From: Actinomycetes bacterium
Lineage (GTDB): Bacteria > Actinomycetota > Acidimicrobiia > Acidimicrobiales > Ilumatobacteraceae
Reading direction: 5' to 3'
Length of the DNA: 53,048 nucleotides
NCBI GenBank assembly: GCA_014190235.1
Contig: BJGC01000014.1
Span: forward strand, 1-53,048
The notes below the pieces were generated by a model. It was given only the letters and a program-made list of their open reading frames with translations. It was not told where the DNA came from and made no database searches. Position numbers and translations under genes: made by a program. Below are positions 1 to 53,048 of the stretch, piece after piece. Numbering within the stretch: the stretch's first letter is position 1; every line of letters begins with the position of its first letter.

Positions 1-1425
1 GATGCAGTTGCTCGTTGGCATCGACTACTCGGTGATGATGTTCATTTTCTTACCGGGACAGACGAGCACGGTCTCAAAATTCAACAAGCGGCCGACTTAG
101 CGGGAGTAACGCCTCAGAAGTTTGCCGATGACATTGCGCCACTTTTTGAGCAGGCATGGAGACGACTGAATATTTCTTACACGGATTTTATTCGCACAAC
201 TGAAGATCGCCATCGAGTTGGTGTCAATAAATTGCTCCAAGCATGTTTTGATGCGGGCGATATTGAACTCGATAAATATAGTGGTCTTTATTGCGTGGCA
301 TGCGAGGCGTATTACACCGAAGAAGAAGCGCAAAATAACATCTGTCCAATACATAAAAAACCAGTGGACCGAGTAGAAGAAGAAAACTATTTCTTTCGCT
401 TGTCACGCTTTGAAGATCGCTTGCTGAAGTGGTATTCCGACCATGCCGGGGCTGTCGTACCAGAGCATCGCGTCAATGAGGTCACTGGCTTCATCAAACA
501 AGGACTGAACGACTTCTCGGTGAGCCGCAAAACGCTCAAGTGGGGAATCCCGCTCCCCTTCGATGACTCCCATGTGGCGTACGTGTGGTTTGACGCCTTG
601 GCCAACTACATCACGGCGCTTGGGTACGGATCAGATGATGAATCTTTATTTGAAAAATATTGGCCCGTCAATCATCATCTCATCGGTAAAGATATTTTGC
701 GTTTCCATTGCATCTATTGGCCCGCCATGCTGATGTCTGCTGGCATTGAACCACCCGCAGGATGGGCTGTCGGCGGCTGGCTCCTTGTCGGAGGCGAAAA
801 AATGAGCAAGACATCTGGCAATGTGGTTGACCCACTTGATCTTGTTGATGATGTCGGTGTTGATGCCTTTCGTTATTACGTTTTAGCCAACACGAACTAT
901 GGCAATGATGGTGATTTCACGTACGAAGGTTTGATTGGTCGTTACAACTCAGACCTTGCCAATAACTTGGGCAATCTCACCGCACGCATTGCCACTGTTA
1001 TTGAAAAAAAATGTGCAGGACTCGGAACAGCACCACGACAAGACAGTGCACTGGCAGCAATTGCACAACAGGCAGTTGCTGATGCCACTAGCCATTGGGC
1101 AAATGTGCAGCCGAGTAAAGCACTCGATGCGACATGGTCGCTGATTCGGGCAACAAATGCACATCTTGAAACACATGAGCCCTGGAAAGCAGAACCGGGC
1201 GTGGATCTTGATGCAGTCATGGGTGACGCACTTGAGGCATTGCGCATCATTGCAATCTTGTCGTACCCTGCGATGCCCGATACCGCCCAAGAGATTTGGC
1301 GTCGAATTGGTCTGGCCGGAAACATCCAAGACCAACGAATCCCGTCGTCAACTCAGTGGGGCGGATACCAAGCCGGACATGCAGTTCTTAAGGGTGACTC
1401 ACTGTTCCCTCGTCGCAAAGCGTGA
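1..1425 (+). CDS. metG: methionyl-tRNA synthetase, 5' end cut by window
   Basis: Charges tRNA-Met with methionine in the cytoplasm. The frame is open from base 1, giving 474 visible residues. The start codon and the first part of the Rossmann fold lie outside the window. Early residues read FLTGTDEHG, a class I core signature. A zinc-knuckle region follows with CVAC and CPIH (near 292-345), and the KMSKT signature loop lies near 810-825. The protein ends soon after the helical anticodon-binding domain, so there is no appended C-terminal tRNA-binding domain. tatD follows after 9 bp, a common neighbour in Actinobacteria and Firmicutes. Family assignment is very secure. Confidence 0.97.
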   Translation, partial: DAVARWHRLLGDDVHFLTGTDEHGLKIQQAADLAGVTPQKFADDIAPLFEQAWRRLNISYTDFIRTTEDRHRVGVNKLLQACFDAGDIELDKYSGLYCVACEAYYTEEEAQNNICPIHKKPVDRVEEENYFFRLSRFEDRLLKWYSDHAGAVVPEHRVNEVTGFIKQGLNDFSVSRKTLKWGIPLPFDDSHVAYVWFDALANYITALGYGSDDESLFEKYWPVNHHLIGKDILRFHCIYWPAMLMSAGIEPPAGWAVGGWLLVGGEKMSKTSGNVVDPLDLVDDVGVDAFRYYVLANTNYGNDGDFTYEGLIGRYNSDLANNLGNLTARIATVIEKKCAGLGTAPRQDSALAAIAQQAVADATSHWANVQPSKALDATWSLIRATNAHLETHEPWKAEPGVDLDAVMGDALEALRIIAILSYPAMPDTAQEIWRRIGLAGNIQDQRIPSSTQWGGYQAGHAVLKGDSLFPRRKA

Positions 1426-1434
1426 TGGTGCGCC

Positions 1435-2196
1435 ATGAAATGGACCGATACTCACTGTCATATTCTTGACGACAAGATGTCGGTGTCGGCCGACGACACT
1501 CTCGCTGCTGCTCGCCTTGCAGATGTCCATCGATTTATCGTCATCGGAACAGACGAGCAAACAAGTACCGCTGCTATTGAACTTGCATCACGACATAAAG
1601 ACGTGTGGGCAACAGTTGGTTTGCACCCACACGATGCAGTGCTCGGAACGCACACAGTTCAACACTTAGTGCCCTCGCCGCGCGTTGTTGCAGTCGGCGA
1701 ATGCGGACTTGATTATTTTTACGAGCATTCACCCCGTGATGTGCAACGACAAGTTTTTGCCGAACACATCGCTCTCGCCAAACAGCACGATCTCACACTT
1801 GTCATCCATACGCGAGACGCATGGGATGACACTTTTGATGTGTTGGATGCTGAAGGAATTCCTGAGCGAACTGTCTTGCACTGTTTTACTGGTGGTCCAG
1901 ATGAGGCTCGCCGATGTCTAGACCGTGGAGCATTTTTGTCGTTCAGCGGAATCGTGACATTTAAAAACTCTGCAGATAATCAGGCTGCGGCCCGAATGTG
2001 TCCTCTTGACAGACTTCTTATTGAAACTGATAGTCCTTATCTGGCACCTGCTCCACATCGTGGACGTCCAAACCAGCCGGCGTTTGTGGGCGTGGTGGGT
2101 ACTGCCATTGCAGACCTCCGAGGCCAGCACCCAGCATCAATTGCCGAATCAACAAGTGCGACCGCGCTCCTTGCGTTCCCAGGAATTGGTTCGTAG
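1435..2196 (+). CDS. tatD: TatD family metal-dependent deoxyribonuclease
   Basis: Predicted cytoplasmic TIM-barrel metallohydrolase of the TatD family, whose members are 3'-5' DNA exonucleases or D-aminoacyl-tRNA deacylase-like enzymes. The 253 residues have the usual length. Metal ligands are visible in order: DTHCH at residues 5-9, GECGLDYFYE mid-protein, HTRD, HCFTGG and ETDSPYLAP. It starts at ATG 9 bp after metG and is probably cotranscribed with it. The metG-tatD-rsmA-ispE order is conserved widely in Gram-positive bacteria. Physiological substrate is not settled for the family. Confidence 0.93.
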   Translation: MKWTDTHCHILDDKMSVSADDTLAAARLADVHRFIVIGTDEQTSTAAIELASRHKDVWATVGLHPHDAVLGTHTVQHLVPSPRVVAVGECGLDYFYEHSPRDVQRQVFAEHIALAKQHDLTLVIHTRDAWDDTFDVLDAEGIPERTVLHCFTGGPDEARRCLDRGAFLSFSGIVTFKNSADNQAAARMCPLDRLLIETDSPYLAPAPHRGRPNQPAFVGVVGTAIADLRGQHPASIAESTSATALLAFPGIGS

Positions 2197-2205
2197 CGTT
2201 AACTC

Positions 2206-2718
2206 GTGAACTTGTCTCGTATCGATCGCAATCGAATGGTTGCCGCTGGCATTTTGACGGCGATTGTGTTGCCTCTTGCCTGGATCGCCGGCGGATCCAC
2301 TGAGCCAACCGAGGCAACTATTGCCACGACAGCGCCAGCAACAACAACAACTCTTGATACCGGACTTTCTTCGAGTGCCAACGCAGACTCAGCAGCAAAT
2401 CTTGAAGGACCAACTGCACTCGTCCAAACAGGAACCGGGCAAATTGCCTACCCAGCACAAACTCCGATCAACTCGTTGCGTGGTCGCGCTACTTTTAAAC
2501 GCTTCCCCGACTCTGCTGTCACTGGTTGTGCCACAAGTGCTGTGCCTTTGGGGACCGAGGTCACTGTCTTGAATCTCAACAACGGTCGCAAAGTAAAATG
2601 TATCAATATCAATATTGGATACATTCCATCTGGCGCAGACATCGTGGTGCACACGGGGCTGTTTGAAAATTTGGCCAACCTGATTGATGCCCCGCTGCCA
2701 GTCGAGTTGCGCTGGTGA
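2206..2718 (+). CDS. membrane-anchored or secreted double-psi beta-barrel (RlpA-like) protein
   Basis: 170 residues beginning at GTG. A hydrophobic segment at about residues 10-27 could be a signal peptide or anchor. A Thr/Ala/Ser-rich linker follows, then a C-terminal domain with the pattern VTVLNLNNGRKVKC and GYIPSGADIVVHTGLFENLA, typical of double-psi beta-barrel domains as in RlpA, Rpf-linked and 3D proteins. Such domains often act on or bind peptidoglycan in the envelope. In other actinobacteria the same slot between tatD and rsmA is taken by a resuscitation-promoting-factor-type protein, which suggests a cell wall role here. No lysozyme-like Rpf domain is visible. Its TGA overlaps the GTG start of rsmA. 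Confidence 0.75.
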   Translation: MNLSRIDRNRMVAAGILTAIVLPLAWIAGGSTEPTEATIATTAPATTTTLDTGLSSSANADSAANLEGPTALVQTGTGQIAYPAQTPINSLRGRATFKRFPDSAVTGCATSAVPLGTEVTVLNLNNGRKVKCININIGYIPSGADIVVHTGLFENLANLIDAPLPVELRW

Positions 2719-3545
2719 CACTTACTCACGCACACATTTCCGCGCAACTGCACGCTGCTGGATTGTCTCCGCGACGCGCACTTGGACAGAACTTCGTCGT
2801 CGATGCCAACACAGTGCGGCGCATTGCACGACTGTGCGGAGTCGGCCCATCTGACAGTGTGCTGGAGATCGGTGCAGGTCTTGGTTCACTCACGCTCGCG
2901 CTGGCAGAAAGTGGCGCTCAGATCACTGCTATTGAGATTGATGAAACAATTGTTCCGCTCTTGCGAGACAATGTTGCGCAGTGTCCAAATGTCACCGTTG
3001 TCCAAGCAGATGCAATGACAATTGATTGGTCCCAACTAGCAGATCCGTCACGTGCGTGGCACCTTGTTGCAAACTTGCCGTACAACGTTGCGACGCCCAT
3101 GATTGCCGACATTCTTGACACGGTTCCTCAAATAAAAGAATTCTTCGTCATGGTGCAGCGAGAAGTTGGTGAACGTCTTGCTGGGGCCCCACGAACCAAG
3201 GCATATGGTGCTGTCAGCGTAAAAGTAGCGTTCTGGGGACGCGCTGAAGTCGTCGGAATGGTGCCAGCATCAGTGTTTTTGCCAAAACCCAATGTTGAAT
3301 CTGCCCTTGTTCGCATAGTGCGTCATGACCAACCACTTGACCCAAGTGTTCGTCCAACAGAATTATTTTCTCTTGTCAGAACTGGGTTTGCAAAACGACG
3401 AAAAATGTTGCGAGGCGCGTTAGCAGGTCTCGTTACTCAAGCTCAGTTCAATACAGCCGGTATCGAATCAACTGCACGAGCAGAAGAACTGTCGGTGCAT
3501 GACTGGATTCGCCTCTACAAAGTTCTGTACGCGGAGCACACATGA
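2715..3545 (+). CDS. rsmA: 16S rRNA dimethyladenosine transferase RsmA/KsgA
   Basis: Methylates two adjacent adenines near the 3' end of 16S rRNA using S-adenosylmethionine, a late step in 30S assembly. 276 residues, normal length. Visible motifs are RALGQNFVVD at the N terminus, the SAM-binding GAGLGSLT near residue 53, and the catalytic NLPYNVATP motif near residue 119. The GTG start overlaps the preceding stop by 4 bp, and the stop overlaps ispE by 4 bp, so translation of the three genes is probably coupled. Confidence 0.96.
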   Translation: MTLTHAHISAQLHAAGLSPRRALGQNFVVDANTVRRIARLCGVGPSDSVLEIGAGLGSLTLALAESGAQITAIEIDETIVPLLRDNVAQCPNVTVVQADAMTIDWSQLADPSRAWHLVANLPYNVATPMIADILDTVPQIKEFFVMVQREVGERLAGAPRTKAYGAVSVKVAFWGRAEVVGMVPASVFLPKPNVESALVRIVRHDQPLDPSVRPTELFSLVRTGFAKRRKMLRGALAGLVTQAQFNTAGIESTARAEELSVHDWIRLYKVLYAEHT

Positions 3546-4279
3546 CCGATGTTATGCAGGCTCACGCCAAACTCACATTGTCGCTACGCATCACTGGTGC
3601 GCGCGCAGATGGTTTACACACAATTGATGCGCATATGGTGAGCCTCGCCCTGCATGACACGCTCACAATCACTCCTGGTTCGCACGGAATCACTCTTGGA
3701 GGCCCATTTGCTACCGGAGTTCCGACCGACGAAACAAATCTGGTTCATAAAGCTCTGCAGTTGGCAAACATCAGTGCCGCAATACACATCGAAAAAAATA
3801 TTCCTGCTGGAGGTGGACTTGGTGGCGGTTCAACAGATGCTGCTGGCGTGTTGCGCTGGGCCGGCTTCACAGATCTAGTGGCAGCAAGCGCGATAGGTGC
3901 AGACGTTGCTTTTTGCATGGTTGGGGGCAATGCCCAGGTCACTGGTATCGGAGAAATCATCACGCCGTTGGCGCCGCTCGCCAGTGACATCACACTGATT
4001 ATTCCCCCACTTCATGTGTCGACAGCACTGGTGTACGCAGCGTGGGACGAACTTAAATCACCTCATCATGAATCGGGCAACGATCTTGAGCCTGCCGCAA
4101 TCGCGGTATGCCCTGACCTTGCGCTCTGGAAAAATCGCATCACAGAGGTGCTCGGATACGCTCCCACGTTGGCAGGGTCTGGTGCAACGTGGTTTGTCAA
4201 GGGCCACCAAACCCACCTTGTCCATGCGCTTCCTGAGGCTTCTGTGGTGATGACTTCAACAAACGCAGTGACGCACTAG
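3542..4279 (+). CDS. ispE: 4-diphosphocytidyl-2-C-methyl-D-erythritol kinase
   Basis: Phosphorylates CDP-methylerythritol in the non-mevalonate isoprenoid pathway. It belongs to the GHMP kinase family: the ATP-binding motif PAGGGLGGGSTDA is near residue 88, and the third GHMP motif appears as GSGATWF near the C terminus. At 245 residues it is shorter than the usual 280-310, with a compact C-terminal domain. It overlaps rsmA by ATGA. uppP, which recycles the C55 isoprenoid carrier, is also in this window (50.2-51.0 kb) but is not linked. Confidence 0.92.
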   Translation: MTDVMQAHAKLTLSLRITGARADGLHTIDAHMVSLALHDTLTITPGSHGITLGGPFATGVPTDETNLVHKALQLANISAAIHIEKNIPAGGGLGGGSTDAAGVLRWAGFTDLVAASAIGADVAFCMVGGNAQVTGIGEIITPLAPLASDITLIIPPLHVSTALVYAAWDELKSPHHESGNDLEPAAIAVCPDLALWKNRITEVLGYAPTLAGSGATWFVKGHQTHLVHALPEASVVMTSTNAVTH

Positions 4280-4301
4280 CAAGTCAGTCAAGAAGAACGG
4301 G

Positions 4302-4394
4302 TTACTTGCGGCGTTGATGGCGCGTGCGTCGGAGCATCTTTTTGTGCTTTTTCTTGCGCATGCGCTTGCGGCGTTTTTTGATTAGCGAACCCAT
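4302..4394 (-). CDS. small ribosomal protein bS22-like, 30 residues
   Basis: A very short, extremely basic ORF on the minus strand, starting MGSLIKKRRKRM and ending RTRHQRRK before TAA. The sequence closely resembles the roughly 33-residue actinobacterial proteins with an AURKAIP1/COX24-type motif that were found as bS22 in mycobacterial 30S subunits. It lies tail to tail with ispE (22 bp gap) and divergent from tRNA-Gln. A TAGGTT hexamer lies 10 nt before its ATG, suggesting a nearly leaderless transcript. Short-ORF cutoffs would miss it. The family match rests on recalled sequence, but length, composition and N terminus all agree. Confidence 0.9.
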   Translation of the reverse strand: MGSLIKKRRKRMRKKKHKKMLRRTRHQRRK

Positions 4395-4404
4395 AAGAGG
4401 AAAT

Positions 4405-4410
4405 AACCTA
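4405..4410 (-). promoter_or_regulatory. probable -10 element of bS22
   Basis: Reads TAGGTT on the minus strand, 10 nt before the ATG. The predicted transcript would have a leader of only a few nucleotides, and no Shine-Dalgarno sequence is visible. Confidence 0.5.
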
Positions 4411-4458
4411 TCGTGACCGAAGTGCTTTTAGGAAAATCCGCTACCGTTTAGTTGTCTT

Positions 4459-4529
4459 TCCGAGGTCGTTCAATGGCAGGACAGCGGGTTTTGGTCCCGT
4501 TAATAGGGGTTCGAGTCCTCTCCTCGGAA
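4459..4529 (+). tRNA. tRNA-Gln (anticodon TTG)
   Basis: A complete cloverleaf can be drawn. The acceptor stem pairs TCCGAGG with CCTCGGA. The anticodon stem GCGGG/CCCGT encloses loop TTTTGGT with anticodon TTG at 4491-4493. The T arm contains GGTTCGAGTCC. No CCA is encoded. It lies between bS22 and glmU. End positions could be off by one base. Confidence 0.95.
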
Positions 4530-4571
4530 CAAATGCCCTCATGGGTTCACACTCATGGGGCTCGTTCTTGC

Positions 4572-4577
4572 TAGAAC
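4572..4577 (+). promoter_or_regulatory. possible -10 element of glmU
   Basis: TAGAAC followed by 6 nt and then the glmU ATG. The sixth base is C rather than T, so this is a weaker match to the TANNNT pattern seen before other genes here. Confidence 0.35.
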
Positions 4578-4583
4578 TTTGCC

Positions 4584-5666
4584 ATGCCAATTGCTGCCAT
4601 CGTCCTCGCTGCTGGCGAGGGAACCCGCATGAAGTCGGCACGACCAAAGCCATTGCACCTCATCTGTGGGCGTCCGATGGTATTGCATGTCATCCATGCG
4701 CTTGTCGAACTTGATATTGAAAGAACCGTTGTTGTCGTTGGGCATGCGGCCGAACGAGTCACAAAAAAAGTACAAGAGCAGGCACCTGATTGGGCCAATG
4801 TCTCATTTGTTGAACAACGCGTGCAGCGCGGAACAGGTGATGCCACAATTGTTGGACTTGCGTCTTTTGCCAACGACGACATTGATGACACATCAACTGT
4901 GTTGGTATTGCCTGGCGATACTCCACTCTTGCGACCAGAAACAATTTCTGCATTGGTATCGGCTCACGAACAAAGTGGCAATGCAGCAACACTGTTGTCG
5001 ACCGTGGTGACCGACCCGAGTGGCTATGGGCGCATTGTGCGTGGTCGTAATGGTCGTATCGTTCGCATCGTTGAACAAAAAGACGCCACTCTCGAAGAAG
5101 AAGCAATCACTGAAATCAACACCAGCATCTATGCGTTTCGGCGCGACCTGCTGGGGCCAGCACTGCGGCGTATCTCAAATAATAATTCTCAGGCTGAGTA
5201 CTACCTGACGGATGTCATCGAGGGGCTCGCCGCGATGGGTCATCCAATCGGTTCATTGCAAGCAACCCCACATGAGACGGCAGGGGTAAACGACCGCTGG
5301 CAACTGAGCCTCGCTGAGGCTGAGTTGCGAGCCCGAATCAACAAGAACTGGCTAATGCATGGCGTCACCATGCTCGATTCTCAACACACATTCATTGACG
5401 TGACCGTCACTATTGGTCGTGATGTGACGTTGTATCCGGGCACCATTTTGCAGGGAGACACCATAATCGGAGAGGGATCGGAGATCGGCCCCAACACCAG
5501 GCTCTCGGACTGCGTTGTCGGCTCAGGATCGATTGTGCAAAACACGGTCGGGCGAGAATCTGAGATTGGCACCGATGCAGTCGTCGGGCCCTTTGCATCG
5601 CTGCCTCCAGGGAGCAGCGTGAGCAACGGCCAACACACCGGTGCGTTCTACACTGGACAACCATGA
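4584..5666 (+). CDS. glmU: GlmU-type UDP-GlcNAc pyrophosphorylase with shortened C-terminal acetyltransferase domain
   Basis: The N-terminal domain (about residues 1-225) is a complete nucleotidyltransferase: LAAGEGTRMKSARPKPLH is the nucleotide-binding loop. It should form UDP-N-acetylglucosamine from GlcNAc-1-phosphate and UTP. A left-handed beta-helix follows (from about residue 255), but the protein stops at residue 360, just after GPFASLPPGSSV and HTGAFY. In standard GlmU (about 450 residues) the catalytic acetyltransferase residues lie after this point. The next gene begins 4 bp before the stop, and no frame there encodes the missing coils, so this is not a simple frameshift. The acetyltransferase activity is therefore doubtful. 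prs follows with ATGA overlap, a common pairing. Confidence 0.88.
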   Translation: MPIAAIVLAAGEGTRMKSARPKPLHLICGRPMVLHVIHALVELDIERTVVVVGHAAERVTKKVQEQAPDWANVSFVEQRVQRGTGDATIVGLASFANDDIDDTSTVLVLPGDTPLLRPETISALVSAHEQSGNAATLLSTVVTDPSGYGRIVRGRNGRIVRIVEQKDATLEEEAITEINTSIYAFRRDLLGPALRRISNNNSQAEYYLTDVIEGLAAMGHPIGSLQATPHETAGVNDRWQLSLAEAELRARINKNWLMHGVTMLDSQHTFIDVTVTIGRDVTLYPGTILQGDTIIGEGSEIGPNTRLSDCVVGSGSIVQNTVGRESEIGTDAVVGPFASLPPGSSVSNGQHTGAFYTGQP

Positions 5667-6667
5667 GCCCTCCTCTAGAAAAAGTCACCACGAAGCGGAT
5701 GTCGCTCTACACGGGTCGCACGCATCCAGCGTTAGCAGCAGAAGTCGCTCAGCACCTTGGCATTCAACTTGGCGATGCCCATATCTCCGAGTTTGCCAAC
5801 GGTGAATTGCGACCTCGCTTTGGAGAAAGCATTCGCGGTGGCGATATTTTCATTATGCAAACGCATTTCGGAATCGATGGACGCTCAATCAATGACTCAA
5901 TCATGGAGCAACTCATCATGATTGATACTGCGTATCGCGCATCGGCCAAACGCATCACTGCAGTGTGTCCGTTTTACGGTTATGCACGTCAAGATCGCAA
6001 AGCTGAGGGACGCGAACCAATCACTGCTCGTCTCATAGCAGACATGTTCAAAGCAGCGGGTGCAACTCGCATGGTGTCTCTTGACCTGCACAGTGGCCAG
6101 ATTCAAGGATTTTTCTCTGGCCCTGTTGACCACCTCACCGCATTGCCCGTACTCGAAGACTATGTTCGCAAAAATGCCGACCAAGATGTTGTCATCGTGT
6201 CGCCAGATGCTGGTCGAGTCAAAGTGGCAGAACGTTTTGCCCAACACTTGTCAGACAAAAACGCCGACGTCGCGTTCATTAACAAACGTCGACCGAAAGG
6301 AACCACCAATATCGCTGAGGCCAAAGAAGTCATCGGAGACGTCGAAGGTCGCCTCTGTATTTTGGCTGACGACATGATCGATACCGGCGGAACGATTGTG
6401 TCGGCCTCAGAACTATTGTTGGCTCGCGGAGCCAAAGAGGTGTGGGCAATGGCTACTCACGGAGTTCTTTCGGGCCCCGCGGTCGAACGCCTTGAAAAAT
6501 CTTCAATCAGCCGCGTGGTGCTGACCAACACATTGCCTCTTGCCTCGGACAAAGTATTTTCCAAGTTAGAAGTGCTCTCCGTGGCTAAAATCATCGCCGA
6601 AGCCCTTTCGGCGGTCTTTGATGAGACCAGTGTCAGCGACCTATTCGGCGGAGAAAACCAGTCCTAA
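5663..6667 (+). CDS. prs: ribose-phosphate pyrophosphokinase
   Basis: Makes PRPP from ribose-5-phosphate and ATP for nucleotide, His and Trp synthesis. 334 residues if translation starts at the ATG overlapping the glmU stop. An alternative ATG at 5699 would remove a 12-residue extension and give the more usual N terminus MSLYTGR. Visible motifs are the ATP-binding YGYARQDRK region and the PRPP-binding LADDMIDTGGT. Cytoplasmic. Coupled to glmU by a 4 bp overlap. Confidence 0.96.
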   Translation: MSPPLEKVTTKRMSLYTGRTHPALAAEVAQHLGIQLGDAHISEFANGELRPRFGESIRGGDIFIMQTHFGIDGRSINDSIMEQLIMIDTAYRASAKRITAVCPFYGYARQDRKAEGREPITARLIADMFKAAGATRMVSLDLHSGQIQGFFSGPVDHLTALPVLEDYVRKNADQDVVIVSPDAGRVKVAERFAQHLSDKNADVAFINKRRPKGTTNIAEAKEVIGDVEGRLCILADDMIDTGGTIVSASELLLARGAKEVWAMATHGVLSGPAVERLEKSSISRVVLTNTLPLASDKVFSKLEVLSVAKIIAEALSAVFDETSVSDLFGGENQS

Positions 6668-6708
6668 ATTCAGTCTCCCGAGAAGTGACGGTTCTTGGCT
6701 AATCGCCC

Positions 6709-6714
6709 TAGACT
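6709..6714 (+). promoter_or_regulatory. probable -10 element of rplY
   Basis: TAGACT, 8 nt before the chosen GTG start of rplY. No Shine-Dalgarno sequence is visible, which fits a leaderless mRNA. Confidence 0.5.
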
Positions 6715-6722
6715 TCAAAGCC

Positions 6723-7373
6723 GTGTCGAATACAACAACTCTCCAAGCCTCTACTGGGCGTGCCACTGGCAGTGCAACATCGCGTCGTCTGCGTGCCCAA
6801 GACAACATCCCTGCCGTCTTGTACGGTCACGGAATGCAAGCACTCACCATCAGCGTTGACCGCCGCGAGCTTCGTCTCGCGCTCTCAGGACCTGCCGGGG
6901 TCAACACCATCTTGCAACTCTCTGTCGATGGCAGTACATATCCCGCCATCATCAAAGAACTTCAGCGTCATCCTGTTCGCCGCAATGTGAGTCACATTGA
7001 CTTCTTGCAGATCAACATGACCGAAGAAATCACGGTTTCTGTACCCGTGCGCCTCGAAGGAATCGCCAAAGCAGTTGTTGCCGAAGGTGGCCTCGTTGAC
7101 GCAGCCGTCGACTCAATTGACTTGCGTACGACACCGCTGAACTTGCCAAACGAAATCGTGATTGACATTTCCGAGATGCATCCTCATGATGTCATCCACC
7201 TCTCTGATGTCGTGTTGCCTGCAGGAGTCGTTGCAGTTGGCGATGCAGACCTCGTCATCGTGACGGTTCTCGTCTTGCGCGGTGAAGCAACAGCCGCAGT
7301 CGTAGCCGCTGTACCTGAAGACGGTGCAGATCCTGCCGCTGTCGCTGCCCCCGCAGATGGTGCAGCCTCGTAG
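6723..7373 (+). CDS. rplY: 50S ribosomal protein bL25, CTC form
   Basis: Binds 5S rRNA in the large subunit. About 216 residues from the GTG at 6723. The open frame extends upstream into prs, but homology begins at TLQASTGRATGSATSRRLRAQDNIPAVLYGHG, with the typical bL25 core. The second TL5/CTC beta domain (about residues 95-180) is present, followed by an Ala/Asp/Pro-rich tail. A TAGACT hexamer just upstream supports this start. prs-rplY-pth is a conserved order in many bacteria. Confidence 0.92.
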   Translation: MSNTTTLQASTGRATGSATSRRLRAQDNIPAVLYGHGMQALTISVDRRELRLALSGPAGVNTILQLSVDGSTYPAIIKELQRHPVRRNVSHIDFLQINMTEEITVSVPVRLEGIAKAVVAEGGLVDAAVDSIDLRTTPLNLPNEIVIDISEMHPHDVIHLSDVVLPAGVVAVGDADLVIVTVLVLRGEATAAVVAAVPEDGADPAAVAAPADGAAS

Positions 7374-7408
7374 TTTCGGGCTACCACTCACTCTCCACTA
7401 ACAGGGCA

Positions 7409-7414
7409 TAGGTT
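7409..7414 (+). promoter_or_regulatory. probable -10 element of pth, leaderless
   Basis: TAGGTT ends 6 nt before the pth ATG. With normal -10 to start-site spacing, transcription would begin at the A of the start codon. Confidence 0.55.
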
Positions 7415-7420
7415 TGTTCC

Positions 7421-8029
7421 ATGGCCTTTCGTCGCACATCAACTGATTCTGGTGGCGCTCAGCGTTTCGTCATCGTTGGACTAGGAAATCCTGGCAAAGA
7501 ATACGCTCACACTCGACACAACATTGGTCAAGACACAGTTGAGTTGTTGGCCTCTCGGAAGTCTTCGAAATTAAAATCAACCCGAGACCGCGCACTCGTC
7601 GCCGAAACTCATTTTGATGCCGTGTCAGTGGTGTTAGCAGTGCCGATCACATTTATGAATGACTCCGGTGAGGCTGTCGGGCCACTGTGTCGCCGGTTCA
7701 AAATTTCTGACATGACCAAGATTATTGTTGTGCATGACGAGCTTGACCTCGAACCAGGAGTCGTACGCATCAAACAGGGTGGCGGACTTGCTGGCCATAA
7801 CGGACTCTCGTCGATCTCTCATCATCTTAAAACCAACGATTACATTCGCATTCGCGTCGGGATCGGAAAACCGAACAGCAAGCAACAAGGCGCTGATCAT
7901 GTTCTGAATCGAGTTCCTGCAGCAGAGCGAAAAATATTTGATGTTGCTATTGCTTTAGCCGCAGACGCCGCAGAGCTCATCGTCACGAGTGGCCTTGATG
8001 TCGCCATGCAACGCACCAACATCCGATAA
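7421..8029 (+). CDS. pth: peptidyl-tRNA hydrolase
   Basis: Releases tRNA from prematurely dropped peptidyl-tRNA. 202 residues. Motifs seen are VGLGNPGKEYAHTRHNIG (catalytic His in TRHN), PITFMNDSGEAV, and VVHDELDLEPG followed by GLAGHNGLSSI. A TAGGTT element at the start codon suggests its own leaderless promoter. It is followed after 2 bp by mfd, an order seen across many bacteria. Confidence 0.96.
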   Translation: MAFRRTSTDSGGAQRFVIVGLGNPGKEYAHTRHNIGQDTVELLASRKSSKLKSTRDRALVAETHFDAVSVVLAVPITFMNDSGEAVGPLCRRFKISDMTKIIVVHDELDLEPGVVRIKQGGGLAGHNGLSSISHHLKTNDYIRIRVGIGKPNSKQQGADHVLNRVPAAERKIFDVAIALAADAAELIVTSGLDVAMQRTNIR

Positions 8030-8031
8030 CA

Positions 8032-11000
8032 ATGCGCCTCATTGACCTTGCCGCACTCGCGCGAACAGAGCCCGCTCTTGCCAGTATTGCTGGACAAAAA
8101 TCGGCACTCATCTCGATCCCCGAAAGTGCCAGACCGCTGATCCTGGCAGCTCTTGCTCACTCGACTTCGCGACACCCCATCGTGATCGCAGCCCCCACGG
8201 GCACAGCGGCTCGAGAGATCTTTACAGACATGAGCAACTTTGTCTCCCCACAGGACATTGTTCTCTTCCCTGCTTGGGAGACACTGCCTTTTGAGCGCGT
8301 CAGCCCCAACATCGACACCATGGGCAAACGCATGGAAGTTTTGTGGCGCTTACGCGACTCGTCTCGGAGCCCGAGGTTTGTCATTACTGGGGTGAGAGCT
8401 TTGTTACAAAAACTTGCTCCACACGCCAACAATATCGATCCAATCGTGGTTCGTAAGTCTGATACATACAACATCGATTCTTTGTGTGAGCGACTCGTGC
8501 ATGACGGATACCGGCGCGAAACATTGGTGGAACATCGTGGCGAATTTTCCCGTCGTGGAGCAATCGTCGATGTGTTTCCCAGCACGATGGACGAACCAAT
8601 CCGCATTGACATGTGGGGCGACGAAGTCGATCGACTAACGCATTTCACCGTGAACGACCAACGCAGCACGGATGATATTGACCACGTAGAAATTTTTCCA
8701 GCCCGCGAACTCCTGCTAACTGACGATGTGCGTGCCACGGCGGCGACTCTGGTCGGAACCGAACCGTGGGGGCGCGAACAATGGGAGCGTCTCTCGGAGG
8801 GTCAAACATTTGATGGCATGGAGAGCTGGCTCCCTTGGCTTGTGACAGAGCAAACACTGCTCACTGATTTCTTGTCAGATGATGCACTCATGGTGATGAT
8901 TGAACCGCGTCGCATGATCGACAGGGCGCGTGACTTATTGGCCGAAGAGGACGACTTGGCCAAGGCGTTGGCAACATCCTGGGCGCGTGATGCAACAGTG
9001 CAGTTCCCGCGCCTACACACCGAACCAGAACGCCTGTTGTCAGAAGCACAGCGCTTCCCCACCATTAACGTCACAACAACGCCTGAGTCTCCGACATCGC
9101 CGTCAGTTTCTGCGAGCGGTTGGGCGCCCATTGTGCAGAATCCAGAACCAATCGTTCGACGAATCGCTGAGTTGCTAGCAGACAAGTGGTGCGTCATTGT
9201 GCTCGCAGAGACTCTTTCAACCGTGGATCGACTTGTTGGATTGATGCGAGAACACGGACTCGAGTTTCAAGCAGCAACTCAAGAAACGGATCTCACAAAA
9301 CCTGGTGCGTATGTTGTGCACGCAGTGATGGGGCGTGGTGTCTCGCTCCCACATCTCAAACTTGCCCTCATTACCGAAAGCGATCTCACTGGTCGGCGGC
9401 GCGGTCGGCGTCAGCATGAATCAAAAAGTTCAAAAAAACGCGGAGCCGTCACAGTCTTTGAAGATCTGCAGCCTGGTGGATACGTGGTTCACCAACACCA
9501 CGGTGTTGGTCGCTACGAAGGAATGGTGACGCGCAGTATCGGTGGCGTTGAACGGGATTACTTATTGCTCGCGTATAAGGGCGGTGACAAACTGTATGTA
9601 CCAACCGACCAGATCGGCACGGTTCGTCAATACATCGGTGGCGAGACACCCACTCCTCATCGTCTTGGCGGAAGTGATTTCGCAAAGGCTAAATCACGAG
9701 TCCGCTCGGCGGTTCGCGCTGTCGCACAAGAACTCGTCGTGCTGTATCAGCGCAGAGTGACCACCAAAGGTCATGCATTTGCCCCCGATACTCCATGGCA
9801 ATCAGAAATGGAATCAGCGTTTCCGTTTGTTGAAACACCCGACCAACTCACAGCAATTTCGAATATCAAATCAGATATGGAACAAGATATTCCGATGGAC
9901 CGACTGTTGTGCGGAGATGTCGGCTTTGGGAAAACCGAAGTTGCCATTAGGGCCGCGTTTAAGGCCATCCAGGATGGCAAGCAGGTAGCAGTGCTTGTGC
10001 CTACAACCTTGCTCGCCACGCAACACGGAACAACTTTTAGTGACCGCTTTGCTGGGTACCCCATTCGAGTCGAAGTTCTGTCTCGGTTCTTAACTAATGC
10101 AATGGCAAAAAAAGTAATTGCCGCACTCAAGACTGGAGAAGTTGACTGCGTGATCGGAACACACCGACTACTCCAAGAGGGAATTCGTTTCAAAGATCTC
10201 GGGCTATTAATCGTTGACGAAGAGCAGCGATTTGGAGTGCAGCACAAAGAAGCAATGAAGCGAATGCGAACGGACGTTGATGTTTTAACAATGTCGGCCA
10301 CGCCCATTCCTCGAACACTCGAAATGAGCCTCGTCGGAATTCGTGATTTATCGTTGTTGCAAACTCCGCCAGCAGACCGTCAGCCCATCCTGACCTATGT
10401 GAGCGAAGACAATGAGAGAGTTGCTGTCGAAGCGTTGCGACGTGAACTTCTTCGCGAAGGTCAAGTGTTCTGGGTGCACAACAGAGTGAAAACTATTCAA
10501 GAGCGCGCGGCTGAGCTTCGCGAACTTGTTCCAGAAGCCCGCATTGCGGTGGCCCATGGTCAAATGGACGAAGGAACACTGGAGCAAGTTGTTCTGGACT
10601 TCTGGAATCACGAATACGATGTGTTGGTCTGCACGACCATCATCGAGAGTGGCATTGATATGCCAACAGTGAACACGTTGGTCATTGAACGCGCAGATCT
10701 TTTGGGGCTTGGTCAACTACACCAGTTACGCGGTCGGGCTGGACGTAGCGGGCAACGTGCGTATGCGTACTTGTTTCATCCTCAAGACCAAGTCCTTTCT
10801 GAAGACGCATACGAGCGCCTTCGTACCATCGGAGAAGCCACCGACCTCGGGAGCGGGTTCAAGATCGCCATGCGAGATTTAGAAATTCGTGGAGCCGGAA
10901 ACTTGCTTGGAGAAGCTCAAAGTGGCCATATCGCAGCAGTGGGATATGACTTGTACTGCCAGATGGTGACAGAGGCAGTGGCTGAAATGAAAGGCGAGGT

Positions 11001-11448
11001 CGTACAACCTCGCTTTGAACTCAAACTTGACGTCCCCGTCGACGCACACCTTCCGCACGACTATGTACCGAGTGAAGAATTGCGCCTTGAGGCATATCGA
11101 CGACTTGCCGACGTCACAACTATTCTTGAAGTCAATGACATTGAACAAGAATGGATCGATCGATTTGGTCCGTTGCCTGCGCCAGCGGCTCGACTGTTGC
11201 AAGTAGCAACATTGCGCGCTGAGTGTCATCGGTGTGAGTTCACCGAACTCGTCGCAACCGGTCGTGAGATTCGTATCTCCCCCGTTCAGTTGCGCGCGAG
11301 TCAAATGATGACTCTGAAGCGAATAGCCTCGGGCGCCAATTATCGAGAAGCCCAAAAACAACTCCTGATGCCCTTGCCGCACAAGACCGATATCACGCAA
11401 TATCTCATTTCGTTGATAAACGAGTTATTTGAGCCTGCAGACCACTAA
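8032..11448 (+). CDS. mfd: transcription-repair coupling factor
   Basis: DNA translocase that removes RNA polymerase stalled at lesions and recruits UvrA. 1138 residues, full length for the family. In order: a UvrB-like N-terminal region (to about residue 350), the RNA polymerase interaction domain starting near residue 481 (PGGYVVHQHHGVGRYEG), the helicase core with Walker A GDVGFGKTE near residue 629 and DEEQ near residue 729, a conserved motif VI region, and the UvrA-occluding D7 domain at the end. It sits 2 bp after pth and is probably in one operon with the following PpiC, MazG and eno genes. Confidence 0.97.
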   Translation: MRLIDLAALARTEPALASIAGQKSALISIPESARPLILAALAHSTSRHPIVIAAPTGTAAREIFTDMSNFVSPQDIVLFPAWETLPFERVSPNIDTMGKRMEVLWRLRDSSRSPRFVITGVRALLQKLAPHANNIDPIVVRKSDTYNIDSLCERLVHDGYRRETLVEHRGEFSRRGAIVDVFPSTMDEPIRIDMWGDEVDRLTHFTVNDQRSTDDIDHVEIFPARELLLTDDVRATAATLVGTEPWGREQWERLSEGQTFDGMESWLPWLVTEQTLLTDFLSDDALMVMIEPRRMIDRARDLLAEEDDLAKALATSWARDATVQFPRLHTEPERLLSEAQRFPTINVTTTPESPTSPSVSASGWAPIVQNPEPIVRRIAELLADKWCVIVLAETLSTVDRLVGLMREHGLEFQAATQETDLTKPGAYVVHAVMGRGVSLPHLKLALITESDLTGRRRGRRQHESKSSKKRGAVTVFEDLQPGGYVVHQHHGVGRYEGMVTRSIGGVERDYLLLAYKGGDKLYVPTDQIGTVRQYIGGETPTPHRLGGSDFAKAKSRVRSAVRAVAQELVVLYQRRVTTKGHAFAPDTPWQSEMESAFPFVETPDQLTAISNIKSDMEQDIPMDRLLCGDVGFGKTEVAIRAAFKAIQDGKQVAVLVPTTLLATQHGTTFSDRFAGYPIRVEVLSRFLTNAMAKKVIAALKTGEVDCVIGTHRLLQEGIRFKDLGLLIVDEEQRFGVQHKEAMKRMRTDVDVLTMSATPIPRTLEMSLVGIRDLSLLQTPPADRQPILTYVSEDNERVAVEALRRELLREGQVFWVHNRVKTIQERAAELRELVPEARIAVAHGQMDEGTLEQVVLDFWNHEYDVLVCTTIIESGIDMPTVNTLVIERADLLGLGQLHQLRGRAGRSGQRAYAYLFHPQDQVLSEDAYERLRTIGEATDLGSGFKIAMRDLEIRGAGNLLGEAQSGHIAAVGYDLYCQMVTEAVAEMKGEVVQPRFELKLDVPVDAHLPHDYVPSEELRLEAYRRLADVTTILEVNDIEQEWIDRFGPLPAPAARLLQVATLRAECHRCEFTELVATGREIRISPVQLRASQMMTLKRIASGANYREAQKQLLMPLPHKTDITQYLISLINELFEPADH

Positions 11449-11451
11449 AGT
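11446..11451 (+). promoter_or_regulatory. probable -10 element of the PpiC lipoprotein gene
   Basis: TAAAGT overlaps the TAA stop of mfd and ends 7 nt before the GTG at 11459. This favours that GTG over the upstream TTG. Confidence 0.45.
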
Positions 11452-11458
11452 CGCTCGG

Positions 11459-12372
11459 GTGAAACTCTCCAAAGTATCCCTGACATCTCGTGCAATCTTT
11501 GGCGTGCTCACGCTCAGCCTTACCGTGCTCACCGCATGCGGCACGGTGTCTCAATCAAAAAACGTTCTTACTGTCAACGGAACCAACTACACCGTCGCAC
11601 AGTTTGAAAGATTGTCAAAAGAACTCATTAGTACAAAACAAATCTCGTCAACCACTGATCAGATTGCTGGTGCTGATTCAAAAAAGATACTGTCGGCCCT
11701 CGTCCGTTTTATCATGGAAAACGAATTCCTGAAGGCAAACGGTGAGTCAATCACTGACTTAGACAGAAAATCTGTCACAGACACAATCGCAGCGGACGAC
11801 CCCTATCACTCGTGGTCCAAAGAACTGCAACGTCTCTCAGTTGACCTCTCCGTGGCAGAGACTGCCGTTGCCCGTGTCAAGACACCAGACTCAAAAAAAC
11901 TTGAAGAAATGTATTCAGCCTCACCAGCTTCTGTTGGAGCATTGTGCATCCGGCACATCGTCGTTGCGACCGAAAAAGAATCGCGCAATATTTTGAAACA
12001 ACTTAATGACGGTGCTGATTTTATTGCGTTGGCCAAAGAGTTCTCCACCGAACCAACAGCAAAAGCCACGGGTGGCGCTCTTCAACTTGAGGGAAGTGAT
12101 TGCATTCCAATAATTAATTTTCCAAATAGTTTTGATCTTGATTTTATCCAGGCTGTACTCGCTGCCAAAGTTGGGGTTGCCAGTGGTCCCATAAAATCCT
12201 CACTGGGCTATCACATCATTCTGAACAGGCCATATCCCGAGATTGCAAAATCTCTCAGCAAATTGCCTGCTGCCGATTCAGGACCACGACTTGCCCTGGG
12301 TTTTTTCCTCACCTCGAAGGTCACGGTTAATCCTAGATTCGGAACATGGAATGCGGCCTTGGGCAAGGTCGA

Positions 12373-12376
<4 letters not shown>
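11459..12376 (+). CDS. PpiC/SurA-type peptidyl-prolyl isomerase lipoprotein
   Basis: Predicted extracytoplasmic foldase. From the GTG at 11459 it has 305 residues. The N terminus has a signal with lipobox LTAC near residue 26, so it is likely lipid-anchored. A SurA-like N region is followed by a parvulin domain (about residues 165-265), with IRHIVVATEKESRNIL, FSTEPTAKATGGAL and GYHIILN. A longer frame from a TTG at 11429 overlaps mfd by 20 bp, but the lipoprotein signal and the TAAAGT element favour the GTG. The same position between mfd and mazG holds a SurA-like gene in other actinobacteria. The stop overlaps the next gene by 4 bp. Confidence 0.88.
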
Positions 12377-15122
<2,746 letters not shown>

Positions 15123-15138
15123 ACCGCATCCCCACCCC

Positions 15139-15152
15139 CGAACGAATGTTCG
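15139..15152. promoter_or_regulatory. LexA/SOS-box-like palindrome
   Basis: Reads CGAACGAATGTTCG, a perfect match to the GAAC-N4-GTTC operator that LexA recognises in Gram-positive bacteria and actinobacteria. It lies in the 71 bp gap between eno and the division gene, about 30 bp upstream of that gene's probable -10. Confidence 0.6.
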
Positions 15153-15162
15153 CATTCCAAGG

Positions 15163-15171
15163 TTTTCCACA
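15163..15171 (+). promoter_or_regulatory. DnaA-box-like 9-mer
   Basis: TTTTCCACA, one mismatch from TTATCCACA. It lies between the LexA-like box and the predicted -10 of the division gene. A single 9-mer with one mismatch is weak evidence. Confidence 0.25.
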
Positions 15172-15181
15172 GCCCACACGC

Positions 15182-15187
15182 CACACT
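15182..15187 (+). promoter_or_regulatory. possible -10 element of the divIC/ftsB-type gene
   Basis: CACACT ends 6 nt before the ATG at 15194. The CANNNT form recurs before several other genes in the window at the same spacing. Confidence 0.35.
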
Positions 15188-15193
15188 TGAGGG

Positions 15194-15628
15194 ATGAACT
15201 TTTTGCGGGCATCGCGTGACCCACGCAGTTCCATGCATACTGCTCGACGCATTCTCAAAGGTGTCGGCATTGTGGTCGGTCTCGCAGCCCTGGCGGCCAC
15301 TCTTTTTGTCTTACCTTTGCGCGATTATTTTCATCAAAATGCAGCGATGGCTCAGAAAAAAACACAGTTCGAGGCTTTAGCGGACGCCAACGAGCAACTC
15401 CAGATCGACATCAATCGACTCAATACATCTGACGGCGTCATTGCCGCTGCCCGCTCAGAACTGGGCTACGTTTTCCCCGGCGAGCAGCGTATTCAATTAC
15501 TTGCCATGCCAGCCTTGCCCACAACTTTGCCCACCACATGGCCATACACGCTTGTCACAGACATCCTGCGCGTGCGTGCTGCCAACATTGGTTCTGCCTC
15601 TGGGGGCCTCGCTCCCCTCAGTAGATAA
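15194..15628 (+). CDS. septum formation initiator family protein (FtsB/DivIC type)
   Basis: 144 residues. A basic N terminus is followed by one transmembrane segment (about residues 24-42) and then a coiled-coil stretch (about residues 48-75, QKKTQFEALADANEQLQIDINRL in part) typical of FtsB/DivIC proteins. These join FtsL and FtsQ to activate septal wall synthesis. The family has a conserved E-L-G-Y-V motif after the coil, seen here as SELGYVFPGEQRI. It sits directly downstream of eno, as in Mycobacterium and Streptomyces. A LexA-like box lies upstream. Confidence 0.88.
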   Translation: MNFLRASRDPRSSMHTARRILKGVGIVVGLAALAATLFVLPLRDYFHQNAAMAQKKTQFEALADANEQLQIDINRLNTSDGVIAAARSELGYVFPGEQRIQLLAMPALPTTLPTTWPYTLVTDILRVRAANIGSASGGLAPLSR

Positions 15629-15680
15629 AAACTTTACGACCAACCCTGCGATGGCTTGTTGTATCAGAGGTCTCGCTCGC

Positions 15681-15686
15681 TATTGT
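15681..15686 (+). promoter_or_regulatory. possible -10 element of coxL
   Basis: TATTGT about 50 bp upstream of the chosen coxL start. The same hexamer occurs upstream of coxS at 20722-20727. Confidence 0.35.
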
Positions 15687-15738
15687 CAGAGATTGAGATC
15701 ACATGGTCTCGCGACATCACCGACATCGGGGGTTTTAT

Positions 15739-18024
15739 ATGGGTGGCAGCATTCTTGGTAATCGAGTTCTTCGTAAAGAAGATCCAAAATTTTTAACAGA
15801 AGGTGGCAAGTACGTCGACGACTTGCTTGATGAACCCATGCTTGCTGGTGCAGTTCATGTGACCTACGCGCGGAGCACAGTGGCTCACGGCAACATCACA
15901 TCAATTGACACATCGGATGCCAAAGCAATGCCTGGCATTATTGCAGTGTTCACCGGAGCAGACCTCGACTTGCAACAAGTCCCGTCGGCATTCAACCCGG
16001 CAGCAACACGCACTCTTCTTGCAACCGACAAAGTTCGCTATGTTGGCGAACCAGTTGTTGCCATTGTCAGTCAAACCCGCGAGCAAGGAGAAGACGCGTC
16101 AGAAGCAGTCATCATTAACTACGACGTTCTTCCGGCACTCATTGACCTCGAAGTCTCTATGGCTAGTGATCTTCATTTGTACGCAGCATGCGGAAGCAAC
16201 GTCGTATTTGACACCATGGTTCTAGGACTTCCCGATAACACTGGTGATGCATATTTTGCCGACTGCGAAGTCGTCGTCAAGGGGCGTTACATGAATCAAC
16301 GCGTTGCTCCATGCCCACTCGAGGTTCGCGGCGCCGCCGCTTCATGGGGTGCAAACGGTCGTCTCACGCAATGGTTGTCAACGCAACACGCTCAGGGATC
16401 AGTTGCGCCGATTGCGGCTGCAAACGGTGTTGAAGAATCCCTTGTTCACATTAAGACTCCAGATGTCGGTGGTGGATTCGGTGCCAAAATTGGTGCATAC
16501 CCTGAGGAGTTGTTGCTCGGCCCTATCGCCAAGCGTGTTGGTAAGCCAGTACGTTGGCGCGAGACGCGCAGTGAATCAATGATGGCTCTTGGTCATGGTC
16601 GTGCCCAGTTGCAATATGTCACTATCGGTGGCGATCGTTCTGGCAAAGTCACGCATTATCAATTGTGGGCAATTCAAGACTCTGGTGCATGGGTAGACAT
16701 GGGAACAATCTTGGCTCCATTCATGACTCGCCCAATGTCTTCGGGCGTCTACAACATCCCCAACATTGAATGTCGCACGACATCTGTTGTCACTAACACC
16801 ACACCAATCGTTGCCTATCGTGGTGCTGGTCGCCCCGAAGCAACTGCTGCAATTGAGCGTGCGATGGACATGTTCGCAGCACATATCGAAATGGATCCAG
16901 CAGAGGTTCGCCGGATCAATCTCATTCCGAAGTTTCTTGAACCGCACACGACTGTTGTTGGCCAGACATATGACGTGGGCGACTACGAAACATCGCTCAA
17001 CAAAGCTCTCGCTGCCTCTGATTACGCCGGATGGCGAGCCAAGCAAAAAGTCGCTCGCGCTAGTGGTGCTGTCAAGCAACTAGGTATCGGCGTCAGCGTG
17101 TATGTCGAAATTACTGGTGGCGTGGGTAACGGCGAATCAGCAAAAGTTGAGATTCAAGACAATGGTCATGCCCTGATTTACACAGGAACTTCACCCCATG
17201 GACAAGGTCACGCCACTGCATGGGCCATGTTGGCAAGTGAGCAAACCGGAATCCCGATTGAAAATATCGAACTCGTGTGGGGTGACACAGATCTTGTCCC
17301 CGTCGGCACCGGAACAATGGGCTCTCGTTCATTGCAACAAGGTGGTAACGCAGTGTTCGCTGTGTCAGCAGAGCTTGTCAATAAAGCAAAAACAGTTGCT
17401 GCAAGATTACTCGAAGCAAGTGAGGCAGACATTGTCCTTGACAAGGACGCTGCTGCATTTCACGTTGCCGGTACACCATCCTTAACAAAAACTTGGTCAG
17501 ACCTAGCGAAAGCCGAAAAATCAACAGGTGGACTCGTGCACTCTGATGTCATTGGCGTCACTGGAGCGACATTTCCTTTCGGAGCACACGTCGCAATTGT
17601 CGAAGTCGACACAGAGACAGGAAAAGTCACGCACTTGCGCCACTTCGCGTGCGACGATGCTGGGCGAGTTCTTAATCCATTGTTGCTTGAAGGACAGATT
17701 CATGGCGGAGTTGCTCAAGGAACTGCCCAGGCACTTCTTGAAGAGGTCATCTACGACGCAGACGGAAACCCAACATCTTCAAATCTGGCAGAGTATGCAT
17801 TCATCTCTGCTGCTGAACTTCCAAACATTGATGTGATCCATATGGAAACACCAACTCCATTAAACTTGCTTGGCGCAAAAGGAATTGGTGAGTCCGGAAC
17901 CATTGGGTCCACGCCAGCAGTGCAATCTGCGGTCATTGACGCCGTCTCTCATTTGGGTGTTCGTCACATCGACATGCCAACCACTCCTCAGCGAGTGTGG
18001 CAAGCGATTGCTGCAGCCAACTAA
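15739..18024 (+). CDS. coxL: molybdenum hydroxylase large subunit, form II CoxL-like
   Basis: Large Mo-binding subunit of the xanthine oxidase / CO dehydrogenase family, about 761 residues. The N terminus reads VLRKEDPKFLTEGGKYVDD. The active-site loop is AYRGAGR near residue 359, the form II pattern, not AYxCSFR of true aerobic CO dehydrogenases. The catalytic Glu lies in GIGESGTIG near residue 718. Substrate is therefore unknown and could be an aldehyde, N-heterocycle or another small molecule. The start at 15739 follows a GGGGG ribosome site; an ATG at 15703 would add 12 residues. Unusually, the partner subunits coxS and coxM lie 2.8 kb downstream behind an ABC exporter. Confidence 0.9.
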   Translation: MGGSILGNRVLRKEDPKFLTEGGKYVDDLLDEPMLAGAVHVTYARSTVAHGNITSIDTSDAKAMPGIIAVFTGADLDLQQVPSAFNPAATRTLLATDKVRYVGEPVVAIVSQTREQGEDASEAVIINYDVLPALIDLEVSMASDLHLYAACGSNVVFDTMVLGLPDNTGDAYFADCEVVVKGRYMNQRVAPCPLEVRGAAASWGANGRLTQWLSTQHAQGSVAPIAAANGVEESLVHIKTPDVGGGFGAKIGAYPEELLLGPIAKRVGKPVRWRETRSESMMALGHGRAQLQYVTIGGDRSGKVTHYQLWAIQDSGAWVDMGTILAPFMTRPMSSGVYNIPNIECRTTSVVTNTTPIVAYRGAGRPEATAAIERAMDMFAAHIEMDPAEVRRINLIPKFLEPHTTVVGQTYDVGDYETSLNKALAASDYAGWRAKQKVARASGAVKQLGIGVSVYVEITGGVGNGESAKVEIQDNGHALIYTGTSPHGQGHATAWAMLASEQTGIPIENIELVWGDTDLVPVGTGTMGSRSLQQGGNAVFAVSAELVNKAKTVAARLLEASEADIVLDKDAAAFHVAGTPSLTKTWSDLAKAEKSTGGLVHSDVIGVTGATFPFGAHVAIVEVDTETGKVTHLRHFACDDAGRVLNPLLLEGQIHGGVAQGTAQALLEEVIYDADGNPTSSNLAEYAFISAAELPNIDVIHMETPTPLNLLGAKGIGESGTIGSTPAVQSAVIDAVSHLGVRHIDMPTTPQRVWQAIAAAN

Positions 18025-18071
18025 GTAAGTGCGACTGCTGCACAACGCCAAATAAGTGCGAAACTGAATAT

Positions 18072-19055
18072 ATGACATCACCTCCCGTTCAGGGCGCCCC
18101 CATTGTTGTTCAAGGCCTTGTGCGTCATTTTGGATCAGGAGACAACCTGGTCACTGCCGTTGACGGCGTCGACCTTGTCGTTGAGCAAGGTGAAATTTTT
18201 GGATTCCTTGGACCAAATGGCGCAGGCAAGAGCACCATCGTTCGCATGCTGACAACTCTTCTTAAACCAACAGCAGGTCACGCACGTGTCGCTGGATACG
18301 ACATTGTCAAACAAGCAGATCTTGTGAGACGCAGTATTGGCGTTGCGTTGCAAGACTCAGCAATCGATCCGCTAATGACTGGTACCGAGTTGCTTGAACT
18401 GCAAGCGGTGTTGTACGGAATCCCACGCGCAAAGATGCACGAACGCGCCAATACTTTGCTTGAGCGAGTTGGGCTTATTGCCGCAGCCGACCGTCGCGTG
18501 ATCACGTATTCAGGCGGTATGCGTCGACGCCTTGATCTTGCCCTCTCGTTGATTCATGAACCAACCGTGCTGTTTTTAGATGAGCCCACTACCGGACTCG
18601 ACCCAATGAGCAGACTGACACTATGGGAAGAAGTGCGCCGCCTCAATCGTGAAGGAACGACAGTCTTTTTGACGACGCAATACCTAGAAGAAGCCGACCA
18701 ACTTGCAGACCGCGTCGCCATCATCGACCACGGCCGCATTGTGCGACAAGGAGTACCCAAAGAACTCAAAGCAAAAGTCGGCGCCCCTACACTTGTCATC
18801 AATGTCTCAGCCCATCAAACAGAACTAGCGCGCGGCGTACTCGCACGGTTTGGAGACATGCGACCAACCGATGAGGGCAGTCTTGCTGTTGGACTCGTCG
18901 CTGGCGCGACGGGCGTGGCTGAAGTAGTTCGTGCTCTTGACGAAGCCCGTATCGACTTGCATCATCTCGAACTTAATGAGCCAAGCCTTGATGATGTGTT
19001 TGCGGAAGCAACTGGACATCGCCTTGAGGGCGCTACCCCAACAGAGACCAAGTAA
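18072..19055 (+). CDS. ABC-2 type exporter ATP-binding protein (DrrA-like)
   Basis: 327 residues from the ATG at 18072; the frame runs upstream into coxL but homology starts here. Seen: Walker A GPNGAGKST near residue 45, signature YSGGMRRRLDLA, Walker B VLFLDEPTTGLDP, and a C-terminal DrrA-type extension. It powers the two membrane proteins encoded next. Such systems export drugs, lipids or polysaccharides, and the substrate cannot be read from sequence. Direct repeats TAAGTGCGA at 18026 and 18053 precede it. Confidence 0.92.
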   Translation: MTSPPVQGAPIVVQGLVRHFGSGDNLVTAVDGVDLVVEQGEIFGFLGPNGAGKSTIVRMLTTLLKPTAGHARVAGYDIVKQADLVRRSIGVALQDSAIDPLMTGTELLELQAVLYGIPRAKMHERANTLLERVGLIAAADRRVITYSGGMRRRLDLALSLIHEPTVLFLDEPTTGLDPMSRLTLWEEVRRLNREGTTVFLTTQYLEEADQLADRVAIIDHGRIVRQGVPKELKAKVGAPTLVINVSAHQTELARGVLARFGDMRPTDEGSLAVGLVAGATGVAEVVRALDEARIDLHHLELNEPSLDDVFAEATGHRLEGATPTETK

Positions 19056-19059
19056 CCAG

Positions 19060-19878
19060 ATGACGACCGCAGTTCTTGCAGCAGCAACGCGACACACCAC
19101 ACGCGACAGCCTGCGCCAAACATTCGCGCTGTCAAAACGCTCGACGCTTGAAATTTTGCGACAACCAGCACTCGTTGCCCCATCACTTATTTTTCCGTTG
19201 TTCTTTGCCGCGCTCGGTGCTAGTTCATTTGGGCGCGCTGTCGGAAAACTCGATGGTTTAAAAGATGTCTCTTCGTTTCTTGAATTTAGTCTGGCCTCCA
19301 CTCTGGCTCAAGGTGTGCTCTTTGGGTCTACCACCGGCGGAACTGCGTTAGCCACTGACATTGAGAATGGTTTTATGGATCGACTACTGGCGTCTCCGAG
19401 CACTCGCATCGGAATCCTGGTGGGGCGTCTAGCAGGTGGATCAGTATTTGGTGCTTTGCAATCAATCTTTTTTATCGTTGCGTTGTACCCGTTTGGCGTG
19501 CGCATTCAAGGCGGAATAATTGGTGCATTCATCATGGTGCTCAGCGGAGCGCTTATTGCGATGTCCATTGGTGGTTTTATGACTGCGATGGCACTCAAGA
19601 CTGGTTCGTCAGAGGCCGTACAGGGAGCGTTTCCGCTTGTCTTTATTAGTTTGTTTTTCTCGAGTGCTTTTTTTCCAAGAGAAAGCATGACAGGCGCATA
19701 CAAAGCAATCGCTAATTACAATCCACTTTCTTATTTAGTTGAAGGACTGCGTGTACTCACTCTGCACGGGCTCACGTCGCAAGCAATAGCCCAATCTCTG
19801 CTGATCCCTATTGCTATTGGTATTGGATCGATCGCACTCTCGCTGCGACAACTCTCCAAAAGATTGGCACAGCAATGA
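19060..19878 (+). CDS. ABC-2 type transporter permease (DrrB-like), first
   Basis: 272 residues from the ATG at 19060, 4 bp after the ATPase stop. About six hydrophobic segments and the conserved cytoplasmic loop DIENGFMDRLLASPSTR are typical of daunorubicin-type ABC-2 permeases in the plasma membrane. The open frame extends back into the ATPase gene but has no support there. It overlaps the second permease by ATGA. Confidence 0.9.
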   Translation: MTTAVLAAATRHTTRDSLRQTFALSKRSTLEILRQPALVAPSLIFPLFFAALGASSFGRAVGKLDGLKDVSSFLEFSLASTLAQGVLFGSTTGGTALATDIENGFMDRLLASPSTRIGILVGRLAGGSVFGALQSIFFIVALYPFGVRIQGGIIGAFIMVLSGALIAMSIGGFMTAMALKTGSSEAVQGAFPLVFISLFFSSAFFPRESMTGAYKAIANYNPLSYLVEGLRVLTLHGLTSQAIAQSLLIPIAIGIGSIALSLRQLSKRLAQQ

Positions 19879-20702
19879 GCACAACAACTCAAAAGATGCT
19901 GCCTCTTGAACCACCGTCAGTTGGTGGATCTCTCTTTGCTAGTTCCAACATGCTCACTCTTCGAGCCATACGCGCAATTCAACGTGTCCCTGCAACATTT
20001 CTTCCAACACTTGCCATGCCAATTTTTCAGGCAGTCGCTTTTGCCGGTACATATTTTGCCATCACAAAGATTCCCGGCTTCCCTACTGATCGATCCATCA
20101 ACTGGTTTCTTTCGCTCTCTGGATGCATGGGTGGAGCCTTTAGCGGTCTTGGACTAGGTTTCTCGGCGATCCGAGATATTGAGAGCGGTTTCATGGATCG
20201 CCTCCGCATGGCACCAACACCGCGCATTGCGTTACTGCTTGGTCCACTCTTGAGTTCTCTTGTTCGAACCTTTGTCGTTCTCACGACGGTATTGGGAGTC
20301 GGATATCTCTTTGGTGCTCGCCCCACGCAAGGGGTTTTTGGAATTTTGATGTTTTATTTGGCTGGATTTGGCTTAGCCATCGTGGCCACCGGCTGGGGTT
20401 TAGGACTTGCCTATCGATTTCGAGACATGCGCGGAGCAGCACTGATGCAACTCACTTTGTTTCTGGTTTTGTTTACCTCAAGTGCTCAAGCTCCCATGTC
20501 CATGATGCAGGGCTGGTTACTGCACGTTGCCCGAGTGAACCCGGCTACCAATATTTTGCGCTTATCTAGGCAGGGCTTCCTCAACCCACCAGTGGGTGGA
20601 GTGACTTGGGAAAATACTTGGGGTGGTTTGCTGGCAATCGTGGTGCTTGGCACTCTCACGATGTGGTTTGCCTATACGGGATTGCGCAAGTTAGACGATT
20701 AA
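19875..20702 (+). CDS. ABC-2 type transporter permease (DrrB-like), second
   Basis: 275 residues. It carries the same loop pattern DIESGFMDRLRMAPTPR as the first permease and a similar six-segment layout, so the exporter is probably a heterodimer with two copies of the ATPase. It is translationally coupled to the first permease. It is the last gene before the structured leader of coxS. Confidence 0.9.
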   Translation: MSTTTQKMLPLEPPSVGGSLFASSNMLTLRAIRAIQRVPATFLPTLAMPIFQAVAFAGTYFAITKIPGFPTDRSINWFLSLSGCMGGAFSGLGLGFSAIRDIESGFMDRLRMAPTPRIALLLGPLLSSLVRTFVVLTTVLGVGYLFGARPTQGVFGILMFYLAGFGLAIVATGWGLGLAYRFRDMRGAALMQLTLFLVLFTSSAQAPMSMMQGWLLHVARVNPATNILRLSRQGFLNPPVGGVTWENTWGGLLAIVVLGTLTMWFAYTGLRKLDD

Positions 20703-20714
20703 CACACAAGAATT

Positions 20715-20771
20715 GAGCCTGTATTGTGCTTCGCTTTGGAGAAAGGCGACCTCAGGCTCTACTTTGTAGAG
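20715..20771 (+). promoter_or_regulatory. candidate structured leader of coxS-coxM with two competing hairpins
   Basis: An outer stem GAGCCTG (20715-20721) pairs with CAGGCTC (20753-20759) and encloses an inner hairpin TCGCTTT (20731-20737), loop GGAG, AAAGGCGA (20742-20749, one bulge). A second hairpin CTCTAC-TTT-GTAGAG (20757-20771) shares bases 20757-20759 with the outer stem, so both cannot fully form together. A GAGGGGGG ribosome site follows at 20780-20787. It could be a cis-acting RNA or, since TATTGT lies at 20722-20727, partly an operator. Confidence 0.4.
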
Positions 20772-20790
20772 GAAGCCGCGAGGGGGGAAC

Positions 20791-21249
20791 GTGAAAATCA
20801 AAATCACTGTCAATGGTACCGACACACAGGGGGACGTGGAGCCACGCACCCTGTTGGTGAACTATGTACGCGAACATTTAGGCCTCACGGCTACCAATAT
20901 TGGTTGCGATACCTCAAGTTGTGGTGCATGCACGGTGCATCTCAACGGAGAGTCCGTCAAGAGTTGCACTATCTTGGCAGTGCAAGCCGATGGCACAAGT
21001 GTCACAACGGTTGAGGGTCTTGCCACCAACGGCGTCATGCATCCGATGCAAGAAGCATTCATGCAAAATCACGGACTCCAGTGCGGATACTGCACCCCCG
21101 GAATGGTGATGGCTGCGATCAGTCTCCTCAAAGAAAATGCAAACCCCACCGAACAAGAAGTCCGCGTTGGCCTCGAGGGAAACCTCTGCCGTTGCACCGG
21201 ATACCACAACATTGTCCAGTCGGTGCTTGCATGCGCCGGCAAGAAGTAA
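20791..21249 (+). CDS. coxS: molybdenum hydroxylase small [2Fe-2S] subunit
   Basis: 152 residues from a GTG preceded by a purine-rich ribosome site. Two iron-sulfur domains are present: the plant-ferredoxin-type cluster motif GCDTSSCGACTV with a later KSC, and the C-terminal helical cluster CGYCTPG with CRCTGYHNIV. All eight expected cysteines are there. It passes electrons from the Mo centre of CoxL to the FAD of CoxM. coxM follows after 26 bp. The upstream 88 bp contain paired hairpins. Confidence 0.96.
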   Translation: MKIKITVNGTDTQGDVEPRTLLVNYVREHLGLTATNIGCDTSSCGACTVHLNGESVKSCTILAVQADGTSVTTVEGLATNGVMHPMQEAFMQNHGLQCGYCTPGMVMAAISLLKENANPTEQEVRVGLEGNLCRCTGYHNIVQSVLACAGKK

Positions 21250-21275
21250 TCCCAGAACTCTGACGGAGGAACCAC

Positions 21276-22100
21276 GTGATACCTGCACCCTTTGATTACA
21301 AACGCGCATCGTCTGCGGCTGAAGCAATCAGCCTGATCAGCGAATACGGCGATGATGCAAAATTTCTTGCCGGCGGACACAGCCTCTTGCCGCTCATGAA
21401 GTTGCGCCTTGCCTCACCAGCAGTACTGATTGACATTGCTCGCATCACGGACTTGTCATACATCAAAGATGCCGGAGACCACATTGCCATTGGTGCGCTC
21501 ACGCGTCACCATGATGTTGAATACTCAAGTGTTCTCAAACAGCATGCTCCACTCTTGGCACATGCGGCTGGTTTTGTTGGTGACCCTCAGATTCGTCACC
21601 GCGGAACAATCGGCGGGTCAATTGCTCACGCTGATCCTGCAAGTGACTTGCCCGCCACCACATTGGCACTCGGTGCAACGTATGTGGTTCAGGGGCCAAA
21701 CGGAACCCGCGAGATTGCTGCGAGCAACTTCTACAAAGGTTTCCTTGAGTCCGACTTAGCCGCTGACGAAATGCTCACAGAGATTCGTGTTCCAAAAATG
21801 AACGGCGCTGGATGGAGTTTTCAAAAATTCAATCGTCGCGCACAAGACTGGGCTATCGTTGGTGTCGCTGCGTGGCGCCGCGGATCAGAGTCTGGCGTTG
21901 CACTCGTCAACATGGACAACACACCAGTCCTAGCAACAAGCGTCAGTGCGGCTCTTGCATCAGGTGGCTCTATCGCTGATGCTTCTCAGAAGGCTGCGAC
22001 TGAAGCGCATCCATCGGGCGACAACAATGCCACTGCTGAGTACCGCACTCATTTGGCAAAAGTACTCGTGCGTCGCGCGCTTGAGACTGCCTCTGCCTAA
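21276..22100 (+). CDS. coxM: molybdenum hydroxylase medium FAD subunit
   Basis: 274 residues from a GTG with a GGAGGA ribosome site. FAD-binding motifs AGGHSLLP near residue 30 and TIGGSIAHADPASD near residue 110 are intact, as in CO dehydrogenase medium subunits. It accepts electrons from CoxS and passes them on to a quinone or other acceptor. The end overlaps the possible TTG start of the next gene by 20 bp. Confidence 0.95.
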   Translation: MIPAPFDYKRASSAAEAISLISEYGDDAKFLAGGHSLLPLMKLRLASPAVLIDIARITDLSYIKDAGDHIAIGALTRHHDVEYSSVLKQHAPLLAHAAGFVGDPQIRHRGTIGGSIAHADPASDLPATTLALGATYVVQGPNGTREIAASNFYKGFLESDLAADEMLTEIRVPKMNGAGWSFQKFNRRAQDWAIVGVAAWRRGSESGVALVNMDNTPVLATSVSAALASGGSIADASQKAATEAHPSGDNNATAEYRTHLAKVLVRRALETASA

Positions 22101-23046
22101 CCCCTTAGCACTACTAGCACCACTGCGGCGCAACTTCTCGTCGGCCGCTGCTCGTCGGATTGCACTCATTGCATATGCAGTTATTTTTGTGTGGAGTGCA
22201 CGCCGCAACGGAATCCCCGTTGACCGCTCTGCGGTCATGGTCTGGATCTTGGTCGCATTTATCTGTGGGTCTATCGGCAAATCGCGTTCTGCGCAATGGA
22301 GAATGATCCTCGACTGGTCCATTATCGTCGCGCTCTATTTTGCTTACGACTACAGCCGCGGTACCGCAGACCAATTAGGCATGCCAGTACATTTTACTGG
22401 TCCTCGAAACCTTGACCGAATACTATTTTTTGGGACCGACCCGAACGTCTGGATGCAGAAACATTTCTATGAACCAACATCTGTTCGGTGGTATGACGTA
22501 GCCGGATCGCTCATTTACATGACGCATTTTATTTTTCCGGTTGCACCACTTGTCATACTTTGGTTGCGCGATCGCCGCGAGTGGTTGATGTATGTGCGCA
22601 GACTGAGCCTGATCATGAGCATTGGAGTTATTTGTTTTATCTTGTATCCAGCAGCACCGCCGTGGATGGCTGCTAAAAATGGATACACCGAACCACTCTC
22701 GCGTATCACTGGCCGCGGATGGAATCACATACACATGCACACGGTGTCAAAAGTGTGGGACCGCGGGGCTGCGGTTCTCAATGGAGTCGCTGCGATGCCA
22801 TCGCTCCATGCAGCCTTCAGTCTGTTTGTCACAATCTGGGTCGTGCGAAATCGCGCACGATGGATTCAGATAGTCAGTGCATTGTTCCCGCTTGCAATGT
22901 GCGCCACTCTGACATACTTTGCCGAACATTGGGTTGTCGACTGCATCTTTGGATGGTTGCTAGTGGTGTTGGCGTGGCGAATCTGCAACAGATGGGAACA
23001 GCGCATTGCTGCGAATACCACTACGAACGAAACTGAAGTGCAGTGA
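22081..23046 (+). CDS. PAP2-superfamily membrane protein
   Basis: About 321 residues if it starts at the TTG at 22081; the next usable start would fall inside the first membrane segment. Five to six hydrophobic segments are visible. The phosphatase signature appears as MPSLHAAFS followed by HWVVDCIFG, the C2 and C3 motifs of PAP2 and of inositol-phosphoceramide-synthase-like enzymes. A role in lipid phosphate or phospholipid head-group exchange in the plasma membrane is plausible. Its overlap with coxM may reflect coupling only. It converges with the SDR gene (5 bp gap). Confidence 0.78.
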   Translation: MRLPLPNPLALLAPLRRNFSSAAARRIALIAYAVIFVWSARRNGIPVDRSAVMVWILVAFICGSIGKSRSAQWRMILDWSIIVALYFAYDYSRGTADQLGMPVHFTGPRNLDRILFFGTDPNVWMQKHFYEPTSVRWYDVAGSLIYMTHFIFPVAPLVILWLRDRREWLMYVRRLSLIMSIGVICFILYPAAPPWMAAKNGYTEPLSRITGRGWNHIHMHTVSKVWDRGAAVLNGVAAMPSLHAAFSLFVTIWVVRNRARWIQIVSALFPLAMCATLTYFAEHWVVDCIFGWLLVVLAWRICNRWEQRIAANTTTNETEVQ

Positions 23047-23051
23047 GCGCG

Positions 23052-23798
23052 CTATAACAATCCGGCATACGAGCCACCGTCAATATGAAGTTGTACGCCA
23101 GTAATGAACTTGGCATGTTCACTGCATAAGAACGCTGTCACTTCTCCAAAGTCGGCAGGATCCCCCATGACTCCAGCCGGAATCCCCAACGCTGCTCCGT
23201 CAGCATTCGCACCGTACAACTGAGCAACTCGATCGGTTGAATGGATACCTGGTTGTATCGAATTCACCGTCACGCCATCACAGGCAATTTCTCGTGCCAA
23301 AGTTTTAAGAAAACCTGTCACACCGGCTCGAGCCGTGTTAGACAAAATTAAACTGGGAATCGGCTGACGCACGGCCACTGAGGTGATAGCAGCAATGCGT
23401 CCCCATTTGCGTTCGCGCATTGCTGGCACGGCGGCATGGCACATTGCCACCACAGACAATAAATTTTTTTCGAGCGCACCGATGTACTCATCTTCAGGCG
23501 TTGATGCAAATGTTCCAGCAGGTGGTCCACCTCCGTTGGCGATCAAAATATCAACGGAGCCCAACTCGGAGATTGCCTGTTCAACAAATTGGCGACCGCC
23601 TGCGGCGGTTGAGACATCACAGACAAATCCAATCGCCCCATGTCCAATCGCTGCCACTGCTGCATCGACTCTGCCTTGCTCGCGCGAGCAAATCGCCACA
23701 CGCACCCCTGCGCTTGCGAGCGAGCGAGCGGTGGCAAGCCCAAGTCCTGTTGACGCTGCAGCAACGGCTGCTGTTTTTCCACTAATTCCATAATCCAT
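23052..23798 (-). CDS. atypical short-chain dehydrogenase/reductase
   Basis: 248 residues from the ATG at 23798 (a GTG 18 nt upstream is less likely). A Rossmann fold is clear, but the glycine motif reads AAASTGLGLATA instead of TGxxxGxG. Where SDRs have the catalytic YxxxK, this protein has SNTARAGV, so both Tyr and Lys are missing. A known subgroup of beta-ketoacyl-reductase-like SDRs shares this. Activity and substrate are unknown. A TACAGT element 7 nt before the ATG supports the start and a leaderless mRNA. Confidence 0.85.
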   Translation of the reverse strand: MDYGISGKTAAVAAASTGLGLATARSLASAGVRVAICSREQGRVDAAVAAIGHGAIGFVCDVSTAAGGRQFVEQAISELGSVDILIANGGGPPAGTFASTPEDEYIGALEKNLLSVVAMCHAAVPAMRERKWGRIAAITSVAVRQPIPSLILSNTARAGVTGFLKTLAREIACDGVTVNSIQPGIHSTDRVAQLYGANADGAALGIPAGVMGDPADFGEVTAFLCSEHAKFITGVQLHIDGGSYAGLL

Positions 23799-23805
23799 TC
23801 TTAAG

Positions 23806-23811
23806 ACTGTA
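23806..23811 (-). promoter_or_regulatory. probable -10 element of the SDR gene
   Basis: TACAGT on the minus strand with 7 nt to the ATG at 23798. It places the transcription start at the start codon. Confidence 0.5.
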
Positions 23812-23876
23812 GTCACATGCTCAATATCTCAGTCACAGGTGCGCTATCGTGATTAGAGAAGAGGCGGTGATTTTCA

Positions 23877-25298
23877 ATGGATGAGCGAACGGTGGACGAG
23901 CGCCACCTAGACGCGATAGCCGATGCCGATCCGTATCCGTATTGGTACGAAGACGTAGACGAACCCGATTCCAATCCCACATTGGTGCGCACTGAAAATT
24001 GCGATTTATGCATTATTGGTGGTGGCTATACGGGGCTCTGGACTGCAATTATTTCTAAAGAGCGCGATCCGTCTCGTGATGTTGTATTGATTGATGCTCA
24101 CGAAGTTGGTTCAGCAGCAAGTGGTCGCAACGGCGGATTTATGGATGCCAGCCTCACTCACGGTATTGCCAATGCGCAAGAACGGTTCCCTGATGAGATC
24201 GCAATTCTTGAAGACCTTGGACTTCACAACATGAACGAGATCGAGGCTGCGATCAAGCGATACGACATTGACTGTGACTACGAAAGAACTGGAGCGATCG
24301 ATGTCGCCACGACTGCTCACCCCCATTCATATAACGAAGAGTTAAGAGAGGACTACCGCCAGCTTCGCCAACTTGGACAAAATGTTGAAATACTCAACAA
24401 AGAAGCAATGTTGGAACAGGTGAATTCTCCGCTCTACACCGGTGGTTTGTGGCACAAGGACCGTGTCGCGCTCGTCGATCCTGCACGATTGGTTTGGGGC
24501 CTGAAGGCAGCAGCCCAAACACTTGGCGTTCGCATCTACGAAGACACCAAGGCACTATCAGTCGAACGCGATGGTGTGGGAGTGCTGATCACAACTCCAC
24601 TCGGAAAAGTGAGGGCTGCAAAAGTTGCTCTCGCAACAAACGCATTTAATCCGTTACTGCGACGCCTGCGTCACTACATCGCCCCTGTCTATGACTACTG
24701 CATGGTCACAGAACCACTGACCCCATCACAACTTGCAAGCATCGGATGGAAAAATCGTCAAGGGCTTTCTGATATTCCAAATCAGTTCCATTACTACCGG
24801 CTAACTGAAGACAATCGCATTCTCTGGGGCGGATATGACGCCATGTATTTCTTTGGCGGAAAAGTACGAACTGAACTTGAGTCACGACCCGAGACATGGG
24901 CAAAACTGTCCCGTCATTTCTTTGAAACGTTTCCACAACTCGAAGATGTTCGCTTCTCGCACGCATGGGGTGGCGCGATTGATACATCAAGTCGCTATTG
25001 CGTTTTTTGGGGACGAGCAATGGGAGGTCGCGTCTCATACGCGCTCGGATACACCGGACTTGGCGTCGCATCGTCGCGCTTTGGAGCCGAAGTCATGTTG
25101 GATCTGCTTGAAGGGCGCCGCACTCGGGCAACGGCAACAAAATTCGTCAAAGAAAAACCTCTGCCGTTTCCGCCAGAGCCATTTCGATTCATTGGGATCC
25201 AAGCAACCCGTTGGTCCTTGAATCGCGAAGACAATACCGGAAATCGTAATCTGTGGCTTCGTTCGCTGGATCGCTTTGGGTTGGGCTTTGATTCCTAG
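23877..25298 (+). CDS. FAD-dependent amine oxidoreductase (DAO family, PuuB/OrdL-like)
   Basis: 473 residues. The FAD-binding Rossmann motif CIIGGGYTGLWTA starts near residue 45, and a substrate domain of the D-amino-acid-oxidase type follows with HAWGGAIDTSSRY and GYTGLGVASS near the C terminus. The closest recalled relatives are gamma-glutamylputrescine and related secondary amine oxidases, but the substrate is uncertain. An acidic N-terminal extension of about 40 residues precedes the fold. A purine-rich GAGGCGG site lies 8 nt before the ATG, so this gene seems to have a conventional leader. Confidence 0.85.
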   Translation: MDERTVDERHLDAIADADPYPYWYEDVDEPDSNPTLVRTENCDLCIIGGGYTGLWTAIISKERDPSRDVVLIDAHEVGSAASGRNGGFMDASLTHGIANAQERFPDEIAILEDLGLHNMNEIEAAIKRYDIDCDYERTGAIDVATTAHPHSYNEELREDYRQLRQLGQNVEILNKEAMLEQVNSPLYTGGLWHKDRVALVDPARLVWGLKAAAQTLGVRIYEDTKALSVERDGVGVLITTPLGKVRAAKVALATNAFNPLLRRLRHYIAPVYDYCMVTEPLTPSQLASIGWKNRQGLSDIPNQFHYYRLTEDNRILWGGYDAMYFFGGKVRTELESRPETWAKLSRHFFETFPQLEDVRFSHAWGGAIDTSSRYCVFWGRAMGGRVSYALGYTGLGVASSRFGAEVMLDLLEGRRTRATATKFVKEKPLPFPPEPFRFIGIQATRWSLNREDNTGNRNLWLRSLDRFGLGFDS

Positions 25299-25340
25299 CC
25301 AGCATCTGTTCGCACTTAGACATTGCTCATCGTGGCGACC

Positions 25341-25346
25341 TACGCT
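25341..25346 (+). promoter_or_regulatory. probable -10 element of the moxR/coxD gene
   Basis: TACGCT, 7 nt before the ATG. No Shine-Dalgarno sequence is visible between. The same hexamer precedes queF. Confidence 0.5.
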
Positions 25347-25353
25347 GTAGTCA

Positions 25354-26277
25354 ATGCTTGCTAGAGAACTCACCACGGCTGATGTCCGCTCAGGACTCGC
25401 CACACACGGGTATCTCACCGACGATGGCCTTGCCACTTCGGTGTTGCTCGCTCTTTCGTTGCAACGACCACTCTTGCTTGAAGGCGAAGCAGGTGTCGGA
25501 AAAACTGAACTAGCCAAAACGATTGCCCGCTGGCGTGGTGCAGATTTGATTCGACTGCAATGTTACGAAGGTATTGATGCATCGCAAGCCGTGTATGACT
25601 GGGACTACTCACGTCAGTTGTTGCACTTGCGTGCAGCAGAAGCAAGTGGTGAGGCACGGGCATCCGGAACAGATGCTCTTGAGGGTCAACTCTACAGCGA
25701 GCGCTTTTTACTCAAGCGCGCACTATTGCGCGCCATCGACAACACATCCACGACTCCTCCTGTTTTATTAATTGACGAAATCGATCGCGCAGATGATGAG
25801 TTTGAGGCGTACTTACTCGAGATCCTCTCAGATTTTCAAGTCACGGTTCCGGAACTCGGAACATTTACTGCCACCACGCCACCTATTGTGATCCTGACAT
25901 CAAATCGCACCCGTGATGTGCACGATGCACTCAAGCGACGCTGTCTATATCACTGGGTAGAACATCCCACGTTTGATCGTGAAGTCAGCATTGTGCAGGC
26001 CCGTGTCCCTGATGTTTCTTTGGTTCTTGCCCGTCAAGTAGCCGGCGCCGTTGAGAGTTTGCGTTCACTCAATATGTACAAACCACCTGGCGTAGCAGAG
26101 ACCATTGATTGGGCAACAGCACTTGGCAGACTCGGCACAACTCAACTTGATGAATCGATTATTGAGGCAACACTTGGGACAGTTCTGAAATACCGAGAAG
26201 ATCATGATCGGGTGCGTGAATACGGAATCTCGACAATTGTTCAAGCCGCGTTTGATCGTGGCTTACTTCACGGATAG
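25354..26277 (+). CDS. coxD: MoxR/CoxD-type AAA+ ATPase
   Basis: 307 residues. Walker A is GEAGVGKTEL near residue 47, Walker B is VLLIDEIDRAD, and sensor 1 is ILTSNRTRD. CoxD proteins are MoxR-family ATPases that, with the VWA protein CoxE, act as chaperones in the final assembly of the CO dehydrogenase active site. coxE follows after 8 bp. The start is supported by a TACGCT hexamer. Symbol is by analogy, since the enzyme served here is form II. Confidence 0.88.
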   Translation: MLARELTTADVRSGLATHGYLTDDGLATSVLLALSLQRPLLLEGEAGVGKTELAKTIARWRGADLIRLQCYEGIDASQAVYDWDYSRQLLHLRAAEASGEARASGTDALEGQLYSERFLLKRALLRAIDNTSTTPPVLLIDEIDRADDEFEAYLLEILSDFQVTVPELGTFTATTPPIVILTSNRTRDVHDALKRRCLYHWVEHPTFDREVSIVQARVPDVSLVLARQVAGAVESLRSLNMYKPPGVAETIDWATALGRLGTTQLDESIIEATLGTVLKYREDHDRVREYGISTIVQAAFDRGLLHG

Positions 26278-26285
26278 ATCCCGGC

Positions 26286-27407
26286 ATGCAGTCAGCAACC
26301 GTCGTCGAGGCAGATCGACTTGCAGTTGGATTTGCCCGCGTTTTGCGAGGCGTCGGAATCTCATCTCCCCTCGACTCAGTGCTGACTTTTGTGCAGGCCC
26401 TGGGAGTTGTTGGGATGAACGACAAAGACTCTGTGTATTGGGCAGCACGCAGCACATTGGTGCGCCGACCAGAAGATTTACCGCTCTTTGATAAAGCCTT
26501 CCGAGTTTTTTGGCAACAACGCGAGTCTCCAGAATTCGTTCAAGAAACTGCATTACCTTTTACTATTGCAACTGATGATGATTCGCCAAATCTAAACGAC
26601 GGTCAATCTGGTGCATCTGATGATCCGCTTATCACGCTTCGATTCTCTGCAGTCGAAACTCTCCGTGAAAAAGATTTTGCGACATACACCGATGATGAGA
26701 TGCATCTTGCACATCAACTGATGTCACAGTTACGCCTTGCGGGTCCACCACGCCAATCTTTGCGCGGAGTGAAATCAAAACGACGCGGAATGCGTCCCGA
26801 TCTGCGTCGCACGATTCGTGCATCTTTTGCTGCTGGAGGCGAACCCGTCGAACGCCGATGGCTCGAACCTGGTCAACGCTCTCGACGATTAGTGCTCTTG
26901 CTCGACGTCAGCGGTTCGATGGAGCCGTACGCTCGGGCATTGGTGCGCTTTGTGCACGCAGCAGTCGCTGGCAGACAACGTGTTGAGGCTTTTACTCTTG
27001 GCACACGTCTGACTCGCATCACCCGCGAACTCACATCTCGAGATCCTGATCGGGCCCTCCTCTTGGCCAGTTCCCGGGTGCAGGACTGGAGTGGCGGAAC
27101 TCGTTTAGGCGACACCCTGCGCCAATTCAACGACCGTTGGGGGGTGCGCGGCATGGCTCGTGGCGCAATTGTTGTCCTGCTTTCAGACGGCTGGGACCGT
27201 GGCGACCCCGAGATGTTGGCAGAGCAAATGGCTCGCCTGCACCGAGTCGCTTTTCGAGTGGTGTGGGTGAATCCGCTTAAAGTGACTCCTGGATACGCAC
27301 CCCTGGCGCGCGGAATGGCCGTGGCGTTGCCATACGTAGATGACTTTGTCGAGGGACACTCGGTGGAAGCACTCGAACAACTCACTAAAGTCATCAGTCG
27401 TGCGTGA
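26286..27407 (+). CDS. coxE: CoxE-like von Willebrand factor A domain protein
   Basis: 373 residues. An N-terminal helical region is followed by a VWA domain from about residue 200, with an intact metal-ion-dependent adhesion site DVSGSM. Partner of the CoxD-type ATPase in maturation of molybdenum hydroxylases, acting in the cytoplasm. Its last 8 bp overlap the start of the XdhC-like gene, so the maturation genes are translated together. Confidence 0.9.
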   Translation: MQSATVVEADRLAVGFARVLRGVGISSPLDSVLTFVQALGVVGMNDKDSVYWAARSTLVRRPEDLPLFDKAFRVFWQQRESPEFVQETALPFTIATDDDSPNLNDGQSGASDDPLITLRFSAVETLREKDFATYTDDEMHLAHQLMSQLRLAGPPRQSLRGVKSKRRGMRPDLRRTIRASFAAGGEPVERRWLEPGQRSRRLVLLLDVSGSMEPYARALVRFVHAAVAGRQRVEAFTLGTRLTRITRELTSRDPDRALLLASSRVQDWSGGTRLGDTLRQFNDRWGVRGMARGAIVVLLSDGWDRGDPEMLAEQMARLHRVAFRVVWVNPLKVTPGYAPLARGMAVALPYVDDFVEGHSVEALEQLTKVISRA

Positions 27408-27717
27408 ACTTCTTGGTGATATTGACCGCTGGAAATCCCAGGGTAAACGAGTTGCTCTCGCGCGAGTTGTTGACACAGAGGGCTCTGGGCCTCGTGAAAC
27501 AGGAGCGGCAATGGCCGTGAATGAAGATGGTGATGTCATTGGGTCAGTGAGCGGTGGTTGTGTAGAAAGTGCGGTAGTTGGCGAAGCACTCGCCATCTTG
27601 AACGGTGAACAATCAGCACGCGTCGTCACCTTTGGATACTCAGACAATGAAGCATTCGCCGTCGGATTGACATGCGGCGGCACGATTCATCTTTTTATTC
27701 AGCCACTTGAGTGGTAG
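27400..27717 (+). CDS. short XdhC/CoxI-type protein, N-terminal domain only
   Basis: 105 residues from the GTG overlapping the coxE stop. It consists of the XdhC_CoxI domain alone: VALARVVDTEGSGPRETGAAMAV, the conserved GSVSGGCVE, and a C-terminal CGGTIHLFI. XdhC proteins bind sulfurated Mo cofactor and hand it to the hydroxylase. The Rossmann domain that usually follows is absent here but present in the next gene, so the two may act as a pair. The open frame extends 60 nt further upstream without support. Confidence 0.88.
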   Translation: MRELLGDIDRWKSQGKRVALARVVDTEGSGPRETGAAMAVNEDGDVIGSVSGGCVESAVVGEALAILNGEQSARVVTFGYSDNEAFAVGLTCGGTIHLFIQPLEW

Positions 27718-27730
27718 TGACTCACTTGCC

Positions 27731-28531
27731 ATGACTGTCTACACCACCCTGGCTACACGCATCCGCGCCAATCAACCCGTTGCACTTGCCACTGTTATTG
27801 ACGGGCCACACGTTGGTTTGACACTGCTCATGAGCCCCGAAGGAATCCTTGGAGGAACACTTGGTGATGCCGAACTTGACAGAGTCGTAGCGCGTGATGC
27901 AGTTGGAGAGTTAGAAGCGGGTCGCACCAGTATTCGTCACTATGGTCCCCAAGGTGAATCAACACCAGAAGATCTTGTGGACACGCCAACCGTGCGTGTA
28001 TTTGTTGAAAGTTTTTCTCCCCCTCCTCGCATGTGGATCTTTGGCGCCGTTGATTTCACCGCTGCACTCGCCAAGGTCGCAAAAGTTTTGGGATACCACG
28101 TCACTGTTTGCGATGCGCGAGAAGTTTTTGCGACACGTCGTCGCTTTCCGATGGCTGATGATGTCATTGTCTCTTGGCCAACACCGCTCTTTGAAAAAGA
28201 AGGTCAAGTCCTGGGACCCCGTGATGCCGTATGCATACTCACCCACGACCCCAAGTTTGATGTGCCTGCTATTCAAGGTGCACTGCGTACATCGGTTGGA
28301 TATATCGGGGTCATGGGCAGTCGCAAGACACACGCCAAACGCCTCGAACGCCTGACCGAAGTCGGAGTCACTGATGCATCTGATCTTGCACGTCTGTTGT
28401 CGCCGATTGGTCTTGATCTTGGTGCACGAACACCAGAAGAGACTGCCATCGCAATCTGTGCCGAGATCATTGCTCGACGCACAGGACGTCTCGCTACGTC
28501 ACTGAGCGCAACGAACGGGCCAATTCACTAA
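27731..28531 (+). CDS. XdhC/CoxF family Mo-cofactor maturation protein
   Basis: 266 residues from the ATG at 27731; a TTG at 27707 would overlap the previous gene by 11 bp. The N-terminal XdhC_CoxI domain is degenerate (its GSVSGGCVE counterpart is GGTLGDAEL), followed by a Rossmann-like XdhC_C domain with MWIFGAVDFTAALAKVAK, AVCILTHDPKFD and GYIGVMGSRKTH. Probably a CoxF-like insertase for the sulfurated cofactor. Convergent with the NlpC gene (5 bp gap). Confidence 0.88.
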   Translation: MTVYTTLATRIRANQPVALATVIDGPHVGLTLLMSPEGILGGTLGDAELDRVVARDAVGELEAGRTSIRHYGPQGESTPEDLVDTPTVRVFVESFSPPPRMWIFGAVDFTAALAKVAKVLGYHVTVCDAREVFATRRRFPMADDVIVSWPTPLFEKEGQVLGPRDAVCILTHDPKFDVPAIQGALRTSVGYIGVMGSRKTHAKRLERLTEVGVTDASDLARLLSPIGLDLGARTPEETAIAICAEIIARRTGRLATSLSATNGPIH

Positions 28532-28536
28532 TTTTA

Positions 28537-29199
28537 TTAATAGTTTGCAGCGATTGGTCGTGCAACTAAACCTTTTGTCGGATCACTCCACGTCAAACCC
28601 TTTCGGAGATCCTTGACAATTATTCGGAGCGTTACATGCCGTCCGCCCAGCGGTGAAGCAACCACTGCATAGTCAATTCCCAAATATAAATAGACATGAC
28701 TTGCGCGACCAAGAACAGATCCAGCGCGCGCCTTGTCAGGATTAATCCTGTACTTCTCTGAAAGTTGTGATGCAATTGTGCGCGGAATTTTTACACCGGC
28801 TGTATGCCATGCGTACCATGTGAAGCCAGAACAGTCGAACCCTTTGGTTGGTGATTCTTCCCCAAAGACATACGGTTTACCGACTTGTGAGAGTCCCGCC
28901 ATTATTGCGGCTTGATGCACTCGTGGTGTCTTGTTCCATGCGTCCTCAAGTCGTACAAGATCGAGCCGAAGATACTTCGCAACTAACTCAGCAACCTTGC
29001 CACGTCGCCATATATACACGGGCCTTTTGTGGCCATCTTCACGGCGAACCATCGGGTATGCCAACGCAGCCTGTATCGCAATTTCTTTTTCTGCTTCAGT
29101 GACCCCAACACCCACTTCAGCCTTGATCGGTGATGACACAGAGAGCACACAGCCCACACTCACGCAAATGACAATCATCAGAGATGAAATGCGATGCAT
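28537..29199 (-). CDS. secreted NlpC/P60-family cell wall hydrolase
   Basis: About 220 residues from the ATG at 29199; the frame runs 96 nt further but without support. The N terminus is a clear signal peptide (SSLMIVICVSVGCVLS). The NlpC/P60 domain fills the C-terminal half: catalytic Cys in KGFDCSGFTWYAWHTAG, His in GRASHVYLYLG. These enzymes cleave stem peptides of peptidoglycan outside the membrane. It is divergent from the MocA-like gene and shares its promoter sequence (29206-29212). It is the only minus-strand gene inside the maturation block. Confidence 0.87.
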   Translation of the reverse strand: MHRISSLMIVICVSVGCVLSVSSPIKAEVGVGVTEAEKEIAIQAALAYPMVRREDGHKRPVYIWRRGKVAELVAKYLRLDLVRLEDAWNKTPRVHQAAIMAGLSQVGKPYVFGEESPTKGFDCSGFTWYAWHTAGVKIPRTIASQLSEKYRINPDKARAGSVLGRASHVYLYLGIDYAVVASPLGGRHVTLRIIVKDLRKGLTWSDPTKGLVARPIAANY

Positions 29200-29205
29200 A
29201 TATGG

Positions 29206-29212
29206 CAGGCTA
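29206..29212. promoter_or_regulatory. probable bidirectional -10 element shared by the nlpC and mocA-like genes
   Basis: The 7 bp CAGGCTA read on the plus strand gives CAGGCT, 6 nt before the ATG at 29218. Read on the minus strand it gives TAGCCT, 7 nt before the ATG at 29199. Both predicted transcripts are leaderless and their starts lie 19 bp apart. Confidence 0.5.
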
Positions 29213-29217
29213 TAACA

Positions 29218-29787
29218 ATGAGACAACGCCAAACCCACATGACGGCGGTCCTGCTTGCCGCGGGTGACGGGACGCGATTTGCTGGACCTACGCATAAATT
29301 GCTCAGCCCATTACGTGGGCTCCCTCTCTATCAGCACGCCCTCAATGCAGTGATTGGCTCTGGAATAGCGTCAATCGTCGTTGTCACGGGTGCCGTCGAC
29401 CTCGTCGTGCCAGAGGGCATCACTGTCGTACATAATTCGCTCTGGAGCACTGGACAACGATCTTCGGTATTGGCTGGAATCACAGCCGCTCGTGGTTCCG
29501 ATGCAGTTATTTTTGGCCTCGCCGACCAACCCTTCGTCACGAGCCAGTCGTGGCAGGATGTCGCATCTGCCACTAGTCCCATCTCAATAGCAACATACGA
29601 CGGTATTCGCGCACATCCGGTGCGTTTGGGGCTTGAGTTGTGGGACGAATTTATTGCCTCAACAACAGAACCCGATGAAGGCCTGCGATCTTTCACTAGA
29701 CAGCACTCTCAAATCGTTCAGGAAGTAGCCTGTCTAGGCTCCCTTGCTGATATCGATACCCTGGAGGATCTCGAACGATGGAACTAA
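29218..29787 (+). CDS. MocA-like molybdenum cofactor cytidylyltransferase
   Basis: 189 residues from the ATG at 29218 (another ATG at 29239 is possible). Nucleotidyltransferase fold with LLAAGDGTRFAGPTHKLL and GLADQPFVT. MocA transfers CMP to molybdopterin to give the cytosine dinucleotide form used by CO dehydrogenase-type enzymes. The Gly/Ala-rich loop and position between XdhC and CoxG genes fit this. Overlaps coxG by 10 bp. A MobA-like GMP transfer is less likely given the neighbours. Confidence 0.87.
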   Translation: MRQRQTHMTAVLLAAGDGTRFAGPTHKLLSPLRGLPLYQHALNAVIGSGIASIVVVTGAVDLVVPEGITVVHNSLWSTGQRSSVLAGITAARGSDAVIFGLADQPFVTSQSWQDVASATSPISIATYDGIRAHPVRLGLELWDEFIASTTEPDEGLRSFTRQHSQIVQEVACLGSLADIDTLEDLERWN

Positions 29788-30404
29788 ATCATCATTTCAC
29801 TGTGCCCGTCTCAATTGATCAGGCCTGGAAAATTCTCACTGACGTTGAGCGCATTGCTCCGTGTCTGCCGGGTGCTGAATTGCAAGAGATCGAAGGCGAC
29901 ACGTATCGCGGTGTCGTCAAAGTAAAAGTGGGTCCTATTCAAGCGCAATTTAAAGGCCAAGCAAGTTTTGTTGAGCGAGATGATGCCGCATACAAAATTG
30001 TTCTCAAAGGTGAGGGGCGTGACACGGGTGGCAAGGGAAATGCTTCGGCTCTCATTACCGCCGAACTCTCAACAGAATCTGCAACATCAACCGGATGCGT
30101 TGTCACGACTGACTTGGCCATCACGGGCAAAGTTGCACAATTTGGTCGCGGGGCGATGGCCGATATCAGTGACAAAATTTTGGCACAATTTGTTCAAAAT
30201 CTCAATGCACTGATTGCCAGCCAGCCCGCTGTCTCAACTGCTGCTACTCCAGTGCAGACACAAGATGCAGGACCTCGAAAAATTGACGGCCCGATTGCGG
30301 CGCCGATCAACCTGCTTGAAACTGCCGGAAGCAGCATTGCAAAACGCGCCATTCCAGTTTTGATTGTCGTCGCTGGCATCATTCTCTATTTCATTGTCAA
30401 ATAG
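29778..30404 (+). CDS. coxG: CoxG-like membrane-anchored SRPBCC protein
   Basis: 208 residues. The N-terminal 145 residues are a CoxG/SRPBCC lipid-binding fold (ADV-type start FTVPVSIDQAWKILTDVERIAPCLPGAEL in pieces; GKVAQFGRGAMADIS). A Pro/Gln/Ala linker leads to a C-terminal transmembrane helix (last 20 residues, IPVLIVVAGIILYFIV). CoxG recruits CO dehydrogenase to the membrane and has been linked to quinone handling. It overlaps the MocA-like gene. It is the last clear cox gene before DUF501. Confidence 0.9.
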   Translation: MELNHHFTVPVSIDQAWKILTDVERIAPCLPGAELQEIEGDTYRGVVKVKVGPIQAQFKGQASFVERDDAAYKIVLKGEGRDTGGKGNASALITAELSTESATSTGCVVTTDLAITGKVAQFGRGAMADISDKILAQFVQNLNALIASQPAVSTAATPVQTQDAGPRKIDGPIAAPINLLETAGSSIAKRAIPVLIVVAGIILYFIVK

Positions 30405-30412
30405 TTGCCCCG

Positions 30413-30907
30413 ATGTCTGGGCGCGACAATCCGTCAGCAAGAGATCATGAACTCGTAGCAACGCTGCTTGGCCGAGTTCCACAAGGGGATTTTACTGTGG
30501 CTGTTCGTCACCGTGATGGCACACCCGTTGTCTTGCGCAATGCGCCACTTTTATATGACCGAACTCCGATGCCAACTTTATATTGGTTACTCGGACCACA
30601 AGAAGTCACTGCTGTCAGTCGCCTCGAGTCCGCCGGAACAATAGATGCTGTCGAAAATGAATTGGGCCTCGAAGCAATCGCGCTGATACATGCACGCTAC
30701 GAACGCGAACGCAACGCCGACGTGCCGTCTGACTACGACGGACCTCGACCAAGCGGTGGAGTCGGCGGCACACGCACAGGCGTGAAGTGTTTGCATGCAC
30801 ACTTTGCATATTGGCTAGCCGGTGGCGATGATGCGGTCGGAGCATGGACCGCTCAGCAATTCAATGCTCAAGGTTTAGTGTTGACAGAACGTGTCAATCC
30901 GATATGA
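30413..30907 (+). CDS. DUF501 family protein
   Basis: 164 residues. Recognised as DUF501 from its conserved Cys/His region VGGTRTGVKCLHAHFAYWLAGGDDAVG and the LYDRTPMPTLYWLLGP stretch. Function is unknown. In many actinobacteria the order is eno, divIC, DUF501, ppx; here DUF501 and ppx remain joined by an ATGA overlap, but the cox region separates them from divIC. Confidence 0.9.
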   Translation: MSGRDNPSARDHELVATLLGRVPQGDFTVAVRHRDGTPVVLRNAPLLYDRTPMPTLYWLLGPQEVTAVSRLESAGTIDAVENELGLEAIALIHARYERERNADVPSDYDGPRPSGGVGGTRTGVKCLHAHFAYWLAGGDDAVGAWTAQQFNAQGLVLTERVNPI

Positions 30908-31812
30908 GCACCGTAGCCATCATTGACATTGGAACTCAATCCACCAATCTGTTAGTCACCTCTCAACACGCAGAGATTGCTCGCATAGTGACCGCCACTC
31001 GACTAGGACAAGGTCTCGGCATCACACAGACATTGAGTGACGAGGCGATGTCTCGCACAATTGAGGCCATTTCATCTCATGTCCAGATCGCCCAAGAACA
31101 TCGCGCAGACACCATCATGCTTGTTGGCACTCGGGCGTGTCGCCAAGCCACCAACATCGCCGACTTTGTCTCGCGAGTCCATACTCAAACTGGTCTCAAT
31201 CTCACTGTTCTTGATGGCCATCAAGAGGCCTCATATTCGTTTGTTGGTGCACTTGTCGGCTTGCCCGATATCGATGGTTCGACGCTTGTCATCGACATCG
31301 GAGGCGGAAGCACTGAGTTCACGCTTGGACAACGAACTCCCGAACATACTGCCAGCATCAATCACGGAGCGGTGGCGGTGACCGAAAAAGAGATTCTGCA
31401 TGATCCTCCCCGTCCCGAAGAACTCATCAACGCCATTGGCGCCGTGCAAGATGACCTCGAAGAAGTAACGCGCCTGATCCCACAATTATTGACATCCCAG
31501 AGAGTGGTCGGAACCGCTGGCAGCATCGTCACAATCGCAGCAGTCGAACTTGGGCTCATTGATTTTGACGCCACGCGACTTCATGGATTCGAGCTCACCC
31601 GAGACGCCGCAGAGGATGTATTTCGTACCCTTGCGACAGAACGTCTTTCAGACCGAGTTCACAACCCAGGTCTTCCTGCCGCTCGAGCGGACATTATTGT
31701 GGGGGGATGCTGTGTATTAGTGGGCGTCATGCGTCGTCTTCGTCTCGACAGTCTTGTTGTCTCAACACACAATCTGCTCGACGGAATTGCCGCAGGGTTA
31801 TTAGACACATGA
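30904..31812 (+). CDS. Ppx/GppA family exopolyphosphatase or pppGpp phosphatase
   Basis: 302 residues from the ATG overlapping the DUF501 stop. The ASKHA-type phosphate-binding motifs are visible: AIIDIGTQSTNLLV at the N terminus and LVIDIGGGSTEF near residue 127, with VGTAGSIVTIAA further on. It lacks the HD domain of long Ppx, as in the short actinobacterial Ppx proteins. Hydrolyses terminal phosphate from polyphosphate or pppGpp. Cytoplasmic. Confidence 0.93.
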   Translation: MSTVAIIDIGTQSTNLLVTSQHAEIARIVTATRLGQGLGITQTLSDEAMSRTIEAISSHVQIAQEHRADTIMLVGTRACRQATNIADFVSRVHTQTGLNLTVLDGHQEASYSFVGALVGLPDIDGSTLVIDIGGGSTEFTLGQRTPEHTASINHGAVAVTEKEILHDPPRPEELINAIGAVQDDLEEVTRLIPQLLTSQRVVGTAGSIVTIAAVELGLIDFDATRLHGFELTRDAAEDVFRTLATERLSDRVHNPGLPAARADIIVGGCCVLVGVMRRLRLDSLVVSTHNLLDGIAAGLLDT

Positions 31813-31825
31813 TGAGCAAAAACAT

Positions 31826-32458
31826 ATGACTGCCATACATCCATCTCGCACGTCCGATCTGGGTCCGCGACTCTATGGTCGCCGAGTTGTGCTGCGTCCT
31901 CAAGTTGCCGGAGACTTTGAGTCATGGAGCGAAGTTCGAGTGCGCAACGAAGAGTGGCTTGTCAAGTGGGAGCCCCAGAGACTTGCCTTCCAATTAGATT
32001 CTGCATTAGACCGAAATATGTTTGTCGCACGATGCACAGTTCGCGAACGAGAGCGCCAAGCCGGTACGCAATATTCCTTTGGAGTTTTTGTTGATGGCGT
32101 GTTTTGTGGAGAGGTTAATCTCAATAATGTTGTTCGTGGCGCGCTACAAACCGCAACAATCGGATACTGGATCGATCAAGCCTTTGCCGGAAATGACTAC
32201 ATTGCCGAGAGTGTCGTTGTCGCAGCACACTATGCATTCGAACATCTCCACCTACACCGCCTGGAAATCTGCATTATCCCGCGCAACTACAACAGTCATC
32301 GTGTCATGGAAAAAATCGGAATCAGAGCAGAAGGAACTGCGTTGCGGTTCCTCGAAATTAACGGCGTCTGGGAAGACCATGTTCGCTACGGCTTAACCGC
32401 GGAGGAATGGAACTCACGTCGTGCAGATCTCGTCACAACGTGGCTAGGTTCGCACTAA
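31826..32458 (+). CDS. RimJ/RimL-like GNAT acetyltransferase
   Basis: 210 residues. GNAT fold of the RimJ type: RRVVLRPQVAGDFESW near the start, IGYWIDQAFAGNDYIAESV around the acetyl-CoA site, and HRLEICIIPRNYNSHRVMEKIG. RimJ acetylates the N terminus of ribosomal protein S5 in E. coli; the substrate here is not known. In mycobacteria a rimJ-like gene lies between moeA1 and the GlpR/SepX gene; here it is next to ppx instead. Converges with the next ORF with a 4 bp gap. Confidence 0.85.
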   Translation: MTAIHPSRTSDLGPRLYGRRVVLRPQVAGDFESWSEVRVRNEEWLVKWEPQRLAFQLDSALDRNMFVARCTVRERERQAGTQYSFGVFVDGVFCGEVNLNNVVRGALQTATIGYWIDQAFAGNDYIAESVVVAAHYAFEHLHLHRLEICIIPRNYNSHRVMEKIGIRAEGTALRFLEINGVWEDHVRYGLTAEEWNSRRADLVTTWLGSH

Positions 32459-32462
32459 ACGT

Positions 32463-32780
32463 TTACAGAGCCTGTCCGACAGCCTTCCAAGCCACCGCAC
32501 GATTTCGACGAAGCGTTTTGCGCCGCTTCCATTCTTTTGTCTTCCAATGCTTGAATGCATGACGGTGACTTTTTTCAATCGCTACTTCTGCATCATGATG
32601 ATGTACCGGTTTCCATTCCGGTCCAGGTTCAGTAACGTCAAGTGGCTCCACTCCGTGTTGCACTGCATCCACAACAAGATGCAATTCGCTATGAATGCGA
32701 TGCCGTTCGTTGTGGGCGTGTGCTCGAAGTTCAGCACGTGGCAGTGGTGCCATTTCCTGGTTGCGATGTCGTTGACTCAT
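32463..32780 (-). CDS. small His-rich basic hypothetical protein
   Basis: 105 residues, not recognised. Rich in His, Arg and Lys, with HHHD mid-protein and a C-terminal cluster HAFKHWKTKEWKRRKTLRRN. No signal peptide or membrane segment. A GGGAG ribosome site lies 6 nt before its ATG, and it fills an otherwise empty 435 bp gap between oppositely oriented neighbours, so I think it is real. The composition suggests binding of nucleic acid, metal or acidic surfaces, but nothing supports a specific role. Confidence 0.6.
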   Translation of the reverse strand: MSQRHRNQEMAPLPRAELRAHAHNERHRIHSELHLVVDAVQHGVEPLDVTEPGPEWKPVHHHDAEVAIEKSHRHAFKHWKTKEWKRRKTLRRNRAVAWKAVGQAL

Positions 32781-32794
32781 CGATACTCCCTTCT

Positions 32795-32815
32795 GGGGCC
32801 CGATAAACAGGCCCC
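32795..32815. terminator. GC-rich hairpin upstream of the His-rich ORF
   Basis: GGGGCC and GGCCCC form a 6 bp stem around a 9 nt loop. No U tract follows on either strand, so this is more likely a leader hairpin of the His-rich ORF or part of a terminator for the subtilase gene ending at 32894, although that gene's transcript runs in this direction. Confidence 0.3.
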
Positions 32816-32893
32816 TACTAGAGATCCCCTGCTGTGACCGTACACCTCTTTGAGCCCTCGATGAACGCTTTCGCTAACTTCTTTTGTTGCGCC

Positions 32894-34420
32894 TTAGCCA
32901 CGAATCGTAAACGTATGTGTGCGTGGACGAGGGTCGTATCGAGGGGCGATCTGCGCTCGACAGATGCCCGCCTTTAGCGCAACAAGGCGTTGGGGGGCCG
33001 TGGCCACGACGCAGACTTTCTGGCTCTCTGGCAATATCTGCCAGACACTACGAACATCGTTGTCAGTCGGAAATAGGGTCACGGTCTTGATGCTGTCGCC
33101 TGCTCGAAAACGCCGCGCAGTGACCGCGTGAGATCGCACCGACACCTTGCCTGCGCCAAGGGCGTTGACCGCCTGAACTGAAACAGAATATTTTGTACCA
33201 TTGGTTAAACCCGTGACTCGCGTTGCACGTTGCCCCGGCAACAGAGTTGAAGTCCGTACCAATGTCCCGAGTTTGTTAAACACGCGCACGATATTTTTTG
33301 TTAAGCGACTCAAGCCATTGCATGGAGCATCCCATGTCACAACAAGTGATGCATCATCGGGTGTGGCGTGCACATTTGTTGGCATACCCGGAACCCGCTT
33401 GTCTAGTACCGGCGATGTATCAATCATCAATAAACGATTCGGCGATTCTGCGCTCAGCCCTTGCACAACATCGCGTGTCGAACGCTTGATGATGGCGCGA
33501 GAAAGTTGACCAGCGCACAGACGTGGTTGCTGTTGAATCAGCAAGGCCGCGTATCCTGCCACTAATGGCGTGGCCATTGATGTTCCGTGATCAAGGTTGT
33601 AAACGGCGTCTCCAGTGTTCCAGCTAGAAGTCACCCACTCCGCGCCATCGCCTCCAGGTGCAAAAATATCCACGCAAGAACCAAAATTTGAATACGATGC
33701 CACGCGATCAGAAATATCAGTTGCGCCCACAACGAGTGATGCGAGCTCACTTGGCGGTGCAATCTTACACGCATCAAATGGTTTACCTGATCCGTCACCG
33801 TTGCCGGCAGCGGCCACAACAACTATTCCGTCAGCAATGAGGCTGCGCACTCCGGCGTTGAGCACGTCGCCGTCTTTGTCTTCAATATCAACGCCAAGAC
33901 TCAAATTAGCAACAGCAAGTTTGCCTGACTCATGGTGAGCGATTGCCCAATTAATACCGTCTAGGACACCTGCGACATCACCGTTACCGTCGCAGTCAAG
34001 AACACGAACGCTGATCAGTCGCACACCTTTTGCAACGCCAACTGTTGTTCCGCCAGCAATACCGGCGACGTGCGTTCCGTGTCCATCGCAGTCTTCACCG
34101 CGTTTGATTTTTCCTTCGTCAATGCCGTCTCTAGAAACATCGATTCCAGCAATTGCTCGTCCAGCGAATTGTTCGTGAGTGAAACGAATGCCTGTGTCGA
34201 AAATATAGATATCCACGCCCTCTCCAGTGAGCGTGCCCGTGTTGGCCACGCCGTCAAGCGGCAGCCCAGATTGGTTCACGCGGTCTAGGTTCCAGCCCAG
34301 GGATGGTGCAACTGCGTGCGCAGCTGGCGTCAAAAGCCCTGTTACACAACAGACCAAGACCAAAATTCGCGACACTTGACGAGATTGCCTAAAGGCACTA
34401 CCCTTCTCAACTATGGGCAT
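32894..34420 (-). CDS. secreted S8 subtilisin-like serine protease with fibronectin type III domain
   Basis: 508 residues from the ATG at 34420. A GTG at 34372 would give a compact signal peptide ending AHA and is also plausible, since CAATCT precedes it by 6 nt. Catalytic triad: Asp75 in IFDTGI, His114 in GHGTHVAG, Ser281 in GTSMATP; oxyanion Asn207 in AAGNGDG. A FnIII-like domain follows at about residues 340-430 (PTNVHATPDDASLVVTW, SVSVQAVNALGAG), then about 75 residues unassigned. No sortase signal or anchor is visible, so it is likely released. It is divergent from a large secreted protein, 60 bp apart, and could process it. Confidence 0.93.
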   Translation of the reverse strand: MPIVEKGSAFRQSRQVSRILVLVCCVTGLLTPAAHAVAPSLGWNLDRVNQSGLPLDGVANTGTLTGEGVDIYIFDTGIRFTHEQFAGRAIAGIDVSRDGIDEGKIKRGEDCDGHGTHVAGIAGGTTVGVAKGVRLISVRVLDCDGNGDVAGVLDGINWAIAHHESGKLAVANLSLGVDIEDKDGDVLNAGVRSLIADGIVVVAAAGNGDGSGKPFDACKIAPPSELASLVVGATDISDRVASYSNFGSCVDIFAPGGDGAEWVTSSWNTGDAVYNLDHGTSMATPLVAGYAALLIQQQPRLCAGQLSRAIIKRSTRDVVQGLSAESPNRLLMIDTSPVLDKRVPGMPTNVHATPDDASLVVTWDAPCNGLSRLTKNIVRVFNKLGTLVRTSTLLPGQRATRVTGLTNGTKYSVSVQAVNALGAGKVSVRSHAVTARRFRAGDSIKTVTLFPTDNDVRSVWQILPESQKVCVVATAPQRLVALKAGICRAQIAPRYDPRPRTHTFTIRG

Positions 34421-34451
34421 TATCGTTTATGCTTATCATCGGGTCAGCCTT

Positions 34452-34476
34452 TAGGTTGCTCATCAGTACCAGGAGG
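34452..34476 (+). promoter_or_regulatory. promoter and strong ribosome site of the repeat-bearing secreted protein
   Basis: TAGGTT at 34452-34457 as a -10 element, and AGGAGGT at 34470-34476, 4 nt before the ATG at 34481. This is the best Shine-Dalgarno sequence I see in the window and settles the start of the gene. Confidence 0.6.
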
Positions 34477-34480
34477 TCAC

Positions 34481-36400
34481 ATGAATAGTATGACGAAGCG
34501 CGCAGTAAACACTCTCATCGCAACTGCGCTATCACTGGGGCTAGTTGTCGCAGCCCCAGCGGGTGCCTCCGCTGCGAGCACACAAGCAACTGCCAAGACT
34601 TACACCGTCACAGCAACTCTCAAAAATGCCAAGAACCTGACAGTGATGTTGGTCGGCAAATCCGGTCGACTACTCGCCACTCAAAGCATTCCAGCATCGG
34701 GGAAAGTTTCACTCAAGACACCCAAGATCTCTTCTATCGCGGGTGCCTCATTGCAACTCGTCAACGGCAAAGCAAGCACAAGCAAAGGTGATTATTACGG
34801 TCCCGTGCTTGTGGGTTGGAAAGGATCCAAACTCTCGTCAGCAACGCGTGTCTACACACGTTTGAAGGCGTCAACAAAAACTACTCTTGCCCTAGGGACC
34901 ATCACCGTTATCTCTATCACGAAACAACAGGGATACGCAGCTGTCGCAAAGGCTTCGACACTTGCGGACTCGGCGACAAAAACTCAAGTCCGTGCCGTGA
35001 AGGGAAAACCCAGTGGTGTGGGCAACTACGGGAAAGCATCGTCAGCAAAATTATCTGCTTACGGCGTTCATGCTCAGGCTCCTGGTGATGCGTGCTCACC
35101 AAAAGGCACACCAACGTGTAGCGCAGACGGTAAAGAACTCAGCCCCCCGTCAAATCAACCTGGGGGAAATCAACCAGCCGGCAATCAACCAGCCGGCAAT
35201 CAACCAGCCGGCAATCAACCAGCCGGCAATCAACCAGCCGGCAATCAACCAGCCGGCAATCAACCAGCCGGCAATCAACCAGCCGGCAATCAACCAGCCG
35301 GCAATAACGACCAAGGGGCAACCGTTGAAGACGACGAACTGCTCGGAGGCGACGCCGATGACGACGGACTTCCTAACGCATTTGATGTCAATGATGATGG
35401 CGATACAAAAACAGACTCCGCCGACTCAGAAACACCCGAACCAAAAGTGACAGGTGACGAGAGCGGTGCCTGTACGGCCGTTGACTTTAAGATCTTCACT
35501 AACTTCAAGGCAACGCAGCCCGGATTCGCTGGCACCATTAATGCATACGGAACTGGTGCCTTTTTGGCAGACGCAACCACTATTCCAAAAGCCATCGGAA
35601 GCACAATGAGCATGGTGTTCTCGCCAATTGCAACTGTATGTGGTTCCGCTGTCACTAAGTCCGAACTCAAGGGTATTGGTGTTCCATATGCACCAGCCGA
35701 ATACGTTTCGCTGGGTGATAAATGCAATACCGGCGATTACCAATGGACAATCGGAAACGGCAAAATGTGTGGCTCAAGCACATTCTCAGATGGCTACACA
35801 TTCTCACTTGCTGATTTGCCATCTGGTCAAGACACATTTTCGATGCGTGTCACTACTGCTGATGACAAGCAGTATGAATTCACTGCGAGTGCCGGATTTG
35901 TCTTTGTTACGCACCCAATGTTGCTTGGCTACCAAGCAGGAGAGACAAAAGCTTCGATTGATTATTCTGCGGGTACACCTGGTCCTGACGGAACAGCAGT
36001 CAATGCGCCCGCTATATCGCTGAAGCAAGCCGACAAACTTAAATTGTCTTTCTACCGACCACAACGACTCGCTATCGACGGTGAGCCTGGCTTTGGAGGA
36101 GAAAAGCCCGCTTTCTATGACCTCGGCGGATTCACCTACCTACCCCAGCTTCCCAATGTTGCAAACATTGGTCAATGCGACTCACTGAGCGCGATCGACA
36201 CGGTGATGACCATAGATACTCTAAGTGACACCACTCTCAAGCCAACAATGGAACTGGAATGGGATTTCTACACCAAGTGTTTCGTGCCCAAGTCCGCCAC
36301 GTGGGTCACTGGAGACTGGCAGGGTGGTGTTGACATCACCGTTACTCCTCCTGGTCCAGGCGGAAACTCTGGACAGAAATTATTCGTCAAGGGAACCTGA
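34481..36400 (+). CDS. large secreted repeat-bearing surface or extracellular protein
   Basis: 639 residues from the ATG with a perfect AGGAGGT site; the frame extends upstream without support. Signal peptide at residues 1-36 ending AGASA. An Ala/Ser/Lys/Thr-rich N-terminal domain (to about residue 220) has beta-strand character. Then comes a linker of nine exact NQPAG repeats after one NQPGG, an acidic stretch with DADDDGLPNAFDVNDDGD resembling calcium-binding thrombospondin type 3 repeats, and a C-terminal domain of about 300 residues with several Cys that I do not recognise. No LPXTG or membrane anchor. Function unknown; adhesion or matrix roles are guesses. Divergent from the subtilase. 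Confidence 0.85.
   Translation: MNSMTKRAVNTLIATALSLGLVVAAPAGASAASTQATAKTYTVTATLKNAKNLTVMLVGKSGRLLATQSIPASGKVSLKTPKISSIAGASLQLVNGKASTSKGDYYGPVLVGWKGSKLSSATRVYTRLKASTKTTLALGTITVISITKQQGYAAVAKASTLADSATKTQVRAVKGKPSGVGNYGKASSAKLSAYGVHAQAPGDACSPKGTPTCSADGKELSPPSNQPGGNQPAGNQPAGNQPAGNQPAGNQPAGNQPAGNQPAGNQPAGNQPAGNNDQGATVEDDELLGGDADDDGLPNAFDVNDDGDTKTDSADSETPEPKVTGDESGACTAVDFKIFTNFKATQPGFAGTINAYGTGAFLADATTIPKAIGSTMSMVFSPIATVCGSAVTKSELKGIGVPYAPAEYVSLGDKCNTGDYQWTIGNGKMCGSSTFSDGYTFSLADLPSGQDTFSMRVTTADDKQYEFTASAGFVFVTHPMLLGYQAGETKASIDYSAGTPGPDGTAVNAPAISLKQADKLKLSFYRPQRLAIDGEPGFGGEKPAFYDLGGFTYLPQLPNVANIGQCDSLSAIDTVMTIDTLSDTTLKPTMELEWDFYTKCFVPKSATWVTGDWQGGVDITVTPPGPGGNSGQKLFVKGT
35153..35302 (+). repeat. 15-bp tandem repeat coding for NQPAG
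   Basis: Nine identical 15-bp copies of AATCAACCAGCCGGC run from 35168 to 35302, preceded by one diverged copy (NQPGG) at 35153-35167. Perfect identity, including third codon positions, points to recent expansion by slippage or unequal exchange. Confidence 0.97.
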
Positions 36401-36403
36401 CAA

Positions 36404-37156
36404 CTATTTCTTTGAGATTTTTGCTTGCAACGCAGCGATGCGTTCAGCAAACCAAGGCTGACGTGTACTCCACACTTGTGGGTCAAGTTCTCGCGCAACG
36501 GCATTTGGATGTGTCCGCACGTCTGCCATGTCATGAATAGTTTTCTTCACGCTCTCTAATAACTCTCGTGGCGCCTCTGCTGCTTTGGCTGCCATGCGTT
36601 GGGCTTCGGCGAGCAACTCATCATCCGGCACACATTTCCAGACCAGACCCGCGCGCTCTGCTTGGGCTCCGTCAAGAATTTCACCAAACACCACTGTTGC
36701 AAAAGTTGTTTGTGGTCCAGCGAGTCGTCGAAGCATCCATGTATGGCCACCGCCAGGATGAATTCCGATCTGTAAAAAACGTGTATCAAATTTGGCGCGT
36801 TGAGCAGCGATGCGAAGGTCACAACCCAGTGCCATGTTCATGCCAGCACCAACTGCAGCCCCGTTGACTGCTGCAATTGTTGGTAGTGGACTGCGGGCGA
36901 TACGCAGGAACCCTTCGTAGATACGGCCCAAGCTTGTTCCGTCGGCTTCAGCAAGATTTCCCAGATCTGCTCCCGCACAAAATGCCGAACCTGCCCCCGT
37001 CACCACAATTGCGCCAATGTTGCGATCAGCCTCAATGCGATCCATTGCCGACACGATGTCGTCCACCATCGGGGCTGTCAACGTATTGCGGGCTTCTGGA
37101 TTATTTAACGTAAGTGTGGCCACCCCTTGGGTGACCGAAACAATGACAAGGCTCAT
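36404..37156 (-). CDS. enoyl-CoA hydratase/isomerase family protein (crotonase fold), first
   Basis: 250 residues from the ATG at 37156 (six further upstream codons are open but unsupported). The crotonase signatures are present: SAFCAGADL for the oxyanion hole and AAVNGAAVGAGMNMALGCDLRIAA. Where hydratases have the first catalytic Glu in FGxPE, this protein has FDTRF, so classical hydration is doubtful. Divergent from a second crotonase gene 44 bp away. Converges with the secreted protein gene with a 3 bp gap. Confidence 0.85.
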   Translation of the reverse strand: MSLVIVSVTQGVATLTLNNPEARNTLTAPMVDDIVSAMDRIEADRNIGAIVVTGAGSAFCAGADLGNLAEADGTSLGRIYEGFLRIARSPLPTIAAVNGAAVGAGMNMALGCDLRIAAQRAKFDTRFLQIGIHPGGGHTWMLRRLAGPQTTFATVVFGEILDGAQAERAGLVWKCVPDDELLAEAQRMAAKAAEAPRELLESVKKTIHDMADVRTHPNAVARELDPQVWSTRQPWFAERIAALQAKISKK

Positions 37157-37162
37157 TGTCTG

Positions 37163-37168
37163 ATTCTG
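37163..37168 (-). promoter_or_regulatory. possible -10 element of the minus-strand crotonase
   Basis: CAGAAT on the minus strand, 6 nt before the ATG at 37156. Confidence 0.4.
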
Positions 37169-37188
37169 ACACAACGAGCGCTCTCGCC

Positions 37189-37194
37189 TACCGT
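37189..37194 (+). promoter_or_regulatory. probable -10 element of the plus-strand crotonase
   Basis: TACCGT, 6 nt before the ATG at 37201. The same hexamer precedes moeA. Confidence 0.5.
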
Positions 37195-37200
37195 TGCATC

Positions 37201-37995
37201 ATGACAACACAACCACCTACCGACGTCGTGCTCTTTGAAGTCAGCGAACAGATCGCCACAATCACTATCAATAGACCTGCCGCCAGAAATGCGCTCAGCA
37301 GTGAGGTCTTGCGGCTACTCCCCCTCTTCATGAAGCAAGCCGATGCCGATGTTGCTGTCGATGTGATTGTGCTCACCGGAGCCGACCCAGCTTTTTGTGC
37401 AGGACTTGATCTCAAAGAACTTGGTGATACGGGTGCAAATCTCGGAGGCACGGGCGCGGATGGCACGCCAAATGCTGATGGGGTTCGCGGACCTTTTCCG
37501 TTTGTCACTAAGCCATTGATTGCCGCTGTTAATGGTGTGGCTGTCACTGGGGGTTTTGAGTTAGCCCTCAACGCAGACTTCATTATTGCTTCGGAACACG
37601 CCAAGTTTGGTGACACTCATGCACGTGTTGGCGTGATGCCCGGATGGGGTCTCACTGTTTTATTGCCTCAAGCGATCGGAGTTCGTCGCGCCCGTGAGAT
37701 GAGTTTTACCGGAAACTTTATGGACGCCCATGAAGCACTCTCTTTGGGCTTGGTGAATCATGTCGTTGCACATTCAGAACTGATGTCGTTCACCCGCAAA
37801 ATTGCCAAGGACATCATTGGCAACGAACAAGATGGTGTTCAACAAATTCGCCGAACGTATGCATCTAATAGTGCCCAGACTGATCAATGGGCAACCGAAG
37901 CAACCGACGCCAAGGCATGGCGAAAAGCAACATTTGATCCCGAGATTGTTGCGCAACGGCGCGCTCGCATTATGGAGCGTGGACGAACTCAATAA
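37201..37995 (+). CDS. enoyl-CoA hydratase/isomerase family protein (crotonase fold), second
   Basis: 264 residues from the ATG at 37201. Oxyanion motif PAFCAGLDL and AAVNGVAVTGGFELALNADFIIAS are intact. The sequence FGDTHARVGVMPGWGLTVLLPQ resembles the mycobacterial EchA subgroup in which the first catalytic Glu is replaced (here by His). The C terminus is rich in Arg. Substrate unknown. It begins 44 bp from the oppositely oriented crotonase and may work in the same pathway. Confidence 0.87.
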   Translation: MTTQPPTDVVLFEVSEQIATITINRPAARNALSSEVLRLLPLFMKQADADVAVDVIVLTGADPAFCAGLDLKELGDTGANLGGTGADGTPNADGVRGPFPFVTKPLIAAVNGVAVTGGFELALNADFIIASEHAKFGDTHARVGVMPGWGLTVLLPQAIGVRRAREMSFTGNFMDAHEALSLGLVNHVVAHSELMSFTRKIAKDIIGNEQDGVQQIRRTYASNSAQTDQWATEATDAKAWRKATFDPEIVAQRRARIMERGRTQ

Positions 37996-37998
37996 GCG

Positions 37999-38370
37999 TT
38001 ATTGTTTGCGCTCTGCTTGAGCATGGACTTCGATGCCACCTCGAGGTCGCTGCGTAAGTTTTACGATGACCGATTCTGCTTGCGCTGTGATCATGATTTC
38101 ATTGGCAATCTCAGCCGCGAGGGCCTCTGCGAATACAGCGCGATCGCGGAATCCCCATAGATACAGCTTGAGCGATTTTGATTCAATACACCACTTGCCC
38201 GGCGTGTACTCAATCACCAAATGCGATACGTCAGGTTGTGAGGTCACGGGACACATTGACGACAATTCATCGGTCGTGAAGCGCACGAGTGTCACATGAT
38301 CGGGTGCTGGAAAAACTTCCACGTGCTCAATCGGGTGACGAACAGTGTTTCCAAGGACAGTCAGTTCCAT
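37999..38370 (-). CDS. queF: NADPH-dependent 7-cyano-7-deazaguanine reductase
   Basis: Reduces preQ0 to preQ1 for queuosine synthesis. 123 residues, the short (type I, unimodular) form. The QueF motif appears as ESKSLKLYLWGFRD, the active-site Cys in LSSMCPVTSQPD. A TACGCT hexamer 7 nt before the ATG suggests a leaderless mRNA. No other queuosine genes are in the window. Converges with the second crotonase with a 3 bp gap. Confidence 0.93.
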   Translation of the reverse strand: MELTVLGNTVRHPIEHVEVFPAPDHVTLVRFTTDELSSMCPVTSQPDVSHLVIEYTPGKWCIESKSLKLYLWGFRDRAVFAEALAAEIANEIMITAQAESVIVKLTQRPRGGIEVHAQAERKQ

Positions 38371-38377
38371 GTCGTCT

Positions 38378-38383
38378 AGCGTA
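38378..38383 (-). promoter_or_regulatory. probable -10 element of queF
   Basis: TACGCT on the minus strand with 7 nt to the ATG at 38370, identical to the element before the moxR/coxD gene. Confidence 0.5.
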
Positions 38384-38391
38384 GAGGACGG

Positions 38392-39432
38392 CTATTGCAA
38401 ATCAGCGGGGAGCAGACTCCGAAGTGGCACTAATGGACGCGGTCCCACATGAGAAATCACTTCTGCCGCAGCAATGGCGCCTATTCGACCACATGTTTCT
38501 AGGGCGTAACCACTTGTGTATCCATACAGGAAGCCTGCGGCAAACAAATCACCAGCCCCCGTGGTGTCTACGACATCGGGCACCGCGATGGCGTCAACAA
38601 CATATTCATGGTCTCTTGTGACGATGACTGCACCTTTTTCAGAACGAGTGATGACTGCTACTTGGCACTCTTTGCGTAACTGACTGATGGCTTGCTCAAA
38701 TGAATCAGATTGATAGAGCGACAGTAGTTCTGCTTCATTTGCAAAGAGCACATCAATTTCATCTGCAACAAGTGATCGAAAGTCAATACGATGTCGGTCG
38801 ACACAAAATGCATCACTCAATGTCAACGACACAACACGGCCATGTTTGTGTGCCATGGCGGCGGCACGACGAAATGCCAGCTTGGCCTCGTCTCGGTCGA
38901 AAAGATACCCTTCCATATACAGCACGGCAGCAGATTCAATCACCTCAGCATCAACATCATCAATGTTGAGCATTGTCGAGATTCCTAAGAACGTGTTCAT
39001 CGTTCGTTGTGCATCTGGAGTAACTGCAATGATGCATCGTCCTGTCGGAAGCGTTTCGTCCGCAGCCCCACTATGAAACTGCACGCCAATTTCTTGCATA
39101 TCTCGCGCAAAAATATCTCCGACTGCATCGTTCGCCACTTTTCCGATGAAGGCGACGCTGCCACCAAGACTTGCGATTCCGGCAATTGTGTTGGCGGCAG
39201 AACCACCACTTGTTTGAACTCCAGCACCAATTGACTCATACATTGCGATCGCCTGATCGGCATCCACAAGAGCCATCGCACCCTTTGACAAACCATGCTC
39301 CAGCAAAAATGCATCGTCTACTCGAGCAATAACATCAACGAGAGCGTTACCGATTCCGACGACATGATGTTGAATGCGTTCGGAATTTTTTAAACCATGT
39401 ACTGCTGGAATCGAAAGAAAGTTTGTAGGCAC
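38392..39432 (-). CDS. PfkB-family carbohydrate/nucleoside kinase (adenosine kinase-like)
   Basis: 346 residues from the GTG at 39432; the frame extends 36 nt upstream with further GTG codons. PfkB signatures are present: GGSAANTIAGIASLGG near residue 85 and DTTGAGDLFAAGFLYG near residue 300. The N terminus VVGIGNALVDVIARVDD and overall layout resemble the adenosine kinase branch, but sugar kinases cannot be excluded. A TACGGT element 8 nt before the GTG supports the chosen start. Confidence 0.86.
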   Translation of the reverse strand: MPTNFLSIPAVHGLKNSERIQHHVVGIGNALVDVIARVDDAFLLEHGLSKGAMALVDADQAIAMYESIGAGVQTSGGSAANTIAGIASLGGSVAFIGKVANDAVGDIFARDMQEIGVQFHSGAADETLPTGRCIIAVTPDAQRTMNTFLGISTMLNIDDVDAEVIESAAVLYMEGYLFDRDEAKLAFRRAAAMAHKHGRVVSLTLSDAFCVDRHRIDFRSLVADEIDVLFANEAELLSLYQSDSFEQAISQLRKECQVAVITRSEKGAVIVTRDHEYVVDAIAVPDVVDTTGAGDLFAAGFLYGYTSGYALETCGRIGAIAAAEVISHVGPRPLVPLRSLLPADLQ

Positions 39433-39440
39433 GGCTAAGT

Positions 39441-39446
39441 ACCGTA
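39441..39446 (-). promoter_or_regulatory. probable -10 element of the PfkB kinase gene
   Basis: TACGGT on the minus strand, 8 nt before the GTG at 39432. Confidence 0.45.
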
Positions 39447-39480
39447 GCAAGTACACAGGAGTTCTCACCGTCTCTCGGGC

Positions 39481-39486
39481 TAATCT
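39481..39486 (+). promoter_or_regulatory. probable -10 element of the MFS gene
   Basis: TAATCT, 6 nt before the ATG at 39493. It touches a GTG at 39487, which therefore lies upstream of the expected transcription start and is not used. Confidence 0.5.
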
Positions 39487-39492
39487 GTGTCC

Positions 39493-40710
39493 ATGTCACT
39501 GCTCCCCGCTAGCGCGACACGGGACGCACGACTTCTTCTTGCCACTCGTGGAATTCGTGCATTTGTTGACGGAACGGTCTATGTCATCTTGCCCGCATTT
39601 TTATTACAGCTTGGGTTCAGCGGCGTCCGTATTGGATTCATCATCGCCTCGTCGTTATTAGGCTCTGGAGCCCTCACGCTGGCCGCGGGCTATTGGGCAC
39701 ACCGCTTTACACCCTTGCGACTCTTGTTTGTCTCAACGTTTGTCATGATCTCGACCGGAATCTGTTTTGGCCTCAGTTCGCCATTTCTCTTGCTCGTGAT
39801 TATTGCCGCGATTGGCACTATGAATCCGAGCGCCGGCGACGTCAGTCCATTTCTTCCCCTTGAACAATCCCTTCTGTCTGCATCAATCACAAACTCAGAT
39901 CGCACCGCAATGTTTGCCACATACAACCTGGTCGGCTCGCTTGTCGGTGCTGTCGGCGCACTCTGTGCCGGAATCCCAATTTGGATCGCAGAACGCACTG
40001 GACACAGTGCCCAATTTGGTCATCGGACAAGCTTCATCATGTATGGAGTCTCAGGGTTTGCCCTGCTGATTTTATATTCGCAGCTTTCGACTGCATCTCG
40101 TCGTGTACCCACTAAGACTGATCGCGCCCTCAGCCCAAGTTCACGACACATTGTGCTCAAACTGGCTGCCTTATTTAGCCTGGACTCTTTGGGTGGCGGA
40201 TTCGCCACTCAGGCAATTTTTGCGTTGTGGGTATACCAACGGTTTGATCTCTCAAGTTCGACTCTTGGGGTCATCTTTTTTGCAACAGGTGTGTTGTCTG
40301 CCATCTCATCGCTCCTCGCTGTGCGTATTTCTCAAAGAATCGGCCTTGTGCGCACAATGGTTTTTACACACATCCCTGCCAGCGTCTTACTAATTGCTGT
40401 CGCTTTTATGCCTACTGTCTGGTGGGCAATGGCGTTATTTATTTTGCGAGGTCTTCTTTCGCAAATGGATGTACCTGTCCGCACCAGTTATGTCATGGCC
40501 GTCGTCCAACCATCGGAGCGTGCTGCGGCTGCAAGCATCACAAACGTTCCGCGCAGTTTGGCATCTGCGCTTCCGCCTATTGCTGCAGGATGGATGCTCG
40601 ATAAGTCACATTTTGCGTGGCCATTCTTGATTTGTGCCACGTTCAAAATAATCTATGACCTGTTACTGCTCTGGCAGTTCAGAAATATTCGCCCACCCGA
40701 AGAGCAGTAG
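39493..40710 (+). CDS. MFS transporter
   Basis: 405 residues from the ATG at 39493. About twelve hydrophobic segments in two halves, with an Arg-rich central loop near residue 200. The N terminus LLPASATRDARLLLATRGIRAFVDG is typical of a group of actinobacterial MFS proteins with unknown substrates. Located in the plasma membrane. It ends exactly where the acyl-CoA synthetase gene on the other strand ends, with no base between the two stops. Confidence 0.87.
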   Translation: MSLLPASATRDARLLLATRGIRAFVDGTVYVILPAFLLQLGFSGVRIGFIIASSLLGSGALTLAAGYWAHRFTPLRLLFVSTFVMISTGICFGLSSPFLLLVIIAAIGTMNPSAGDVSPFLPLEQSLLSASITNSDRTAMFATYNLVGSLVGAVGALCAGIPIWIAERTGHSAQFGHRTSFIMYGVSGFALLILYSQLSTASRRVPTKTDRALSPSSRHIVLKLAALFSLDSLGGGFATQAIFALWVYQRFDLSSSTLGVIFFATGVLSAISSLLAVRISQRIGLVRTMVFTHIPASVLLIAVAFMPTVWWAMALFILRGLLSQMDVPVRTSYVMAVVQPSERAAAASITNVPRSLASALPPIAAGWMLDKSHFAWPFLICATFKIIYDLLLLWQFRNIRPPEEQ

Positions 40711-42402
40711 TCAGCGAGAGACAGCTTTCAGAGCACCCTTGGTGACCAACTGCGCTAGTTCACGTTTTAAGAACTTGCCTGCTGCGTTTCGCGGCAAGGC
40801 TTCGTTCATGATCACCACATGAGTCGGAACTTTGTATGAGGCAATCTTGCCGTCAAGCAACTTCCAGACATCTGCCGCACTGAAAACTGCACCTTCATTG
40901 GGCCAAATTGCCACAGCAACTTCTTCACCAAGTCGTTCGTGAGGAACTCCGAAAACAGCGACCTCATGCACGCCAGGATGCTCATAGATTGCGCCTTCTA
41001 TTTCAGCACAGAAAATATTCTCACCGCCTCGCAAGATCATGTCCTTGATTCGGTCTTCTACAAACACGAAACCTTCAGCATCGATGCGACCCGCGTCACC
41101 CGAACGCAACCAACCATCAACAATTGTTTCTGCCGTGGCGTCTGGCCTGTTCCAGTAACCACGAATCAGCATCGGGCCAAAGAACCAAATTTCACCGCGC
41201 TCGCCCACAGGCAATGTGTGTCCGTCTTCGTCTCGCACTTCTACTTTCATTGGAGGCACCCAACGACCAGTACTCGTTGGTCGATCAAGATAATCCTGGC
41301 CACGGTTTCCGGGGCCAAAGGCGTTCGTCTCTGTCATGCCATATCCCAATTGAGGACTTCCACTTTTCACACTGTTTGATACTTTTGCCACAAGGGATGC
41401 TGGAGCAGGTGCACCGCCACCACCAACAGCACGCAACGATGACGTATCAAACTCTGCGAATCTCGGATGATTCACCAAATCCCAACTTTGAGTCGGAACA
41501 CCGATAAACGCAGTGATCTGTTCGTCCTGAATAATCTGTAGCGCTTTTTCGGGATCCCACTTGTACATGATCACCAGTTTCAAGCCAGCCACAAAGCAGC
41601 CCAGCATGACCGCCACGCAACCTGTGACATGGAACAACGGCACTATCAGAATAAATGACATCGGCAAATCCTCAGTTGGTGCATTATCAACGCGCAAACC
41701 GTCGACTGCACCGCGTGCCGAAAATGCCAAGAGCGCACTGATCAAAGCACGGTGCGTTGACACTGCTCCTTTGGGGTGACCCGTTGTGCCCGATGTATAC
41801 AAAATCGTGGCATCATCATCAAGGTCTATGTCGGCTCCAGGGTGGGCCACTCCGATTGTCAGAACCTTGTCCCACTCATTAACGTCAGGTCCAACTTCGC
41901 GTTCTGCACGCACCAAGAGCATCTTGACGCCACGAGTACGACAACTCTTGTGCGCCAGATCAAGACGTTGCTGATCGGCGATAAGCACAACTGCACCGCA
42001 GTCCCCCAATGCAAAATCAATCTCGTCCTCGGTCCACCATGAGTTCATCGATACAGAAATCGCCCCAACAGAAATAATGGCGGCAAATGACACAATCCAT
42101 TCTGGATAATTGCGCATTGACACCGCGACACGATCACCTTTTTTTACACCATACACATGCACTAGTGCATGGGCCAACGCATCTACCTGCTCCATCACTT
42201 TTGCGAACGACCATGTCTCGCCTTCGTACACGATGAAGGTTCTGTCTCCGTATCCCCGTGCTGCATCAAATAATTGACCCAAGTGCTGCGGTGAGTTTTT
42301 GAACACTTGCATTTCCACGCCACGAATAGTCGCGGTGGTGAGTTCAAGACGTGTCCCTGGTTCGTAGACGACCTTGACGGCCTGTTCAAAAGTTAATGCC
42401 AT
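40711..42402 (-). CDS. acyl-CoA synthetase (AMP-binding, class I adenylate-forming)
   Basis: 563 residues. Activates a carboxylic acid as acyl-AMP and transfers it to CoA. Motifs in order: P-loop-like ILYTSGTTGHPKGA near residue 208, GYGMTET near residue 365, GEIWFFGPMLIRGYW, and the C-terminal GGENIFCAEIEG with the catalytic Lys region near AAGKFLKREL. Closest to long or medium-chain fatty acid CoA ligases, but the substrate is not readable. A GGGAG site lies about 10 nt before the ATG. Likely works with the crotonases in fatty acid breakdown, which is inference from family only. Confidence 0.9.
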   Translation of the reverse strand: MALTFEQAVKVVYEPGTRLELTTATIRGVEMQVFKNSPQHLGQLFDAARGYGDRTFIVYEGETWSFAKVMEQVDALAHALVHVYGVKKGDRVAVSMRNYPEWIVSFAAIISVGAISVSMNSWWTEDEIDFALGDCGAVVLIADQQRLDLAHKSCRTRGVKMLLVRAEREVGPDVNEWDKVLTIGVAHPGADIDLDDDATILYTSGTTGHPKGAVSTHRALISALLAFSARGAVDGLRVDNAPTEDLPMSFILIVPLFHVTGCVAVMLGCFVAGLKLVIMYKWDPEKALQIIQDEQITAFIGVPTQSWDLVNHPRFAEFDTSSLRAVGGGGAPAPASLVAKVSNSVKSGSPQLGYGMTETNAFGPGNRGQDYLDRPTSTGRWVPPMKVEVRDEDGHTLPVGERGEIWFFGPMLIRGYWNRPDATAETIVDGWLRSGDAGRIDAEGFVFVEDRIKDMILRGGENIFCAEIEGAIYEHPGVHEVAVFGVPHERLGEEVAVAIWPNEGAVFSAADVWKLLDGKIASYKVPTHVVIMNEALPRNAAGKFLKRELAQLVTKGALKAVSR

Positions 42403-42429
42403 AACAGTGTGCTCCCTTGGTGTAACGAG

Positions 42430-42502
42430 TGGAGCTGAGGGGAATTGAACCCCTGACCTCTACATTGCGAACGTAGCGCTCTGCCAACTGAGCTACAGCC
42501 CC
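42430..42502 (-). tRNA. tRNA-Ala (anticodon CGC)
   Basis: Full cloverleaf on the minus strand. Acceptor stem GGGGCTG pairs with CAGCTCC and includes the G3:U70 pair that identifies tRNA-Ala. Anticodon loop TTCGCAA, with CGC at 42467-42469. The T arm carries GGTTCAATTCC. No CCA is encoded. Confidence 0.96.
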
Positions 42503-42574
42503 GAAACAATGTTTCTTAGGCTAGTCCCAGTAACGGAGAGGTTCCCAACCCACCATCATGAAATCGTGCGATTA

Positions 42575-43327
42575 CTACTTGAACGAGCGAATAGGTCGCA
42601 CAGCAAACGTAGAAGTTCTAAAGTTGGTTCCGGCGATGCCAGAGGTAAACAACTGACCCCATGCCCGAAATTCGTTGCTTGATGACGAGCTCCAGTAGAC
42701 CGCATCATTGAGTTCACTCACTTTGAGCAACTTGGCATTTGCGTACAACAGATCTAGCTCGCCTTTTGAAGGCAAGAACCAGTCATCTTTTTTTCCTCCG
42801 TTGTAGGCCAGCGCAAGTTGACCGGCGCTCTTTGCTCCACATGTGGGTCCTGACTGCTCAAGGACTTTTGTATTGCCCTGCCCAGTTCCGATCTCAGTTG
42901 CGCCCGCTCCCGCGAGTTCTTTTCCTAAATCATCACACCATGACGCCGTGGGGTCAGATTTTTCGCCAGACCATCCAGCAGGAGCCACTTCTAAAAAGTC
43001 AAATGTCGCAAACTCATCTTCTGTATCGGCAAAAAAGATCACGCCGCCAGCAGGACCCTTGTCGCCGATTGCGTACGCCAGCGGTGCCAGAGTTGTGGTG
43101 GTGGTCTCGTTGCCGTCGTCGGCAACTGTTGTGGTGGTCTCGTTGCCGTCGTCGGCAACTGTCGTAGTGCTCTGAGTACCGTCATCGGCGACTGTCGTGG
43201 TGGTCAACGCTGAGTTCTTAACTCGAGTGGTGTCTGGTGACGATGACTTTGATGCGCAACCAACTATGACGAGCATGCTCACTATCGCGGCTCCGAGCAA
43301 TGTTTTGTTCTGTCTTGATTTGACCAT
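42575..43327 (-). CDS. lipoprotein with Thr-rich tandem repeats and Lcl/DUF1566-like C-terminal domain
   Basis: About 250 residues from the ATG at 43327; an ATG at 43333 is equally possible. Lipobox VIVGC near residue 24 suggests lipid anchoring. Three 11-residue repeats of the type TTTTVADDGNE form a stalk. The C-terminal domain (about 150 residues) begins GDKGPAGGVIFFADTED and contains WFLPSKGELDLLY and AVYWSSSSSNEFRAW, as in Lcl/DUF1566 (FISUMP-like) extracellular domains, some of which bind carbohydrate. A TACTGT hexamer lies about 20 nt upstream. Confidence 0.8.
   Translation of the reverse strand: MVKSRQNKTLLGAAIVSMLVIVGCASKSSSPDTTRVKNSALTTTTVADDGTQSTTTVADDGNETTTTVADDGNETTTTTLAPLAYAIGDKGPAGGVIFFADTEDEFATFDFLEVAPAGWSGEKSDPTASWCDDLGKELAGAGATEIGTGQGNTKVLEQSGPTCGAKSAGQLALAYNGGKKDDWFLPSKGELDLLYANAKLLKVSELNDAVYWSSSSSNEFRAWGQLFTSGIAGTNFRTSTFAVRPIRSFK
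43106..43204 (-). repeat. 33-bp tandem repeat coding for TTTTVADDGNE
   Basis: Three copies of a 33 bp unit inside the lipoprotein gene. Copies two and three are nearly identical at the DNA level, while the first ends in GTQ instead of GNE. The Thr-rich product suggests an extended surface stalk. Confidence 0.9.
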
Positions 43328-43427
43328 CACCATCTGAACCACATGGTCACAGTAATGCATTGTTTACAAGGGCGTTGGTCGGGCGTGCGCTGGACAACAT
43401 TATTTGGCCGAAAACTCTTTGGGCAAA

Positions 43428-43934
43428 TTACGCTGCGCGATGGCGGCGAGAGTCTTGATAACGACGCACCGCGGCTGCAGAACGGATCTGCACCAGCATG
43501 TAGCAATAACCCACAAGTGACACAACTGCCACCGCAAAAAACCAAATCATCGACGAAGAGCCGGTTGTGAAGGCCAAAAACAACGACACGCCGTTGCATC
43601 CGATCAGCGCGTAGAGCACATTTGTGCGACGGCGACGAATGATCGCTCCAGGCGACATGTAGGCAATTTCAGGTGAATCCGAGGGACGCTGGGGTGCGTG
43701 TCCTGGGCGCATGATTGGGCGCAGATGTGCAGGCGTTGGGGCCAATGGACGGCTCATTGCTCGCAGTGGAGCTTGAGCACGCATTGGGGCCTGAGTGCGT
43801 TGCAACGTGTACAACTGACGACGAAAATCCGACACGGACGACACAGGACGGGCATCAATTCGTGAACGAAACAATGGAGGCAGGAGCACAGCCAACCAGG
43901 CAGCGCCAACAATCAAGAGAATTAACATGCTCAT
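43428..43934 (-). CDS. GlpR/SepX-like divisome membrane protein
   Basis: 168 residues. One N-terminal transmembrane segment (residues 3-20, LILLIVGAAWLAVLLPPL), a basic Pro/Arg/Ala-rich middle (about residues 25-100), then two C-terminal hydrophobic segments. This layout and the location on the same strand downstream of moeA, with galU close by, match the actinobacterial GlpR/SepX proteins, which bind a MoeA-like protein (Glp) and FtsZ or the divisome. In M. tuberculosis the order is galU, moeA1, rimJ, Rv0996. Assignment depends on topology and context, not on a strong motif. TAGGGT and AAGGGGG precede the ATG. Confidence 0.7.
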   Translation of the reverse strand: MSMLILLIVGAAWLAVLLPPLFRSRIDARPVSSVSDFRRQLYTLQRTQAPMRAQAPLRAMSRPLAPTPAHLRPIMRPGHAPQRPSDSPEIAYMSPGAIIRRRRTNVLYALIGCNGVSLFLAFTTGSSSMIWFFAVAVVSLVGYCYMLVQIRSAAAVRRYQDSRRHRAA

Positions 43935-43998
43935 ACGACCCCCTTACCCTACAATACAAAGCCTCAAAAGGCGACAACCCCCACCGCTAGACCGATAC

Positions 43999-44019
43999 TT
44001 TTCCACAGCCTGTGGATAG
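43999..44019. promoter_or_regulatory. inverted pair of DnaA-box-like 9-mers
   Basis: TTTTCCACA and TGTGGATAG lie head to head 3 bp apart in the gap between moaC and the GlpR-like gene, each one mismatch from the TTATCCACA consensus. Together they form a palindrome, so a dimeric regulator is an alternative. Confidence 0.35.
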
Positions 44020-44063
44020 GAAAGCCTAATGGTTGTAAGGGTTTCATTCTGCAACTGATGAAA

Positions 44064-44552
44064 TCAAGAAATGTTGCCCACACGCTGATAACTGCCTGAA
44101 CGACCACCCGATTTTTCCCACAAGGTCAGATCCGCAATCGTCATCTCGCGGTCAGCGCTCTTGCACATGTCATAGACCGTTAACGCTGCCGTTGAACACG
44201 CATGCAGTGCCTCCATTTCAACACCTGTTCGATCGACAACTTCGACACATGCTTCAATGGCAATAAAATCGTCTCCCAATTCAAAGTTCACAGACACGGC
44301 GCTAATCATGAGTGGATGGCAGAGAGGAATCATGTCGCTCGTGCGCTTGGCAGCCTGAATCCCTGCCACCCGAGCCACCGCCAACACGTCACCCTTTTTC
44401 ATTTCGCGATTGGCGACTGCCTGCACAGTGGCAGGACGCATCATCACTTTGCAACGTGCTACTGCTCGACGATGGGTTGGCTCTTTGGGGGTCACATTTA
44501 CCATGTGGGCGTGACCGTTTTGGTCAAGATGATTAAACGCGTTGTCCGTCAT
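44064..44552 (-). CDS. moaC: cyclic pyranopterin monophosphate synthase
   Basis: Second step of molybdenum cofactor synthesis, forming cPMP from the MoaA product. 162 residues from the ATG at 44552, which overlaps the stop of the crotonase gene by ATGA. MoaC motifs include KGDVLAVARVAGIQAAKRTSDMIPLCHPL in part and GVEMEALHACSTAALTVYDMCK. Cytoplasmic hexamer in the family. The open frame continues 36 nt upstream without support. Confidence 0.95.
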   Translation of the reverse strand: MTDNAFNHLDQNGHAHMVNVTPKEPTHRRAVARCKVMMRPATVQAVANREMKKGDVLAVARVAGIQAAKRTSDMIPLCHPLMISAVSVNFELGDDFIAIEACVEVVDRTGVEMEALHACSTAALTVYDMCKSADREMTIADLTLWEKSGGRSGSYQRVGNIS

Positions 44553-45343
44553 GACTTCAGCGTACTTGCCGAGATTGACCGACGCCACGGGAAAATGGGT
44601 GCACGCCGGCCCGCAAAGGCTTCAAGGCCCTGGGCTAATTCTCCCGATGTATTGACTTGTTCTTCCCATGCCCTTTGCGTTGATTCCAGAACTGAACCAT
44701 GAGCCATGATCTGGGCGATCATTTGCTTCGTCGCCACTTGAGTGAGTTCAGAGCGCTCCAACAACTGGGCTACTAATTCGTCAAGTCGAGTCCCCATCGA
44801 GGCAGAGTCATGTACTTCATCAACGAGACCAATACGGCTCGCGGCCATGGCATCAATGAGCTCGGCAGTAAACATCAAGTGCTTTGTATTGGATGGTCCG
44901 ACCAACTGCACAATTCGCGTGAGCGCATTTGATGGATACACGATGCCTAATTTTGCCGGCGTGATTCCGAACTGGGCCGTCATGTCACACATCCGAATGT
45001 CGCACGCAGTTGCGATGCTGACTCCTCCGCCGACACAGTTTCCTTGAATATAGGCAATCGTTGGTCCCGGAAAATTTGCTAATGCTTCTTCGGCTCGCCA
45101 ATTTACTTTGCCATAGTCGCCACCGATGCCACCCGATAGTCCTGAGATATCGGCACCCGCACAGAAGTGTTCACCAGCACCACGCACGACTAATACGCGC
45201 ACGTCGGATTGGTCGGCAAGTTCGGTCAGCACATCGCCGAAATCTTGCCACATCTCAAATGTGAAGGAGTTTCGCTTTGCAGGTCTGTTGAGCAGGAGCG
45301 TCGCAACACCCCCGACGACATGTAATTCGAGATTGCTTGACAT
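44549..45343 (-). CDS. enoyl-CoA hydratase/isomerase family protein (crotonase fold), third, inside the Mo-cofactor operon
   Basis: 264 residues. Oxyanion motif EHFCAGADISGL and AYIQGNCVGGGVSIATACDIRMC are present. The position of the first hydratase Glu reads FGITPAKLG, so Ala replaces it. It lies between moaA (2 bp gap) and moaC (4 bp overlap) and must be cotranscribed with them. Why a CoA-ester enzyme should be in the cofactor operon is not apparent. The C terminus is Arg/Trp-rich (RRAPIFPWRRS). Confidence 0.87.
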   Translation of the reverse strand: MSSNLELHVVGGVATLLLNRPAKRNSFTFEMWQDFGDVLTELADQSDVRVLVVRGAGEHFCAGADISGLSGGIGGDYGKVNWRAEEALANFPGPTIAYIQGNCVGGGVSIATACDIRMCDMTAQFGITPAKLGIVYPSNALTRIVQLVGPSNTKHLMFTAELIDAMAASRIGLVDEVHDSASMGTRLDELVAQLLERSELTQVATKQMIAQIMAHGSVLESTQRAWEEQVNTSGELAQGLEAFAGRRAPIFPWRRSISASTLKS

Positions 45344-45345
45344 CG

Positions 45346-46365
45346 TTATCCGCCGATTTGGCTCATACTACGATTTGGACGGATGAAGTTCACATGACCT
45401 ATCTGATGTCCCGCCCACTTTGTTGCGACAGCACTGCGAATCAACGTGGCGATATCGTCGTCGGTTCCGCCGTTGCGCAAAACGGCGCGAACATCAAACT
45501 CAGTCGTCGAAAATAGACATGTTCGAAACTGACCATCAGCAGTAATGCGCACACGGTCACAATCAGCACAGAACGGCTTTGTCACGGAGGGGATGACGCC
45601 GACAACTCCGCGGCCATCAAGATAACGCCATCTGTCTGCGGGAGCAGCGCCACGTGCTGACATCTGTTCGAGTGGATACACCGCGCTGATTGCGGCCACG
45701 ATCTCGTCTTGACTCACAACTTTTTTCATGCCCCATTCTTCACTTGCGTCGAGTGGCATGAACTCGATGAATCGCACTTCTACGCCCGTGTCGCGACCAA
45801 AAGTAGCAAGGGATACAATCTCGTCGTCATTCATTCCCCGTTCGATAACGGCGTTCAGTTTGACAGGTGAAAATCCGGCGTCTTGGGCGACTTTGATGCC
45901 TTCGAGCACATTTTCTAATTCGTCTCGCCGTGTCATTTGTTCGAATCGTTCACGATGTAATGAGTCGAGGCTGACATTGATACGACTGAGGCCAGCCGCT
46001 TTGAGTTCGTAGGCAATGTTGCGCAATGTTGATGCATTTGTGGTGAGCGCGATATCAGGCTGTTTACCCGCAAACTCAGATGATGCTGTTGTCGGTACTC
46101 GCAGTTTGGACAACTTGTCAATCAGTACCGTGAGATGCGCCCGAACGGTTGGTTCTCCGCCAGTAAGACGCAAACTGTCGACTTCAAAATGCTCAACACA
46201 AATTCGAGCGACTCGTTCGATCTCTTCAAAACTCAGAATCTCGCTGCGGTCCAACCAAACCATTCCTTCTGCCGGCATGCAATACGTGCAGCGAAAATTG
46301 CAACGGTCAGTGACTGAGATTCGCAAGTCGCGCACGGTTCGCCCAAAAGGGTCAACTAATTCCAC
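45346..46365 (-). CDS. moaA: GTP 3',8-cyclase
   Basis: First step of molybdenum cofactor synthesis: radical SAM conversion of GTP to 3',8-cyclo-GTP. 339 residues from a GTG. N-terminal cluster motif CNFRCTYC, C-terminal cluster motif CADCDRVR plus a third Cys in FRTCLF, and the required C-terminal Gly-Gly (SQIGG). A TAGGCT hexamer 6 nt before the GTG indicates a leaderless mRNA. Followed by the crotonase and moaC. Confidence 0.96.
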   Translation of the reverse strand: MELVDPFGRTVRDLRISVTDRCNFRCTYCMPAEGMVWLDRSEILSFEEIERVARICVEHFEVDSLRLTGGEPTVRAHLTVLIDKLSKLRVPTTASSEFAGKQPDIALTTNASTLRNIAYELKAAGLSRINVSLDSLHRERFEQMTRRDELENVLEGIKVAQDAGFSPVKLNAVIERGMNDDEIVSLATFGRDTGVEVRFIEFMPLDASEEWGMKKVVSQDEIVAAISAVYPLEQMSARGAAPADRWRYLDGRGVVGVIPSVTKPFCADCDRVRITADGQFRTCLFSTTEFDVRAVLRNGGTDDDIATLIRSAVATKWAGHQIGHVNFIRPNRSMSQIGG

Positions 46366-46371
46366 AATGCC

Positions 46372-46377
46372 AGCCTA
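46372..46377 (-). promoter_or_regulatory. probable -10 element of moaA
   Basis: TAGGCT on the minus strand, 6 nt before the GTG at 46365. It overlaps the last codon and stop region of moeA. Confidence 0.5.
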
Positions 46378-47628
46378 GACACTCGCATCGTCGTTAGGCC
46401 CAGACGCCAACACTGGTCCAATCAATAATGCCCATGCGTCTTGGCCTGCGGATATGCCGTCACCATCTGGTATTTCAAGCAACGCATTTGCCATCGATGA
46501 AGCCGCTAATTGGTGGCTTCCCTGAGCCCCACTGCGCGACACATGAACTCTGCCGTCTGGGCCCCACTGAGCAAATACTCGATCAAAATGCACCTTGGAG
46601 TCGCGCTTGCGACTGATTGCCTCGTCTACGACCACTCGCACTCTTTGGCGGTGTGCGCCTACCCCGTGGCCGCACATCATACGTAGCGCTGGTCGCGCCA
46701 ATAACTCAAAACTCACCATCGATGACACTGGGTTGCCAGGCAGACCAAAGACCGGAACCGAGCGACCGTTGTGAGTTAATACACCGAATGCAAAAGGTTT
46801 GGCGGGCTTCATCGCAATCTGCATCCACTCCATATTGGCAATGCGCGACAACACAATCTTTACAACGTCATAGTCACCCATGCTGACACCGCCACTCGTG
46901 ACGATTGCGTCAACTCGAGTCGCAGCATCACGCAACGTGCGTTCAAGCAACTCTTCATCATCTTTAATAATGCCAAGATCAACTGCTGTTGCTCCGGCTT
47001 CTTGCACCATGCGCACAAGCATCGTGCGATTGCTCTCGCGAATCTGTCCCATCTTGAGAACTGATCCGTCATCAACGAGTTCGTCCCCTGTTGACAAAAC
47101 TCCGACAACGGCACGGCGATACACCTGCACTGTTCGGGCATTGACACTTGACAACACGCCAACTGCCACAGCATTGATCACAGTGCCTGCGACAAACACT
47201 CGGTCTCCAACCGTCACGTCAGAGCCTGCTGCACGAATCGCCGCACCACTGGGCACAGACGCCGAGATGCGCACGTGTGACGCTCCCACGCGCTCTGTGT
47301 CTTCGACCATCACTATCGCATCAGCACCCATTGGGATAGGTGCCCCCGTCATAATGCGAATCGCCTCACCTGCACCCACTGCAATTGTTGGCGCTGCACC
47401 CGCTGCCAGTTCTCCAATCACACGCAACTCGCACGGAACATGTTGAACATCTGCGGCACGAACCGCATAACCATCAACGGCAGTGTTTGCGAAAGGCGGG
47501 ACATTTTCAGCGGCGATAACATCACAAGCCAACACACAGCCATACGCATCGGCAAACGAAACCTCAACAACTGGCAAAACAGACATCTGTTGCCACACGG
47601 CGTCGCGGGCGTTGCGCAGAGAAATCAT
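46375..47628 (-). CDS. moeA: molybdopterin molybdotransferase (MoeA/Glp)
   Basis: Inserts molybdate into adenylylated molybdopterin. 417 residues from the ATG at 47628; the open frame extends 339 nt upstream but this is opposite another gene and has no homology. Motifs: NTAVDGYAV in domain I, STGDEL and TSGGVSMGDYD in the MoCF domain, and GLPGNPVSSMVSF. A TACCGT hexamer 7 nt before the ATG supports the start. In some actinobacteria a paralogue, Glp, has moved into cell division together with GlpR; only one copy is seen here, so the two roles cannot be told apart. Confidence 0.95.
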   Translation of the reverse strand: MISLRNARDAVWQQMSVLPVVEVSFADAYGCVLACDVIAAENVPPFANTAVDGYAVRAADVQHVPCELRVIGELAAGAAPTIAVGAGEAIRIMTGAPIPMGADAIVMVEDTERVGASHVRISASVPSGAAIRAAGSDVTVGDRVFVAGTVINAVAVGVLSSVNARTVQVYRRAVVGVLSTGDELVDDGSVLKMGQIRESNRTMLVRMVQEAGATAVDLGIIKDDEELLERTLRDAATRVDAIVTSGGVSMGDYDVVKIVLSRIANMEWMQIAMKPAKPFAFGVLTHNGRSVPVFGLPGNPVSSMVSFELLARPALRMMCGHGVGAHRQRVRVVVDEAISRKRDSKVHFDRVFAQWGPDGRVHVSRSGAQGSHQLAASSMANALLEIPDGDGISAGQDAWALLIGPVLASGPNDDASV

Positions 47629-47635
47629 GATGTGG

Positions 47636-47641
47636 ACGGTA
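47636..47641 (-). promoter_or_regulatory. probable -10 element of moeA
   Basis: TACCGT on the minus strand, 7 nt before the ATG at 47628. Confidence 0.5.
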
Positions 47642-47685
47642 CCGCCAGACATAGCAAGACAACAGGACTGGGCCATCAAAAGTGA

Positions 47686-47691
47686 CAGGCT
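47686..47691 (+). promoter_or_regulatory. possible -10 element of the glycolipid-binding-like gene
   Basis: CAGGCT, 6 nt before the ATG at 47698, the same hexamer and spacing as before the MocA-like gene. Confidence 0.4.
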
Positions 47692-47697
47692 AGAGCG

Positions 47698-48264
47698 ATG
47701 TCCAATTACCACGCGCTCCCCGCCAGCGGCCACCATGCCGCATGGAGCACATGGGATCATCGAGCGGCTTGCACTGTCAAACTGCGCTGGGAAAACGAGG
47801 CCTGGACCGCAGAGACCACGCTCGAGCAGGACAATGCAGTCTTGGTGCTGCGGTTGTCTGCTTTGTGGGTAGTTCAGCAAGTGCTGTTGTTTCGAGACAT
47901 GGACGAGCCAGACCTGTGGCTTGGCACCGACACTCATGGCCGATGGGGAGAAATCAATGGGGCGCACCGCCCAGACCTTGACGGGTGTATCGATGTTGAC
48001 ATTGCGGGCTCACCATTTACGAACAGCATCATTATTCATCGCACGCCGTTACATATTGGCCACACGATTGATTTACCAGTCATGGCTATTGATGTCGACA
48101 CTCTTGGCGTAGTCACTCATCCGCATCGCTACACCCGCACTGGGCACGACACGTGGAACTACACATCTCTCGTGCAAAATACAAACGTAGACGTCACAGT
48201 AGATGAGTTCGGTTTTGTAATCGACGAACCAAATGCGTACCGACGCATTACTCACAATCCCTAA
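47698..48264 (+). CDS. putative glycolipid-binding family protein (DUF1089/PA1994-like)
   Basis: 188 residues, cytoplasmic by composition. The pattern LVLRLSALWVVQQVLLFRDMD followed later by VDEFGFVIDEPNAYRRI matches the ending VDExGxVxDxPxxxRR of the PA1994-like family, which has a fold related to LolA/LppX-type lipid binders. Function is not established for the family. Divergent from moeA (69 bp between start codons). Ends with no gap against galU on the other strand. Confidence 0.7.
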   Translation: MSNYHALPASGHHAAWSTWDHRAACTVKLRWENEAWTAETTLEQDNAVLVLRLSALWVVQQVLLFRDMDEPDLWLGTDTHGRWGEINGAHRPDLDGCIDVDIAGSPFTNSIIIHRTPLHIGHTIDLPVMAIDVDTLGVVTHPHRYTRTGHDTWNYTSLVQNTNVDVTVDEFGFVIDEPNAYRRITHNP

Positions 48265-49131
48265 TCAGGACAATCGCTCTCGCAGCCAAGCTTCAAGTGA
48301 TGGACCGACATCGCCACGCTGAAGTGCAATATCAATCACGGCGGTCAACCAACCCTGAGGTGTTCCGGTGTCGTAGCGCGCACTCTTGTTCATGATTCCA
48401 GTCAATGGAGACAACATGGCTTGTTCACGCAACGCATCGGTCAATTGCAGTTCTCCGTTGGCGCTTGGCACAAGTGCATCTAAATGGTCAAATACATCAG
48501 GCGTCAATACATAGCGACCGATAATAATTAAGTTGCTCGGTGCGTCTTGCTCGCGCGGTTTTTCAACAACATCAATAATGCCAAATGGTCCTGGTCCGGA
48601 ATCACCTTCACGCGGTGTAATTACTCCGTACGCACTCACTTGATCTCGCGGCACTCGCATGAGTCCGACGGCACTCACTCCGGTGTCATGCACAGACTGC
48701 GACAATTGGGTAATCAGACGCGCATCTCCCATGATCTCGTCAGGCAATAACACTGCAAATGGTTCATCTGCCACAACACTGCGCGCGCAACCCACCGCAT
48801 GCCCGAGACCGCGTGGTTCGTCTTGATACACCACGCTGACTTGCACATCAGATCCAATGCGTGCCAATCGATCAGCAAGGTCTTCACGTCCACTTGCCCG
48901 AACTCGTTGCACAATTTCGGCGTCTGGGCGCACGTATGCCTCGATTCCTGGCTTGACTTGACTTGACACCAACACAATGTGTTCAGCGCCTCCGGCAATG
49001 GCTTCATCCATCACAAGCTGCAATGCCGGCACATCAATAATTGGCAAAAGCTCCTTAGGCACAGCCTTGGTGACGGGTAAAAACCGGGTCCCCTTGCCCG
49101 CCGCTGGAATCACGGCAAAACGAGCTTTCAC
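48265..49131 (-). CDS. galU: UTP-glucose-1-phosphate uridylyltransferase
   Basis: Makes UDP-glucose for envelope polysaccharides and trehalose. 288 residues from the GTG at 49131; the frame runs 45 nt further without support. Motifs: IPAAGKGTRFLPVTKAVPKELL at the N terminus, VEKP mid-protein, GRYVLTPDVFDHL, and NGELQLTDAL. A TAGGGT hexamer 8 nt before the GTG supports the start. In actinobacteria galU typically neighbours moeA/glp, as here. Confidence 0.94.
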   Translation of the reverse strand: MKARFAVIPAAGKGTRFLPVTKAVPKELLPIIDVPALQLVMDEAIAGGAEHIVLVSSQVKPGIEAYVRPDAEIVQRVRASGREDLADRLARIGSDVQVSVVYQDEPRGLGHAVGCARSVVADEPFAVLLPDEIMGDARLITQLSQSVHDTGVSAVGLMRVPRDQVSAYGVITPREGDSGPGPFGIIDVVEKPREQDAPSNLIIIGRYVLTPDVFDHLDALVPSANGELQLTDALREQAMLSPLTGIMNKSARYDTGTPQGWLTAVIDIALQRGDVGPSLEAWLRERLS

Positions 49132-49139
49132 AAAGAGCA

Positions 49140-49145
49140 ACCCTA
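49140..49145 (-). promoter_or_regulatory. probable -10 element of galU
   Basis: TAGGGT on the minus strand, 8 nt before the GTG at 49131. Confidence 0.45.
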
Positions 49146-49195
49146 CTCGGATACGATTTAACCCCTGTACCCCCAAGAATCTACGGAGACCCCTC

Positions 49196-49558
49196 TTGCC
49201 TACCTACGTATATAAATTCATTGATTCTGGCGAAACCATCGAGGTGTACCAAGCCTTCACCGAGGACCCCCTCACCCAAGCACCTCACCCAAGCGATGGT
49301 TCTCTGCGTCCCGTCAAGAAGGTTTTTACTCCAGTCGGAATCACATTTAAGGGTGGTGGCTTCTACAAGACCGATAGTTCAAAAAGCACGTCGTCCACGA
49401 CACCGCCCGGAAACACGCCGACTACTGAGTCAAGTAAATCCGAGACAACCAAATCTGACTCGGCCACGCCAACGCCAACGCCAACGCCAACGCCGAGCAC
49501 TTCAAAACCAACTCCGCCAGCGCCCAGTACTGCAAAACCAAGTACATCATCTGACTAA
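49196..49558 (+). CDS. FmdB-like protein lacking the zinc-ribbon cysteines
   Basis: 120 residues from a TTG with GGAG 8 nt upstream. The N terminus PTYVYKFIDSGETIEVYQAF and the block VKKVFTPVGITFKGGGFYKTDS clearly align with FmdB regulatory/zinc-ribbon proteins, but there is no Cys in the whole protein, so no zinc site can form. The C-terminal half is a low-complexity Ser/Thr/Pro/Lys tail with a (TP)n run encoded by an ACGCCA microsatellite. Position divergent from galU and before an SAF protein is common in actinobacteria. Confidence 0.82.
   Translation: MPTYVYKFIDSGETIEVYQAFTEDPLTQAPHPSDGSLRPVKKVFTPVGITFKGGGFYKTDSSKSTSSTTPPGNTPTTESSKSETTKSDSATPTPTPTPTPSTSKPTPPAPSTAKPSTSSD
49466..49494 (+). 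repeat. 6-bp microsatellite ACGCCA
   Basis: Four perfect copies and a partial fifth, coding for alternating Thr-Pro in the FmdB-like protein. Length may vary between strains in whole codons. Confidence 0.85.
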
Positions 49559-49597
49559 TCAGAACCATCGTTGGTCTTGCATGCACACATTGCAAGC

Positions 49598-50209
49598 ATG
49601 GCATGGACACCCAAACTTCACATCAGCACACTTCTCGACAGAGTGATCTCTGCAGTAGAATCACATCGCCGTTGGCAACTCGTTGCAACTGCCATGCTGT
49701 CAACGCTCGCAGTGTTCGCTGTCTTTGGAGCAACAAGCAACTCCCGAGCCGAACACGCACGCTGGGGTGCGTCGTCGCTTGTGCTCATCGCCACATCAGA
49801 CCTTGTCTCTGGCACAACACTCACTGAAGCAAACACCGCAAGTGTGCAAGCACCTCAACAATTTATTGCTCGCGGAGCAGTCACCACATTGCTCGTCGGA
49901 ATGACAACATCTCGGCAACTTTTATCGTCATCTATCATCACGACTCTCGATCTTGTAAGCAACGCCAACACCACTTTGCCAAATGGTTGGCGAATTGTTG
50001 CATTTCCAGCCGACGTCATTATTCCTGAACTTGCGATTGGTGACATTGTTGACGTAGTCACCGCCGGACTAGTTGTTGCTGCTAACGCACGTGTGATGAC
50101 CCCAGCCACGCATGAACGCGGCGTGGAGATTGCCGTTCCGGCTGATCTTGCTGCCACTGTCGCCGCCGCCGTAAGCAATGGCGATACATCACTTGTCGCG
50201 TCTGGTTAA
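49598..50209 (+). CDS. SAF-domain membrane protein (CpaB/RcpC-like)
   Basis: 203 residues from the ATG at 49598 (a TTG at 49571 is also open). One transmembrane segment at about residues 27-46, then an extracellular SAF-like domain beginning SLVLIATSDLVSGTTLTEANT and containing PNGWRIVAFPADVIIPELAIGDIVDVV. SAF domains occur in pilus assembly protein CpaB and in enzymes. No pilus genes are in the window. It follows the FmdB-like gene by 39 bp and converges with uppP (7 bp gap). Confidence 0.8.
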   Translation: MAWTPKLHISTLLDRVISAVESHRRWQLVATAMLSTLAVFAVFGATSNSRAEHARWGASSLVLIATSDLVSGTTLTEANTASVQAPQQFIARGAVTTLLVGMTTSRQLLSSSIITTLDLVSNANTTLPNGWRIVAFPADVIIPELAIGDIVDVVTAGLVVAANARVMTPATHERGVEIAVPADLAATVAAAVSNGDTSLVASG

Positions 50210-50216
50210 TACACCT

Positions 50217-51047
50217 TTATCGCCAGGTGCTTGCGGTGATCAATAGCACGGCAATTCCTGCGGCTATTCGATACAGAACAAATGGTTTCAGACTGCGTGT
50301 GCTCACAACTTTCATTAATGTTGCGATGGCTAACCAACCAGACACCGCCGCCGCAATTACTCCCACAATCATCGGTGTAATAAATCCATCAGGAACATCG
50401 TCTTGTGTCAACTTGGCAAGCTTGAACACCACGGCACCACTAATCACTGGCACGCTCATGACAAATGAGATTCGCGCAGCAGCGGTGCGAGAAAACCCAG
50501 CAGTCCGAGCCGCTGTCATTGTGATACCTGAGCGCGATGTCCCCGGATTCAGGGCTAATGCTTGTGCAACTCCGACTCGCCAAGCATCACGTCGTGTGAA
50601 CGTGTCTTCGTGGCGATTGCCGTCAAGCGTGTCAGCCCACGCCAACAGGAGCCCAAAGACAATCAAAGACACACCGATCAGCCAGGGCTTTCCAAGCGTG
50701 TCATCGATCCATGTGTCGAGCAAAGCCCCGGCAACTGCTGCGGGAATTGTGGCTAATAAAAACATCCACGCCACACGTCCATGCACAGTTGGGTCTTGTT
50801 TGCGCCGCAGCACATAGCGCGTTCCATCGCTGACATAGAGCGACAGATCACGCCAAAAATACCCAACCACTGCGACCAATGTCCCCGTGTGCAACGCCAC
50901 GTCAAATGCTTTTTTTACCGCAACATCAGAAAAGTCGTTCCAGCCAAAAAGCCACGGCACCAGAACGAGGTGCCCACTTGAAGAAATCGGCAAAAACTCT
51001 GACAGCCCCTGAACGATGCCCAGCACAATGGCATGAAGGAGCGACAA
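50217..51047 (-). CDS. uppP: undecaprenyl-diphosphatase
   Basis: Dephosphorylates undecaprenyl diphosphate to recycle the lipid carrier for cell wall synthesis. 276 residues from a TTG 4 bp after the tldE stop, with a GCGGGG stretch upstream. Conserved motifs: LSEFLPISSSGHLVLVPW near the N terminus and NPGTSRSGITMTAAR near residue 165, both in the active site. Seven to eight membrane segments. Its position behind tldDE may be translational coupling. Confidence 0.95.
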   Translation of the reverse strand: MSLLHAIVLGIVQGLSEFLPISSSGHLVLVPWLFGWNDFSDVAVKKAFDVALHTGTLVAVVGYFWRDLSLYVSDGTRYVLRRKQDPTVHGRVAWMFLLATIPAAVAGALLDTWIDDTLGKPWLIGVSLIVFGLLLAWADTLDGNRHEDTFTRRDAWRVGVAQALALNPGTSRSGITMTAARTAGFSRTAAARISFVMSVPVISGAVVFKLAKLTQDDVPDGFITPMIVGVIAAAVSGWLAIATLMKVVSTRSLKPFVLYRIAAGIAVLLITASTWR

Positions 51048-51051
51048 CTTG

Positions 51052-52404
51052 TTAAACCCCGCTCATTGTGATGTCATTAATCACCAAACTCACTCCGACA
51101 GAACTCATCGGCAGCCAATCAATATCTGCACCGACGGCAACAATGTCCAACAACATCCGCTGCAACGTAGATGCAATCGTGAACTCCCGCACTGGCTCTG
51201 CAGTGGCGCCATTACGGATCATCAGACCCGAAGCACCGGTAGAAAAATCGCCCGATATTGCGTTTACACCACTGTGGATTCCTTGCACACTCTGAATCAA
51301 GACGCCATCATCTATATCAGCGATGAGTTCTTGCTGAGACTTTGTACCAAGTCCAACCTGTAGCGCCAGACATCCAACACCAGGCGTTCCGCTACCACGA
51401 ATTGCATTGCCGGTGCTCACTGTCTGGGCACGACGAGCACTGTACGACGAATGTATAAACATCTGCAACACGCCATCTTGCATCAATACATTGCGTCGAG
51501 CAGCCAAACCTTCCCCGTCAATGTCGGTGGCGCTATAGGCGCGCGAATCGGTGGGATCATCGATCAGCGTGAACACTGGCGATGCCACTGCCTCACCTAT
51601 GCGATTGGCAAAAATACTTCGTCCCTTTGACACTGCTTCGCCATTAAGCGTTGACCCAATGATACTCAAAAAACTCGCTGTCACAAACGGATCCAATACA
51701 ACGGTCGTGCGCTTTGTCGCAGGCTTCACTGCTCCGAGCAAACGAGTCGCCCTCTCGACACCATCGCGGGCCGCTTTGTTTAGATCAAATTCATCCGGAT
51801 ACTTGCCGACTGCGAAACCCCAACCGGATTGTGTTTCTCCATTGTCATCGGCAAGCGTGCTGACAGATGTGTAGCAACCGTTCTCGCGACCACTCACCCG
51901 AATTCCTTTGGTAGTAGCAAACGCCGACTCTATTGATGCATCGCTGTAATCAGCAGAGTCAATACGCACACGAGGGTCGATGCCTAATGTCAAACGTTCA
52001 AGTTCTTTCGTGAGTTCTATCTTGCGTGCCGTCGGATATGACTCGAGTTTTTCGTTCCACAACTCTTGTTCGACAACTGCAACACCGTCGGGCTCTGCTA
52101 ACCCTGCCCACTCATCGACGGATCCGAGTTCTGCGTTTTCACGCGCCTCGGCCAGTACTTCTGCCAATGCCGACTCGTCAAGTGTTCCGGCATACGACGT
52201 TCCGGTTCGGCCATTACTGATGACGCGAACATTGATTCCCTGACTTTGTGCTGAGACAAAATGCTCAACGTTTCCTTCATAGACGCGGACTTCTGTTTCT
52301 TGGCCACGCGACACATAGGCCTCAATCTGTTCACCTTTTTTGGCTTGTGCAACAATTCGATCAGCAACGAGTTGCAGTTCACTGTCAAGCGAAGATCCGC
52401 TCAT
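51052..52404 (-). CDS. tldE: TldE/PmbA subunit of the TldD-TldE metalloprotease
   Basis: 450 residues. TldE is the non-catalytic partner of TldD; the heterodimer degrades unfolded peptides and matures some modified peptides in E. coli. Seen: the N-terminal region AEVRVYEGN-type (ETEVRVYEGNVEHF) and the C-terminal block RGSGTPGVGCLALQVG and NAISGDFSTGASGLMIRNG typical of PmbA. Its ATG overlaps the tldD stop by 4 bp. No ribosomally made peptide precursor was noticed nearby. Confidence 0.93.
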   Translation of the reverse strand: MSGSSLDSELQLVADRIVAQAKKGEQIEAYVSRGQETEVRVYEGNVEHFVSAQSQGINVRVISNGRTGTSYAGTLDESALAEVLAEARENAELGSVDEWAGLAEPDGVAVVEQELWNEKLESYPTARKIELTKELERLTLGIDPRVRIDSADYSDASIESAFATTKGIRVSGRENGCYTSVSTLADDNGETQSGWGFAVGKYPDEFDLNKAARDGVERATRLLGAVKPATKRTTVVLDPFVTASFLSIIGSTLNGEAVSKGRSIFANRIGEAVASPVFTLIDDPTDSRAYSATDIDGEGLAARRNVLMQDGVLQMFIHSSYSARRAQTVSTGNAIRGSGTPGVGCLALQVGLGTKSQQELIADIDDGVLIQSVQGIHSGVNAISGDFSTGASGLMIRNGATAEPVREFTIASTLQRMLLDIVAVGADIDWLPMSSVGVSLVINDITMSGV

Positions 52405-53048
52405 GCTGCAGTGCCACCAATTGTCAAAGACTTCACTCGCAGAGTTGGCTGACCGTCACCCACTGGCACCCCTTGGCCGTATTTACCGCAGGTTCCGGGA
52501 CCACCCATGGCAAAGTCGTTACCCAACAAATCAATGTCTTGCAGCACTTGGGGTCCGTTGCCGATGAGGTTTCCTTCACGCAATGGCTCAGTGATTTCTC
52601 CGTTCTCAATGAGATACGCCTCGGTCATGCCAAACACAAAATCACCGGTGGCAGTGTCAACACTTCCGCCGCCAAGTTTGGCGACATACACACCACTCGG
52701 AGTGTTCTTAATAATGTCTTCTGGATCTTGGGTTCCGTTAAGCACGAAAGTATTCGTCATACGCACCATCGGAAGATGTGAGTATGACTGGCGACGACCG
52801 TTTCCGGTTTGTGGTCGATTCTCATTGCGGGCCCGAATGTAGTCCCACATGTATTCTGTCAACACCCCATTTTCAATCAAGACATTGCGTTTGCTGACAT
52901 GACCTTCATCATCGATTCCGATCGCACCCCATTCTGCAGTCATGGTTCCGTCATCTACCAATGTCACAAGCGGTGACGCCACCAACTCGCCACGGCGGTC
53001 TTTGTACACACTGGCTCCCTTTGCCACAAGATCTGCTTCAAGACCATG
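52401..53048 (-). CDS. tldD: TldD catalytic subunit, N-terminal part outside window
   Basis: Frame open to the window edge; 215 residues visible. C-terminal two-fifths of TldD: GIDDEGHVSKRNVLIENGVLTEYMWDY in part, RMTNTFVLNGTQDPEDII, and GPGTCGKYGQGVPVGDGQPTLRVKSLTIGG at the end. The HExxH zinc motif lies in the missing part, so catalysis cannot be judged. Overlaps tldE by 4 bp. Confidence 0.93.
   Translation of the reverse strand, partial: HGLEADLVAKGASVYKDRRGELVASPLVTLVDDGTMTAEWGAIGIDDEGHVSKRNVLIENGVLTEYMWDYIRARNENRPQTGNGRRQSYSHLPMVRMTNTFVLNGTQDPEDIIKNTPSGVYVAKLGGGSVDTATGDFVFGMTEAYLIENGEITEPLREGNLIGNGPQVLQDIDLLGNDFAMGGPGTCGKYGQGVPVGDGQPTLRVKSLTIGGTAA

Follow-up and report, generated by a model that had tools for sequence, protein, structure and literature searches.

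The 88-nt gap upstream of coxS is best read, tentatively, as a promoter followed by a short untranslated leader of coxS-coxM, in which a simple stem-loop would protect the mRNA or space the ribosome site. In this gap, part of a 53,048-nt contig that was analysed over its whole length (hereafter the window), we found a 3' hairpin that is kept in two sister genomes. Similarly placed stem-loops, some with two-sided changes, are present in other genera (g2, g4, and part of g51 and g10). It is our inference that transcription covers the 3' hairpin, that one and the same element underlies the stem-loops of the various genera, and that their role is a stabilising or spacing one. As proposed here, the 3' hairpin would be the one described stem likely to matter, placed after the transcription start and ahead of the ribosome site; it would shield the 5' part of the mRNA from decay and leave the ribosome site free of pairing, with a fixed spacing. 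Such a stem-loop would sense nothing, so that its letters could drift while pairing was kept, and the other two stems (outer and inner) would be chance features of this one genome. We rank this reading first, a chance origin of the hairpins second and an operator dyad third. If real, the leader stem-loop helps to place the transcription start of coxS-coxM in uncultured actinobacteria, and suggests that expression of these two genes is separate from that of the large subunit and of the ABC genes in between. Literature searches returned nothing that we recognised as describing such a coxS leader.

Genomic setting of the coxS leader

In the 2.0-Mb genome to which the window belongs, the large-subunit gene comes first, then those for an ABC-type ATPase and ABC permeases, and last those for the small and the medium subunit (Table 1); downstream accessory genes at 25354-28531 encode an AAA ATPase, a CoxE-like VWA protein and two XdhC/CoxI proteins (assigned by Pfam). 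Thirteen NCBIfam models matched the large subunit, every one with a score under its cut-off, and all NCBIfam models that matched any of the three subunits likewise fell below their cut-offs; coxS and coxM are therefore names of convenience. PMC13203968 gives AYRGAGR as the form II motif of the large subunit and describes what form II does as unclear. Form I CO dehydrogenase was considered and rejected, as AYXCSFR is absent and the large subunit has AYRGAGR (motif meaning from PMC13203968). Judged from its sequence, the enzyme is a carrier of the form II motif and a putative, not a proven, CO dehydrogenase.

Table 1. Features of the coxL-coxS-coxM region and of the gap before coxS
Feature	Position	Strand	Basis
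coxL-like large subunit, molybdopterin-binding	15703..18024	+	Pfam MoCoBD_1/2; motif AYRGAGR
ABC-2 permease, ending 88 nt before coxS	19875..20702	+	Pfam ABC2_membrane; ORF
Candidate promoter TTAACA-17-TATTGT	20699..20727	+	9/12 matches; 0.1 expected in shuffles
Outer stem GAGCCTG/CAGGCTC, 7 bp, loop 31 nt	20715-20721/20753-20759	+	sequence
Tentative alternative outer stem CTTCGC/GCGAGG, overlapping ribosome site	20729-20734/20778-20783	+	6/6 pairs, three genomes
Inner hairpin CGCTTT/AAGGCG, one G-U	20732-20737/20743-20748	+	sequence
3' hairpin CTCTAC-TTT-GTAGAG	20757-20762/20766-20771	+	sequence
Purine-rich ribosome site GAGGGGGG	20780..20787	+	sequence; GTG start at 20791
coxS-like [2Fe-2S] subunit	20791..21249	+	Pfam Fer2_2 and Fer2
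coxM-like FAD subunit	21276..22100	+	Pfam FAD_binding_5 and CO_deh_flav_C

Matches to coxS were found in 65 of 81 genomes, the window's own included (E 1e-20), and in 180 of 221 family genomes (E 1e-66). Among the best 30 coxS loci, the end of coxL lies at most 53 nt upstream of coxS in 19, an ABC-type permease lies upstream in six (L001, L004, L005, L013, L014 and L026) and some other gene in five, these upstream classes being our own reading. Within the genus (21 loci among L001 and L004-L032), coxS directly follows coxL in 18; coxL and coxS are separated by ABC genes in the window, L004 and L005.

The leader of the window is common to only two others among the leaders read, L004 (genome G027) and L005 (genome G031). 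A DNA search with 20700-20850 against the 221 family genomes gave one strong match besides the window, to G027 from 20728 on; the remaining matches, from E 2.2e-4 upwards, are short or start no earlier than 20781, and the similarity of the G031 leader was recognised by alignment. The coxS of L004 is 93% identical to that of the window, and in a genome-contig search covering 70 loci, which may exclude records of the window's own genome, the next best coxS after the sister genomes is 83% identical. No further close relatives were found in plasmids, and viral contigs held no match to one exact 20-base pattern.

Stems in the intergenic gap

All three stems reported in the original prediction (outer, inner and 3') are present; the 3' hairpin and the outer stem do share three bases (20757-20759), and the ribosome site starts after 8 further nucleotides, followed by the GTG. 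When the 88 nt were put through 5000 dinucleotide shuffles, a 7-bp repeat with a loop of 3-40 nt appeared in 445 of them, a 6-bp hairpin with a loop of 3-8 nt in 444, and the two together in 123; among 1204 tiles of 88 nt from the window, 145 hold the repeat, 139 the hairpin and 47 both. The folding energy of 20690-20790 has a z of -0.30, with 70 of 200 shuffles at least as good. An upstream gap of 60 nt or more was computed for 23 genes of the window; of these, coxS and one other have a stem of at least 6 bp, and four have a lower fold z than coxS. Within the window alone, the stems are hardly more than chance. These repeat counts and the fold z speak for the second-ranked reading, which we consider unlikely, that the window's hairpins are meaningless and that 20757-20771 was kept through the closeness of the sisters or through overlap with promoter letters.

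Which stem forms depends on where folding begins. The best fold of 20690-20790 lacks the outer stem. In favour of the nested fold, the leader folded from 20703 (20703-20820) contains the outer and inner stems together; they are absent when it is folded from 20690, 20729 or 20734. The 3' hairpin forms when the leader is folded from 20757 and is absent from folds begun at 20690, 20703, 20729 or 20734.

Conservation in two sister genomes

In neither L004 nor L005 does the outer stem form a contiguous helix. The three-genome alignment (A5) shows a break of 10 nt in its 5' arm and the loss of its innermost pair in each sister; by eye, GCCT/AGGC (4 bp) is still contiguous in L004. The inner stem is broken at two of its six pairs in each sister. 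Outer and inner stems together have 79.5% of cells paired on A5, with two-sided changes in two columns, both of the outer stem and in L005, where the 5' arm is split; 65 of 500 shuffles do as well. A conserved switch made of the nested, mutually exclusive folds is thus not borne out.

L004 carries the 3' hairpin unchanged. L005 differs at four of the 12 stem letters and keeps five of the six pairs, the changes being one two-sided, one G-U and one mismatch, so that the window clade has one pair with a two-sided change among three sequences. The retention of five pairs despite four changed letters counts against chance. The earlier suggestion of a cis-acting RNA near the start finds partial support in the stem-loop by the ribosome site, which both sisters keep, and is not supported for the nested folds, which they do not. 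The window's own version of the hairpin is found in three genomes only.

No intrinsic terminator turned up in 20600-20850 of the window, nor did the plus strand of L005 have a terminator-like site. In L004 alone, the permease is followed by a weak hairpin of terminator type, GCCTC-TGG-GAGGC, which has a T-rich tail (1427-1439).

Leader stem-loops in other genera

A further 120 coxS leaders were collected and compared. Some genera have a stem-loop of 5-15 bp between a -10-like box and the ribosome site, with a sequence unrelated to that of the window: much of g4 has the arms GTTCGGC/GCCGAAC, much of g2 has GCAAC/GTTGC and much of g10 has GGGGTTC/GAACCCC, and part of g51 has a 15-bp stem. The stem-loops of different genera do not align.

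Within genera, we aligned rows picked for looking alike: 16 of the 21 distinct g4 leaders (A1; L068, L071, L074, L075 and L081 omitted, L092 repeating L080), seven of 17 from g51 (A2) and eight of 12 from g2 (A4). A further set, seven of 11 from g10 (A3), was dropped from further use because MAFFT misplaced the arms of one row. In g4, 91.1% of cells are paired, against 9.8-43.8% when the structure is slid, with the count for row L064 lowered by a one-base shift in its stem. Three g4 pairs have two-sided changes, a number reached by four of 500 shuffles, and the covariation score is reached by 10 of 500; the number of further pair types, reached by 286 of 500, fails its control. The 15-bp stem of g51 has 97.8% of cells paired (36.7-44.4% when slid), no pair changed on both sides and a covariation score reached by 413 of 500 shuffles. 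In g2, the 5-bp stem is paired in 100% of cells with one two-sided change, which 64 of 500 shuffles reach. Hence g4 passes most controls, and g2 and g51 fail the shuffle control. Of the compensatory changes looked for in homologues, some are seen in the stem-loops of other genera, and the outer and inner helices are not kept intact.

RNAalifold returned the 7-bp stem from a set of 10 distinct g10 leaders, did not recover the stem-loop from the full g4 (21) and g51 (16) sets (-1.2 and -0.9 kcal/mol), and gave other pairings for g53, g59 and g14 (-4.2, -2.1 and -7.1). When 36 hand-picked leaders were pooled (the distinct ones among 38 rows in A1-A4), there were 251 Watson-Crick, 26 G-U, six A-C and three other cells, and six of 34 pair columns showed two Watson-Crick types.

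Fold z was computed for 116 of 128 leaders (four with coxL directly upstream were skipped and eight repeat other rows), a sample that omits 19 loci with coxL just upstream of coxS. For the stretch from -50 to -14, mean z is -1.82 in g4, -1.59 in g10, -1.49 in g1, -1.27 in g51 and -0.69 in g2, against -0.03, -0.36, -0.15, -0.76 and -0.02, respectively, in a control further upstream. Ten groups (g11, g13, g18, g53, g55, g56, g57, g59, g9 and f13) have mean z of -0.18 to 1.30, and g6 (-0.38), g14 (-0.47) and g7 (-0.84, one sequence) also give little signal. Averaged over all the groups, z is -0.29 in the leader and -0.11 in both of two controls. Since z lies below the control in g1, g2, g4, g10 and g51 and near zero in ten other groups, the stem-loop is a feature of some genera and not of the family; little leader fold signal was seen in 13 of 18 groups, and the stem-loop is missing from most genera sampled. 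The presence of similarly placed stem-loops in four other genera, with fold z below the upstream control, is a further argument against chance.

Other arrangements were also noted around the ribosome site. In g14 and g53 (L031, L111, L112, L114 and L121-L128), it lies within GAC(C)CGAGGGGAGTC, with one difference in L114, and is flanked by complementary GAC and GTC. In g10 (L082, L083, L086 and L161-L163), a second hairpin, CCGTC/GACGG (shorter in L086), stands just before the ribosome site and overlaps the 3' arm of the first.

Promoter-like elements

A transcript from the candidate promoter would start near 20734, past the 5' arm of the outer stem. The same scan found no promoter-like site in the L004 and L005 leaders, so that of the alternative first proposed, a promoter with an operator, the promoter is recovered in the window and in neither sister. 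In L004 and L005, the stretch that lies 4 nt ahead of the hairpin reads GGCATCAT and AGCATTAT, and in the window it reads GGCGACCT; taken as -10 boxes, these would put the start inside the hairpin, which counts against the leader stem-loop. A weak arrangement under the scan threshold, TTGGAG-18-TACTTT (TTGGAC-18-TACTTT in L004, TTGAAC-18-TATCCT in L005), overlaps the 3' hairpin and lends some weight to the chance reading.

Many coxS leaders of other genera carry a box that we read as -10-like (GGGGCATGATT, GAGGCATAATA, GGGCAGAATA or GGGGCAATACT). Separately, a box TGAGGCATGATG or close variants of it stands about 40-90 nt before coxS across genera (examples are L027, L028, L032, L115-L122, L133-L135, L141 and L170-L172), including another family of the order (L172). 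Genome-wide, GRGGCATGATK has 31 matches in nine genomes, with 0-7 in each, and the reversed control has nine; among 20 sites fetched, those at L243 and L258 stand upstream of ORFs of 298 and 408 aa, at distances of 35 and 55 nt. The TGAGGCATGATG box could serve as a -10 element or as a site for a regulator.

Possible operator dyads and switches

The third-ranked reading, which we regard as doubtful, is that the dyad at 20757-20771 and the palindromes of other genera are places on the DNA, just past the -10 box, where a dimeric regulator binds. In g4, the repeat forms a palindrome of 20 bp whose arms are 7 bp long and whose centre is mostly 6 nt, as is usual for operators, and it lies downstream of a GGGGCATGATT-like box. 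In the pooled leaders, the excess of G-U over A-C cells leans towards RNA pairing; however, counted by columns it is 10 to 5 (p 0.15), which leaves RNA pairing unproven over DNA symmetry. The half-site arms are similar within the 16 g4 leaders and different between genera (GTTCGGC, GCAAC, GGGGTTC, CTCTAC), arms vary inside g4 too (CTTCAA in four leaders), and loop lengths are variable; differences of this kind between genera argue against the operator of one regulator. No regulator gene was recognised among the scanned neighbours, which comprise part of the ORFs.

An improbable alternative is a ribosome-site switch, in which CTTCGC would pair with GCGAGG to hide the ribosome site and other folds would free it. 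RNAalifold picks this stem on the three genomes; all six pairs are present in each, one with a two-sided change from G-C to A-U, and the stem appears in single-sequence folds of L004 and L005 begun at CTTC. Combined with the 3' hairpin it has 97.2% of cells paired and two two-sided changes, one per helix; however, this structure was chosen by RNAalifold from the same three sequences on which it was tested, and its score was reached by 65 of 500 shuffles, as was that of the outer and inner stems, so that with three sequences this control favours neither structure. In the best fold of the window's own leader the stem is absent, and by eye no counterpart was noticed in other genera. A broader version, that a fast-evolving leader RNA of Ilumatobacteraceae Mo-hydroxylases combines a drifting stem-loop with a ribosome-site stem and switches coxS translation on some cue, seems similarly improbable.

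The cofactor-sensing RNA first suggested, a molybdenum-cofactor or other riboswitch, is the remotest reading: the genes do encode a Mo hydroxylase, but a search of 20600-20900 against Rfam gave nothing at E up to 1, at gathering score the window's only Rfam matches were two tRNAs located elsewhere and 18 related loci had none, no conserved single-stranded core was seen, the outer stem is not conserved, and the leaders are short if the -10-like boxes are correct. If real, the leader stem-loop would also remove most of the riboswitch case at this locus.

Comparison with known systems

The Moco RNA motif of Rfam is a molybdenum cofactor RNA found upstream of Mo-enzyme genes. The coxS leader resembles it in position, and differs in giving no Rfam match, in having no conserved core that we could see, and in being far shorter. 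Palindromic operators of dimeric regulators are matched by the arm length, centre and placement of the g4 repeat, but not by arms that differ from genus to genus as those of the coxS leaders do. Stem-loops at the 5' end stabilise bacterial mRNAs, as in the ompA leader. The window's leader is unrelated in sequence to ompA-type stem-loops; it would share with them a simple leader stem-loop before the ribosome site, in which letters drift and pairing is kept.
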